Source of the DNA: a virus
Direction: 5' to 3' (one strand)
Length of the DNA: 41,360 bases
IMG/VR virus record: IMGVR_UViG_3300045996_000859
Coordinates: 1 to 41,360 of that record
Below, in pieces: positions 1 to 41,360 of this stretch; the stretch's first letter is position 1, and the number at the start of each line of letters is the position of its first letter. Below the pieces are notes generated by a model that was not told where the DNA came from, did not search any database, and saw nothing but the letters and a program-made list of their open reading frames with translations. The position numbers were made by a program, and so were the translations under genes.

Positions 1-126
1 GGTGAACAGCGCAGGCGTCAGTGTGACGGCTCCGACACTGACGGTCGGAGCGTGGAATGTCTGCGCGTTCGTGAACAGCGCGGGCGTAAGCGTTACGGCG
101 CCGGTCGTGACCGTTGCCGCGAAGAA
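1..126. repeat. terminal redundancy (copy 1)
   Basis: Bases 1-126 are identical to 41234-41359; the next base differs (T at 127, C at 41360). The match lies inside a gene built of diverged 69-bp repeats, but no two internal repeats are this similar, so the identity is best read as the two ends of a circular or circularly permuted molecule overlapping. The differing last base may be an assembly choice between similar repeats. Confidence 0.9.
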
Positions 127-216
127 TGTCGCCGTGTTGGTGAACAGACTCGGTGTTAGCGTCTGTGTCGCGCCGCCTTGTGCGCCGAGCGATGGCGTCC
201 TGATACGAAGCGCCAT
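1..216 (-). CDS. repeat-containing virion/tail protein, N-terminal part (continues at the other end of the window)
   Basis: The ATG is at 216 and the frame runs off the left edge. Joined through the terminal redundancy to 40871-41360 it gives one protein of about 192 residues. After about 20 residues it is made of six tandem 23-residue units of the pattern (T/A/E)P(A/S)LFTN-x3-F-x3-TV-x3-A-x-TL, rich in Thr and hydrophobic residues. Such beta-rich repeats are common in phage tail and fibre proteins, so a virion surface role is inferred. It follows the LamG-like gene by one base and belongs to the same minus-strand structural block. No catalytic motif is seen. Confidence 0.75.
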   Translation of the reverse strand, partial: MALRIRTPSLGAQGGATQTLTPSLFTNTATFFAATVTTGAVTLTPALFTNAQTFHAPTVSVGAVTLTPALFT

Positions 217-217
217 G

Positions 218-1000
218 CTAGTCTCCGATCAGGGGCGGGCGGTTCTTGTAGGGATGCGAGGCGGGAAGGTTGGCAACGAGCCCCCATTTCCAGGCAAGAT
301 AACCCTCGACCTTCTGGCGCTCGCCCGCTGTCCACTTGAAGACCGAGAAAACGGTCTCGCCCCAGGCGCCGTTAAAGCCATTGGTGCCGGTAACGAAGTT
401 TGTGCAGAGGCCGAGGATCGGAGCCGTATAAGCGCCGTTGGCCGCGCTGTTGTGCGATGCCGCGCCATCGACCCAGATCGTTGTGAGGCTCGTCGCGGCA
501 TCAAAGCCGATGAGGCGGCCGCCACTGCCGACCGCGGCCGACGATGCGATCAGGGCCTGATTGGTGCGAACGATCTCAACCACGTGCGAGGCATTAAACC
601 GGAATTCAATTGAGCCCGCCGCGCCGCCGTACATATTGCGGATCGCCGCTGTGCCGTTTTGCTCGACAGCGCTCATGGCTGAAAAGCCATCGGTGCCGCT
701 GTAGGCGAGCGAGGTGCTCAAGGTAACGTATTTATTCGCGCCGGTGCCCACGAGGGCGGCGCGATCTTTGCTCACCCAGCCGGATGGCGACCACGTGATC
801 TGGTTGGCCCCCGTGCCCTGTGTCGCGGTCTGGAATCCCGTCGAGTCGCGGAACGTCGAAACGCCGGTCGCATAGGAGATGTTGGCGGGGTCGCCCGCGT
901 CATACCACGCCGCGACCTTGCGAAGGCCCCTCAGTTGCTGGGGCGTCCACAGCCGACGCTGCTGCCGGGCCTCGTCGGTCCGATCCACCCCGCGCGGCAT
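218..1000 (-). CDS. LamG-like virion protein
   Basis: 260 residues from an ATG at 1000. The N-terminal 30 residues are charged; the rest is beta-rich and resembles a concanavalin-like (LamG/laminin G-3) fold seen in phage tail and decoration proteins. The C-terminus, around an ERQKVEGYLAWKWGL stretch followed by LPxSHPYK, is a signature frequently found in phage structural proteins. It probably binds carbohydrate or decorates the tail or capsid. It lies 3 bases after the preceding gene and 1 base before the repeat protein, so the three are co-translated. The fold assignment is from pattern recognition only. Confidence 0.7.
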   Translation of the reverse strand: MPRGVDRTDEARQQRRLWTPQQLRGLRKVAAWYDAGDPANISYATGVSTFRDSTGFQTATQGTGANQITWSPSGWVSKDRAALVGTGANKYVTLSTSLAYSGTDGFSAMSAVEQNGTAAIRNMYGGAAGSIEFRFNASHVVEIVRTNQALIASSAAVGSGGRLIGFDAATSLTTIWVDGAASHNSAANGAYTAPILGLCTNFVTGTNGFNGAWGETVFSVFKWTAGERQKVEGYLAWKWGLVANLPASHPYKNRPPLIGD

Positions 1001-1003
1001 GGC

Positions 1004-1432
1004 TTACGCCACCGACTCGTTATAGGGTCGGACGTAGATTTCGTTGCCGGCTGTCGCGTGAAGGGCGGCGCCCGCGTTGTTGGTGATCTGGAGGCGCAGC
1101 GACTCGGGGTAGAGCCGCACCATGGGAAACAGCACAACCTTGGCACCGGTCGCGGTCGTCAAGGGAGCGGTATAAGTATCACCGCCTCCCACCGCGCCCG
1201 TGTCGGTCGGGGCATTTCCGTTCTGAGTCGAGAACACCCGTAGCGTAATCGAGCCGCCGGTTCCCGGAGTCAGCGAACCAAGGTTGACCCTGACGCTGGC
1301 ATACAGATCGAGGTTGGCACTATTGTCGTGCGTCACAAACGCCGACGTCGAGCCGTTGGCGAGGCCGTCCAGAGTCGCGCCGGCGATATTCGACCCGACG
1401 GAAGACGGCGTTGCCCATTTTGCGGTAGCCAT
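1004..1432 (-). CDS. virion structural protein, unrecognised
   Basis: 142 residues, ATG at 1432, with the start overlapping the upstream stop by one base. It is Thr/Ser/Asn/Gly-rich with no long helix and no charged clusters, as expected of a secreted-type beta sandwich found in phage decoration or fibre proteins. No signal peptide, membrane segment or catalytic motif is visible. Its place between other structural genes suggests a virion component, but I do not recognise a family. Confidence 0.65.
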   Translation of the reverse strand: MATAKWATPSSVGSNIAGATLDGLANGSTSAFVTHDNSANLDLYASVRVNLGSLTPGTGGSITLRVFSTQNGNAPTDTGAVGGGDTYTAPLTTATGAKVVLFPMVRLYPESLRLQITNNAGAALHATAGNEIYVRPYNESVA

Positions 1433-1743
1433 TAGACAACCTCAGCATATTCGTTCACGAGTCCATCAACCGCGGTCTGGATCGCAGACACGGAAGCTGC
1501 CGTCGTGGATGCGCCCTTGGTGCCCTGGATCGCCGGGACTCCGAGGAAGCGCAGGTACTCTTTGTTGAGGTCGGCGTCGGAACTCGTGACTTTCTTGGCC
1601 CACACGAGGCGCGCAGCGTGATTGGCAACGCCAGTGGCCTCGTTGAACACATCCCAAGCGGCCTGCAGGCGGGCCGCCGCGAAACGCTGCTTGAGGTCGG
1701 GCTCGCCGAACGCGAAAGTCTGGATCTGTGCAAGAGTGGCCAT
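1432..1743 (-). CDS. hypothetical structural-block protein
   Basis: 103 residues, ATG at 1743. It is helical and moderately charged, with a run of Ala/Thr/Ser near the C-terminus. Many siphophages of alphaproteobacteria carry a short helical protein of this kind beside the decoration or fibre genes, sometimes called a connector or assembly protein, but the sequence shows no diagnostic motif. It sits 9 bases downstream of the 1753-2154 gene, in the same operon. Confidence 0.6.
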   Translation of the reverse strand: MATLAQIQTFAFGEPDLKQRFAAARLQAAWDVFNEATGVANHAARLVWAKKVTSSDADLNKEYLRFLGVPAIQGTKGASTTAASVSAIQTAVDGLVNEYAEVV

Positions 1744-1752
1744 GGATGCCCC

Positions 1753-2154
1753 TTAGAGTTGGAAGATGCCCGAGGCATTCCAGGTGATCGTGATGTCGCC
1801 GCCGTTCGGCGTGACCGGCAGACCCGTGACGCTGGTGTCGATGTAAGCGACGAGGCGCGAGGTTCCGGCAACACCCGTGTCGATGTAAATGACAATGGCC
1901 TCGGCGGTGTTGCCCGTGACAGCCGTGTAGGTCACGTTATCGCCGTCAAACAGGCCGCTGGTGACAGTCGTGTTGGCGATTGTCTGCGCGGTGCCGACAA
2001 CACCGCTGAGGTCGTCGAGGAAGTCGTGCGCGGCGTTATAGGTGTAGGTGCCGGTATCGACGAGCGCAGCCTTTACGGTGCCGTCGTTGAGGTCACTGTT
2101 CGACGAAGCGTCGAGAAGCGCCTCTTTGTATTTCGGGTAAATTGCGTTCGCCAT
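1753..2154 (-). CDS. conserved phage structural protein (decoration-like)
   Basis: 133 residues, ATG at 2154. It starts with an ANAIYPKYKEALLD-type N-terminus and continues with alternating Thr/Val/Ile strands (KAALVDTGTYTYN...). This N-terminal pattern is one I associate with hypothetical virion proteins of many siphoviruses and prophages. It abuts the MuF-like gene with no spacer. A capsid decoration or tail-needle role is inferred from position; no enzymatic residues are seen. Confidence 0.65.
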   Translation of the reverse strand: MANAIYPKYKEALLDASSNSDLNDGTVKAALVDTGTYTYNAAHDFLDDLSGVVGTAQTIANTTVTSGLFDGDNVTYTAVTGNTAEAIVIYIDTGVAGTSRLVAYIDTSVTGLPVTPNGGDITITWNASGIFQL

Positions 2155-3222
2155 TTAGAGTCCTGCCTTGGTGAAAGCCGCACTCTCGCGGCGCCTTAAC
2201 TCGTCGAGGGTGTATTCACGGCCCGCGCGATCCACGAAGCGGTCGAGATCGATCGCGCCGTCGCGAAACAGCTTGCCTTTTGACTTGCCGAGAATGTCGT
2301 CTTGAAACGCTGGCGGCTTGGTGCGCAGCCAGGCGGAATAACTCATTCCTTCGGGGACTTGACCGTCCATCGACGCGCGTGTGGATGGAGCAACGTCATC
2401 GAGGTCGATACCCAATTCCCGAAAGGACTTGGTAACGGGTACGGTCGTACTGCGGCAATTAATGTGCGCAGGCGGGCGAGGTCCCGAATTGACAGGGTAG
2501 ACCTTGCCGTCACGCCCTCGGCATACAGCCGACGTGCGACTATCGAGAGTCGAGACCCACCGGACCCCTTTAATAAGATCCGTATTTTGAGCGTAGAGGT
2601 CTTCGCGGGCGGCATTGGCGGTGTGGTTCACAGCGGTGCGGACCATAGCTTCCGCCCCACGGCGCGAAGTTTCAAGCACACCGTCGCGGTAGCCCTGTGC
2701 GCGCGTACCTCTTATGCGCCTCACGATCTTGTCAATCGACTCGCCCTCGACGTAACCCATTCGAATGTTGTCGCGCAGGCGGCGGGCTGTACCTTCTTCG
2801 AGACCCTTAACCCATTCTTTGAGGAGGGCACCTTGGAACGGTCTGCTATCCACTGCCGCCTTAAGCTGTTCGGGCGTGGGCGATACGACATCCCACTCGA
2901 TCGGCAGTACGTGGCTGAAGAGGTCGAGTTGAAATTCCGCCTCGTACCGCGCGAGTTCGATGAGGTCGGCGCGCAGCTCCCGCCCGGCGACCGTGTAGGC
3001 GTCGCGCAGGATACCTCGGATCGCCTCCAGCATCTTCTCAATGCGCTTTTGGCTGTAGGTGCCGCTGACTTCGGTTGGGTCGTTCTTGACGATTTGGGCT
3101 ACGAGATCCGGCTCGACCCGGTTGAGAAGAGCGATGATCTTGCGGACGGTGGCGGCTGAGTAGCGGGATAGGCCGATCTGGTGATCGATCATCCGGTCCA
3201 GGAGGTCGTCATTCACGGTCAC
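2155..3222 (-). CDS. MuF-like minor head / head morphogenesis protein
   Basis: 355 residues. The start is a GTG at 3222, preceded 9 bases upstream by a GAGG ribosome binding site. The N-terminal two-thirds is helical. The C-terminal third carries the classic Mu gpF/SPP1 gp7 signature: a D-SRTSAVCRGRDG segment followed by PP-HINCRST (Cys and His spaced as in the family's putative metal site). Such proteins enter the procapsid with the portal and can be ejected with DNA. Gene order portal - small exported genes - MuF fits the family, although here three small genes intervene. Confidence 0.88.
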   Translation of the reverse strand: MTVNDDLLDRMIDHQIGLSRYSAATVRKIIALLNRVEPDLVAQIVKNDPTEVSGTYSQKRIEKMLEAIRGILRDAYTVAGRELRADLIELARYEAEFQLDLFSHVLPIEWDVVSPTPEQLKAAVDSRPFQGALLKEWVKGLEEGTARRLRDNIRMGYVEGESIDKIVRRIRGTRAQGYRDGVLETSRRGAEAMVRTAVNHTANAAREDLYAQNTDLIKGVRWVSTLDSRTSAVCRGRDGKVYPVNSGPRPPAHINCRSTTVPVTKSFRELGIDLDDVAPSTRASMDGQVPEGMSYSAWLRTKPPAFQDDILGKSKGKLFRDGAIDLDRFVDRAGREYTLDELRRRESAAFTKAGL

Positions 3223-3240
3223 TGTGCTATCCTCGACCGT

Positions 3241-3423
3241 ATGCAGACGATCTTGATCTTGATCTTATGGCTTCCGGGGCCAACGCCCGCGCCTACGAGT
3301 ATGCAGATCGAGTTCAACGCGCCGGCCGCGTGCCAGGACGCGAAGGACACGCTCCTCAGCCGGCTGCAAAAGCAGGCCGTTTACGTGATCGAGTGCGTTC
3401 CGAAGGGTGAGATTAGGACTTAG
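3241..3423 (+). CDS. small plus-strand exported protein (moron)
   Basis: 60 residues, ATG at 3241, TAG at 3421-3423. It opens with a short hydrophobic stretch (TILILILWLPG), then a conserved-looking MQIEF...ACQDAK...VIECVPKG pattern with two Cys, as found in small exported proteins of Rhizobiales prophages. It runs against the surrounding late genes, starts 18 bases from the divergent MuF start and overlaps the neighbouring minus-strand stop by 4 bases. No Shine-Dalgarno is evident, so translation may be leaderless or weak. It could be a lysogenic conversion gene; function unknown. Confidence 0.5.
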   Translation: MQTILILILWLPGPTPAPTSMQIEFNAPAACQDAKDTLLSRLQKQAVYVIECVPKGEIRT

Positions 3424-3719
3424 ACGCCGCCGGGCCGGACGTAGAAGCAGCGCACCGTGCCCTTGGGGAACTCGCAAAGATGAAACTCGTGTGCATCATC
3501 CCCCGGCATGTCGTACCGGGCTTTGTCGAAGGGTACGAGGTGATTGAACTCGGGGAGAAAGAACCCATCCGGTCGCACTTCCACTACGCCCTTGTAGGGC
3601 GCGCAGTCCCGCCCATCGCAGCACCACGGGTCGTAAAACTCATGCGCGAAGGCGCCGCCGATGACGAGCAGGAAAAAGGCGAGCGCCAAGATGACGCCGA
3701 GGATGAGGTCCCGCATCAT
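3420..3719 (-). CDS. exported Cys-rich small protein
   Basis: 99 residues from ATG 3719, whose ATGA overlaps the nuclease stop; a GTG at 3734 would add 5 residues. An N-terminal hydrophobic segment (about residues 4-25, ending GGAFA-HEF) looks like a signal peptide. The mature part has HEFYDPWCC-x2-DCAP and later HLCEF...RCFYV, giving five Cys, probably disulphide-bonded. I recognise this as a family of small secreted hypothetical proteins widespread in Rhizobiales and their phages. The function is unknown; it travels with the exported nuclease, so periplasmic activity after infection or in lysogens is plausible. Confidence 0.7.
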   Translation of the reverse strand: MMRDLILGVILALAFFLLVIGGAFAHEFYDPWCCDGRDCAPYKGVVEVRPDGFFLPEFNHLVPFDKARYDMPGDDAHEFHLCEFPKGTVRCFYVRPGGV

Positions 3720-4129
3720 AGGTGATCGCACCACACATAATTGCGAATGCGGCTCACCCGTTTGGTGTAAGGTACGGCCAGACCCTCACGAATGAGGATC
3801 TCGGAGGCAAGCTCTTGCCCAATCCACAGCACCGCCAAAGTCCGACCGTACTTGTCCTTCCCCCGCGCACGCTCGATGCGTACCGGGCCGCGCTTCACGA
3901 GTTCCGCCAATCGAATTTTAGCCCGAAGGCCGTGGGCCTTCTCCGCAGGGCATCGCGCCTGGAGCGTCTCTGGCGTGTCGAAGCCGATGAGGCGGAAGCG
4001 CTCCTCACCGAGTGCGAGGGTATCTCCATCGATCGCGCGATAAACCGGCTGCGCGAGCACGGGAAGGCTCGCCATCACGAGGGCCGTGAGGGCAATCAAG
4101 ATCCGGATGTACACTAAGCCTGCCCCCAT
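3716..4129 (-). CDS. secreted staphylococcal nuclease-like (SNase) thermonuclease
   Basis: 137 residues, ATG at 4129. Residues 6-27 form a signal peptide ending VLAQ. The SNase/TNase fold is clear: IDGDT at 33-37, RLIGFDTPE with catalytic Arg46 and Glu54, and DKYGRTLA with the second catalytic Arg96, matching the R35/E43/R87 triad of the family. The family cleaves DNA and RNA with Ca2+. Being exported, it would act in the periplasm or outside the cell. It overlaps the gene upstream by 16 bases and the Cys-rich gene downstream by ATGA. A GTG at codon 6 is an alternative start. Confidence 0.88.
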   Translation of the reverse strand: MGAGLVYIRILIALTALVMASLPVLAQPVYRAIDGDTLALGEERFRLIGFDTPETLQARCPAEKAHGLRAKIRLAELVKRGPVRIERARGKDKYGRTLAVLWIGQELASEILIREGLAVPYTKRVSRIRNYVWCDHL

Positions 4130-4260
4130 TCGTGAACGAATTGTTTTTGGGTCATGAGCAGCCAGCGGATTTTTCCGCCTTGATCACGCTCACATCCGAC
4201 CAGCAATAGCTTGAATGGCGCTTCCCTGATCCGCCACTCACAGCGCGGGAGGCGCGTCAT
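4114..4260 (-). CDS. small hypothetical protein after portal
   Basis: 48 residues from an ATG at 4260 that lies inside the portal 3' end (23-base overlap), preceded by a GAAGAA purine stretch. Trp/Cys/Gln-containing with no motif I recognise. The frame continues upstream as the antisense-looking shadow of the portal, so the ATG at 4260 is preferred. It is supported only by the tight coupling to portal and nuclease genes. Confidence 0.45.
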   Translation of the reverse strand: MTRLPRCEWRIREAPFKLLLVGCERDQGGKIRWLLMTQKQFVHEWGQA

Positions 4261-5686
4261 CGTCTTCTTCGTCTTCGTCCGCCGGCTCGGCCATCGCGGC
4301 CATGAGCCCGAGCGGGACGTCGTCTTTGGCCGACTCGACCTCGGCCTCAAGGTCGGTGTCGTCGGCGAGCACGCCGCGGCGCTTCAGTTCCTTGAGGAAT
4401 GTCGCCCCGGTGATCATCCCGGCATTGCGCGCGGCTAGGAGCGTCTGAAGGTCGGCGCTATCGCGCATCGACACGCCAAAGTCGGTGTTGACCGAGAGCG
4501 AACCGCCACCCTCCTCGCCGAGCCCGTCATACTCAGCCATGAAGGCGAACGCGGCCTCCAGGGCGTCCTGCAGGGCACCGGCCATGATCGCCAGCGGCGC
4601 GTGCATGGCGGCTTGGTCGATGGCCTCGCCGGTTGCGCTCTGTCCGCCAGGCTTGGGCAGGATGAGCTCCAGGCCCATCGCCTGCATTTGGCCCTCAAGG
4701 TCTTTGAGGTCATCGCGGCCCGAGCCGATGGCCGCGCCCGAGTGCTCGACAAACATCATTCCGGCTTCGGTCGAGGCCGTGCGGATCATCGACGAGGCGC
4801 CAACCTGAATGGAGGGCGCTTCATCGGGAATGCCGAACCCGAAGAGGATTGGCACACGGGCGACGTGCAGAATGTTGCGCTGATCGGAGCCGCTCTGCCA
4901 ATGCGCGACGTTGAGGTCGGCGAGGTCTTGGAGCGGCGGCGAGCCGAGCATGAACCCGGTGCGGTTCACATAGACGGTCGCCAGCGTGATCTTGAACAGT
5001 GAGGTTGTGCCCTCCTGAACCATGACCCACTTGCCGTGCCCGTCGTTCTGCCAGATTTCGAACCGGCCCGGCTCAAGCACGCGGATCTGATCGACGTGCG
5101 CCTTCTCGAAGCGGTTCTTCGGGTCTTCGACCTCGACGCATTCCCGAATGCGGACCTGCGTCAGGGTCTCGACTCCGTTGATCGTCTCGCTTTTCCAGCC
5201 GATCAGATCCTCGGCCTTGATGTGCGAGAAATACGGGCGATTACCGGCCTCGATCTCGTCGGCGAGGGTCGCGGGCTGTCCGTCGTCGCGGGTGACGGGC
5301 GGCGGCATATCGACGAGGATGTGCCCGATGCCGGCCTGCAGCGCGTCCTCGAAGACGTGCATCGCGAACACGTTGAGGTGACGCCCGGCGAGGTCGATGT
5401 TTTCAACGTAGGGCTCGAACTTCGAGGGGAAGTCCTTGCCGTAGCCGATCGGCTTGGCGAACACCTTGCCGACCATATCGCGGACGGTCTTGCGGTAGCC
5501 GCCGAACAACGTGCTGCGCGCCTTGCGGATGGCGTAAGCGGTGTCGCTCTCGGCCGGCTCTTGCGGCAGGTAGGTCGTGCCGGCGGCGCGCATTGCGCGG
5601 GTGCCGCCCATGAGGGCGCGCGGGAGCGCCCACGTTTCGGCCATCGCGCTATGGGCGCGGGACGGGTTTGCGACTTGATCGGACAA
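4238..5686 (-). CDS. portal protein (DUF4055 family)
   Basis: 482 residues. TTG start at 5686, directly after the methyltransferase stop, with an AAGG element about 7 bases upstream; the first in-frame ATG (5644) would remove the SRAHSAMAE... lead-in typical of the family. The N-terminus with MGGTRAMRAAGTTYLPQEP and the following segment ending in GKVFAKP are hallmarks of DUF4055 phage portal-like proteins. It would form the dodecameric ring for DNA passage, docking TerL and the connector. The C-terminus is an acidic tail (DEDEEDDDAPP). Confidence 0.88.
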   Translation of the reverse strand: MSDQVANPSRAHSAMAETWALPRALMGGTRAMRAAGTTYLPQEPAESDTAYAIRKARSTLFGGYRKTVRDMVGKVFAKPIGYGKDFPSKFEPYVENIDLAGRHLNVFAMHVFEDALQAGIGHILVDMPPPVTRDDGQPATLADEIEAGNRPYFSHIKAEDLIGWKSETINGVETLTQVRIRECVEVEDPKNRFEKAHVDQIRVLEPGRFEIWQNDGHGKWVMVQEGTTSLFKITLATVYVNRTGFMLGSPPLQDLADLNVAHWQSGSDQRNILHVARVPILFGFGIPDEAPSIQVGASSMIRTASTEAGMMFVEHSGAAIGSGRDDLKDLEGQMQAMGLELILPKPGGQSATGEAIDQAAMHAPLAIMAGALQDALEAAFAFMAEYDGLGEEGGGSLSVNTDFGVSMRDSADLQTLLAARNAGMITGATFLKELKRRGVLADDTDLEAEVESAKDDVPLGLMAAMAEPADEDEEDDDAPPAL

Positions 5687-6823
5687 TTAGGCCGCCTTGC
5701 GAAAGGGGATGGTTCGCGCGGGCTTGCGCGCGTCTGCGATGCGCTTTCGCGCGATGTCGACGTACTCTTTGGACAGGTCGATGCCGATAAAAGAAAAGCC
5801 GCCCAAGGCGGCTCCGCGTCCGGTTGATCCCGACCCCATGAAGGGATCGAGGACGGTTCCGCCTGGTGGTGTCACGAGGCGGCAGAGATAGGCCATGAGC
5901 GCCGTGGGCTTCACGGTCGGGTGCGTGTTGCGCTGTTCGACCGGCTTGCGTGGTGTCTGTTGCGGCTTCGGCCCTTGGCCTTGCGCGCTGTATCGGATGG
6001 TTTCGATACGAGGCAGATCATCGAGCCCCGCGTCGCGGTCGGCCTTGCTCGCCTTGGCGCAGTAGAAGAACCGGGCGGCGGTGCCGGTGTCGGTCGGGCG
6101 TGGCTCGCAAAACGAGCCCGCCGCGCCCCCCATGTAACCAAGGCCCCGCGTTTTGCCCCTGCCCGTGCTGTTGCTCGTCTTCTCCCCGAACTGCGCGAAC
6201 AGGTCGAGCACCTCGTCGGAGCCGTCGTGGATCAGGTTCGCGGGCCAGCGGCCGGCGCTCATGTCGTGAACGCTATCGGTGCGACCCTTGCCGTCCTGCT
6301 GACAGAAGCGGAGGTTGTCGCGGGCGGGAACTGCGGCAGCCGCCACATCCTTCGCGCTCGCTTCAACTCGACACTGCGCGATATTGAGCGCCCCCGTGCC
6401 CCATCGGGCGACGGTCTGCGCCACCGTGCCGTCGAGCGGCTTGCGCGCCACCACAATCGGCTCGTGGGCGGGTTTGAGGGCCGTGCCGCCCCATGGGCCG
6501 TTGTGGCTCTTGGGAAACCCCGAGCCATAGACCCACATAATCTGATCGCGCACCTCGAAGCCCGCGTCTTCAATCGCGCACACCATGCGGTGATACGTGC
6601 GCGAGCCCGAGAAGGCGAGAAGGTGTCCGCCAGGCTTCAACACCCGAAGCGCCTCGGCCCACATATCGGGATCGTTAGCGATGCCCGACTTATCCCAACC
6701 CTTGCCCATGAACCCGAGTTCGTAAGGCGGATCAGTGACGATGCTATCAACCGAATTGTCGTCAAGCGTCCGCATCACCGAGACGCAATCGCCCCGGCGC
6801 AAGCTCACGGTCGGTTTCGTCAA
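5687..6823 (-). CDS. DNA methyltransferase, N4-cytosine/N6-adenine type
   Basis: 378 residues. The TTG at 6823 overlaps the TerL stop (TTGA) and has an AGGAG at a good distance, so the TTG start is credible. Motif IV DPPY is at residues 31-34 and the AdoMet-binding motif I DPFMGSGSTG at 327-336, preceded by THPTVKP; this order is that of the beta class (DNA methylase N-4/N-6). It transfers methyl from AdoMet to an exocyclic amine in DNA. No partner restriction enzyme is seen, so it is an orphan phage enzyme, perhaps masking restriction sites or altering GcrA/CcrM-type signalling. Target unknown. Confidence 0.9.
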   Translation of the reverse strand: MTKPTVSLRRGDCVSVMRTLDDNSVDSIVTDPPYELGFMGKGWDKSGIANDPDMWAEALRVLKPGGHLLAFSGSRTYHRMVCAIEDAGFEVRDQIMWVYGSGFPKSHNGPWGGTALKPAHEPIVVARKPLDGTVAQTVARWGTGALNIAQCRVEASAKDVAAAAVPARDNLRFCQQDGKGRTDSVHDMSAGRWPANLIHDGSDEVLDLFAQFGEKTSNSTGRGKTRGLGYMGGAAGSFCEPRPTDTGTAARFFYCAKASKADRDAGLDDLPRIETIRYSAQGQGPKPQQTPRKPVEQRNTHPTVKPTALMAYLCRLVTPPGGTVLDPFMGSGSTGRGAALGGFSFIGIDLSKEYVDIARKRIADARKPARTIPFRKAA

Positions 6824-8037
6824 AAGGATAGCTCCTGCACTCTTAAAGCGTGTGGTGCATTGCGGATGCCCTCGACCGCATACCGAAGCGCGTCGATGAC
6901 GTGATTATGCTTGTCGTCGAGAACCGGAAGGATTTCCCCGGTCAACTTGTCGGTCTTATAGGCGTAGCGTGCCAACTCGTCGGCGGTGTGCTTGCACCGC
7001 GGGTGCACGACCACATCAAAGCTCTTGATGAACTCGATGCCGTCCTCGACCGAGCCTTGCCCTTTGAGCGCCGCGACGAGCTTCGGGAAGCCGTGCCGGT
7101 TCATGTAGCTGATCGTTTCGGGTCGAGCGCTGTCGGCCCTGATCGGCCACTTGGTGGCGCCGTCCATCTTGCGAAAGAACTCGGGCGTCCGATCGATCTC
7201 TAAGCCGACCTGATAAAGCTCTTGGTCAACGTACAGGGTGCGGTCCTTGAAGAAACACCTCACCAAGACCGTAGGATCGACGCTGAAGCCCCAATCCGCT
7301 CCGTAGTAGGGTCTGACACCGGCCGGCGTCTCGAACGCCTCCACGCGCCAATTTCGGAACACGCGCGCTTCCGAGTTGCGCTCGTATTCCCCTAACCAAA
7401 CGTGCGCGTATTTATCCGGGTCGCGGCGCTTGTCGCGCTCCATATCCTTCCGGAGGTCCGCCGGAAACCACGGATTGCTGTCGTAGTTCGCATGGACCAG
7501 GATGAAGTCCGGGTCGCCCTCGTTCTCCAGAAACAGCTTGTCGACCGGGTCGGTCGGCAGTTTCGAGTTCCAACCGAACAGCAACTCGGTGCCGGGCGTG
7601 CGGAACGTCGGCGTGAGCGTGTCGAGCGAGCGCTGACTGATCGTCTGCGCCTCCTCGACCCAACATAGGTTAAAGCCTTCGAGGCTCTTGGCGCTCGCCG
7701 CCGTGTGGTTCTGCAGGCCCTTAAAGATCACGAGCGAGTCGTGCGGGCCGACGATTTCCTTGTCGGTGATCTTGAACAGCGGATCCAAGCTATGGAGCCT
7801 GATCTTGTCCTCGATCAGCCGCTTCACCGAGTCGGCGATCGAGTTCTGAATTTCGCGCACGCAGGCCGCGCGGGTATGGCCGCGCAGGATGCGCTCAAGG
7901 GTGTACTCGCCCCAGAAGTGCGACTTGCCCGAGCCGCGCCCGCCTTTGATGCCCTTGTACCGAGCGGGCCGCAGGAGCGGCAGGAACGCCCTAGGCGTCG
8001 GGATTTCCAGCGTCGACGACGCGTCGGATGATTTCAT
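6820..8037 (-). CDS. terL: terminase large subunit (PBSX/Terminase_3-like)
   Basis: 405 residues from ATG 8037; a TTG at 8097 would extend it but has no support. Walker A GGRGSGKS is at residues 32-39, Walker B with catalytic Glu at LCWVEE (124-129), and the coupling-type segment around LFGWNS at 153-158. The C-terminal RNase H-like nuclease shows Asp248 (GADWG), Asp302 and a late DDKHNHVIDALRYA block holding the third acidic site. It translocates and cuts the DNA concatemer together with TerS and portal, the two neighbouring products. It overlaps TerS by 47 bases. Confidence 0.93.
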   Translation of the reverse strand: MKSSDASSTLEIPTPRAFLPLLRPARYKGIKGGRGSGKSHFWGEYTLERILRGHTRAACVREIQNSIADSVKRLIEDKIRLHSLDPLFKITDKEIVGPHDSLVIFKGLQNHTAASAKSLEGFNLCWVEEAQTISQRSLDTLTPTFRTPGTELLFGWNSKLPTDPVDKLFLENEGDPDFILVHANYDSNPWFPADLRKDMERDKRRDPDKYAHVWLGEYERNSEARVFRNWRVEAFETPAGVRPYYGADWGFSVDPTVLVRCFFKDRTLYVDQELYQVGLEIDRTPEFFRKMDGATKWPIRADSARPETISYMNRHGFPKLVAALKGQGSVEDGIEFIKSFDVVVHPRCKHTADELARYAYKTDKLTGEILPVLDDKHNHVIDALRYAVEGIRNAPHALRVQELSF

Positions 8038-8287
8038 GAACGTGCCGGATCGGCGGACCGTCTTCGTCGCCCGCGTGGGCTTGGGGCGCCTTGCCAAAGG
8101 CCCGGTCGAGGAGTTCCTTGGCGGCGGAGACGCGGGCGTTTTCGGACGCCTCGGCGTTGCGCATGATGGTCGCCAGGATGTCGAGGGCCTCGGCCCCGTA
8201 GGGCTGCGCCAAGTCCTTGATTTTAGCGGTGACTTTATTGCGGACGCCTTTAACGCGACCGCCGGTTTTCGGCCGTTTTGCCGTCAT
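7991..8287 (-). CDS. terS: terminase small subunit
   Basis: 98 residues, ATG at 8287. It has a basic N-terminus (KRPKTGGRVKGVRNKVTAK), then a helical region with ASENARVSAAKELLDRAFGKAP, typical of short TerS-like proteins in alphaproteobacterial phages. It would recognise the packaging site and load TerL. Its position immediately before TerL, and its size, are the main support. The acidic/His tail may contact TerL. Confidence 0.8.
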   Translation of the reverse strand: MTAKRPKTGGRVKGVRNKVTAKIKDLAQPYGAEALDILATIMRNAEASENARVSAAKELLDRAFGKAPQAHAGDEDGPPIRHVHEIIRRVVDAGNPDA

Positions 8288-8340
8288 GCGGGTTTCTATT
8301 TGGCTCTAAAGTAGAGAGGGGGGTGAAACCCTCGCCAAGC

Positions 8341-8364
8341 TTAGAGGGGGGTTAGCCCCCCCCT
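8341..8364. other. G/C-rich hairpin before terminase genes
   Basis: A six-base G run and a matching C run flank a TTAG loop, and the surrounding TTAG/CTAAG bases extend the symmetry. No U-run follows on either strand, so it is a weak terminator at best. It lies in the 102-base gap between the 69-residue gene and TerS, a place where packaging sites are often found. No other gene is visible in the gap, only a related G-rich run at about 8317-8323. Confidence 0.35.
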
Positions 8365-8389
8365 TAGGAAAGGCCGGGGAACTGGCCGC

Positions 8390-8599
8390 TCAGATGAGCC
8401 ACGGCTTCCGCCGCAGGTCAGGAAACCGGGCCTCAAGCTCGCGTTCGACCGCGGCTTCGTAGTTGCGGAAAGCCCGGTCGGCGTCATCCCAAGCCCATTG
8501 CAGGTAAGGCTTCGGGCAACGGTCGGCCCATTCCCGACAGGTCAGGTAGACCAGCCACAGGGCCCGGCATGAGCCTTCGCCGCGGTCATCGCTGTCCAT
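8390..8599 (-). CDS. small hypothetical protein
   Basis: 69 residues, ATG at 8599. Rich in Trp, Arg and acidic residues, with two Cys near the N-terminal third; predicted helical, no membrane segment. Not recognised. It precedes the hairpin and terminase genes and follows the repeat region at 8611-8693, so it may be the first gene of the packaging operon. Confidence 0.55.
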   Translation of the reverse strand: MDSDDRGEGSCRALWLVYLTCREWADRCPKPYLQWAWDDADRAFRNYEAAVERELEARFPDLRRKPWLI

Positions 8600-8610
8600 C
8601 GTTGGGCGCG

Positions 8611-8693
8611 TTCATCTTAATGAACGGTCGGCTTGCGCAATGACCGCGCAATAGCGGAGGGGCTCATTGCGCATCTCAATGAACGGTCGGCCT
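8611..8693. repeat. direct and inverted repeats upstream of packaging genes
   Basis: A 22-base direct repeat (8613-8634 and 8672-8693, two differences) flanks a 10-bp inverted repeat TGCGCAATGA (8634-8643) / TCATTGCGCA (8664-8673). The first copy also contains the small palindrome GTTCAT-CTTA-ATGAAC. The second direct repeat encodes the PTVH-stop end of the preceding micro-protein, so the first may be a duplicated gene end. Regulatory or packaging function is only inferred from position. Confidence 0.5.
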
Positions 8694-8786
8694 TGGCGGC
8701 GGCGGGGGCGGCGGCGGCCGGTGAGCATCAACATTGATCAATGTTGAACCAATGCCGATCAGAAACAGGCCGATGAGCTTCATCAT
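8676..8786 (-). CDS. micro-protein: hydrophobic segment plus polyproline tail
   Basis: 36 residues from ATG-ATG at 8786, overlapping the stop of the upstream 28-residue gene by ATGA. Residues 3-19 are hydrophobic (LIGLFLIGIG), followed by a run of eight Pro and a short basic end. This would be a single-pass inner-membrane or exported peptide. The proline tail recalls Rz1-type spanins, but there is no lipobox Cys, so that role is not claimed. Confidence 0.55.
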   Translation of the reverse strand: MMKLIGLFLIGIGSTLINVDAHRPPPPPPPPRPTVH

Positions 8787-8869
8787 GGCGACCATCCGAA
8801 GGCGAAGCCGATGGCGGTGATGAGAAACGAGGCGAGCCAGGCGGCGATAAACAGCACCCAATCACGCAT
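8783..8869 (-). CDS. membrane micro-protein
   Basis: 28 residues, ATG at 8869. A short charged N-terminus (MRDW) leads into about 20 hydrophobic residues (VLFIAAWLASFLITAIGFAF). The start overlaps the stop of the HExxH gene and its stop overlaps the next start, a chain typical of translational coupling. One transmembrane helix; function unknown. Confidence 0.5.
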   Translation of the reverse strand: MRDWVLFIAAWLASFLITAIGFAFGWSP

Positions 8870-9206
8870 GGCCGACGCCCTCGGTGATCCAATCAAGCAA
8901 GGCCGGGTTATCGCGATAAATCTGGACCCACGCCGAGCCGAAGACGGACACGATCCGCTCCTCGGAGTCGTGGTCGGCGCGCAAGTGGTAGGCCGTGAAA
9001 ATCGCGTGACTGATCTCGTGCAGCATGGTGTCGACCGCGCTGTGCGTTGACGGCGGGCGCTCTTGAATGCGGATGCGTTGCTGGCTCGGCTCGCAGATGC
9101 CCATGTTGCCGTTGCCGAACTGCTCGCCCTGCGTGATGAAGCCCACCGTCCAATCGTAGGGGCCGATCCGAAGCGTCTTCGGCATGCGCTGCATAAACTG
9201 TTTCAT
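8862..9206 (-). CDS. HExxH metallopeptidase-like protein
   Basis: 114 residues, ATG at 9206 (TGATG overlap with the upstream gene). Residues 63-67 are HEISH within a hydrophobic helix (MLHEISHAIF), the zinc-binding signature of ImmA/SprT-type and other zincin-like peptidases; later acidic residues (DHDSEERIV) could supply the third ligand. Small phage proteins of this kind may cleave repressors or serve unknown protease roles. It lies near the integrase, so a role in lysogeny control is possible but not shown. Confidence 0.65.
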   Translation of the reverse strand: MKQFMQRMPKTLRIGPYDWTVGFITQGEQFGNGNMGICEPSQQRIRIQERPPSTHSAVDTMLHEISHAIFTAYHLRADHDSEERIVSVFGSAWVQIYRDNPALLDWITEGVGHA

Positions 9207-9499
9207 CAATCGTCCCGCCCTTGCCGGTGCTGTTCTTGACGCTTGTTTTCGATGTGCGCGCGGATGCGGTCGCGGTACCAGTCGGGGAGCAACTCGCCCA
9301 TCGACTCAACCGGCGGGTCACTGACCTGCATGACGAGGCAACCGGGGTGCATCGTGTCGACTTCGAGCTGCGCGGCTTCCTTGCTCGCAAACTTGCGGAC
9401 GTGGGCCTCGTCGAACTTGCGCCACTTGCGGCGCGGGCCGGCCCACGAATGCGACAGGTACTCGTCCACGATGTCGTGCCGGACAACCCAATAGGTCAT
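9206..9499 (-). CDS. hypothetical protein after integrase
   Basis: 97 residues from ATG 9499, which overlaps the integrase stop by ATGA; the upstream continuation of the frame is antisense to integrase and not credible. Aromatic-rich N-terminus (TYWVVRHD), then Arg/Lys-rich helices and a charged C-terminus (NKRQEQHRQGRDD). It may be a nucleic-acid-binding protein, but no domain is recognised. Confidence 0.6.
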   Translation of the reverse strand: MTYWVVRHDIVDEYLSHSWAGPRRKWRKFDEAHVRKFASKEAAQLEVDTMHPGCLVMQVSDPPVESMGELLPDWYRDRIRAHIENKRQEQHRQGRDD

Positions 9500-10485
9500 A
9501 AAAACTTGCCCCCGGCGTGGTTCTGGAATGCCTTGGCGCGGCGGTCGTAACCCTTGAGCGTTTGCACGCTCGTGTGCCGGGTGATGTCCATGACGCGCAA
9601 CACGTCGGACCCGGCTTCGAGCGCCGAGGTGACGAAGCCGGCGCGCAGGCTGTGTCCTGAAAACAACGTCGGATCTAAATTGGCGGCCTTGGCGCGGGCT
9701 TTGACGATCCGCGCGACGGCGTGGTCGGTCAGCGCGCCGACCTGAACATGTCCGCCGCGGCGGATCGGCCGAAACAGCGGACCTTCGGTGATCGCGGCTG
9801 CATCGAGCCACGTATCCAATGCCTCGACAGGCCGAAGGCGAGAGCCACGCGGAATAGGGACAGCATGGCCGGCACCGTCTTGGTCCGTCTTCGAGCGACG
9901 GATATGGAGGAAGATGCCGCCGTCTGTCCGTTCGATGTCCGCAACATTCAACTTTGTGAGCTCGGATCTTCGGAGCGCGGCGGCAAAGCCGATGAGGAGG
10001 AGCGCGGCGTCGCGCTTGCCCCTCAGTGTGGTGGTGTCGATGCGTTTGAGCATCGATGATATGGCGCGGGCCGTGGCCGGGGCTTTGCGCTCAACCGCCA
10101 CGCCGGTCCGCCTGCGGATGCCACGAAGGACCGCCTTGACCGGCTCGGCATGGGTCGGGGGCGTAAAGCCTGCCAGCCGATGCCCGTATGCGATGGCCGC
10201 CGCTCGGCGGTCGATCGTTGAGACTTTCTTTCTGTCCCCGGCGAGCGAGGCGAGATAGGCCGCAACGGTGGCGATCGAGGCCGGCAGTACATCCGTGCCT
10301 TGCCTCGCGCACCATGACGCGAAGTGGGTCCAGTCGGCCTGATAGGCACGACGGGTTGCGTCTGATTTTTCGGCGAGCGCGTAGCCGCGGGCGGCGGCGA
10401 GCGCGTCGTTATAGGCTTCCGAGAGGGGAAGCGCGTTGTTGTCCTGAACGTCGCCTCCGGGCGACAGAGCCGGGAGCGATGTCAA
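9496..10485 (-). CDS. int: tyrosine integrase
   Basis: 329 residues. The first credible start is TTG at 10485, with no in-frame ATG until far inside. The N-terminal SAM-like core-binding domain covers about 20-125, the catalytic domain about 140-320. Catalytic residues visible: Arg172 (ALRRSEL), His278-x2-Arg281 (GHSLRAG), His304 (TRHTS) and nucleophile Tyr313 (KGYDRR). It performs attP x attB recombination and shows the phage is temperate. No attP core can be pointed to from one sequence. Confidence 0.92.
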   Translation of the reverse strand: MTSLPALSPGGDVQDNNALPLSEAYNDALAAARGYALAEKSDATRRAYQADWTHFASWCARQGTDVLPASIATVAAYLASLAGDRKKVSTIDRRAAAIAYGHRLAGFTPPTHAEPVKAVLRGIRRRTGVAVERKAPATARAISSMLKRIDTTTLRGKRDAALLLIGFAAALRRSELTKLNVADIERTDGGIFLHIRRSKTDQDGAGHAVPIPRGSRLRPVEALDTWLDAAAITEGPLFRPIRRGGHVQVGALTDHAVARIVKARAKAANLDPTLFSGHSLRAGFVTSALEAGSDVLRVMDITRHTSVQTLKGYDRRAKAFQNHAGGKFL

Positions 10486-10697
10486 TGCGATATTCCGATA
10501 AAGAGCGGTGCAATCAATTCCGCGAGGAGCGCGGGCAGCCGCACCCGAAGGCTTGCCCGGTTTGCGGCGAGGGGCCGTGTCGGTTCAGCGGCGGGGCACG
10601 CCAGCGCTCAAACGGGCGTGGCGGTGAAGCTCACGAACGATCGGGAGGAGAAGCGGCGGCGTCAGCAGGGCGAGACCCCAAAACCAGCGATCGATGA
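10485..10697 (+). CDS. possible zinc-knuckle peptide divergent from integrase
   Basis: 70 residues from ATG 10485, with GGGAG 8 bases upstream. The first 40 residues look protein-like (RYSDKERCNQF..., then CPVCGEGPC, a four-Cys-type knuckle); the rest is low-complexity Gly/Ser/Arg and could be non-coding. A second frame from about 10624 gives a charged peptide ending at TAA 10718, so a frameshifted longer gene is possible. The start shares bases with the integrase start. Evidence is limited to the SD and the Cys pattern. Confidence 0.35.
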   Translation: MRYSDKERCNQFREERGQPHPKACPVCGEGPCRFSGGARQRSNGRGGEAHERSGGEAAASAGRDPKTSDR

Positions 10698-10770
10698 AGT
10701 CGCGCAAAGCCTTACTCCGTAAGGGTTTCAGGCGGGGCGAATAGGGTTCAGGAAGGACGGTTATCGGGTC

Positions 10771-11061
10771 TTAGTCGGCGGTCTTTTTCGGGGCGCGGGG
10801 CGCTCTGAACTCGACGTGGACGACGTTGCCGCGGCGGTCCTGCACGATGCCCGGCACGACCGGCGCCTTGATCGGCTTGACGGGCCGGTCGGTGGTCTTG
10901 GCGGGCGCGGCGGCACTCCGGATCCGGTTCGCCAAGAGCCCGAGCGCGTGCGCGAGTTCGGAGCGTGCTTCGTAAGCCAGGTCGGTGCGGCCGAGCGGCA
11001 GTTTGAGCGCGCGATGCGAGAGCGCGTCGAGCTCTGCGGCCCACCCGATGAGGTGCGTCAT
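10771..11061 (-). CDS. hypothetical helical/basic protein
   Basis: 96-codon ORF (95 residues) from ATG 11061; longer starts read through an inverted repeat and look non-coding. An Ala/Leu-rich helical N-terminal half (ARSELAHALGLLANRI) is followed by a Pro/Lys-rich linker and a basic tail (FRAPRAPKKTAD). No motif recognised. It stands alone between the integrase region and the divergent island, with a possible attenuator hairpin in its leader. Confidence 0.5.
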   Translation of the reverse strand: MTHLIGWAAELDALSHRALKLPLGRTDLAYEARSELAHALGLLANRIRSAAAPAKTTDRPVKPIKAPVVPGIVQDRRGNVVHVEFRAPRAPKKTAD

Positions 11062-11339
11062 GAATGTTTTAAGAGGTTCAAAAGGAAACGGCCCGCGCGC
11101 AGGGAGGGTCGCCGGGCCGTTAACGTGTGTCCGCGATCCGTGTGCCCAGGGAGGAGTAAACCCACACACGAACGCGCGACACTATCGCTTTGTCAGCAAA
11201 CCCTGGACCACGCAAGAGGTAAGTTGAACGTTGGTGGTGGTCCGGGTGCGACAAAAAATGCAGCGTCATCCCGATAAGTACGCTTGACGTACCCATAAGG
11301 TACGAGTAAGGTACATATATTGAAACGGAGACGAGAGCG
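11062..11339. promoter_or_regulatory. divergent control region with hairpins and tandem TAAGGTAC
   Basis: No gene is seen in these 278 bases. Features: a 9-bp inverted repeat AACGGCCCG (11087-11095) / CGGGCCGTT (11113-11121), followed on the minus strand by TCCTTTTG, i.e. an attenuator-like hairpin ahead of the minus-strand gene; a 10-bp arm pair at 11202-11211 and 11237-11246; TTGACG at 11284-11289, a good -35 for the plus strand; and TAAGGTAC twice, at 11296-11303 and 11307-11314, one helical turn apart, overlapping where the -10 should lie. The repeats look like an operator on the promoter of the plus-strand island. Confidence 0.5.
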
Positions 11340-11660
11340 ATGAAAAAAGCAATGCTCATCGAAAACGGGTTCGCCTACCTGTTCAACGGATCGGAAATCG
11401 TGACAACCCACCTCCACGTAAACCGCTATGTCCGGATCGATGACGGACGGCAATACCCACAGCTTTGCAACGGTGGCAGACGGCGCGGCGGCACTCTCAT
11501 CTACATGACCGATGAGGGCCTCGCTCGCGATTGCCGAGCAACCCTCTACAAGACGCGCGAGGAATACGAAGCGGCAAAACAGGCCATCGTTGCCGAGATC
11601 GAAGAGGAGGAACGGCAAAGGGACGAAGAGGATCGTCGCCTTTTCGGTCAGTTCATTTAA
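11340..11660 (+). CDS. accessory protein of plus-strand island, unrecognised
   Basis: 106 residues, ATG at 11340, with GGAG in a leader acggagacgagag that is repeated before the next gene. The N-terminal half is mixed alpha/beta with Tyr/Asn-rich strands; the C-terminal 45 residues form a highly acidic/basic helix (EEYEAAKQAIVAEIEEEERQ) likely to be a coiled coil. Not recognised. Isolated position, own promoter and opposite orientation are what is expected of an accessory (anti-defence or lysogeny-expressed) gene, but nothing in the sequence proves this. Confidence 0.65.
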   Translation: MKKAMLIENGFAYLFNGSEIVTTHLHVNRYVRIDDGRQYPQLCNGGRRRGGTLIYMTDEGLARDCRATLYKTREEYEAAKQAIVAEIEEEERQRDEEDRRLFGQFI

Positions 11661-11685
11661 CCCCACCTCAACGGAGACGAGAGAG

Positions 11686-11913
11686 ATGACCCGCCGATGC
11701 CTGACCGTTGAGTCCCGATGGGGCGGAACAATGGTGATCCCCGGATGCAAAACCGACCGGGAAGCGATCGACCGCTATCATAGCGCCCTTGGAAGGCATC
11801 CCGTTGAAGAGGCCGCTTGGATACACGGCCTCACCTTAGACGAGTATCTCGCCGAGTTCACCGTCATGCCGACCTTCAACCCGGACGGCACAGCCAACAT
11901 GGGAAAGCCCTGA
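11686..11913 (+). CDS. accessory protein 2 of plus-strand island
   Basis: 75 residues from ATG 11686, preceded by the same acggagacgagag leader as the gene at 11340. It contains CKTDREAIDRYHSALGRHP and DEYLAEFTVMP segments, probably a compact alpha/beta fold; two Cys in the N-terminal part. Not recognised. It is followed immediately by the next ORF (TGATG). Confidence 0.6.
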   Translation: MTRRCLTVESRWGGTMVIPGCKTDREAIDRYHSALGRHPVEEAAWIHGLTLDEYLAEFTVMPTFNPDGTANMGKP

Positions 11914-12110
11914 TGACCATCACCCTCGACATCACCGCCGGCGAACTGCGCGCCCTGAAAGCCGTCTTATCAGGGCGCGTTCGCCGACAGGAACGCGCCC
12001 AGCGCGATGCCGACGAGCAAGCCCGCGTTAAAAATCAGCCATGCGCCGATGACACTCATCATGCCGCGGCCTTCCCGACCACGCCCAACGACTGCCGCAG
12101 CACTTGCTGA
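11913..12110 (+). CDS. small ORF, 3' part antisense to two minus-strand genes
   Basis: 65 residues, ATG at 11913 in TGATG with the upstream gene. The first 20 residues (MTITLDITAGELRALKAVL) look like the start of a small helical phage protein; from about 11970 on the frame is antisense to the membrane peptide and to the 12059-12334 gene, and composition changes to an unlikely His/Pro/Thr mix. It is either a truncated gene with a random tail or a true convergent overlap of about 140 bases. Confidence 0.4.
   Translation: MTITLDITAGELRALKAVLSGRVRRQERAQRDADEQARVKNQPCADDTHHAAAFPTTPNDCRSTC
11970..12062 (-). CDS. membrane micro-protein
   Basis: 30 residues from ATG 12062 (ATGA with the upstream gene). 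Almost wholly hydrophobic: VIGAWLIFNAGLLVGIALGAFL, one transmembrane helix with NAP at the end. It resembles the tiny 'IFN-G' membrane peptides common in alphaproteobacterial phages. Last gene of this minus-strand string; convergent with the plus-strand island. Confidence 0.55.
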   Translation of the reverse strand: MMSVIGAWLIFNAGLLVGIALGAFLSANAP

Positions 12111-12334
12111 CCCTTGGCGGAAATCTTGAGCCGGTCGCGTTCGCCGTTGTCCGGCTCCAGATAGCCCTTGGCATAAAGCCAGCACACATTGCCCTGTGTT
12201 TCCTGCCCGCCGACGCGCCAAGACCATTGGCCGTCGTTGCCGGGCATGAACCAATGCCGCACGGCCGCCCCATGCTGCGCAATCTTTGCCAAGGTGCTCA
12301 TCTTGGCGTCGCTGATCGGTGCTCGCCTTACCAT
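12059..12334 (-). CDS. hypothetical winged-helix-like small protein
   Basis: 91 residues, ATG at 12334, with GAGGATGAGGA directly before. The N-terminal region is Ala/His-rich; the centre has Trp residues (GQWSWRVGG, NVCWLYAKGYL), and the last third DRLKISAKGQQVLRQSL resembles the wing and final helix of a winged-helix fold. It could be a small DNA-binding protein, but the evidence is weak. A later ATG (codon 12) is an alternative start. Confidence 0.55.
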   Translation of the reverse strand: MVRRAPISDAKMSTLAKIAQHGAAVRHWFMPGNDGQWSWRVGGQETQGNVCWLYAKGYLEPDNGERDRLKISAKGQQVLRQSLGVVGKAAA

Positions 12335-12423
12335 TCCTCATCCTCGCCGATCAGCGGCGCGCGATACGCGAGTTCCAGAAACAGCGCTAGGCTCGCCAAG
12401 TGCGCCAGAAGTACAAACCTCAT
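12328..12423 (-). CDS. membrane micro-protein with strong RBS
   Basis: 31 residues, ATG at 12423, with GGAGG 8 bases upstream, the best ribosome binding site in this string. Residues 1-20 are hydrophobic (RFVLLAHLASLALFLELAY), the rest acidic (GEDEEW). It overlaps the next start by 7 bases. Probably a single-pass or exported peptide. Confidence 0.55.
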   Translation of the reverse strand: MRFVLLAHLASLALFLELAYRAPLIGEDEEW

Positions 12424-12465
12424 CGCTTCGCCTCCAGATGTGCCGCATCTGGTCGTGGGGTGCGC

Positions 12466-12747
12466 CTAGCCGCATAACTTTGTCGGTGGCAAGGCGATGG
12501 GCTCGGCAGGCTTGCGTGGCATGTGCCCGCGCTCGGGATGGAGGTCCGGGTGAACCTCATAGAAGCGCCGCTGTGTTTCGTCGCGCTCGGCCTCGATTTC
12601 GGCGCGCATGATGTGCAGCGCGGTCTGTACGATTTCGTTCACGGCGCTCGCAAGTTCTTCGGCCTCGGTCGCCGGGACCTTGCGCCGCGTGAGCAGGCGC
12701 GCGTAGCGCATGAGCGCCAGATTATGCGCGATTTTGGACGGGATCAT
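12466..12747 (-). CDS. hypothetical helical protein
   Basis: 93 residues from ATG 12747 (ATGA coupling). Mainly two long amphipathic helices (ARLLTRRKVPATEAEELASAV and an Arg/Glu-rich segment), then a His/Pro-rich tail. No domain recognised. Upstream in-frame starts read antisense-like Arg/Gly sequence and are rejected. Confidence 0.6.
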   Translation of the reverse strand: MIPSKIAHNLALMRYARLLTRRKVPATEAEELASAVNEIVQTALHIMRAEIEAERDETQRRFYEVHPDLHPERGHMPRKPAEPIALPPTKLCG

Positions 12748-12836
12748 AGGCGCAGCACCGCGGCGCCGAGCGCGCACATCGCGACCCCGTAGCACCACGC
12801 CATGAGGGCGATGTCGAGGGTCGCGGGGGAGATCAT
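12744..12836 (-). CDS. membrane micro-protein
   Basis: 30 residues, ATG at 12836, overlapping the previous stop by ATGA and ending in the ATGA of the next gene. Hydrophobic core LMAWCYGVAMCALGAAVLRL with two Cys. One predicted transmembrane segment. Confidence 0.5.
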   Translation of the reverse strand: MISPATLDIALMAWCYGVAMCALGAAVLRL

Positions 12837-13039
12837 GTGTCCTCCCGCCCGAACCGGGCCTCAGCGTCTTTCCACGTCGGCGCAACAACCCGCACGGTCC
12901 CGAAGGCGACGCGGGGGCTTGCGGTGCGGTCGCGGGTCAGCGCCTCGCGCACGTAGGTCAGCCAATCCTTTGGATCGTGGCCGGGCACGCCGTCGAGATC
13001 GGCGCTAAAGGTCAGCGTGATCTGGATGCGCTTTTTCAC
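12833..13039 (-). CDS. hypothetical small protein
   Basis: 68 residues. The GTG at 13039 is chosen because it forms a GTGA overlap with the upstream micro-protein and has GAGG 6 bases before. It begins with a beta strand rich in Thr (KKRIQITLTFSADLDG), then helix (DWLTYVREALTRDR), and a second strand-helix; such small alpha/beta folds are common among phage early proteins. No function assigned. Confidence 0.6.
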   Translation of the reverse strand: MKKRIQITLTFSADLDGVPGHDPKDWLTYVREALTRDRTASPRVAFGTVRVVAPTWKDAEARFGREDT

Positions 13040-13131
13040 AGGGCCTCGCGCTGCATCGGCCACAGATCGGGAGCGGCGGCCGGCGACGACCACGCCAGGA
13101 GGTAGACGAGCCCAATTACGAGGATCTTCAT
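13036..13131 (-). CDS. exported micro-protein
   Basis: 31 residues, ATG at 13131 within ATGA of the upstream gene. A typical short signal sequence (KILVIGLVYLLAWSSPAAA) would leave a mature peptide of only about 11 residues, unless uncleaved. Function unknown. Confidence 0.5.
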   Translation of the reverse strand: MKILVIGLVYLLAWSSPAAAPDLWPMQREAL

Positions 13132-13439
13132 CCCTGCTCCCTTAGCGGTGGCTTGACCTCGCCAACCAACTTGTAGGCCGCCAGGAAGGCGTCAGCGTCG
13201 GACAGCCCGATGTCGAAGCTCGCGTCAATGATCAGAACCGAGCCTTCGCGTGGCCTCATGAGGCTCAAAAAATGCTCGTTAATCGGGATTGGGATCAGTG
13301 GATAACCTGTGGACAACGAGGCCATGAAGCCGACCGGCGCGGTCGAGACCTTGAGCCGCGCGCCCGTAACTTCCTTGATCCGGCCAGCCCGCACGAGGCG
13401 CAGATCTGGCGATTGATAGGTCGGGAGATTGTCCAGCAT
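13128..13439 (-). CDS. hypothetical protein
   Basis: 103 residues from ATG 13439, with AAAGG before it (GTG 13442 would add one residue). It has a Pro/Ile-rich centre (GYPLIPIPINEHF) and a C-terminal beta-alpha unit (GSVLIIDASFDIGLSDADAFLAAY). Not recognised. Confidence 0.6.
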   Translation of the reverse strand: MLDNLPTYQSPDLRLVRAGRIKEVTGARLKVSTAPVGFMASLSTGYPLIPIPINEHFLSLMRPREGSVLIIDASFDIGLSDADAFLAAYKLVGEVKPPLREQG

Positions 13440-13454
13440 CACAAGCCTTTGCCG

Positions 13455-13595
13455 CTAGAAGACCATCCATTGCGAGAAGGACGGCCACGCGGGCTCGCCG
13501 TAGACCACGACGCCGCTGCCGGGCCGGTCGTAGAACCAGAACGTTTGCATCGGCGTGAACATGTGGATTGCGGGGATAAAATCGTGCGGGGTCAT
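13455..13595 (-). CDS. small aromatic-rich protein
   Basis: 46 residues, ATG at 13595 overlapping the upstream stop by ATGA. Aromatic-rich: MQTFWFYDRPGSG and WPSFSQWMVF. No membrane segment. Supported by coupling and by the coherent composition; function unknown. Confidence 0.5.
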   Translation of the reverse strand: MTPHDFIPAIHMFTPMQTFWFYDRPGSGVVVYGEPAWPSFSQWMVF

Positions 13596-14230
13596 GATGC
13601 AGCCCGTCCCTTCGCGGCACGCTTCTCGGTGACGTATTCGAGTACGTCCCGAAATTCTGCGGCCACCTGTCGGCGCCCCCGATCACCAAGCTTGCCATCG
13701 CGAATGCTGATTTGGCCATAGGTCCAGCCCTCGCCGAGTACCTTGCGGATGAGCTCCGCGCCCTTCTCGCCGACCAAGCGGCGGATGTCGGCCTCAAGTG
13801 CCACGGCGCGCTCGGCGCGGTCGCACATGCGGGCCTGGCGCATTTCCTGCGCCGTGGTCGGATCGCCGGAGCCACCGTCCGACCAGTTCGACGAGGACGG
13901 GATACCGACTTCAAACGCTTTCTGGATTTCGCGGCCGGTGCGGTACGCGCCTTCGCTGATCAAGCGCTGTTTTAGTTCATCCTCGAGGATGTCGACGCGG
14001 CGGTTAATCGCGACCGCGATGCGTTCCTTGCCGGTCGGATCGAGGGGGTTCGGGACGGCGCCGATGGCGGTCCGTATGTGGACGCTTGGCGCAGGCCGCG
14101 CCAAGTCGCCCCCCGGTACGCGCGCTTTATGGACCTCGGTATAACGACCGAGGACGGCACGTTTCGGCGTGCTCTTGTCCGTACCCATGTTGTTTCTGCC
14201 CCACGATGAGCCGGTTGATCCGGCCTTCAT
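13592..14230 (-). CDS. hypothetical protein of the replication/lysogeny operon
   Basis: 212 residues, ATG at 14230, one base after the preceding stop; ATG 14188 (with GGGGCAG before) is an alternative that removes 14 residues. A helical N-terminal half with AINRRVDILEDELKQRLI, and a C-terminal half containing GEGWTYGQISIRDGKLGDRGRRQ. No known domain is clear; the helices could bind DNA. It is coupled to the gene below by ATGA. Confidence 0.6.
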   Translation of the reverse strand: MKAGSTGSSWGRNNMGTDKSTPKRAVLGRYTEVHKARVPGGDLARPAPSVHIRTAIGAVPNPLDPTGKERIAVAINRRVDILEDELKQRLISEGAYRTGREIQKAFEVGIPSSSNWSDGGSGDPTTAQEMRQARMCDRAERAVALEADIRRLVGEKGAELIRKVLGEGWTYGQISIRDGKLGDRGRRQVAAEFRDVLEYVTEKRAAKGRAAS

Positions 14231-14614
14231 CTACTTCGCTTGTCCGGCGCAGGCTTTACGGGCGTCAATCGTACTTACCTGATTATCATTGTCGCACCTT
14301 CCCTCGGCCTCGTTGAGTTCCTTCGTCATGACAGCGAGGCCGCGGCGCCAGCGGTCCTCGTAGGTCGATCGCGAGAGCCCGAACGCTTTGAGGCGTTCGG
14401 GCAGGGTCGCAACGGGTTGCCGGGCAAAGGAATACGAGCGGAAGGTGAGCGCGGATCGCTCGTCGGGATGCTTGCCGAGAAGCAGCGGCACGAGGTTCAT
14501 GAAGGCCGCGGCTTCGGGCGTGCGCGGATGCTCGCGCCAGGCCGCGACGAGCGCGGCATGTACTTTAGTCTCTGTCCATAGCTCTCCGGGCGGGAGCCGA
14601 TAGGCGCTCGTCAT
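14231..14614 (-). CDS. HTH-like hypothetical protein
   Basis: 127 residues, ATG at 14614. The centre PERLKAFGLSRSTYEDRWRRGLAVMTKEL resembles the recognition-helix region of a sigma-like or DUF6362-type HTH protein of alphaproteobacterial phages. This places it among probable DNA-binding early proteins. Identity is tentative. Confidence 0.55.
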   Translation of the reverse strand: MTSAYRLPPGELWTETKVHAALVAAWREHPRTPEAAAFMNLVPLLLGKHPDERSALTFRSYSFARQPVATLPERLKAFGLSRSTYEDRWRRGLAVMTKELNEAEGRCDNDNQVSTIDARKACAGQAK

Positions 14615-14655
14615 GAAGGGCGGTCGTCATCGGGACACCGGGAACGCGGTTGGAC

Positions 14656-15357
14656 TCAGGCGCCAGGCTCGTCCGACTTAGAGGGCACCTCGTTAAGCTT
14701 TGCTATAACATCCGTTAGGGAGAGTCCAGACAGGCGGGACAGCGCCTCCTCCGGAGTCTCGGAGGGCTTTTTCGGGTGGGCCAAGTCGCGCCCCGAGGCG
14801 ATTTCCTTCCGCACGCCGTCCTCCCACATCCGTTTCACGGTCGCGGCGCGATCCTCGGGCGTCTCAGGCGTAATGTGTTCATGAACCTGAACCGGTGCCG
14901 CGATCGGCTTCGTCTCAAGACGGCGCAAACAATTCACGAGCGCCATGCGCGGTTCGCAACGCGCCTTGATGTCGGCCAGGATCTCTTGCCACGACGGCCA
15001 GAACTGACCCTTGCCGGGTTGAAGTGGCCACGCGCGCAACACAGCGAGCACGATGTCGCCCGGCCAGCACAGCAATTCCTCGATCCAAATGCGCGCCTCG
15101 GCCGCATCGTCGAGCTCGCCCATGTCCTCAACACGTCGCCGCGTGAGCTTACGCAGCCGAAACAGCGCCGCCCCTAGCTGACTCGCCGACGCGGCACAAA
15201 ACCCGTCAGTGACGATCCTAGCGGCCTCTGCGAGCCTTTCTGGCGCACAGTCCCACTCGACACCTGTCACGACACGATACGGTGCGCCGTCCTCGGGATG
15301 AAGCAACCTAGTTTTGAAAGCTATCGATTGCCCGCTGATACGCTGCAACGAGTCCAC
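14656..15357 (-). CDS. replication-accessory (helicase-loader-like) hypothetical protein
   Basis: 233 residues with GTG 15357; TTG 15306 and ATG 15519 are alternatives, the latter overlapping the upstream gene by 212 bases. Segment RLLHPEDGAPYRVVTGVEWDC, and later FWPSWQEILADIKARCEPRMALVNCLRRL, are typical of proteins encoded just after replication initiators in alphaproteobacterial phages. Because the upstream gene is an initiator-like protein, a helicase-loading role is inferred. No Walker motif, so it is not a DnaC-type ATPase. Confidence 0.55.
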   Translation of the reverse strand: MDSLQRISGQSIAFKTRLLHPEDGAPYRVVTGVEWDCAPERLAEAARIVTDGFCAASASQLGAALFRLRKLTRRRVEDMGELDDAAEARIWIEELLCWPGDIVLAVLRAWPLQPGKGQFWPSWQEILADIKARCEPRMALVNCLRRLETKPIAAPVQVHEHITPETPEDRAATVKRMWEDGVRKEIASGRDLAHPKKPSETPEEALSRLSGLSLTDVIAKLNEVPSKSDEPGA

Positions 15358-16078
15358 GATCGCCGCGTCCGTTTCGGACGGGCTTTGCGTCGCCAGCCTT
15401 TCGGAGATCGCGAGCTTTTCGAACCCAATTGCGGAAAGCCGCTTGCCAATCGACCTTTCGCTCACCGTTGGCAAGCCAATGGTCGTGGAACCTGTCGAAC
15501 TCGCGTCGGATCTCGTCATGGCTGAACCCCTCCCGGAAACCAAACTCACACAGCGCTGGCGATAATCCGAAATTAATCGGAAGCGGGCGCGCGCGCGCCT
15601 CTGGGTTGGTTGGCGCGCCGTCAGGCGCGTTCCTTCCTCCCCCCACACCCCCCTCTCCACCAACCGCAACGCGCTCTCTCTCTGTTTCTGTATCTGTATC
15701 TGTATCTGGGGGTGTTTCTGAAACGTTTCCGAAACGGTCAGTGTAACCGTTTCCCGAGCCGTTCCCCTTCTTCTCTCTGTGGCGGCGCACACGCTCGGTT
15801 GACGAGTCGCTGGTGTATTGCCGACCCTCCCAATTATGAGGGAATAGGCCGTTTTCGTCGGCGTCGATGAGCCCCGCGAGTTTCAGTTTGGCGAGTGCCG
15901 ATTTTGCAGTTGCGAGACGCAATCGCAGCGCAAAAGCGATGTCCGAAACAGGCGGCAAACGTCCCGAGTTTTTGGACGAAAGACAGAGTAAATTGACCCA
16001 AATTCGGAACAATTCCGGGGACAATTGCTGAACTTTGGGGTCGTCGAGCACAGCGTCATAGAACCGGAACCAGCGCAT
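15308..16078 (-). CDS. replication initiator-like protein (winged helix, O-like)
   Basis: 256 residues, ATG at 16078 with a GGGAGGG ribosome binding site. The N-terminal 80 residues (MRWFRFYDAVLDDPKVQQLSPE...) form a winged-helix DNA-binding module as in phage replication/initiation proteins; a disordered linker about 100-160 is rich in Thr/Asp/Glu and Gly; the C-terminus with FDRFHDHWLANGERKVDWQ and FRNWVRKA is the helicase-contact type end common in O-like proteins. It would bind the origin and recruit host DnaB. The origin itself is not identified. Confidence 0.75.
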   Translation of the reverse strand: MRWFRFYDAVLDDPKVQQLSPELFRIWVNLLCLSSKNSGRLPPVSDIAFALRLRLATAKSALAKLKLAGLIDADENGLFPHNWEGRQYTSDSSTERVRRHREKKGNGSGNGYTDRFGNVSETPPDTDTDTETERERVAVGGEGGVGGGRNAPDGAPTNPEARARPLPINFGLSPALCEFGFREGFSHDEIRREFDRFHDHWLANGERKVDWQAAFRNWVRKARDLRKAGDAKPVRNGRGDRGLVAAYQRAIDSFQN

Positions 16079-16123
16079 TGGCCGCCCTCCCTGTGTTGCG
16101 TGGCAGATCGTTTTGGGTGTTAT

Positions 16124-16155
16124 GCGGTACGCGGTACGCTACGTACTAAGTACGT
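16124..16155. promoter_or_regulatory. operator-like array (GCGGTAC x2 + 15-bp palindrome)
   Basis: GCGGTAC occurs twice in tandem (16124-16130, 16131-16137), followed by a perfect palindrome ACGTACT-A-AGTACGT (16141-16155). It lies in the 89-base gap upstream of the replication protein start (16078), where a promoter on the minus strand would be expected. AAGTACG also occurs at 11276-11282 in the island control region. Binding by a phage regulator is inferred; no protein is matched to it. Confidence 0.5.
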
Positions 16156-16167
16156 GATTCGCACATT

Positions 16168-16527
16168 TCAGCGCAAGCGTTCGAGGGACAAACGTTGCGA
16201 CGGCGGCCGTAGCCGGTTCAAGGCCACCCGCCCGGCCTCGATCGCCTCGCGGCTCTCGTGGATCGCATCGAACAGCCGCGCATGATCGTCGGCCGTAAAC
16301 GGCTCGACCTCGCGGCGCAAAAACCGGCCAAGCCGCCGCGCGAGGCGCACGCGCCAAAGGTGCTCTTGGATCATGCGCAGGCGCACGCGGGCGATGGCTT
16401 GCTCGGTCGGGTCCGAGTGATGTTTGATGATCCGGTGACAATTTTTGCAAATTGTAAGTTTGCGCGCCCGCCAGTGGCACAGGCTCTCGTCGATGCGGTC
16501 GAGGCTGGTCATGCGCCCCCCCGTCAT
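16168..16527 (-). CDS. hypothetical basic protein with Cys-x2-Cys
   Basis: 119 residues, ATG 16527 in ATGA with the upstream gene; ATG 16512 has a G-rich element before it and is an alternative. Near residue 27 is CKNCHRII, then strongly basic helices (RLRMIQEHLWRVRLARRLGRFLRR in part). The CxxC-H could be half of a zinc site or of an HNH-like fold, but the rest of an HNH motif is not visible. Confidence 0.6.
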   Translation of the reverse strand: MTGGRMTSLDRIDESLCHWRARKLTICKNCHRIIKHHSDPTEQAIARVRLRMIQEHLWRVRLARRLGRFLRREVEPFTADDHARLFDAIHESREAIEAGRVALNRLRPPSQRLSLERLR

Positions 16528-16727
16528 GACCTAGGGTCCGCGGGGTAGTGGTCACGGCAAAACCAAATGCCGGGGCTCGACTTGCCGTAGCCGATCGCAA
16601 AATGCGCCCGCGCGCCGCACACGCTGCACACATGCACCGGCGGGTCGTAGTGCGGGCGCCAAACCTTGCGCTTCGGGGCCGCCCACGAGACGCCGCGCGG
16701 ATAGTTCAAGGCGTCCTCGATCCTCAT
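16524..16727 (-). CDS. small zinc-ribbon-like protein
   Basis: 67 residues from ATG 16727 (ATGA after the PP-loop gene). VHVCSVCGARAHFA and later WFCRDHYP give C-x2-C ... C-x2-H, a probable zinc site. Short, basic, downstream of the PP-loop enzyme. Function unknown; may bind nucleic acid. Confidence 0.6.
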   Translation of the reverse strand: MRIEDALNYPRGVSWAAPKRKVWRPHYDPPVHVCSVCGARAHFAIGYGKSSPGIWFCRDHYPADPRS

Positions 16728-17500
16728 ACCCCGCACATCCCCTCGCATTCGTTGATGAAGAGGTTAAGTTGCGGGTCGGCCTTGGTGAGATCCGCGACGG
16801 CGAGCGGTGTCGCCGACCGATGGACGAAGACCGGCGCCCGGAACATCGCAAGGCCCGCCGGCTCGCGAAGCCGCTCGTCAATCTCGATCGCCCGCACCCA
16901 CCCCGCCGGATCGTGGTCCCGGAGCCATTGCCATTGTTTGTTGCTCTTGTAGGGACAGAAGACGCATGAGCTTTTCGGCGGGATTGGATAGCCGTGATCG
17001 GTCAGCCAGTTGGTACAATCCCAGCGGCTCATGCGCTTCTCGATCAGCGGATCTCGCCGAACGATGTAGCGAACCCGCGACGGCAAAAGCCGGATCACCT
17101 CGTCGGTTGAGATCCCGACCCATTGCTCGACCGCGCCCGGCGGGATGTAGTCCCGCGGCCCGACGCCGAGGAGTTCGCGAACCTTCCGGCGGATCGGCAT
17201 GAGCTTGTAGCTTCGGGTGCATTGCCGCTGCCGCATCCCGTTCGCGGTATAGGCCGGAATGCGGGCCTCGTTGTCGTCGAACAGCCGCTCGCCGAGCGGC
17301 CCGGTCAGAACCCGGTGGATCGGGAACGGGAGAGCCCGTTCCAGTTGGTCGAGGTGAGGGTAAACCGGCGTCGGCTCCTCGCCCGTGTCGGCGAAAATGG
17401 CACAGTCGGGCATCGGCCCGATCTCGCCATGCGCCGCCATCAGCGCCAGCGTCGTTGATTGAACGCCCGCCCCGAGCGAAATCACCCGTAGCCGTGTCAT
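16724..17500 (-). CDS. PP-loop ATP pyrophosphatase (PAPS reductase-like)
   Basis: 258 residues from ATG 17500, overlapping the GcrA stop by ATGA. The PP-loop SLGAGVQST is at residues 8-16 and a FADTGEEP segment at 36-43, as in adenine-nucleotide alpha-hydrolases of the PAPS reductase/DndC group. Cys94, Cys162, Cys179 and Cys182 (SSCVFCPYKS) could bind a metal or Fe-S cluster. Family members activate sulfate or modify nucleic acids, e.g. thiolation or phosphorothioation. In phages such genes are common but poorly understood; its placement between GcrA and a zinc-ribbon gene suggests DNA or RNA modification (inference). Confidence 0.75.
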   Translation of the reverse strand: MTRLRVISLGAGVQSTTLALMAAHGEIGPMPDCAIFADTGEEPTPVYPHLDQLERALPFPIHRVLTGPLGERLFDDNEARIPAYTANGMRQRQCTRSYKLMPIRRKVRELLGVGPRDYIPPGAVEQWVGISTDEVIRLLPSRVRYIVRRDPLIEKRMSRWDCTNWLTDHGYPIPPKSSCVFCPYKSNKQWQWLRDHDPAGWVRAIEIDERLREPAGLAMFRAPVFVHRSATPLAVADLTKADPQLNLFINECEGMCGV

Positions 17501-18075
17501 GCCGCCCCCCGATAGCGCAGCCGCACCTTCGCCTGCGGCCAGTAGCAGACCTGAAAATGCAACTCGCACCACGAATGACCGGGCAGCGCCGGCTCGGGGC
17601 AGTAGGCATACACCCGCGGGGAAATCTCGGCGACCGGATAGCGGCAATGGAACGGGCGAAGGTGCTGCAACAGCACCGTCCCTTCCGGCTGCTCGACGAT
17701 CTCGTGCGGAACCGGCTCCGGCTTGGCGTAACTCGCGGCCATCCCCGTTCGCGGTGAGATTTTGACCTTGTGCATCCCCGGTTGACCCGGCATCACCGGC
17801 CGCGGCGGCAGGTCAGGCGCGTCCGGCGGCGCGGGCCTCGGCTCGGGCTTCCGCTTCGGCTCCGGCTTCCATCGCTTCGGAAGCTTCAGCCGGTTCACTT
17901 TGCCGATCACCGCATTGCGGGAAATGTCCGGCCCGAGCCGATCGGCGCACTTCTGCGCCGACAAGCCCAGATCCCACAACTTTTTCAGCAGTTCGGTGCG
18001 CTCCGGCGTCCAGACCGGCGGCGGTTTCATGTAGTTGACGACATCCGGGTCGCCGATTGGGTCGTTGTCGCTCAT
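17497..18075 (-). CDS. gcrA: GcrA-family cell-cycle regulator
   Basis: 192 residues from ATG 18075, with GAGG 6 bases before; longer starts are antisense shadows. The N-terminal domain (about 20-70) reads VWTPERTELLKKLWDLG...SRNAVIGKVNRLKL, diagnostic of GcrA; a Pro/Lys-rich linker follows, and the C-terminal part with FHCRYPV...YCPEPALPGHSWCELHFQVCY is the Cys/His region typical of the family. Host GcrA binds sigma70-RNA polymerase at promoters methylated by CcrM (GANTC). A phage copy could redirect host transcription. It is coupled to VRR-NUC upstream and PP-loop downstream. Confidence 0.88.
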   Translation of the reverse strand: MSDNDPIGDPDVVNYMKPPPVWTPERTELLKKLWDLGLSAQKCADRLGPDISRNAVIGKVNRLKLPKRWKPEPKRKPEPRPAPPDAPDLPPRPVMPGQPGMHKVKISPRTGMAASYAKPEPVPHEIVEQPEGTVLLQHLRPFHCRYPVAEISPRVYAYCPEPALPGHSWCELHFQVCYWPQAKVRLRYRGAA

Positions 18076-18533
18076 GGCCGCCTCACCGACAGGTTCGGGA
18101 GGAGACAGCGCCACCCTTCCAGGATGCTCAGCGCCTCGTTGAGGTCGTCCGCCCACGCCCACGGCCACCCGAACAACTCGGCGTGCTGCCTGAAAAGATC
18201 CTGTGGCGAGTCCGGCAGGATGCGCTCGCCGCGGCGCTTGATCTCGAGGAAATGCGCGCGCGCGTTCGGCGCGATGAAAACGAGATCCGGCACGCCCGGC
18301 TCGACGCCCATCGCCTTTAGCTTCGCGCCGGTCCGTTTGTCGCGCTTCTCGCCGTTTGCGGTGTGAAAACCCTTCCAACCGGGCGCCTTGCGCCAGCGGA
18401 AGTGACCCATGATCGCGATTTGAAGCTGAAATTCGAGCGGAGGCGGCGGTTTCGCGAGCCGCTTGCCGCGCCGCGTCAGCGGCAATTCCGGCTGAATTTC
18501 ATACGTTATTGAAATGTCGCGAGGCGTGGGCAT
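18072..18533 (-). CDS. VRR-NUC domain nuclease
   Basis: 153 residues from ATG 18533 (a TTG at 18548 would add 5). The VRR-NUC fold is shown by GVPDLVFI (80-87), FLEIKRRG (95-102) and a following QHAELFGW (115-122) segment: the PD-x(n)-E-x-K nuclease core with the downstream helix. VRR-NUC proteins of phages act on branched or flapped DNA, fitting recombination-dependent replication together with the Bet/RecT gene. Coupled by ATGA to GcrA. Confidence 0.85.
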   Translation of the reverse strand: MPTPRDISITYEIQPELPLTRRGKRLAKPPPPLEFQLQIAIMGHFRWRKAPGWKGFHTANGEKRDKRTGAKLKAMGVEPGVPDLVFIAPNARAHFLEIKRRGERILPDSPQDLFRQHAELFGWPWAWADDLNEALSILEGWRCLLPNLSVRRP

Positions 18534-18540
18534 AATAGGC

Positions 18541-18634
18541 CGTTCCAAGAAAAGCTTGGTTTGTGAGACCTGGCTCTGATTTTACCGCCGCCCCCGTCTG
18601 GCAGACATCGGGGCGGCGGTTTTCGTTTGGAACG
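18541..18634. other. structured intergenic element with strong hairpin
   Basis: The element is bounded by CGTTCCA (18541-18547) and TGGAACG (18628-18634), complementary ends. Inside are CCAAG/CTTGG (18545-18549, 18555-18559) and an 11-bp perfect stem ACCGCCGCCCC (18584-18594) / GGGGCGGCGGT (18610-18620) whose top holds GTCTG/CAGAC. On the plus strand the stem is followed by TTTTCG, like an intrinsic terminator, but no plus-strand gene precedes it. On the minus strand it is in the leader of the VRR-NUC/GcrA genes. Terminator, leader structure or small RNA cannot be decided. Confidence 0.5.
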
Positions 18635-18647
18635 GTAGGCTAAGGGA

Positions 18648-18914
18648 TCATTGCGAAGAGGTCGAGGACGAAGACTTCCGGCGCCCGCGGGTCTGCCCGC
18701 CGGCCTTCGACCCGCCGAGCATCCGGTTGAAGGCCGCAATATCGGTCCCGAGGCTCTTGTGCTTGGTCTGGATCGACCGGAATTTGGTGAGGACGTTCGG
18801 CGCGACGAGCGTCCCGCTCGTGGTCGAGCCGCTTGAGGCCCGTGCCGCCTTGCCGCGCGAGCGGGTGCCAGTGGATGAGCGGGTCGTAGACCGTTTGCGT
18901 GGAGTGGTTGCCAT
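18648..18914 (-). CDS. basic low-complexity protein
   Basis: 88 residues, ATG at 18914 with a textbook AGGAGG 8 bases before. Ser/Thr/Arg/Lys-rich N-terminus and C-terminus (RKRSTTRSSTGTRSRGK; RGRRKSSSSTSSQ) around a central helix with VLTKFRSIQTKHKSLGTDI. Histone-like or nucleoid-binding behaviour is possible from composition alone. No domain. Confidence 0.6.
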   Translation of the reverse strand: MATTPRKRSTTRSSTGTRSRGKAARASSGSTTSGTLVAPNVLTKFRSIQTKHKSLGTDIAAFNRMLGGSKAGGQTRGRRKSSSSTSSQ

Positions 18915-19012
18915 TTGGGGCGCCTCCTAAAGGCCCGGCGACACTGCAGAAGATCGCGCGACCGGCCGGGCGCGGCCGCCGCGAAACCCAAAAGCCGATG
19001 TACTGGAACGCT

Positions 19013-19234
19013 TTACGCGGCGCGCCGACCCCGAGCGGGGGCGCGATCAGGCAGGATGAAGTCGTTCGGCGTGACCTGTCCCGCCGTAGCGTCGTAAATC
19101 CTCACCATTGTTTCAAAGGACGGGATTTGAACCCCGTTGCGAATGCGCGTGACTGTTGCGCGCGCAACACCAATCTCGTCGGCGACCTCACGATCGATCA
19201 AGTCGAACTTGTCCATGTACTCGCCAAGAGTCAT
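19013..19234 (-). CDS. XRE/Cro-type HTH regulator
   Basis: 73 residues from ATG 19234; a TTG at 19258 would add 8. Residues about 3-55 form an HTH_3/XRE domain: EYMDKFDLIDREVADEIGVARATVTRIRNGVQIPS, helix-turn-helix with the family's AxxIGVxxxTVxRxxxG pattern. Short Cro-like length with no protease or oligomerisation domain. It is divergent from the plus-strand early operon across 19235-19410 and is the best candidate for the lysogeny switch regulator. Confidence 0.75.
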   Translation of the reverse strand: MTLGEYMDKFDLIDREVADEIGVARATVTRIRNGVQIPSFETMVRIYDATAGQVTPNDFILPDRAPARGRRAA

Positions 19235-19410
19235 TGTGATCGGTGCTCGTACTCTCAAACACTATAATGGTTCACTTAGGTTAAGGTTCCCTTTGCGTTC
19301 GCGTCAAGCCCAAAAAAGTATGAGGCGCGTACTTTTTACTCTTGCCTTCGTGTGTCGTCACGCGTACATCAGGAGGTGTTGAAGCAAATCACTGAGGGGC
19401 CTTTCACCAA
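19235..19410. promoter_or_regulatory. divergent early/repressor control region
   Basis: A perfect TATAAT lies at 19263-19268 (plus), with TATAGT overlapping it on the minus strand, so both directions may start here. An inverted repeat AAAAAGTA (19313-19320) / TACTTTTT (19330-19337) with a 9-base spacer is a good operator candidate for the XRE regulator. GGTT triplets recur at 19269-19289. AGGAGG at 19371-19376 is 40 bases from the first plus-strand ATG and serves no visible gene. Clear -35 boxes are not obvious, as usual in alphaproteobacteria. Confidence 0.55.
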
Positions 19411-19728
19411 ATGACCGACCTACGCACCCCGCGTCCCGACAGCCCGGCGATGGCCGCGGCGTTCGCCGCGATCGACGCCAGCGTTGCCAAGTTCGCCGCC
19501 CAAGCCGACGACACGAACGCCCGCATTGCACGTTGGAACGAAGAGGCCAAGCGCATCCGCCGGGCCGTTCTGATCCTCAAGGATCACTTCTTTCCCGGCC
19601 TCACCGAGGAAACCGCAACGACCGTGCTGGCGCTGAACGGCATCCGGGTGTCCAGCCTCGGCGATGTCTGCCTGCGCCATCTCATCGACGATGCCCGCCG
19701 CGCCGCCGGACAGCCGGAGCCCCGCTAA
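19411..19728 (+). CDS. first gene of plus-strand early operon, hypothetical
   Basis: 105 residues, ATG at 19411. Ala-rich helical N-terminus (MAAAFAAIDASVAKFAAQADD), then charged helices (NEEAKRIRRAVLILKDHF). Predicted all-helical, possibly coiled coil. No domain recognised; it heads the operon of recombination and micro-protein genes. Confidence 0.6.
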   Translation: MTDLRTPRPDSPAMAAAFAAIDASVAKFAAQADDTNARIARWNEEAKRIRRAVLILKDHFFPGLTEETATTVLALNGIRVSSLGDVCLRHLIDDARRAAGQPEPR

Positions 19729-19850
19729 TGGATCGCATCGCTGAACTTGAGCAGATCATCCGGGGTCTCGTCGCCCTCTGCAAATTACAGACGGAAACGA
19801 TCGTCGCCCTCGTCGATCATTACGAGAAGCTTCTAGAGGAGCCCCGCTAA
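19728..19850 (+). CDS. small coiled-coil peptide
   Basis: 40 residues, ATG 19728 in TAATG with the previous stop. One amphipathic helix: IAELEQIIRGLVALCKLQTE with heptad-like hydrophobics. It ends TAATG into the next gene. Function unknown. Confidence 0.5.
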   Translation: MDRIAELEQIIRGLVALCKLQTETIVALVDHYEKLLEEPR

Positions 19851-19948
19851 TGGAAGTCGTGACCCACTTCGCCGTTTGGGCGCTCGTCACCGGCTGCATT
19901 CTATGGGCGGTCATTTACGCCACCGTGCGCGGAGCCGGCGACCTATGA
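19850..19948 (+). CDS. membrane micro-protein
   Basis: 32 residues, ATG 19850 (TAATG). Hydrophobic HFAVWALVTGCILWAVIYATV forms one transmembrane helix, with a short GAGDL tail. The stop at 19946-19948 overlaps an ATGA that could begin an in-frame extension of the next gene. Confidence 0.5.
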   Translation: MEVVTHFAVWALVTGCILWAVIYATVRGAGDL

Positions 19949-20001
19949 GCCCCATCCGCGACCACCTTCGCCAACGTCTCAACCTGATCGGGAGGACAGG
20001 T

Positions 20002-20220
20002 ATGTTCATCATCCAATGCACCAAGGACGAGAAAGCGATCTTGGAAACCGCGCTCAACCTGCACATCGGCCCGCTCGCCGCGAACGTCAGCTTGCTGACG
20101 CAAGCCCACGGCGCGGGAGCGCCGTGCGTCGAGAAGGCGCGCCGGATGGCGATAGTCGCTAAACACCTGTCCGACAAACTCAGGGATGCGCCGTTCAAGC
20201 TCGTGGAGGCCGCGCGATGA
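20002..20220 (+). CDS. hypothetical early protein
   Basis: 72 residues from ATG 20002, preceded by GGGAGG 6-7 bases upstream; an ATGA-coupled ATG at 19945 would add 19 residues. CTKDEKAILETALNLHIG then helical segments ending KLRDAPFKLVEAAR. Not recognised. Confidence 0.55.
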   Translation: MFIIQCTKDEKAILETALNLHIGPLAANVSLLTQAHGAGAPCVEKARRMAIVAKHLSDKLRDAPFKLVEAAR

Positions 20221-20507
20221 GCACCGTTCACCCGATGTTTCAAAACCTCCTCAACGCCGTCAGCGGCAAGCACGAGCCCGAGCCCAAGCCCGTGATCTTC
20301 TCATTCGATGTCGAAGCGCGCGCCGAGTTCGATGGCGGCAAGAGATCCGCCCTCGTGACATGGCACGATAACGTCGAGGCCATGACCGAAGACGAGGCGT
20401 GCGATCTCGCGGCTCGCGAAATCTTCCGCGAGATCACCGCCCGCGCCGGAAGCAAGCCGACCGCCGTCACGGTCCTGAAATCTAACGTCACGCGGGAGGA
20501 AGCGTGA
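20217..20507 (+). CDS. hypothetical early protein
   Basis: 96 residues, ATG 20217 overlapping the previous stop by ATGA. Beta-rich middle (VIFSFDVEARAEF, SALVTWHDNVEAM) and a helix (DEACDLAAREIFREIT), then VTVLKSNVT. A small alpha/beta fold, possibly DNA binding; not recognised. Confidence 0.6.
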   Translation: MSTVHPMFQNLLNAVSGKHEPEPKPVIFSFDVEARAEFDGGKRSALVTWHDNVEAMTEDEACDLAAREIFREITARAGSKPTAVTVLKSNVTREEA

Positions 20508-20728
20508 TGGGCGAGGTGTTTTATCACGACTTCGCCGATCTCGACCGGCGCCAACGCGAGCTTGAACTGTACGAGGCGCACGAACTCGCCCGCGAGTTCC
20601 CCGACCTCGTGCGCGTCGCCCCCGAAATGTTCGACCTGCTGCTCGAATTGCGGGAGATGTGGTTGGCACGGGGCGAGGCATGGGAACCGCTCGACGAACT
20701 CTTTAACTGGCTGGAGAAACGAACGTGA
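20507..20728 (+). CDS. acidic helical early protein
   Basis: 73 residues from ATG 20507 (TGATG) with GGAGG upstream; GTG 20504 would add one. Highly acidic/basic helices (LDRRQRELELYEAHELAREF, LLLELREMWLARGEAW). Not recognised. Confidence 0.6.
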   Translation: MGEVFYHDFADLDRRQRELELYEAHELAREFPDLVRVAPEMFDLLLELREMWLARGEAWEPLDELFNWLEKRT

Positions 20729-20880
20729 ACCCGCTTCCCCTTATCGCGCACATTGAGACCCTCGCCTCAACCCTGCCCGTCGCCCTGTGCGCTGGGATCG
20801 CCTTCGCCCTCGCGGTCACAGTCGCTCATGTTCTCGTCAGCGACGTGCTGCGCGCCATCGCGACCCATTGGAAGGACTAG
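20725..20880 (+). CDS. membrane peptide
   Basis: 51 residues from GTG 20725 (GTGA with the previous stop). Hydrophobic middle (LPVALCAGIAFALAVTVAHVLV) forms one transmembrane helix flanked by polar ends. Function unknown. Confidence 0.5.
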   Translation: MNPLPLIAHIETLASTLPVALCAGIAFALAVTVAHVLVSDVLRAIATHWKD

Positions 20881-20882
20881 CC

Positions 20883-21089
20883 ATGATGCATTCTTTGAAA
20901 AACATTGAGGCTTATGTCATCGCCGATTATCTCATGACCGCTGCGACCCGGCTCCAAATCACCGACCCGGCGACCTATGACGCAACGCGGCGGGCGCTCG
21001 CCGCCTATGGCAACAGCCCGGAAGCCCGAGCGGCGCTCGCGTTCCTCGACACGCTGCAATTGCTCACCGAAGACGAGGGCGCCGCATGA
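20883..21089 (+). CDS. hypothetical helical early protein
   Basis: 68 residues from ATG 20883, two bases after the previous stop. Four helices with Tyr/Ala residues (AYVIADYLMTAATRLQI, SPEARAALAFLDTLQLL). Longer reading upstream is antisense-like and rejected. Not recognised. Confidence 0.6.
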   Translation: MMHSLKNIEAYVIADYLMTAATRLQITDPATYDATRRALAAYGNSPEARAALAFLDTLQLLTEDEGAA

Positions 21090-21178
21090 CCTCGGCCGAC
21101 CTTGCTAAAGTCTTATGGCTCTTGCTCGGCTGGCTTGTGCTCGCCGCGTGGGTCTTTGGTACAATCAAACGACGCTAG
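21086..21178 (+). CDS. membrane micro-protein
   Basis: 30 residues, ATG 21086 (ATGA with the previous stop). Trp/Leu-rich LWLLLGWLVLAAWVFGTI followed by KRR, a single transmembrane helix with a positive cytoplasmic end. Confidence 0.5.
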   Translation: MTSADLAKVLWLLLGWLVLAAWVFGTIKRR

Positions 21179-21188
21179 GAGATCCCCC

Positions 21189-22016
21189 ATGAGCAACGCC
21201 GTCAGCCCACTTCAACCGCGCTTGTCTATCGTCGAGTCGGTCGCGCGCCAGTACGGCATGGACCCGAGACGGTTTGAACAAACGCTCCGCGCGACCGTCG
21301 TGCCGCAGGAATGCACGCCGGAGCAATTCGCCGCTTTTTTGCTCGTCGCGAAAGAATACGGGCTGAACCCGATCTTAAAAGAGATTTACGCCATGCCGAC
21401 GCGCAACGGCGGCATTCAGCCGATCGTCGGCGTCGATGGTTGGGCGAAAATGATCGCTCGCCACGAGCAAGCGGACGGCTTTTCTTTCGAGGATCACCGA
21501 ACCGGCGAAGGCGACCTGATCGCCATCACATGCAAGATGTACCGCAAGGACCGGACGCACCCGATCGAGACGACGGAGTATTTTGCGGAGTGCAATCGCG
21601 GGACCGACACCTGGAGAAAGTGGCCGCATCGGATGTTAAGGCACAAAGCCATGATCCAAGCCGCGCGGTATGCGTTCGGTTTCTCGGGCGTGATTGATCC
21701 TGACGAGTACGATAGGTTCGGCGCGACCCCGCACGATCCCGCGATGCTGCAAGCGCAAATGCAACTCACCGGGCAGGATGCTTTCTATGAGCGGCTTAGA
21801 ACCGAAGACCTCGGCCCCGGCGACAACGGGGAACCCGAGCTTCCCATCGACACGCCCGGCCATATCACCACGCATCCCGACTATCTGGCGGGCGTGAACG
21901 ACAGGAAGTCGAACCGCCACGAGCCCCACTTTGAAATCGGCGAGGATGAAACACGGTGGGCACTTTGGCGGCAGGGTTACTTTTCCGTTGGCGAGCCCGA
22001 GACGGAGGAGCGGTGA
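21189..22016 (+). CDS. bet: phage recombination protein Bet / RecT-family annealase
   Basis: 275 residues from ATG 21189 with AGGAG 7 bases before. The RecT/Bet fold is shown by TPEQFAAFLLVAKEYGLNPILKEIYA, then GGIQPIVGVDGWAKMI and later HRMLRHKAMIQAARYAFGF, the classic order of conserved blocks. It anneals single-stranded DNA during replication and recombination. It usually works with an exonuclease; here the VRR-NUC protein is the only nuclease candidate nearby. The acidic C-terminus may contact SSB or other partners. Confidence 0.9.
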   Translation: MSNAVSPLQPRLSIVESVARQYGMDPRRFEQTLRATVVPQECTPEQFAAFLLVAKEYGLNPILKEIYAMPTRNGGIQPIVGVDGWAKMIARHEQADGFSFEDHRTGEGDLIAITCKMYRKDRTHPIETTEYFAECNRGTDTWRKWPHRMLRHKAMIQAARYAFGFSGVIDPDEYDRFGATPHDPAMLQAQMQLTGQDAFYERLRTEDLGPGDNGEPELPIDTPGHITTHPDYLAGVNDRKSNRHEPHFEIGEDETRWALWRQGYFSVGEPETEER

Positions 22017-22543
22017 TGCCGCTTCAATACGGCAAGCATTTCTTTATCAAACCGGAGGAGACGATGCCGCGCGGCCTGACTGACCAGATGGAGCCGATGC
22101 AGGTTCCGCAAGTCGCCGAGTTAAAGGAAGCGCTGCGGCGGGCGGACCAAAACGCGGCCGAGTGGAAGTTGCGCGCGGCCGTTCAGACCGAAGCTCGCGA
22201 GAAGGCCGAGGCCGAGGTCGCAAACTGGAAGATTATCGCCGACACCTATGAGACGGGTGAAGCCGTAGCCAAAGAACGCGCCGAGAAGGCCGAGGCCGAG
22301 GTCGCGGTGTGGGCTGAGCGGGTAAGACGGTTGCAACAGGTCTACGACGAGAAGTGTGCCGAGGCCAAGCGACCACGAGACGCCCTCGCATTCGTGATTA
22401 CGCCTGAGATGATGGAGGCGGGCTTAGAGGTTCTGGAAGTGTCGGGGCGTCTGGCAGAAGGGCCGTTAGGTTCAGACGGGCTGCTAGCTGCCGAAGTTTT
22501 TCGGGCGATGCTCGCCGCCCTCGCACACAAGGGAGGGTCATGA
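22016..22543 (+). CDS. coiled-coil early protein
   Basis: 175 residues from ATG 22016 (TGATG). Residues about 30-115 are a coiled coil with a repeated KAEAEVAxW pattern (two copies of AEAEVA, 24 residues apart or so), and residues 120-175 end in a hydrophobic helix. The short EPM...MEAGLEVLEVSG segment may be globular. Function unknown; perhaps a scaffold for recombination complexes. Confidence 0.6.
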   Translation: MPLQYGKHFFIKPEETMPRGLTDQMEPMQVPQVAELKEALRRADQNAAEWKLRAAVQTEAREKAEAEVANWKIIADTYETGEAVAKERAEKAEAEVAVWAERVRRLQQVYDEKCAEAKRPRDALAFVITPEMMEAGLEVLEVSGRLAEGPLGSDGLLAAEVFRAMLAALAHKGGS

Positions 22544-22779
22544 CCGTCGACCAATTCCTCGCCTCCCTCAACATCGTTTGGAACCTCGCCGCTATCGGCC
22601 TGCTGATTGCTGTGCTGCGCTCGCTGTGGACGATCGAGGCGCAGGCCGACGAAGGTTTGCAGCTCCTCAAAGAAATCCGCGCCGAGTTGAACGCCGAGCC
22701 GGAGCCGCTGTATCCGAAGTCGGCGGCCGCTTGGAACACGAGCCGCCCTGAAACGACAAAGCCGCAGTCGAACGAATGA
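22540..22779 (+). CDS. membrane protein with coiled-coil tail
   Basis: 79 residues, ATG 22540 (ATGA). One transmembrane helix (NIVWNLAAIGLLIAVLRSL), then a helix LLKEIRAELNAEP and a Pro/Ser tail. A degenerate second copy of the middle part lies at 23308-23475, after the operon's terminator. Confidence 0.6.
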   Translation: MTVDQFLASLNIVWNLAAIGLLIAVLRSLWTIEAQADEGLQLLKEIRAELNAEPEPLYPKSAAAWNTSRPETTKPQSNE

Positions 22780-23252
22780 CCGGCAAGTGGGATTGCCCCG
22801 ACGTGCCCCATTCCGGCTGGTCTTGCGTCGGCGTTGAAGATCTCGGCGAGCCCATCGCGGTTTGCGAAATGTGCGAGACGAAAGAGATCCGTTACGTTCA
22901 CACAATGGAACACGCGGACTATCCCGACACTCTCGCGTGCGGCTGCATTTGCGCCGGCCACATGGAACTGAACCTAGACCGCGCCCATGCGCGTGAGGCA
23001 ACCATGAAAGCCGCCGCTCGGCGCCGCGCGACCTGGCTACATCGTAAGGGCTGGCGCCGCTCGCACGCCGGCAACCCGATGATCCGCGCTAACGGCTACG
23101 TGGTCGTGATCTTTCCCAAAGAGGGCGGTTGGGGCGGCCTCGTCGAGCACCCCGCTACGGAGCGCAGGATCTTCGCCCGCCGCACCTATCCGCACATGGA
23201 CGCGGCCCGCTTGGCGGCGTTCGACGCGATCAGCTTTCTTGAGAGCCACTGA
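22776..23252 (+). CDS. Cys/His-rich (zinc-site) hypothetical protein
   Basis: 158 residues, ATG 22776 (ATGA). It has CPDVPHSGWSC, CEMCETKEIRYVHTMEH and CGCICAGHME, a set of Cys/His I associate with a widespread, uncharacterised phage/plasmid family with metal-binding N-terminus. The C-terminal half is basic (RRRATWLHRKGWRRSH) then a beta/alpha end. Possibly DNA or RNA binding. Last gene of the early operon. Confidence 0.65.
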   Translation: MTGKWDCPDVPHSGWSCVGVEDLGEPIAVCEMCETKEIRYVHTMEHADYPDTLACGCICAGHMELNLDRAHAREATMKAAARRRATWLHRKGWRRSHAGNPMIRANGYVVVIFPKEGGWGGLVEHPATERRIFARRTYPHMDAARLAAFDAISFLESH

Positions 23253-23261
23253 AACGACAAA

Positions 23262-23289
23262 ACCGCCCGACGCGGGTGCGTCGGGCGGT
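23262..23289 (+). terminator. hairpin ending the early operon
   Basis: A perfect 12-bp stem (23262-23273 with 23278-23289) with GGGT loop lies 10 bases after the last early stop. The following bases TCATAAAACGG contain no long U-run, so it is a strong hairpin but not a canonical intrinsic terminator; it may need a factor or mark the 3' end. Confidence 0.65.
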
Positions 23290-23307
23290 TCATAAAACGG
23301 AGGCTAA

Positions 23308-23475
23308 CTTCTTAAAGAGATCCACGCCGAGATGAACGCCAACCCCTCAGTAGAAATGCAAGATGCAGTCGGAACACCAACCGAGCCCATACTCAACGAC
23401 TGTCCAATAGGGCTCTCCAAGATGCCGCCGACCACCGCAGTCCCAGACGAAGATGGGAAGGTTAGCCAATTGTGA
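23308..23475 (+). pseudogene. degenerate copy of the 22540-22779 membrane protein gene
   Basis: The frame after the stop at 23305-23307 reads LLKEIHAEMNANP, matching LLKEIRAELNAEP of the gene 22540-22779, at the same frame with clear nucleotide similarity; the rest is unlike. The N-terminal membrane part is missing. An ATG at 23332 gives a possible 47-residue peptide, with no RBS. A 13-base repeat (CTGAAACGACAAA) occurs at the end of both genes (about 22748 and 23249), so a duplication or rearrangement is likely. Confidence 0.5.
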
Positions 23476-23507
23476 TCGCCCCGACCTCGGAGGCCCTTAA
23501 ACGTGAA

Positions 23508-23547
23508 CGCCCCGGTGAGGAGCCTGACGACTCAGCCCACCGGGGCG
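23508..23547 (-). terminator. hairpin between convergent operons
   Basis: CGCCCCGGTG (23508-23517) and CACCGGGGCG (23538-23547) pair perfectly, with GAG/CTC inside. It is downstream of the last minus-strand late gene (23681). No U-run follows on either strand. The 133 bases from here to 23680 hold no gene I can support. Confidence 0.45.
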
Positions 23548-23680
23548 CGGCCTAATCATTCCGTATGTCCATGAAGGCACCTCTCGTGTGGTCCGTCGAG
23601 GTGTTCAATCTACGCAAACTGGTCAGGTCTCGCGTCTCTCGCTTGGTGACGAGGCGAGCCTACAGGTGTCGGAGGACAGG

Positions 23681-24190
23681 TCAAGCCTGTAACCCGCCTC
23701 GTACACAAACGGCTTTGACCCTCACCTTTGTTCCCTCGGGGAAGCCCCAGGCTTCAGGGCTCGACCCCGGCACGGCCTTGGCGATCTCGGCCGCCGCCTG
23801 CTCGCAAAGCCAGGCCCCGCCGAGATTTCGCCGCGTTCGCAGGCACCCGAGCCACTCCCCGCAGGCCTCGATTTCGAGCTCCCACCCTTCGGCCGAAAGT
23901 GCGCTGCGGTGCGCTGCGGTAAGCGTAACCATAAGGAGAAGGGCTAAGCCCATCTTGCCCCAGTGTTGCAACGCAGCAATAAGCCCGGCACCGCTCACGC
24001 CGGACAGCGCATAGCGCCCGGCGCTCCACATCGCCTTGCCGAACTTGCTGGCGCCCTGCGCTTGCATGTGGAGCTTGTGAAGCTCCTCCAGCATCCCCGA
24101 GTTTTTCTCGACCCGCGCGAGAAGCGTTTCAAACCGCGCATCGAGCCGAATTACGCGGTCGCGCGTATCGTGTAAGAGCCCGTCATTCAC
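23681..24190 (-). CDS. lysis-cluster protein with membrane segment (possible holin/spanin partner)
   Basis: 169 residues from GTG 24190 (GTGA with the holin gene). Residues 1-50 are a charged coiled-coil-like helix (RDRVIRLDARFETLLARVE), as in XhlA-type proteins. Residues about 75-100 are hydrophobic and could be a membrane anchor or an internal signal (MGLALLLMVTLTAA), and the rest carries four Cys. It may produce a second shorter product from an internal start near GKMG. Position after the holin suggests an accessory lysis role. Confidence 0.6.
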   Translation of the reverse strand: MNDGLLHDTRDRVIRLDARFETLLARVEKNSGMLEELHKLHMQAQGASKFGKAMWSAGRYALSGVSGAGLIAALQHWGKMGLALLLMVTLTAAHRSALSAEGWELEIEACGEWLGCLRTRRNLGGAWLCEQAAAEIAKAVPGSSPEAWGFPEGTKVRVKAVCVRGGLQA

Positions 24191-24678
24191 CGTCGCCCCC
24201 GAACGAGTTCAGCGTCCTTCGCGCGGCTCGATTGCGACGAGCCGAGCCAATACTGCATGACGCCGCCGGTCAGGCCGCTTAACTGCCCGAACAAAACCAT
24301 CACGATTTGCGAGTCGGGCACCGCGCGGAACAGCATCGCCGCCGTAATGAATACGAAAGCGGTGATGATAATTCCCGACAGGATTGCCGGCGCCCACAAG
24401 AGCGGCGAACCGATCTCGGCCAGCTTGATCGTCTGTTGCCGCGCGTCGGCCGTGTCGGCCAATTCAACGCGAAGCCGCTCGGTCTCCTCCGTGAGCCGCG
24501 CCTTGAACAGATCCACGCTCGCCGGGTCCGTCCGCATCGCCTCGACGATCTCGCCGGGCACGCTCGTGCCGAAGATCTGCTGCGCGACCTGTGTTCCGAT
24601 GCTCACAAGGTCTTTCGCCTTGCCGCCCGCGACAAGCGAACCGAGCGCCGGTAAGAGGGTAAGGAGAATGGAGAGCAT
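24187..24678 (-). CDS. holin, 3TM/GTA-type
   Basis: 163 residues, ATG at 24678. Hydrophobic segments near 1-18 (LSILLTLLPALGSLV), 92-115 (LWAPAILSGIIITAFVFITAAML) and 123-145 (QIVMVLFGQLSGLTGGVMQYW), and a charged helix between, match the holin_3TM family of gene transfer agents and phages. It would permeabilise the inner membrane for release or activation of the endolysin just upstream. Confidence 0.78.
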   Translation of the reverse strand: MLSILLTLLPALGSLVAGGKAKDLVSIGTQVAQQIFGTSVPGEIVEAMRTDPASVDLFKARLTEETERLRVELADTADARQQTIKLAEIGSPLLWAPAILSGIIITAFVFITAAMLFRAVPDSQIVMVLFGQLSGLTGGVMQYWLGSSQSSRAKDAELVRGRR

Positions 24679-25490
24679 TACGATGGCTTCCGAAAGAGAT
24701 CCGCGAGAGCGGCAAGGAACGGATTGGCTCCTCGTGGTGCTGGTGACGGGTCTGTTGGTTTCAGCGGCGTCTTTGCTGTGGGCGATTTGGTCGCTTTTGC
24801 CTTCGGCGTAGCGGCGCGCAGCGCCTTCAAAAACGCCCGGTGATATTTCGCGATCAACCGCGCCTGATCCGTCCCGTTGACGATCTTGCGCGCACCGACC
24901 GGGTCATCGCGGTCGCCCTTAAAGAAGTCACTGAGCTTGCGCCCCGTGAACCATCCTTCCAGCATGCCGCGAAACAGGATCTTCGCCGCGTTCTCGGGGA
25001 TCAGCGCCGCATCTGGGTCGGCGATGAAATCGACGCCGATCTCGGCCGATGCCTTGGCATAGTTTCTGAAACCCGTGATCTGCACATAGCCGCGGCCGGC
25101 AAAGACAATGCCATCGCCGTCCGCGGCCGGTGTGTTGCCTAACACCGCCGCCAGGCGCCCGGTGTCGTACTTTTTGAGATACTTCTCGCCGCCGCCCTCG
25201 CGCACCGGCTGCATGCAGCCGCCCGTCTCGTGGAACGTCGTCGCCAGCATATAGGCGAGGTGCCTGAGATCCCCGCGCGGGTGCCAACGCTCCCACTCTT
25301 TCAGAATGGTTTGCATTCCGTCGACCTGCTCTTGCGTGAGCTTGCCGCCGCACGGGTCGGCCCGCACCGAGTCGAAGAACGGCTTACGCGACAGCGCGGG
25401 CATGATGGTTTCCAATTCAAAGGGAGCGGCGACGACAGGATCGAAAACGAAGACGAGCGCAATCGCCGCCGCGAGCGAAAGCACTCGCAC
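24678..25490 (-). CDS. endolysin, GH19-like (chitinase/lysozyme fold) with signal peptide
   Basis: 270 residues from GTG 25490; ATG 25403 would drop the leader. Residues 1-22 (VLSLAAAIALVFVFDPVVAA) are a signal or SAR sequence. The catalytic region shows HETGG with Glu88 and GRGYVQITG (132-140) as in GH19-type lysozymes. The C-terminus is a Lys/Pro-rich tail and a hydrophobic end. It cleaves peptidoglycan in the periplasm. The ribosome binding site lies in a hairpin (25500-25526), which may delay lysis. Confidence 0.85.
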   Translation of the reverse strand: MRVLSLAAAIALVFVFDPVVAAPFELETIMPALSRKPFFDSVRADPCGGKLTQEQVDGMQTILKEWERWHPRGDLRHLAYMLATTFHETGGCMQPVREGGGEKYLKKYDTGRLAAVLGNTPAADGDGIVFAGRGYVQITGFRNYAKASAEIGVDFIADPDAALIPENAAKILFRGMLEGWFTGRKLSDFFKGDRDDPVGARKIVNGTDQARLIAKYHRAFLKALRAATPKAKATKSPTAKTPLKPTDPSPAPRGANPFLAALADLFRKPS

Positions 25491-25499
25491 GGTCTTGGG

Positions 25500-25526
25500 C
25501 CTCTAAGAGTGGTCCGCTCTTAGAGG
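25500..25526 (-). promoter_or_regulatory. hairpin covering the endolysin RBS
   Basis: A perfect 10-bp inverted repeat, CCTCTAAGAG (25500-25509) / CTCTTAGAGG (25517-25526), loop 7. On the minus-strand mRNA the AGAGG element (25504-25500) lies in the 3' arm, 9 bases before the GTG, so the folded form would hide the Shine-Dalgarno. No U-run follows, so it is not a typical terminator. Confidence 0.6.
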
Positions 25527-25545
25527 CGGGTTGGTTGGCTTCGGA

Positions 25546-26607
25546 TTAGCTGTTCAGGAAGTCCGTCGCCGGAGGCGTGAACCCGGCGGTGTAGCGGCAA
25601 ACGCCCTTGGTGATGCGAAGCGAGTCAATCCAGCCGTTGAACGGCGACAGCAGCCCGCCGACCGCGCCGATGTTGAGCGTCGAAGCGACGTTCGCGCCGC
25701 CGGTCGCCGTCTCGGTGTCCTTCAGCACGCCGTCCAGGAAGAGGCGCACGTTATCGCTCGCGTCCCTCGTCACCGCGACATGGTGGAACACCGCATGGTC
25801 GATGTCCTCCAGCGCGTGCTGAACCGTCACCAAGCTCGCGCTCGATCCGGTCGGGAAGAATAGGAACGTCAGCCGCTTTTGCGTCGCCGAGCTGTACTCG
25901 TAGCGCAGCACGAAGTTCTGGTTCGGGTTGGTGCCGGCCGAGTGTGACAGAAGCCCTTGCGTGCCCGCCGTGCCGTTCGGGCGGAACCACATCTCGATGG
26001 TGAACTCGCCCGGCAACGTGAAGTCGCCCGAGTCCGCCGCCGTGACCCAATCGCCGGTCCCGTCGAGGAGGAGCGACGCGGTGCCGAACTTCTTCGCTGC
26101 GGTGTCGAGTTGCGCGTTACCCGCAAAGGTCAACGCCTTGCCCTTCTCCTCGGTCGCGGCGGTCGCGCCGTCCACGCCGTCGAAGTAGCTTAGGAACACC
26201 ACGCTGGCGTAGGACGGATCGCCCTCGCTCACGTCCGTCACCGTGACCGTGATGGTTTGATCGGCGGTGTTGCCCGCCGTGTCGGTCGCCCGCACCACAA
26301 CAACGTAAGCATTGTTGGTGTTCGTGTCGCTCGGCGTCTCATAGTCGCGCGTGCCATTCGACGACCAGCGCAAGGTCGAGCCAGAAAGCTCGAACTCGTC
26401 ATGGTCGAGCGACGCGGCATCCTGCACCGCCGTGCGGATTGCCCACGTCACGCTCTCGCTCGCGGTCAGCGTGTGCGCGAGCGTCGCATTCTCCTCGACG
26501 CTAACGCTGGCGTTCGACGTGATTGTCGGCGTCACAGAGTCCGTGCGCAGCCGCCGAATGCGCTGCATATGCATAAGCGAGGTGTGGCGCGCGCGCAGGA
26601 GGCTCAA
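25546..26607 (-). CDS. tail-associated protein with cadherin-like and LamG domains
   Basis: 353 residues from TTG 26607, with AAGGA at a good distance; ATG 26574 is an alternative. A cadherin/Ig-like domain at about 25-125 (VSVEENATLAHTLTASE... VVVRATDTAGNTADQTITVTV) and a LamG/concanavalin domain at about 140-345 (FDGVDGAT..., GEFTIEMWFRPNG..., FHHVAVTRD..., LFLDGVLKDT). Probably a receptor-binding or fibre-like protein at the tail tip; carbohydrate binding is inferred. Confidence 0.78.
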   Translation of the reverse strand: MSLLRARHTSLMHMQRIRRLRTDSVTPTITSNASVSVEENATLAHTLTASESVTWAIRTAVQDAASLDHDEFELSGSTLRWSSNGTRDYETPSDTNTNNAYVVVVRATDTAGNTADQTITVTVTDVSEGDPSYASVVFLSYFDGVDGATAATEEKGKALTFAGNAQLDTAAKKFGTASLLLDGTGDWVTAADSGDFTLPGEFTIEMWFRPNGTAGTQGLLSHSAGTNPNQNFVLRYEYSSATQKRLTFLFFPTGSSASLVTVQHALEDIDHAVFHHVAVTRDASDNVRLFLDGVLKDTETATGGANVASTLNIGAVGGLLSPFNGWIDSLRITKGVCRYTAGFTPPATDFLNS

Positions 26608-26619
26608 TGTCTTGTTCCT

Positions 26620-28383
26620 TTAGGAAAGGTCTTCGTCGGTCATGAGGTTGACGGCGCGAAACGACACCTCGAAATCCGACCCGATTTCGATTTCGTCAGC
26701 CATCGCGTCAATCAGGTCGTTGCCCTCGGGCACGCGCACCACGTCGCCGGGTTCGGCCTTCAGGTACTCGGGCGGCAGGCTCGCGGCGTGTTGAATGCGC
26801 TCCTCGGCCTCGCGAAACAGCGCCAGCCCGACGAGTTCCGCCGCGTCCTCGGGCGTCATCACGACCGGCACCGCAAAGGCTTCGGTGCGGTCGCCATGCG
26901 CCGCGCGCTCGGGAAACAGAATGCGCCGCGCCGCGCGTTCGTTGTAGTCGAACCGCTGGCCGTATTGCGGCATCAACGACGGGTCAACGAACCCAAGCCG
27001 CAATTCAAGCGGGCTCTCGTCGGCGCCGGGCCGGGTCGTCATGACCCCATAATCGCCTTGCTCGTCGAGCTCGTCGGCCGGCACGTCGAAATCGACCGTA
27101 TAGGCCGAGCCGACGACGCGCTTCACAATGCGGATCTTGTCGGCCTCGAAGAAAATGAACCCGTAAGCCCGCGCCAGCCGCACGAGTAGGTCGGCGAAGG
27201 TCTCATCCTCGTGCAGGATGGCGCCCGTGATCGTGCGCTCAATGTCCTCGTCAATGTCGAGGTCTTCGTCCGGGTCAAGCCCGGCATAGATCGCCGCGCG
27301 CTCGATGAACGTGATTAAGGTCGTGTCGGGCGGCGTGATCGTCTCGCCCGTCGCCGTGGCCTCTTCCGGACGGTTGATGATCTGGAGCCCGGTGCCGCTC
27401 CCGAACAGGTCATCGAACGAGCCATTTTCGAGATCGACCAACGTGCCGCTGCTTGAATATTGCTGTCCGGTGATCGAGACCGTGCCGCCATTGTACTTGG
27501 CAATCGACCAATCGACATGCACGTCGTCGGCCTGCGGAAAGATTTGCAGCCGGAAATCGAAATCGAGCGAGGCGTCGGGATAGTCCGCGCGGATCGCCGC
27601 CACGTCGATATAGAACGACTCGACGAACGGGTTCGGCGGATGCGACGAGGGACTCCCCGAGGATTGGAACCCGCTCTTGTAGAGGTATGGCCCACCGCCC
27701 GGCGGATTGCTATTGTTGGTGATCTGGGTTCCGTCGATGGCGGGCTCGTCCGAGTTCAGGATGATGCGCCCGAGGCAGTTCGAGAATTGCGACAGCGCGC
27801 CCTCGTCCGTCCAAGCGTTCCACGCATAGGTCAAAATCCAGATGTCGCTTGGCGATGTCGCGACCGCCTCGCCTTCAAGCTCTGCCGAAATCGCCGGGAT
27901 CTGCTTGTCGAACTCGGTCAGGTTGATGTCCGAGAACACGACGTAGAACATGCCGCGAAAGCCCGGCGTGCGGTCGCTGCCCTCGACCGCCGCGATCACC
28001 GGGTCGGCCTCTTGTGTCTCGGTGCCCTGGTAGCGGGTGATCGTCAGATCGCCGCTCATGAGGTTGTCCTGGCCGGCCTCCCATATCACCCGCCCGTTCG
28101 CGAACAGCTTTGCGAGCTCGTAGTCGACCGGGTCGCCGTTGCCGTTCATCCCGAAGCCCCACGCCATCGAGACGTGCGGCTCGCCGTCGATCAGCGTGAC
28201 GGGCGATTGCCAGATCAGCACACCGGGGAGGCCGGCGTTGCCGAAGCACAGCGGAATGGGGTCGCCCGGCACCGCGCGCGGCACATTGAACGCCATGCGC
28301 GGCAGGGCACGCGGGGCGCGCGGTGCCGCGACGGCCGGCGGGCGCGGCGGCGCGACCGTCTCGGGCGTCGGCCTTATCTTCAT
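26620..28383 (-). CDS. tail tip/hub protein, long paralogue
   Basis: 587 residues, ATG at 28383 (ATGA with the paralogue). A Pro-rich N-terminus, then a PGDPIPLCFG region; a YQGTETQEADP...AAVEGSDRTPGFRGM block, and FFEADKIRIVKR...PLELRLGFVDP...RRILFPERA...EIGSDFEVSFRAVNLMTDED near the end. All of these recur in the 437-residue neighbour, so the two are tandem paralogues. A central part of about 150 residues (from WILTYAWNAW) is unique here. A hub or fibre-attachment role is inferred. Confidence 0.78.
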   Translation of the reverse strand: MKIRPTPETVAPPRPPAVAAPRAPRALPRMAFNVPRAVPGDPIPLCFGNAGLPGVLIWQSPVTLIDGEPHVSMAWGFGMNGNGDPVDYELAKLFANGRVIWEAGQDNLMSGDLTITRYQGTETQEADPVIAAVEGSDRTPGFRGMFYVVFSDINLTEFDKQIPAISAELEGEAVATSPSDIWILTYAWNAWTDEGALSQFSNCLGRIILNSDEPAIDGTQITNNSNPPGGGPYLYKSGFQSSGSPSSHPPNPFVESFYIDVAAIRADYPDASLDFDFRLQIFPQADDVHVDWSIAKYNGGTVSITGQQYSSSGTLVDLENGSFDDLFGSGTGLQIINRPEEATATGETITPPDTTLITFIERAAIYAGLDPDEDLDIDEDIERTITGAILHEDETFADLLVRLARAYGFIFFEADKIRIVKRVVGSAYTVDFDVPADELDEQGDYGVMTTRPGADESPLELRLGFVDPSLMPQYGQRFDYNERAARRILFPERAAHGDRTEAFAVPVVMTPEDAAELVGLALFREAEERIQHAASLPPEYLKAEPGDVVRVPEGNDLIDAMADEIEIGSDFEVSFRAVNLMTDEDLS

Positions 28384-29675
28384 TGGTCGTCGTCCAGGCC
28401 GACCTCGATGTCCTCGTGCGTCACGAAGTTCACGGCCTTGAACGACACCGACAGGTCCGAGCCGATTTCGACTTCGTCAATCATCACCTCGTAAGAGGTA
28501 TCGCCCGCCGTCAGGCCGACGATGTCGCATGGTTCGATCTTGAGGTACTCGTGCGACAGCTTGCCGGAATGGACGACGCTTTCCTCGCTCTCGCGAAATA
28601 GCGCCAGCCCGACGTGGCCGCTGGCATTGCTGACCGACGCGACGATCGGGACCGCCCAATGCTCGCGGCGGTCGCTGTGCGTTGTGCGAACGGGATAAAG
28701 AATGCGCCGGGCCGATCGTTGGTTAACCTCGAACAGCGACGGCGAAAACGGGTCAATGAACGACACTGACAATTCAAGTGGCGTCTCGTCGACGGGCGGG
28801 CGCGATGTCCAAAGCCCGGCGTCGCCTTGCTCGAGAAGATCCACGGCAGGGATCGAATAATCGACCGCCGTGAACTCACGGCGCACGAACTTAATCGCTT
28901 CGGCCTCATAGAAGTCGAAACCGTAGTAGCGACCGATGCGGCGCATGAGTTCGCCGAACGACTCCTCTTCGGTCAGAACGACGCCCGACGTGCCCCAATA
29001 AATATCTTCGGGGAGGTCGAGGTCGGCGTCCGTATCAAGCCCGAGATCCTCGGCCAACAGGTTAATGAAGTTGCGAATGTTGCGCCCGTTCGGGTGCGAC
29101 GGGTTGACCGAGCCGTCCGTGCCAACGCCCTCGATCATCGAGTTCCACAGCCGCGCGGTGATCGCGGGAAGCTGATAGTCGAACTCGGCGAGCGGAAAGT
29201 CGGTGAAGACCGCATACACCATGCCGCGAAAGGCCGGGGTCCGATCGGCTCCCTCGGCGGCGGCAATCGTCGGGTCGGCGGTTTGCGTTTCGGTGCCGTT
29301 GTAGAACTCGACGGTGGCGCTGCCGTTGTCGAAGTGCCACCAGTCGCCGGTCGGCGCGCCCGTGCTATCCCACTGCCAGATTTGCCGCCCGTTGGCGCGC
29401 AGGAACGCCCACACAGCGCCGGCCGGATCGGCGTCGCCGCAATAGCCAAACGCGACCGCGAAATCTATCACGATATCCGGCGCGGTGCCGCGCGGATCCG
29501 ACGCCCAGATCACCGTACCGGCCCCACCGCGCAGCCCGAAGCCGTTCGGAATGCCGTCGCCGGGCTCGGCGCGCGGCAGATAGGGCGTGGTGCGCCGAAC
29601 CTTGCTCGGCGGCCGCGCCGGACGCACCGGGCTTGGAGTGCGCGGGCCGCCGATGCCGGGGTGAACGATCTTCAC
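28380..29675 (-). CDS. tail tip/hub protein, short paralogue
   Basis: 431 residues from GTG 29675 (a TTG at 29693 would add 6); the chosen start gives a VKI-like N-terminus as in the paralogue. YNGTETQTADP...AAAEGADRTPAFRGM, FYEAEAIKFVRR, PLELSVSFIDP, RRILYPVRT and EIGSDLSVSFKAVNFVTHED align with the 587-residue neighbour. It follows the BR0599 gene closely and precedes the long paralogue with ATGA. Confidence 0.75.
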   Translation of the reverse strand: MKIVHPGIGGPRTPSPVRPARPPSKVRRTTPYLPRAEPGDGIPNGFGLRGGAGTVIWASDPRGTAPDIVIDFAVAFGYCGDADPAGAVWAFLRANGRQIWQWDSTGAPTGDWWHFDNGSATVEFYNGTETQTADPTIAAAEGADRTPAFRGMVYAVFTDFPLAEFDYQLPAITARLWNSMIEGVGTDGSVNPSHPNGRNIRNFINLLAEDLGLDTDADLDLPEDIYWGTSGVVLTEEESFGELMRRIGRYYGFDFYEAEAIKFVRREFTAVDYSIPAVDLLEQGDAGLWTSRPPVDETPLELSVSFIDPFSPSLFEVNQRSARRILYPVRTTHSDRREHWAVPIVASVSNASGHVGLALFRESEESVVHSGKLSHEYLKIEPCDIVGLTAGDTSYEVMIDEVEIGSDLSVSFKAVNFVTHEDIEVGLDDDQ

Positions 29676-29679
29676 GGCC

Positions 29680-30540
29680 TTACAGCCCCGCAATCGCGTC
29701 GTCGGTCCAGCGCACCCGAACGGTATGGTCGCCCGGAATGAACGGCTCGCCGCGGAAGTTCACGACGTTATCCCAAAACACGCAGCCCTGGTCGCCGTCG
29801 AGCGAGTGATCGCAGCCCGGATACAGGTCGACCGCGTCGCCCGCCGCGAGTTGGCCGCGGAGTTGGAGGTACGTCTTGAGGGTCGTGCCCGAGACCGAGC
29901 GGATCTCGAACGCCTCGCCGACGCTATCGCCGGAGGTCGGCACGATCAGGCCCAGCCGCAACTGCGCCGCCGCATCGCCGACCACCACGCTGTAGCCCGA
30001 CACCGACGACACGGTCGTCGAGATCTTGAGCGGCTCGATGTTCTTGCCGCACTTGGCATCGCCGAAGTCGGCACGGCACGACGTGGCATAGCGCGGAATG
30101 GTGATCTTGCGCGCCTTCGACATCAGCCCGACCGCTTGGATCTTGGCGTGGAAGCGGTCGCTCATATCGACTTGGCCGCAGAAGCCGCGCCACAAGTCGA
30201 CCTTGCCGTTGCCGGGGTTGAGGTAGGAGCAGAACGAAATCACCACCTCGGCGTGATCCCACAGGCCCTTTCGCAGATCGTCCTCGTCGAGCGAGCCGGT
30301 ATCGTCGGACAGGGTCGTCTCGAAATCGACCGTGCTCCCCGGCGAATTGCGCCTGTATCGTATGGGCGACACTCTGAGGCCGGCGACCGGATAATAGGTC
30401 TGTCCGTCGACCGTCACCGCGGCTTGATGCGCAGCGTAGCGCGCCACGTCGCCGTTGCGGCGCGTCACGGTCAGGAGGTGACAGAGCGCAGCGGTGGTGC
30501 CGTCGAGCTCGCTCTGTAGGCCAGCGGGAATGGTTCGCAT
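29680..30540 (-). CDS. phage BR0599/DUF2163 tail protein
   Basis: 286 residues, ATG at 30540 (TAATG). Beta-rich N-terminal half (VTRRNGDVARYAAHQAAVTV, RYRRNSPGSTVDFETTL) and C-terminal Cys-containing domain SCRADFGDAKCGKN ... PGCDHSLDGDQGCVFWDNVVNFRGEP-FIPG, diagnostic of DUF2163/BR0599. In gene transfer agents and siphophages it forms the tail distal or hub region; the Cys may bind Fe-S. Gene order TMP - DUF2460 - BR0599 is the usual one. Confidence 0.85.
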   Translation of the reverse strand: MRTIPAGLQSELDGTTAALCHLLTVTRRNGDVARYAAHQAAVTVDGQTYYPVAGLRVSPIRYRRNSPGSTVDFETTLSDDTGSLDEDDLRKGLWDHAEVVISFCSYLNPGNGKVDLWRGFCGQVDMSDRFHAKIQAVGLMSKARKITIPRYATSCRADFGDAKCGKNIEPLKISTTVSSVSGYSVVVGDAAAQLRLGLIVPTSGDSVGEAFEIRSVSGTTLKTYLQLRGQLAAGDAVDLYPGCDHSLDGDQGCVFWDNVVNFRGEPFIPGDHTVRVRWTDDAIAGL

Positions 30541-30932
30541 TATTCGTCGCTCAACACTTCCATGAGCCCGAACCGAATGGCGGTGATCGGGTCGGCGCTG
30601 TCGCCTGACGCCTGAATGGCGATGTCAAGCCCGTCATCGGCAAAGCGGTACGAACCCTGCGCAGCGCCCGGTAGAGCCGGCGTGTAGAGGAACGAGAACG
30701 CCTGCCCCTTGGCCTCCGTGAACAGCGCCAGGAGGTCAGCCATTTCGCTATAGAGGCCGCGGAAGGTCAGCCGGAACACATGCCGCGGCGTTGACCAGTT
30801 CTGATTGCGCTTTTCGCGCCCGCTCACGCCGAGGTGAACGGTCGTGGCGTAGGTCGGCCCGCCCTGAAAATCGACGAGCAGGTTTTTCCCGGCGCTCGAT
30901 GTGTGCGCGAGAACCGTTGTCAGTTGTGCCAT
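30540..30932 (-). CDS. DUF2460-like tail protein
   Basis: 130 residues from ATG 30932, four bases after the tape-measure stop; longer frames are shadows. RLTFRGLYSEMADLLALFTEAKGQAFSFLYTPALPG and QASGDSADPITAIRFGLMEVLSDE resemble DUF2460-type (distal tail) proteins. Probably caps the tail end next to the tape measure. Confidence 0.7.
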   Translation of the reverse strand: MAQLTTVLAHTSSAGKNLLVDFQGGPTYATTVHLGVSGREKRNQNWSTPRHVFRLTFRGLYSEMADLLALFTEAKGQAFSFLYTPALPGAAQGSYRFADDGLDIAIQASGDSADPITAIRFGLMEVLSDE

Positions 30933-30936
30933 GAGG

Positions 30937-33612
30937 TTAAGCCACCAAAAACTGAGACGGGCCGGAGCGGCTCGCGAGCGGCGCCGCGGTTGGCGAACCC
31001 GTGGAGCCGGAGCCTGCGCGCGCGATGGCGGCGGCAATCGCCTCGCCGGTCAGCCCGGCGTCGGCCATGGCGGTCGCCAGCGCCTTCGCGAAAGCGTCCG
31101 GCAAGCCGCTCGTTGCCTGCAAAAGCTGTTGGCCCGATGAGGTGATGTTCTGCAACTCGCCGTACTGATCCTCGGCGGTCTGGAACAGCTTTTCCTGCAT
31201 GTCCATCGCGGCGTCGCTATAGTCGCCGACGCGATAAAAGGCATCCGGATTGTTGTCGTTTACGCTACGCGCATACGGGTTGCCGGCGGGGCCGCGGGCG
31301 CCGTCCGGCGTGAACCGCTTCGGCTCGAAGTCCAGGTCAGCGCCGGCCAATGCGGCGGCGATGGCCTCTCTGACGCCTTCCGCCTCGGCGGCACCGCTCG
31401 CCTGTCGATCCGCCGTGAGATCGCCAGCACCGATCATTCCGCCAAGCCCGAACGAGCTACCGCCGCCCAACGTCGAGTTTCCGTTGAAGCCCCAACTTGC
31501 GGTTCCTGAACCGCCCTGGAAGCTCTCGCGGTAGCCGACGCCCGTAAAGTTCAGCGGCGAATGCGAGTAACCGCCGCCGCCGCCGCCGTGAGCGCCGCCG
31601 TACCGAATACCGAAGCCGCTCCCGCTGATCTGGTGCGTGCCTTGCGGAATATCGCCCGTCTTCGTGGTCGCGTAGCCGTCACCATCGGGATCGGAGCGGG
31701 CGCGGTCCGCCGCCCCATAGACGAAGCCGCCGGTCGAGCCGGTGGTCCAATCGCCGTTGGTGCTTGGTTCGGACAGGCGGCCGTCCGGCCCCATCGTGCG
31801 GCCGTCGCCGCCGCCGCCGCCGCCGCCGCCGCGCAGGTTGAGCGAGCGGATCGCGCCCTCAACGGATGCGAGGCCGGCGCGGGTCGACGAGGTGTTCTGA
31901 TCAACGCCGCCTTTAACCGCGCTGTTGCCCGACTGCCAAACCGTAACGCCGCTAGCGAACCTTTGCCCGACGCCCGCGAAGCCGTTGACGGTCGCGCCCA
32001 TGTTGTTCTTGAGCTCGCCCGTGATCTGGTTGCCGACCTGATCGAGCGCGTCGTTGGTGGGGAACTTCTCGGCCGCGCCATCGACCGCGCGGATGAGTGG
32101 ATCGTTCGCGGCTTTAATCGCCTGTTCGACCGCGTTGGTGAACTGCGGCCCGAATTGCTCGCCGGTCACGACCGCGCCGGCGGCCTGCGCGGGATCGACC
32201 GGCGGCATACCCATGTCGGCCTGTCCGCCAAGTCCGCCGAGGTTTTGCGATTGCGACGTGCCCGCCTTGCCGGCGCCGATGGCTTTGGAGGCCCATTCGG
32301 CGGCGGCCTGCGCGGCCGAGGCCATCTTGCCGAAGGCGGCGGCGATGCCGTTAATCTCGGTTGCAGTCGAGCGCGCAAAACCTGTGAACGACGCCCCGAA
32401 ACCGGTCAGTTTCTCGAAGGAAACAGCGGCGTTCTGAACCGCGTTCCAAAGATCGTTCATCGCGATGGCGAACGTCGGCGTGACGGTCGCACCTTCGCCC
32501 ATCTTGACAACAGCCTGGGCAATCGCGGCGTTGGTCCGCATGATTGTCGGGCCGAGTTCAAGCAGCTTTTCCAGCGGCACGTCGAAGGCCGCCGCCATCG
32601 CGCCCGCGAACTGCGGGAACGCTTGTGCGAAGCGAACCGCTTCGGCGCCCGTGATGGTCGTCTGCGACAGCATCCGGGTTAGAGTGGTGATCGCGCCTTG
32701 GCTTTCCTCCCCGGTCGCGTGCATCTGAACAGCCAGTTTGGCCGCCGCGGATGAAAGCGACCCGATGTCCTTTTCGAGAAGGCCGAGCTGTTGCCGCTGG
32801 CGCTGCGAAAGCTGCTCAAGGTTGGTGAGCGCGGACGGATCGAGGCCGGTGCCGCTGGCCGATGCCTTGCTCGTCTTGATAATGCTCTCGGCGGTATCGG
32901 GCGTGTTGAAGGTGCGGATTTTGGCTTCGGTCTTTTCGAGATCCGCGTTGAGGCCGGCGAGCGCCGCGGCAGCAGCCGTGACGGCGCCGACAATGCCGAG
33001 CCCGGCGCCCGCGACCTTCACGGCGGTCGGAATACGCCCAATCGCATCCTTTACGATGCTGATCGAGTTCGAGACGCCGCCCATTGCCGAGGTGATTTGC
33101 GGCCCCTGCTGCAAGAGCACTGTAGCAAAGCCCTGACCCGATCCGAGCGAGACCGCCACATCCTGAAACTGTTGCGCCAAGTTCGCGACTTGGTGCCGCG
33201 CTAGCCCGAACCCGTTGGCGGCCTTGCCAGCGGCATCGCCGGCCTTGCCAACTGCGGCGCCCGCGTTGTTGGCGGCCGGGCCAACCGTCTGGAAGTTGCG
33301 CGTAAAGCCGCCGAAGGACGCGCTGGCGCTCGCCACGCCCGACTGAAACCGCCCGAACGACGCTCCCGCCTGATCGAGCGTCGTGCTCATCCGGGAGCTA
33401 GCCGCGCCCATCTGCTCAAATCGCGTGACCGTCTGCGTGATGCCGTCCGACATGGAGCGCGCGGCGGCGCCGAGTTCGCGGACTTCCTTCTCGGTGCGGT
33501 CAACAGAGGTCGCGACCTTTTGCGCCGCGGTGTCGAGCTTGTTGAGTTCGGCGACGGCCGGAGCCACCTGCCCGGAGTCGACCGCTAACACTAACGAGGC
33601 GACTTCGGCCAT
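30937..33612 (-). CDS. tail length tape-measure protein
   Basis: 891 residues, ATG at 33612. The N-terminal MAEVASLVLAVDSGQVAPAV...VRELGAAARSM region is the prophage tail-length tape-measure domain; there are long Ala-rich helices, a hydrophobic stretch around VAGAGLGIVGAVTAAAAALAG, a long Gly-rich segment near 595-625, and a disordered region. It fixes tail length (about 130 nm by the usual 0.15 nm per residue rule) and may form a channel. Flanked by the frameshifted chaperones and the distal tail genes, as expected. Confidence 0.88.
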   Translation of the reverse strand: MAEVASLVLAVDSGQVAPAVAELNKLDTAAQKVATSVDRTEKEVRELGAAARSMSDGITQTVTRFEQMGAASSRMSTTLDQAGASFGRFQSGVASASASFGGFTRNFQTVGPAANNAGAAVGKAGDAAGKAANGFGLARHQVANLAQQFQDVAVSLGSGQGFATVLLQQGPQITSAMGGVSNSISIVKDAIGRIPTAVKVAGAGLGIVGAVTAAAAALAGLNADLEKTEAKIRTFNTPDTAESIIKTSKASASGTGLDPSALTNLEQLSQRQRQQLGLLEKDIGSLSSAAAKLAVQMHATGEESQGAITTLTRMLSQTTITGAEAVRFAQAFPQFAGAMAAAFDVPLEKLLELGPTIMRTNAAIAQAVVKMGEGATVTPTFAIAMNDLWNAVQNAAVSFEKLTGFGASFTGFARSTATEINGIAAAFGKMASAAQAAAEWASKAIGAGKAGTSQSQNLGGLGGQADMGMPPVDPAQAAGAVVTGEQFGPQFTNAVEQAIKAANDPLIRAVDGAAEKFPTNDALDQVGNQITGELKNNMGATVNGFAGVGQRFASGVTVWQSGNSAVKGGVDQNTSSTRAGLASVEGAIRSLNLRGGGGGGGGDGRTMGPDGRLSEPSTNGDWTTGSTGGFVYGAADRARSDPDGDGYATTKTGDIPQGTHQISGSGFGIRYGGAHGGGGGGYSHSPLNFTGVGYRESFQGGSGTASWGFNGNSTLGGGSSFGLGGMIGAGDLTADRQASGAAEAEGVREAIAAALAGADLDFEPKRFTPDGARGPAGNPYARSVNDNNPDAFYRVGDYSDAAMDMQEKLFQTAEDQYGELQNITSSGQQLLQATSGLPDAFAKALATAMADAGLTGEAIAAAIARAGSGSTGSPTAAPLASRSGPSQFLVA

Positions 33613-33662
33613 TGCGCGGAACTTTCCGTTAAGCTAGAGATTAAGGTACGGGAGGTGTACCT

Positions 33663-33929
33663 ATGAGAAAGATTGTTTTGTTTTGGGCGCTGCTGTGCGC
33701 TGCGCCCGCGTCGGCCGAGTGGCAGACGAACACCGTCAACGGCGTGCGGGTCACAAGCCCCGTGCCCGCGCCCAAGCCAACCATCGTCGAGGTGCCCGTG
33801 CCGGTGCCATCACCGGCACCGACAACGGTGATCATCAATCAGGCGCCGCGCCCGACGTACCAGCCGGTTTACCCTTTGCCGGTGTGGCCGCATCGCCACC
33901 ACCGGCGCGACCGGCGGCACCCTTCTTAG
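33663..33929 (+). CDS. plus-strand exported Pro-rich protein (moron)
   Basis: 88 residues, ATG 33663 with GGAGG 7 bases upstream. A signal peptide (KIVLFWALLCAAPASAEW) leads into a Pro/Val-rich, His/Arg-ending mature part (PVPAPKPTIVEVPVPVPSPAP, HRHHRRDRRH). It opposes the tape measure and chaperone genes and overlaps the chaperone 3' end by 95 bases. A weak promoter (TTGCGC 33612-33617, TAGAGA 33635-33640) is possible. It may be expressed in the lysogen; function unknown. Confidence 0.65.
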   Translation: MRKIVLFWALLCAAPASAEWQTNTVNGVRVTSPVPAPKPTIVEVPVPVPSPAPTTVIINQAPRPTYQPVYPLPVWPHRHHRRDRRHPS

Positions 33930-34260
33930 GCTTCTTGCCCGGCAGGGTGGCGAACAGCGCCGCAACCGCCTGCGGGCCGTCGCCGACCGGCGCCTCCGTC
34001 TTCTCGGGGTCGGCCGGCTTCTTCGTCAGCAGCGCATCGTCGAGCGCTGTGATGAGCCGCACCTCAAAAGGCGTAGGCTGCGTTCCCATGAGCGCCGCCC
34101 ACATTGCAATTTCGGTATAGCCAATTGGGTTGGCGGCAAAGCCACTTGAGCGGCGCGCGTGCAGCGTCCAGAACCAGCGCCACACATGCGCGAGTTCGGG
34201 CGGTACGATAGCCTCGCGGTCGCCGATGCACGCGATCAGGCGCTCGGCGAGGCCGCGATA
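33835..34260 (-). CDS. tail assembly chaperone, -1 frameshift extension (T part)
   Basis: This frame has no start of its own needed: it is open from the slippery site 34260 to the stop at 33835, 141 residues (a GTG at 34185 lies inside). The fused product (34637 to 33835 via -1 shift) would be about 267 residues. It contains HVWRWFWTLHARR, YTEIAMWAALMG and an Ala/Gly/Lys-rich end. It is the phage lambda GT-like arrangement, used to chaperone the tape measure, which is the next gene. Confidence 0.75.
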   Translation of the reverse strand, partial: YRGLAERLIACIGDREAIVPPELAHVWRWFWTLHARRSSGFAANPIGYTEIAMWAALMGTQPTPFEVRLITALDDALLTKKPADPEKTEAPVGDGPQAVAALFATLPGKKPKKGAAGRAGGGDAATPAKGKPAGTSGAAPD

Positions 34261-34637
34261 AAATTTTCCCGCTTATGCACCGCCTCGTTGACTTGCCTTC
34301 TCAGCCACAGAAAGCCGTGGTCGGCGTAGATGCGCCGCACCTCGGTTGCGGTGAACGGGATTTCCACGCCGTTGCGCTCGAACCCGGTCCAGGCGACCGT
34401 CACGGCGACAAGGCCGTCGATCTCCTCGACCTCTAGATCCTTCGCGGTCGCCGGCTTGCCGATGCGGGCAAGCCGCTTGTCGGTTAGCGCGCGCTGCGCC
34501 TCAAGGTAGCGTTTGGAGTCCTGGCCGACGACGGTGATCGTCATGCCCTCGACGGGTTCGCCCGTGATGGGGTGCATCACTTGCATACAATAGCCGGAGT
34601 CGAAGGCGTCGGCGGTCGAGAGTTTATTGAGATCCAA
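34236..34637 (-). CDS. tail assembly chaperone (G part)
   Basis: 133 residues, ATG at 34637, TGA at 34236. MDLNKLSTADAFDSGYCMQVM...GEPVEGMTITVVGQDSKRYLEAQRAL, typical of tail assembly chaperone / DUF-type proteins between tail tube and tape measure. In its last codons it crosses A-AAT-TTT (34266-34260), a -1 slippery site, so a fraction of ribosomes would enter the 33835 frame. Confidence 0.8.
   Translation of the reverse strand: MDLNKLSTADAFDSGYCMQVMHPITGEPVEGMTITVVGQDSKRYLEAQRALTDKRLARIGKPATAKDLEVEEIDGLVAVTVAWTGFERNGVEIPFTATEVRRIYADHGFLWLRRQVNEAVHKRENFIAASPSA
34260..34266 (-). other. -1 programmed frameshift slippery heptamer
   Basis: Reading the minus strand in the G frame gives GAA AAT TTT ATC; A-AAT-TTT is an X-XXY-YYZ heptamer. 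Slippage yields AAA TTT TAT and opens the 141-residue T frame. The site lies 24 bases before the G stop, the usual spacing in tail chaperone genes. Downstream structure was not computed. Confidence 0.7.
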
Positions 34638-34652
34638 GAGTCACCTGTGGGT

Positions 34653-34686
34653 TTGAGGGTGGTAACTTGAGGGCTACCACCCTCAA
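34653..34686 (-). terminator. 12-bp inverted repeat after tail tube gene
   Basis: TTGAGGGTGGTA (34653-34664) pairs with TACCACCCTCAA (34675-34686); loop 10 bases, which itself contains TTGAGGG. It sits between the tail tube stop and the chaperone start. No U-run, so it is probably a partial terminator or RNA-stabilising hairpin that sets a higher level of tube than of chaperone. Confidence 0.55.
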
Positions 34687-34692
34687 GCGTTA

Positions 34693-35157
34693 TTAGGTGG
34701 CAGCGACGTGAATGACTTCGCTGTTCACGGCCACGTTAAACCGGATGCTGAGCACCGAGTTATTCTCGCCGGCCACGACACGCTTTGAGGTCACCGGACC
34801 ACGGAAGTAGAAGATCGAGTCCGTCGTCACGCCGTCGTTCGGAACAACCCGAAAGCCGTACTCGTTGCCGCTGTCGAACGCAGCAATCATCGCAAGCTGT
34901 CCAGCGTCGAGCGAGTCGAACGCGCACAAGCACTCGATCACGCCCGCATCTTTCGAGCCAGCAAGCTGGCGCGTGCGGCCGTCGCCGATGACTTCGAACT
35001 TCACGAGCTGCGACTCGTCGCCGAACTCGCCGAGGGTGCGGACGCCGCCAACGGCAGTCCAAGAAAGCGCGGCAAACTCGCCGGCGGTGTCAACAGTAGT
35101 AGCGGGGACGGTCGTCGAGATCGAGAACGTCGTGCCGCGAACGGTCACATAAGCCAA
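34693..35157 (-). CDS. major tail tube protein
   Basis: 154 residues from TTG 35157, with GGAG 9 bases upstream and no good ATG. Thr/Val/Ile-rich beta sandwich (YVTVRGTTFSISTTV, FEVIGDGRTRQLAGSKDAG, VLSIRFNVAVNSEV) fits the size and strand pattern of siphovirus tail tubes. Its order, tube - hairpin - chaperones - tape measure, supports the call. Confidence 0.78.
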   Translation of the reverse strand: MAYVTVRGTTFSISTTVPATTVDTAGEFAALSWTAVGGVRTLGEFGDESQLVKFEVIGDGRTRQLAGSKDAGVIECLCAFDSLDAGQLAMIAAFDSGNEYGFRVVPNDGVTTDSIFYFRGPVTSKRVVAGENNSVLSIRFNVAVNSEVIHVAAT

Positions 35158-35251
35158 TTAGAAGGCTCCATCTAAGGGACGCGGCGTCGTCACGACGCTG
35201 CAAGCGACCTTGCCCAAGGGTCGAAGGGGCACCCGCTTGCGCGGGAGTTCG

Positions 35252-35620
35252 TTAGGCGACGATTGCCTGAACGGTGAGAGCGGCGTTACCGCTCGTGTAG
35301 GTAATCGGCACGCGGCCCGAGCCGTTGCGGAAGCCGACAATCTCGTCGCGCGGGATGTGGAACAGGCGGGTCGTGCCAGCGACGACCGAGATCGTCTTGG
35401 CGGTCGGGGTGAACGAGCCTGCGCCCTTGCCGCCAACCGTGATCGACGACGCCTGGCCGGAAATCGTGACGGTGATGTCAGAGCCGTGCCCGTTGTCGAA
35501 CACGATGAAGAGTTCTTGCGTGGCCGATACGGTGATTTCGTCGCCGGCCGGGGTCGAGGCGACAGGGTTCAGAAGCGGCGGCGTCGTGGCGGACGCCGTT
35601 GCCGGTGTAATGGTTGCCAT
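35252..35620 (-). CDS. Ig-like/decoration protein, paralogue 1
   Basis: 122 residues, ATG 35620. Thr/Ala/Gly-rich beta sandwich (ASTPAGDEITVSATQELFIVF, GSGRVPITYTSGNAALTVQAI). The end ITYTSGNAALTVQAI is shared exactly with the neighbouring paralogue. Likely a capsid or tail decoration domain. The 94-base gap before the tail tube gene carries three small hairpins (GCGTCGT/ACGACGC at about 35178-35192, CCTTG/CAAGG, CCCGC/GCGGG) and no gene. Confidence 0.65.
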   Translation of the reverse strand: MATITPATASATTPPLLNPVASTPAGDEITVSATQELFIVFDNGHGSDITVTISGQASSITVGGKGAGSFTPTAKTISVVAGTTRLFHIPRDEIVGFRNGSGRVPITYTSGNAALTVQAIVA

Positions 35621-35686
35621 GTGGTGAAAGCCTTAAGGTGTGCCGCCGAAACCGGGCGACGCGGACGCCGCCGCGGGGCGGGTTCG

Positions 35687-36055
35687 TTAGATCTTGATGG
35701 CCTGGACAGTCAGCGCCGCATTGCCAGACGTGTAGGTGATCGGCACCTCGGTATCGCCGTTGAGGTAGCCGGCCATGCTCGTCGCCGGGATGTAGATCGA
35801 CTTGTAGGCGCCGGCCGCGACCGCGACCGAGAGCGCGGCGAGCGTGAACGATCCCGAGCCGTAACCCGTGATGGTGCGCGTGACCGCGGTCGGCGTCACG
35901 CCAACCGTGATGGACGAGCCGTGCCCGTTGAAGATGTTGAGGATCAGGCCATTCGAGGCCGTGCATCCCGTGATGGTATCGCCGGCAGGCGTCGAGGCAG
36001 TCGGGGTCGAGACCACGCCCGAGGTCGTCGGGGTGACGGCAGCAATGTCAGCCAT
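35687..36055 (-). CDS. Ig-like/decoration protein, paralogue 2
   Basis: 122 residues, ATG 36055. Same length and pattern as the neighbour (STPAGDTITGCTASNGL, GSSITVGVTP, SGSFTLAALSV, ITYTSGNAALTVQAI). Tandem duplication with diverged middle. Function as virion surface protein is inferred. Confidence 0.65.
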   Translation of the reverse strand: MADIAAVTPTTSGVVSTPTASTPAGDTITGCTASNGLILNIFNGHGSSITVGVTPTAVTRTITGYGSGSFTLAALSVAVAAGAYKSIYIPATSMAGYLNGDTEVPITYTSGNAALTVQAIKI

Positions 36056-36087
36056 TAGAGTACCTGTTGTCGTGAGAGGGTGACGCG

Positions 36088-36285
36088 ATGAGCGACAGTG
36101 ACCGGCTTTCGATGGCCGACGTGAACCTGATCCGCGCGGCGCTGGCGGCTTACATTCTTGAGCAGAGCAAGCCGGAGGGCTTTTCCAAGCACCGCATGAT
36201 TAATATTGACCGGGCGCGCGCCCTGTATGAGCGGCTCGGGAAAACGCCCGTAGGACCATTCCCGCGTGCCGATATGCTGCTCTAA
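36088..36285 (+). CDS. plus-strand small helical protein (moron)
   Basis: 65 residues, ATG 36088, with GAGG about 9 bases upstream. DRLSMADVNLIRAALAAYILEQ then HRMINIDRARALYERLGK: two or three helices, no signal peptide. It is opposite to its neighbours and overlaps the minus-strand stop of the next gene by 4 bases. Not recognised. Confidence 0.55.
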   Translation: MSDSDRLSMADVNLIRAALAAYILEQSKPEGFSKHRMINIDRARALYERLGKTPVGPFPRADMLL

Positions 36286-36704
36286 GGCGTCAGAAAGGCG
36301 CGGTAGCGGATCGAGACGGGCAGCATGACCCAACCGGGTTCCTCGATCGCCGGGCCGATGTGCGGCGGCGACAGGATTGAGAACGTGGTCGCTTGGTGCG
36401 TCACCTGCGTGCCGGTCGTGAAGTGCTCGCACAACGCCGCGGCGGTCTCATACGCGGCGATGATGCCCGACCCTTCCGGGTAGAACACGTTGACTTGAAA
36501 GATGCCGCGGAACTCGTTGACGAACCCGGCGACATCAAACGCTTCGGTCATGCTCGGCATGATGTACGCGCGCAGGTACGCGGTGCCGGTCGATGGCGCG
36601 AACGGCAGGCCGGGCTTGGCGATCGACAGGCTGTTGTTGCTGGCGAAGATGTCGAGATGGTCGGTCAGCGCCCGAAAGATCTTGACTTCGAGTCCGATGG
36701 TCAC
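36282..36704 (-). CDS. tail terminator-like protein (DUF4128-like)
   Basis: 140 residues from GTG 36704 (GTGA with the gp10-like gene). LEVKIFRALTDHLD, GTAYLRAYIMPS, RGIFQVNVFYPEGSG, and ending VMLPVSIRYRAF are the pattern of DUF4128/minor tail terminator proteins. It would close the tail tube at the head side. Order after gp10-like protein fits. Confidence 0.72.
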   Translation of the reverse strand: MTIGLEVKIFRALTDHLDIFASNNSLSIAKPGLPFAPSTGTAYLRAYIMPSMTEAFDVAGFVNEFRGIFQVNVFYPEGSGIIAAYETAAALCEHFTTGTQVTHQATTFSILSPPHIGPAIEEPGWVMLPVSIRYRAFLTP

Positions 36705-37120
36705 GGGCGTTCCTTTTGGGCTTCGGCGGCGGCGCGGTTCACCGCCGCCTGAAACTCGTCGACGGTGGTGCGCACGATGCCGGCCGGCGCTTGCTTCGAG
36801 TGGCCGTATTCGAGCCGCACCGCGTAAGGCAGGTTGTTTGCGAGGTAGACGCGATCACCGGCCTTGGCGCCCGCGATGGTCGCCGAGGCGCTCGCGATGG
36901 TGCCAGTGCCGGCCTTGTCGAGACGGCCCGTCAGGCCGCCCGGCACGCTGTTGATCCCGGCCATCCAGTGTCCGCGGAAGCGCCCGGTATCGACCGGCGA
37001 CTTCATGACGACCTTGGTCATGAGGTCGAGGGCGACCTTGCGGACCACCAAGTCGGCGCGGTCGCCCGCCTTCTCGACCCATCGTGAGATGTCGAGTTTG
37101 AACGATGCCGACCGTGCCAA
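36701..37120 (-). CDS. HK97 gp10-like head-tail joining protein
   Basis: 139 residues from TTG 37120, AGAAAG upstream being a weak RBS. SPVDTGRFRGHWMAGIN is the hallmark 'PVDTGxxR' segment of the HK97 gp10 family, followed by ANNLPYAVRLEYGHSKQAPAG, also typical. It helps to join head and tail. Confidence 0.82.
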   Translation of the reverse strand: MARSASFKLDISRWVEKAGDRADLVVRKVALDLMTKVVMKSPVDTGRFRGHWMAGINSVPGGLTGRLDKAGTGTIASASATIAGAKAGDRVYLANNLPYAVRLEYGHSKQAPAGIVRTTVDEFQAAVNRAAAEAQKERP

Positions 37121-37132
37121 GAATGTCGCTTT

Positions 37133-37249
37133 CTGTGTCGGGCGGAGAACGGACAGGCTGGGGTTTTCCCCTTATCCTGCCTGCTCTCTCGCCCGATCTG
37201 CCCCCATAGGTGGGCGAGGCCCTAGCGCGCCATCCGGCGCGCTTTTTTT
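37133..37249 (+). ncRNA. probable structured small RNA with intrinsic terminator
   Basis: On the plus strand the gap between two minus-strand genes folds into a nested outer stem TCGGGCG (37138-37144) / CGCCCGA (37190-37196), with GAGA/TCTC, CAGGC (37154-37158) / GCCTG (37179-37183) and GGGG-TTTT-CCCC (37160-37171) inside, then a GCCC/GGGC hairpin (37200-37215), and a terminator GCGCGCC-ATCC-GGCGCGC followed by seven T (37225-37249). A weak promoter (TTGAAC at 37098-37103, 17 bases, GAATGT) is suited to a start near 37132. It is not a tRNA and I recognise no known family. The T-run overlaps the stop codon of the minus-strand gene. Confidence 0.55.
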
Positions 37250-37604
37250 AGAACCGGATCTGCAACTCGAAGAGGATCACGGTTCCGCCTGGCTCAAGTG
37301 GCCCGACTGAAACGATATCATAGATCATCGCGCCGTGAACGAACTTGTCACCGGGGTTCGGCGTGATGGCGAGCCCCTCGGCCGAGACGTAGACCTTCCG
37401 GTCGCGCGCCTGAATGTACGTCCCGTCGCGCTCGCGGTGGGCGTAGTCAGTGATGACGCATGTGACCGCCGTATCGGCGGAGCTCTGCGTCGGGTTCCAG
37501 TTGTCCGACCCGCCGTTGGTGACGCGCCGGATGGTGGCGGCCTGGCCGAAGTTGGCGATCAGCCGCGCGGCGGTCGCGCGGGCCGTCACATAATCGAAGG
37601 CCAT
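37248..37604 (-). CDS. head closure / tail connector protein
   Basis: 118 residues, ATG 37604 (TAATG). VTARATAARLIANFGQAATIRR, then beta strands (VTCVITDYAHRER, KVYVSAEGLAI, DKFVHGAMIYDIVSVGPLEPGGTVILFELQ). Consistent with stopper or head-closure proteins of siphophages. Position between DnaT-like connector and gp10-like protein supports this. Confidence 0.68.
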   Translation of the reverse strand: MAFDYVTARATAARLIANFGQAATIRRVTNGGSDNWNPTQSSADTAVTCVITDYAHRERDGTYIQARDRKVYVSAEGLAITPNPGDKFVHGAMIYDIVSVGPLEPGGTVILFELQIRF

Positions 37605-38161
37605 TAGGCTCTCACGATCGGAATGGAGCCAAACGAGCCGCCGACCCCGCGCAGCAGCGGCGCCAAGAGATCGTCAAGCGTCTGAATGAACGGGCGCGTG
37701 CGCTCGGCGACCGACGAGTTGCTCGATCCGGTCGCGGCGTATTGGGTCTCGGTCTCAAGCGGCCCGACCTTCTCGCGCACCATCGTGACCGACCCAGCGG
37801 TCGACACGTCGGGTGCCAGGAAGCCCGGCTCCTCAAGTTCGCGCAGCGCGGCCTCGGCCTGCGCGCGCTTCAACTCGGGCGGGATCACGTCGCTGTCGAT
37901 AACCCAGCCTTCGGAGTCGGTCGCGCCGACGCGCGGCCACATGAGGGCTTGATCACGCCCGAGCTTGCGAAGGCCGTTGAAGCGCGGGCCGTAGCGGCCG
38001 TCGAGGTAGGCGAGCGCCCGGCGCAGGGCGGCTTCCTTGTCCTCGTCGGACCCGTCCCACGTCGTCTGTGCGCGGTCGCTGTGATAGTCGTCCGCGTAGG
38101 CGACCGTGATGTAGCTCTCGGCCGTCGAGAGGCCGGTTCCGTCTTCAACGACAATGGCCAT
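37604..38161 (-). CDS. DnaT-like / gp6-like head-tail connector
   Basis: 185 residues, ATG 38161 (TAATG). The first 110 residues (VVEDGTGLSTAESYITVAYADDYHSDR, DKEAALRRALAYLDGRYG, ALMWPRVGATDSEG, PPELKRAQAEAALRELE) are the 'DnaT-like' domain found in phage head-tail adaptor proteins. The C-terminus is extended with a Ser/Ala segment. It likely forms the adaptor ring under the portal. Confidence 0.75.
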   Translation of the reverse strand: MAIVVEDGTGLSTAESYITVAYADDYHSDRAQTTWDGSDEDKEAALRRALAYLDGRYGPRFNGLRKLGRDQALMWPRVGATDSEGWVIDSDVIPPELKRAQAEAALRELEEPGFLAPDVSTAGSVTMVREKVGPLETETQYAATGSSNSSVAERTRPFIQTLDDLLAPLLRGVGGSFGSIPIVRA

Positions 38162-38355
38162 TAGGCGTCCTTGCGCGGTCGCCCGCGCTTGCGGGGTGCG
38201 GATGTTTCACGGGAAACGTCGTCTTGGATCGGCGCCTCGGGCGGGCGCTCATCGAAAAGGACGTGCTTCGTCGGGTCGAAGTCGGACAGGTTGATCGTCG
38301 CCCACTCGCCGCTGGCGTGCGGAAAGACGATGCGAACGGTCGGGACTTCGGCCAT
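38161..38355 (-). CDS. small acidic/basic head protein
   Basis: 64 residues, ATG 38355. A beta-like N-terminal VPTVRIVFPHASGEWATINL then an AT-hook-like basic end RKRGRPRKDA. It follows the capsid gene and hairpin and precedes the connector with TAATG. The GRPRK segment may bind DNA in the minor groove, inferred. Confidence 0.6.
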   Translation of the reverse strand: MAEVPTVRIVFPHASGEWATINLSDFDPTKHVLFDERPPEAPIQDDVSRETSAPRKRGRPRKDA

Positions 38356-38383
38356 ACTTCAAACCTCGGATACGGATGAGAGC

Positions 38384-38409
38384 GGGGCGGGACCGAAAGG
38401 CCCCGCCCC
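38384..38409 (-). terminator. stem-loop after major capsid gene
   Basis: On the minus strand GGGGCGGG-GCC / GGT-CCCGCCCC pair over 11 bp with one G-U and loop TTTC (plus-strand arms 38384-38391 and 38402-38409). It lies 8 bases after the capsid stop. No U-run; a partial terminator or a 3' stabiliser that lets capsid be made in excess is the usual meaning. Confidence 0.55.
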
Positions 38410-38417
38410 AATTGTCA

Positions 38418-39563
38418 TTAGCCGATGAGCAGGGCGAGGTGCTCAGGCTTCACAACCTTCACGCCCCACGCGATACCGACTTCCCAGCTAACCTGGCGGT
38501 ACTGGCGGTACAGCGCGACTTCGAACGCGAGGCCCGACACCGGGTCCTGCACGATCACGCGGTCATCGGCGATGTCGCCGCCTTCCGGCTGCGCCGGGGT
38601 GCGGGTCACAAGCTGGATCGCATTGCGCGAGAACGCCATGTTGGCGGTGTAGCTGTTGCCCACCGTCAGCGCGTCGTCATCGGCTTCCGTGACGAGCAAG
38701 CCCGGCTTGGCGATGACGAGGGTCGTGCCACCGCTGAGAGCGGTCGTCACCACGTACTTGTCGCTGGTCCCCGCAAACGTGACGATATCGCCGGCCAGGA
38801 TGGTGCCCGTGCCGGTATCGACCGTTAGCGTGGTCTGGCCGGCGACTTCGCCAGTCGTTGCCACGTTGATGAGGTAGCCCGAGCCGGTGCCCTTGGTGTG
38901 CGCCTTGATCTGCCGCGAGTTGCGCAGATTGAAGCCCTCGAGCATCCCGATCACGCCACGACGCAGAAGGTCGTCGGTGCCGGCCTCGTTGACCTTGAAC
39001 AGCACGCTCTGCTTGCCGCGGATGTTCGCCATCGCAGCGGCGCCGAGCACGAGCTGAAGGTCCGAAGTCGGGGCGCCGTTGTCCTCAAGGATGCGTCGAA
39101 CGCCAGCGGCGTCGCTGAGATCGCCGGCGGTGCCGAACGGGGCCGTTGCGGCGGTGCCGTGAGCGCGCGAAGCGGCAACGTACAGTGCAGCAAGGTCGGA
39201 CTCGACCTCGTTCGCGAGCGTGCGGAACGCCTGCGCGAAGCTGTCACGCGCAATCGCGCCGTTGTTCTCGCCAAGCGACAAGCGCTGCTCGCCGGTCAGG
39301 TTGAAGGACACCTTACGCGACTTTGTGATCGCTACGTCAACGTAGTCCATCACGCGGTCGGTGCCGGTGGAGGTGGCATTCGACGCCGTGATGTCGGCGG
39401 CGGTCATCGCCGGGACAACCGGGCTGCGCACCGTCTGGTCAACGGCGGCGCCGTCAGCCTTCGAGTCGCGGGAAACGGCCGGAACGAGGCCGACGAGTTC
39501 GCGCGACACAACGTCGAGCGCCTCATACATGGTCGGGATAAGACCCGTAATCGTGTTAGCCAT
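38418..39563 (-). CDS. major capsid protein, P22 coat-like
   Basis: 381 residues, ATG 39563. The N-terminus MANTITGLIPTMYEALDVVSRELVGLVPAV... is the hallmark of the P22 coat (gp5) family; other blocks are KSRKVSFNLTGEQRLSL and AFEVALYRQYRQVSWEVGIAWGVKVVKPEHLALL. There is an inserted beta-rich segment (TTGEVAGQTTLTVDTGTG...) compatible with the I-domain of P22-type coats. It assembles the icosahedral shell with the scaffold upstream. Confidence 0.9.
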   Translation of the reverse strand: MANTITGLIPTMYEALDVVSRELVGLVPAVSRDSKADGAAVDQTVRSPVVPAMTAADITASNATSTGTDRVMDYVDVAITKSRKVSFNLTGEQRLSLGENNGAIARDSFAQAFRTLANEVESDLAALYVAASRAHGTAATAPFGTAGDLSDAAGVRRILEDNGAPTSDLQLVLGAAAMANIRGKQSVLFKVNEAGTDDLLRRGVIGMLEGFNLRNSRQIKAHTKGTGSGYLINVATTGEVAGQTTLTVDTGTGTILAGDIVTFAGTSDKYVVTTALSGGTTLVIAKPGLLVTEADDDALTVGNSYTANMAFSRNAIQLVTRTPAQPEGGDIADDRVIVQDPVSGLAFEVALYRQYRQVSWEVGIAWGVKVVKPEHLALLIG

Positions 39564-39604
39564 AGTGGCGGTTTGCTTTCAGGTAAGGCTCGGAGCCGTG
39601 TTGA

Positions 39605-40357
39605 TTAGTCGGTGATCCGTCCGCCGGCTTTGAAGTGAGCGGCGCGTGCGGCCATGCTCATGCCCTCAAAGGCTTTGCGGGAGATCGTTGCTGCGGCCGT
39701 CCCGGCCTGTTTGTTGGGCGGCGTCCCGCTGCCCGCTACGCCCCGCGCCTTGAATAACGTGGGGTATCGTTTGATGGCCTCGTTCACGAGGTCGTCCAAG
39801 GTGGCAAAGCCGTCTGAGGCGGTGCCCGCGAGCGGCGTCACGCCGTCATCGTGCATAACCCTGTGGAAGCGCTTGCCGTCTTGTGTTTCGGACTTGACGC
39901 GCTTTGCAAGCCGGTCAGAGAGCAGTTCAAGGCCCTCTTCGGTCACGCCGGCTTTGGCGAGCGCGTTGGTCAATGTGTTGCCGACCGTTGCCGCGCGCTC
40001 GGACTGCGCTAGCGCATCGCGCTCGGCCTTCAGGGTGTCGAGTTCGGCCTGCCATGTCTTTCTGTGCTGCGCGAGCACGGCATCGAAGTCGCCCTTTTCG
40101 CGGGCGGCGGCCTCAGTGGCGGCCTCGCGCTCGGCGATCAGCTTGCGGATCTCTTTGGGGTTAAGCCCAGTGAATTCTTTTGCGGTACGCTCGGCGGCCT
40201 CGCGAGCCTCGCGCTCGCGCTTCAGCGCCGACTTGAGGCCGGACGTATCTTCGACGCCTTCGACCTTGAGGCGGAATTTATCGCCATCGGGCTCATAAAA
40301 CTCGCGCACGGCTTCGGGGAGGTTGTCGAGGGTGTCGGCGATCAGGGTGAGGGACAT
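39605..40357 (-). CDS. scaffolding protein
   Basis: 250 residues, ATG 40357. A long charged helix at about 40-125 (LKREREAREAAERTAKEF, IRKLIAEREAATEAAAREKGDFDAV, ELDTLKAERDALAQSE), then a compact C-terminal part with a basic end, typical of phage scaffolds (DUF-type 'phage minor structural GP20-like'). It lies directly before the capsid gene. The 41-base spacer to the capsid gene holds no feature. Confidence 0.8.
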   Translation of the reverse strand: MSLTLIADTLDNLPEAVREFYEPDGDKFRLKVEGVEDTSGLKSALKREREAREAAERTAKEFTGLNPKEIRKLIAEREAATEAAAREKGDFDAVLAQHRKTWQAELDTLKAERDALAQSERAATVGNTLTNALAKAGVTEEGLELLSDRLAKRVKSETQDGKRFHRVMHDDGVTPLAGTASDGFATLDDLVNEAIKRYPTLFKARGVAGSGTPPNKQAGTAAATISRKAFEGMSMAARAAHFKAGGRITD

Positions 40358-40380
40358 TCAGCGTCTCGCTGTTGTTCCGT

Positions 40381-40410
40381 GGAACGTTCCGGAACGTTCC
40401 GGAACGTTCC
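40381..40410. promoter_or_regulatory. three tandem perfect palindromes before capsid operon
   Basis: The decamer GGAACGTTCC is repeated exactly three times without spacer (40381-40410), with a partial half-site TTCCGTGGAA just before. The 10-base period puts all copies on one face of the DNA. They lie 24-53 bases upstream of the scaffold start, just behind the terminator of the other late block. A protein-binding site controlling the head-tail operon is the simplest reading. Confidence 0.6.
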
Positions 40411-40436
40411 AGCGGTTAAGGTGCCGTCACGGCACG

Positions 40437-40467
40437 AAAAACCCGCCGCGAGATCACCTCGGGCGGG
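40437..40467 (-). terminator. intrinsic terminator of late block A
   Basis: Minus strand: CCCGCC CGAG / CTCG C GGCGGG with one bulge and a 5-base loop, followed by TTTTT (arms 40442-40447, 40449-40452 / 40458-40461, 40462-40467; T-run 40437-40441). A canonical rho-independent terminator 28 bases after the stop of 40496-40861. Confidence 0.85.
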
Positions 40468-40495
40468 CGGGGAGGCTTAGTGTGTGGACAGATGT

Positions 40496-40861
40496 TTACG
40501 AACGAACGAGGTCGGCTTCGAGCGTGAACGTGCCGACCGTCACGGTTGCGACGTTGCCGGACGAGTCGACGACCTCGGCCTCATGATACCACTCGCCAGC
40601 CCTCAGATCCTCGGTGTCCTCGGGCTCCAGCGTGATGTTCAGCGTGTAGAGTCCGCTACTAGACGTGATCGTGATGCCGTCACCGCCTGTCGCTTTCTGG
40701 ATATAGACGTTCGTGCCGGTCGAGGTCGCGGAACGGCCCATCCACCAGCGCGCGGTTGCCCCAGTGAGATTGACGTTCGCGCCGTCGCCGTCGAGCACCG
40801 GAATAGTGATCGTGTGCGAGTCGCCGCGCCACATCCTGATATCTTGACCTTCGGATGGCAT
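40496..40861 (-). CDS. virion protein with Ig-like/BppU-like fold
   Basis: 121 residues, ATG 40861. TITIPVLDGDGANVNLTGATARWWMG, then VYIQKATGGDGITI, YTLNITLEPEDTEDLRAGEWYHEAEVVDSSGNVATVTVGTFTL. This is the pattern of BppU N-terminal/Ig-like domain proteins found near tails and fibres. Last gene of late block A. Confidence 0.68.
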   Translation of the reverse strand: MPSEGQDIRMWRGDSHTITIPVLDGDGANVNLTGATARWWMGRSATSTGTNVYIQKATGGDGITITSSSGLYTLNITLEPEDTEDLRAGEWYHEAEVVDSSGNVATVTVGTFTLEADLVRS

Positions 40862-40870
40862 CGAAAACCC

Positions 40871-41360
40871 TTATTCGCCGATCGTGCCGGCGAGCGCAGT
40901 GGAGATGTCGAACGTGCCCGCAAGGCCCGTCGCGATGTCGAACGTGCCGGCGAGCGTGATGTCGTAAATGTCAGGCAGCACGGCCGCGGCGTTTACGACG
41001 GTTGCGCTAAAGAACGTGTTTGTGTTCGTGAAGAGCGCGGGCGTCAGCGTGACGGCACCGGTCGTCACGGTCGGCGCGTGGAATGTCGACGTATTCGTAA
41101 ACAGGCTCGGCGCAAGGGTGACGGCACCGGCCGAGACGGTTGCGCTGTAGAATGTTGACGTGTTCGTGAACAGCGCGGGTTCGAGCGTCGCCGCGCCCGT
41201 GCTGACGGTCGGAGCGAAGAACGTCTGCGCATTGGTGAACAGCGCAGGCGTCAGTGTGACGGCTCCGACACTGACGGTCGGAGCGTGGAATGTCTGCGCG
41301 TTCGTGAACAGCGCGGGCGTAAGCGTTACGGCGCCGGTCGTGACCGTTGCCGCGAAGAAC
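40871..41360 (-). CDS. repeat-containing virion/tail protein, C-terminal part (begins at the other end)
   Basis: The frame enters from the right edge and stops at 40871. It contains about 4-5 of the 23-residue units, and ends VLPDIYDITLAGTFDIATG...TFDISTALAGTIGE with a second short repeat (AGTFDI). The 126-base redundancy lets it be joined to the part at 1-216. The GTG near 41068 is not a start, since the same frame is open up to the edge. Confidence 0.75.
   Translation of the reverse strand, partial: FFAATVTTGAVTLTPALFTNAQTFHAPTVSVGAVTLTPALFTNAQTFFAPTVSTGAATLEPALFTNTSTFYSATVSAGAVTLAPSLFTNTSTFHAPTVTTGAVTLTPALFTNTNTFFSATVVNAAAVLPDIYDITLAGTFDIATGLAGTFDISTALAGTIGE
41234..41359. repeat. terminal redundancy (copy 2)
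   Basis: Identical to bases 1-126; removal of one copy leaves about 41,233 unique bases and closes the circle in frame through the repeat gene. Confidence 0.9.

Follow-up and report, generated by a model that had tools for sequence, protein, structure and literature searches.

A 127-bp insertion between two late genes of a phage was tentatively read, at somewhat less than even confidence, as an orphan, moron-like noncoding RNA gene that lies on the plus strand and opposes the late operon. The insertion, its folds, a terminator, a promoter-like site and the lack of a coding signal were read directly from the virus record IMGVR_UViG_3300045996_000859, all 41,360 bases of which were analyzed (referred to below as the window). 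Judging from its sequence, the source phage is temperate and siphovirus-like, and its gene set includes integrase, terminase, portal, P22-type coat protein, neck proteins, tape measure, and endolysin. The best matches of the integrase were found in Alphaproteobacteria, the closest genome match of Neck1 was an Afipia MAG, and the hosts are probably alphaproteobacterial.

Insertion at the head/tail module boundary

The late genes are transcribed on the minus strand, and the element is situated at the boundary of the head and tail modules, between the last head gene (hc1) and the first tail gene (neck1; Table 1). The latter has a TTG start codon and a very weak Shine-Dalgarno (SD) signal (-0.8). 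Among loci retrieved via Neck1 or the coat protein, ~40 distinct ones had a readable junction, and the gap between Hc1 and Neck1 ranged from -8 to about +10 nt in these relatives vs. 127 nt here. More distant Neck1 relatives, which were alignable only from residue 46 and probably have a longer N-terminal part, were left out of this count. Since hc1 and neck1 abut in the ~40 relatives, the 127 bp represent an insertion, found only in this phage. It is placed exactly between the stop codon of hc1 and the start codon of neck1, and the last T of the terminator overlap the hc1 stop codon, a minus-strand TAA whose A's lie opposite the seven-T run (T7).

Morons are extra genes inserted between phage genes. 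The element resembles them in being extra DNA that separates genes adjacent in relatives, in having its own terminator (8-bp stem and T7), and in having a promoter-like site. Unlike morons, it codes for no protein, and its putative promoter lies largely inside the neighboring gene.

Two further observations were made on the minus strand. Adjoining genes at 35252-35620 and 35687-36055 encode similar 122-aa proteins, both weakly matching PHROG 16194 (tail), which suggests a duplication. A repeat-rich protein with TLTPALFTN-type units is encoded at 40871-41359 and is open at the right end of the record.

Table 1. Positions of the element and of neighboring features in the window.
Feature	Position	Strand	Basis or remark
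Promoter-like GTGACG-N17-TAGAGT before the 65-codon ORF	36033..36061	+	Sigma-70 weight matrix
65-codon ORF	36088..36285	+	Codon score and SD; inside the minus-strand tail operon
neck1 / tail completion protein	36701..37120	-	phrog_169, E 9e-56
Promoter-like TTGAAC-N15-AAGAAT	37098..37124	+	Generic sigma-70 weight matrix; predicted start near 37131
Insertion between neck1 and hc1	37121..37247		127 bp; gap comparison with relatives
Long interrupted hairpin	37137..37197	+	Folding; 23 pairs, UUUU apical loop; complementary strand equally good
Small hairpin	37199..37216	+	Folding
Predicted intrinsic terminator	37224..37249	+	8-bp stem (7 G-C), 4-nt loop, seven T
Head closure protein Hc1	37248..37604	-	phrog_161, E 2.6e-25

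Fold, terminator and promoter-like site

A preliminary description of this DNA had reported a long stem, a second hairpin and a terminator with seven T, and all of these were present within 37137-37249. It had also stated that the region folds on the plus strand only, which did not hold: the minus-strand fold (-66.9 kcal/mol, z -5.9, better than all 200 shuffles) was as stable as or more stable than the plus-strand fold (-63.2 kcal/mol, z -4.8, with 0/200 shuffles as good). When the terminator was left out, z was -4.5 for the minus strand and -3.3 for the plus strand. When the whole window was scanned in 117-nt stretches, the element region ranked within the top few on both strands. Two internal pairs are G-U on the minus strand and A-C mismatches on the plus strand. 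The T run is the sole clear strand-specific feature of the element; the promoter-like site supports the plus strand more weakly.

In the same scan, the strongest plus-strand fold was found at 40363-40480, just upstream of the gene preceding the major coat gene. Three tandem GGAACGTTCC palindromes in this region adjoin a terminator-like stem that is followed on the minus strand by five T, an arrangement suggestive of a transcription boundary and operator. The second-best z-score of a minus-strand fold (-7.4, -49.0 kcal/mol) was located at 16953-17069, where minus-strand ORFs overlap.

The terminator stem, AGCGCGCC-ATCC-GGCGCGCT, occupies 37224-37243 and T7 occupies 37243-37249; the window contains no further run of 7 or more T or A. 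With a strong terminator defined as a perfect stem of at least 7 pairs, at least 5 of them G-C, and T6, 34 were counted in 0.94 Mb comprising the window and the structural loci of relatives. Of these, 32 were oriented along the genes and two faced against them, namely that of the element and one in L146. Strong terminators opposing a structural operon are thus rare (2/34) and usable as a search signal for hidden counter-strand units.

The promoter-like site ahead of the element has its -35 hexamer within neck1 codons, and its -10 hexamer spans the neck1 start codon. It ranked about tenth when both strands were taken together (~83,700 sites scored) and sixth on the plus strand, and the chance of an equally good plus-strand site was about 0.9% per 60-nt stretch under this generic weight matrix. 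The 15-base spacer is poor, and the site was absent from a stricter scan with spacers of 16-18. Given the predicted start and an end at 37249, the RNA would correspond almost exactly to the insertion. The best sigma-70-like site in the window (TTGAAA-N16-CATAAT, plus strand, 18509-18536) is located just ahead of a plus-strand gene cluster at 18.7-23.3 kb, a placement that is reassuring as support for the matrix.

Searches for relatives and rejected identities

No homologue of the element was found in phages, plasmids or viral contigs, by pattern search in a genome collection, or in as many as 385 alphaproteobacterial genomes. Searches with blastn against phages and plasmids yielded nothing except a chance piece over the terminator, and those against 297 genomes of the Afipia family yielded only short stretches, mostly of the terminator stem. 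A single-sequence covariance model (R1) found no match in the 297 genomes and 79 structural loci. In viral contigs, stem DNA patterns gave nothing but chance matches, and those that were read proved to be unrelated sequence, one of them within a coding frame; a two-sided stem pattern in viral contigs and a stem pattern in genome contigs had no match. The flanking proteins were only ~57-62% identical to their nearest relatives, and the orphan status of the element is therefore best read as the lack of a sister phage within reach rather than as a sign that there is none.

The Rfam search proposed in the preliminary description was conducted with Rfam 15 and produced no match above the gathering score and only chance-level matches at a permissive threshold, so that a known Rfam small RNA family was rejected. 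Neither a tRNA nor a tmRNA was present in the element. A small protein gene was also rejected, as the 28-codon ORF at 37124-37210 scored -0.37 bits per codon with an SD of -1.7 (equivalent to no SD) and had no match in Pfam or PHROGs. An attachment site was not favored because the integrase gene (9496-10485) is far off, and a dispersed repeat was dismissed, no second copy occurring in the window. Pairing of the terminator stem with 20137-20151, to which it has a 15-nt complementarity, was judged weak because the stem would have to open.

Candidate antisense RNA and competing readings

The preliminary description had noted no plus-strand gene nearby, a statement contradicted by the 65-codon ORF in the tail operon. 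The coding score of this ORF (+0.21 bits per codon) was matched by 0/50 background antisense ORFs and its SD (dG -8.6 kcal/mol) by 1/50. No homologue was found in a search; on its sequence signals, it is likely a moron-like plus-strand gene. The only plus-strand terminator-like sites between this gene and 37224 are at 36613 and 36692, both weak, and the T7 terminator may therefore end the transcript of that gene. Such a plus-strand transcript of ~1.2 kb, begun before the gene at 36088, would cross the tail terminator gene and neck1 in antisense orientation; the head genes would be shielded from antisense transcription, and the hairpins would be the 3' end of the transcript. The long transcript could itself be an antisense RNA like STnc6030, which measures 786 nt and lies opposite structural genes of a prophage in which accessory loci are often antisense to lytic genes (PMC7067206). 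The credible gene, with its promoter-like site and strong SD, and the weakness of the intervening terminators agree with this explanation. We nevertheless consider it rather unlikely, since ~0.94 kb from gene stop to terminator is unusual for a compact moron, termination needs no long upstream hairpin, and the 65-codon gene and the 127-bp element are separate insertions.

The fold would also suit an intercistronic element of the minus-strand mRNA, whose hairpins would part the head and tail messages and govern either their stability or the translation of hc1 relative to neck1, with T7 arising incidentally or serving as a second-line guard against antisense transcription. The more stable minus-strand fold, the two G-U pairs that preserve the helix on that strand only, and the position exactly at the head/tail boundary speak for such an element, as does the very weak SD of neck1, on account of which a loss of stop-start coupling would matter. 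Relatives do without any such element, however, and it would leave unexplained both a strong plus-directed terminator and the only T7 of the genome; its probability was set low. Lower still was that of an inert or selfish palindromic insertion, either a recombination remnant or an orphan repeat, tolerated at the module boundary. Its restriction to this phage and its exact placement, with a stop codon on one side and a start codon on the other, would fit, but the insertion lacks terminal repeats and any clear target duplication, no copies were found elsewhere in the phage or in the sampled alphaproteobacterial genomes, and an intact T7 terminator is unlikely as junk.

The independent plus-strand RNA of about 115 bases suggested in the preliminary description was retained as the best single reading, at ~117 nt, on the basis of the terminator, the promoter-like site, the insertion boundaries and the lack of a coding signal. 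In favor of a small RNA gene are the uniqueness of T7, the strength of the terminator and its rare opposing orientation, a promoter-like site placed for a start at the hairpin, the agreement between insertion and RNA, and the plus-strand fold. It is weakened by the lack of a homologue, and hence of covariation, by the poor spacer of 15, by a minus-strand fold that is as good or better, and by the upstream plus-strand gene as a possible client of the terminator. In addition, little single strand would be left in the RNA for pairing in trans.

Under the preferred reading, a small RNA gene was inserted at the head/tail junction of a temperate phage and would amount to an RNA-only moron. Transcription would begin near 37131, at a weak promoter that shares bases with the start of neck1, and would yield a nearly fully paired RNA of ~117 nt whose 3' end is set by the T7 terminator at the stop codon of hc1. 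Being encoded on the opposite strand, the candidate RNA would be perfectly complementary to the intercistronic hc1-neck1 stretch of the late mRNA, and a cis-encoded antisense role against this segment is its most likely function; transcription, length, pairing and purpose are what we infer. In the candidate RNA and the late mRNA, matching hairpins would carry UUUU and AAAA loops that complement each other, and pairing or opposing transcription would cause leaky late mRNA to be cut or held down in the lysogen. A more specific proposal is regarded as unlikely: the 117-nt noncoding gene would be self-contained, face the late operon from its exact place at the head/tail module boundary, and act in the lysogen as an antisense brake, with late mRNA being split or silenced and superinfecting kin affected as well.

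The claim of the preliminary description that such an RNA would be a new element was overstated, as published precedents exist both for RNAs directed against structural genes of phages and for convergent small RNAs at moron sites (PMC7067206, PMC4933390, PMC4104026). In phage PAK_P3, antisense RNAs of early infection lie mostly over the structural region (PMC4933390), and prophage BTP1 of Salmonella carries STnc6030 opposite structural genes, its accessory loci being characteristically antisense to lytic genes (PMC7067206); both offer precedents by analogy for a small RNA gene. Like STnc6030, the candidate would be a prophage noncoding RNA opposite late structural genes, but STnc6030 overlaps coding sequence and has demonstrated expression and superinfection exclusion, whereas the candidate is predicted at ~117 nt and confined to an intercistronic insertion (PMC7067206). 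The PAK_P3 RNAs are likewise small (mean 176 nt) and located in a structural region; that phage is virulent, however, all but one of its antisense RNAs lie within genes, and they were detected by RNA-seq, whereas the candidate is an inserted hairpin-terminator unit known from sequence (PMC4933390). Convergent small RNAs are also present at lambdoid moron sites (PMC4104026), where AsxR and AgvB (small RNAs/anti-small RNAs) are comparable as phage-borne small RNA genes at an insertion-tolerant site. These RNAs measure 51-60 nt, their 3' parts are conserved, their targets are known and they lie beside PR', whereas the candidate lies at the head/tail boundary and has no Rfam relation (PMC4104026). 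The likeness to all three would be at most one of mode of working, not of sequence membership.

If transcribed, the element would be a clean case of a phage acquiring a noncoding regulatory gene via insertion between structural genes. It would also provide a simple test system, in probable alphaproteobacterial hosts, for the restraint of late genes by opposing RNAs.
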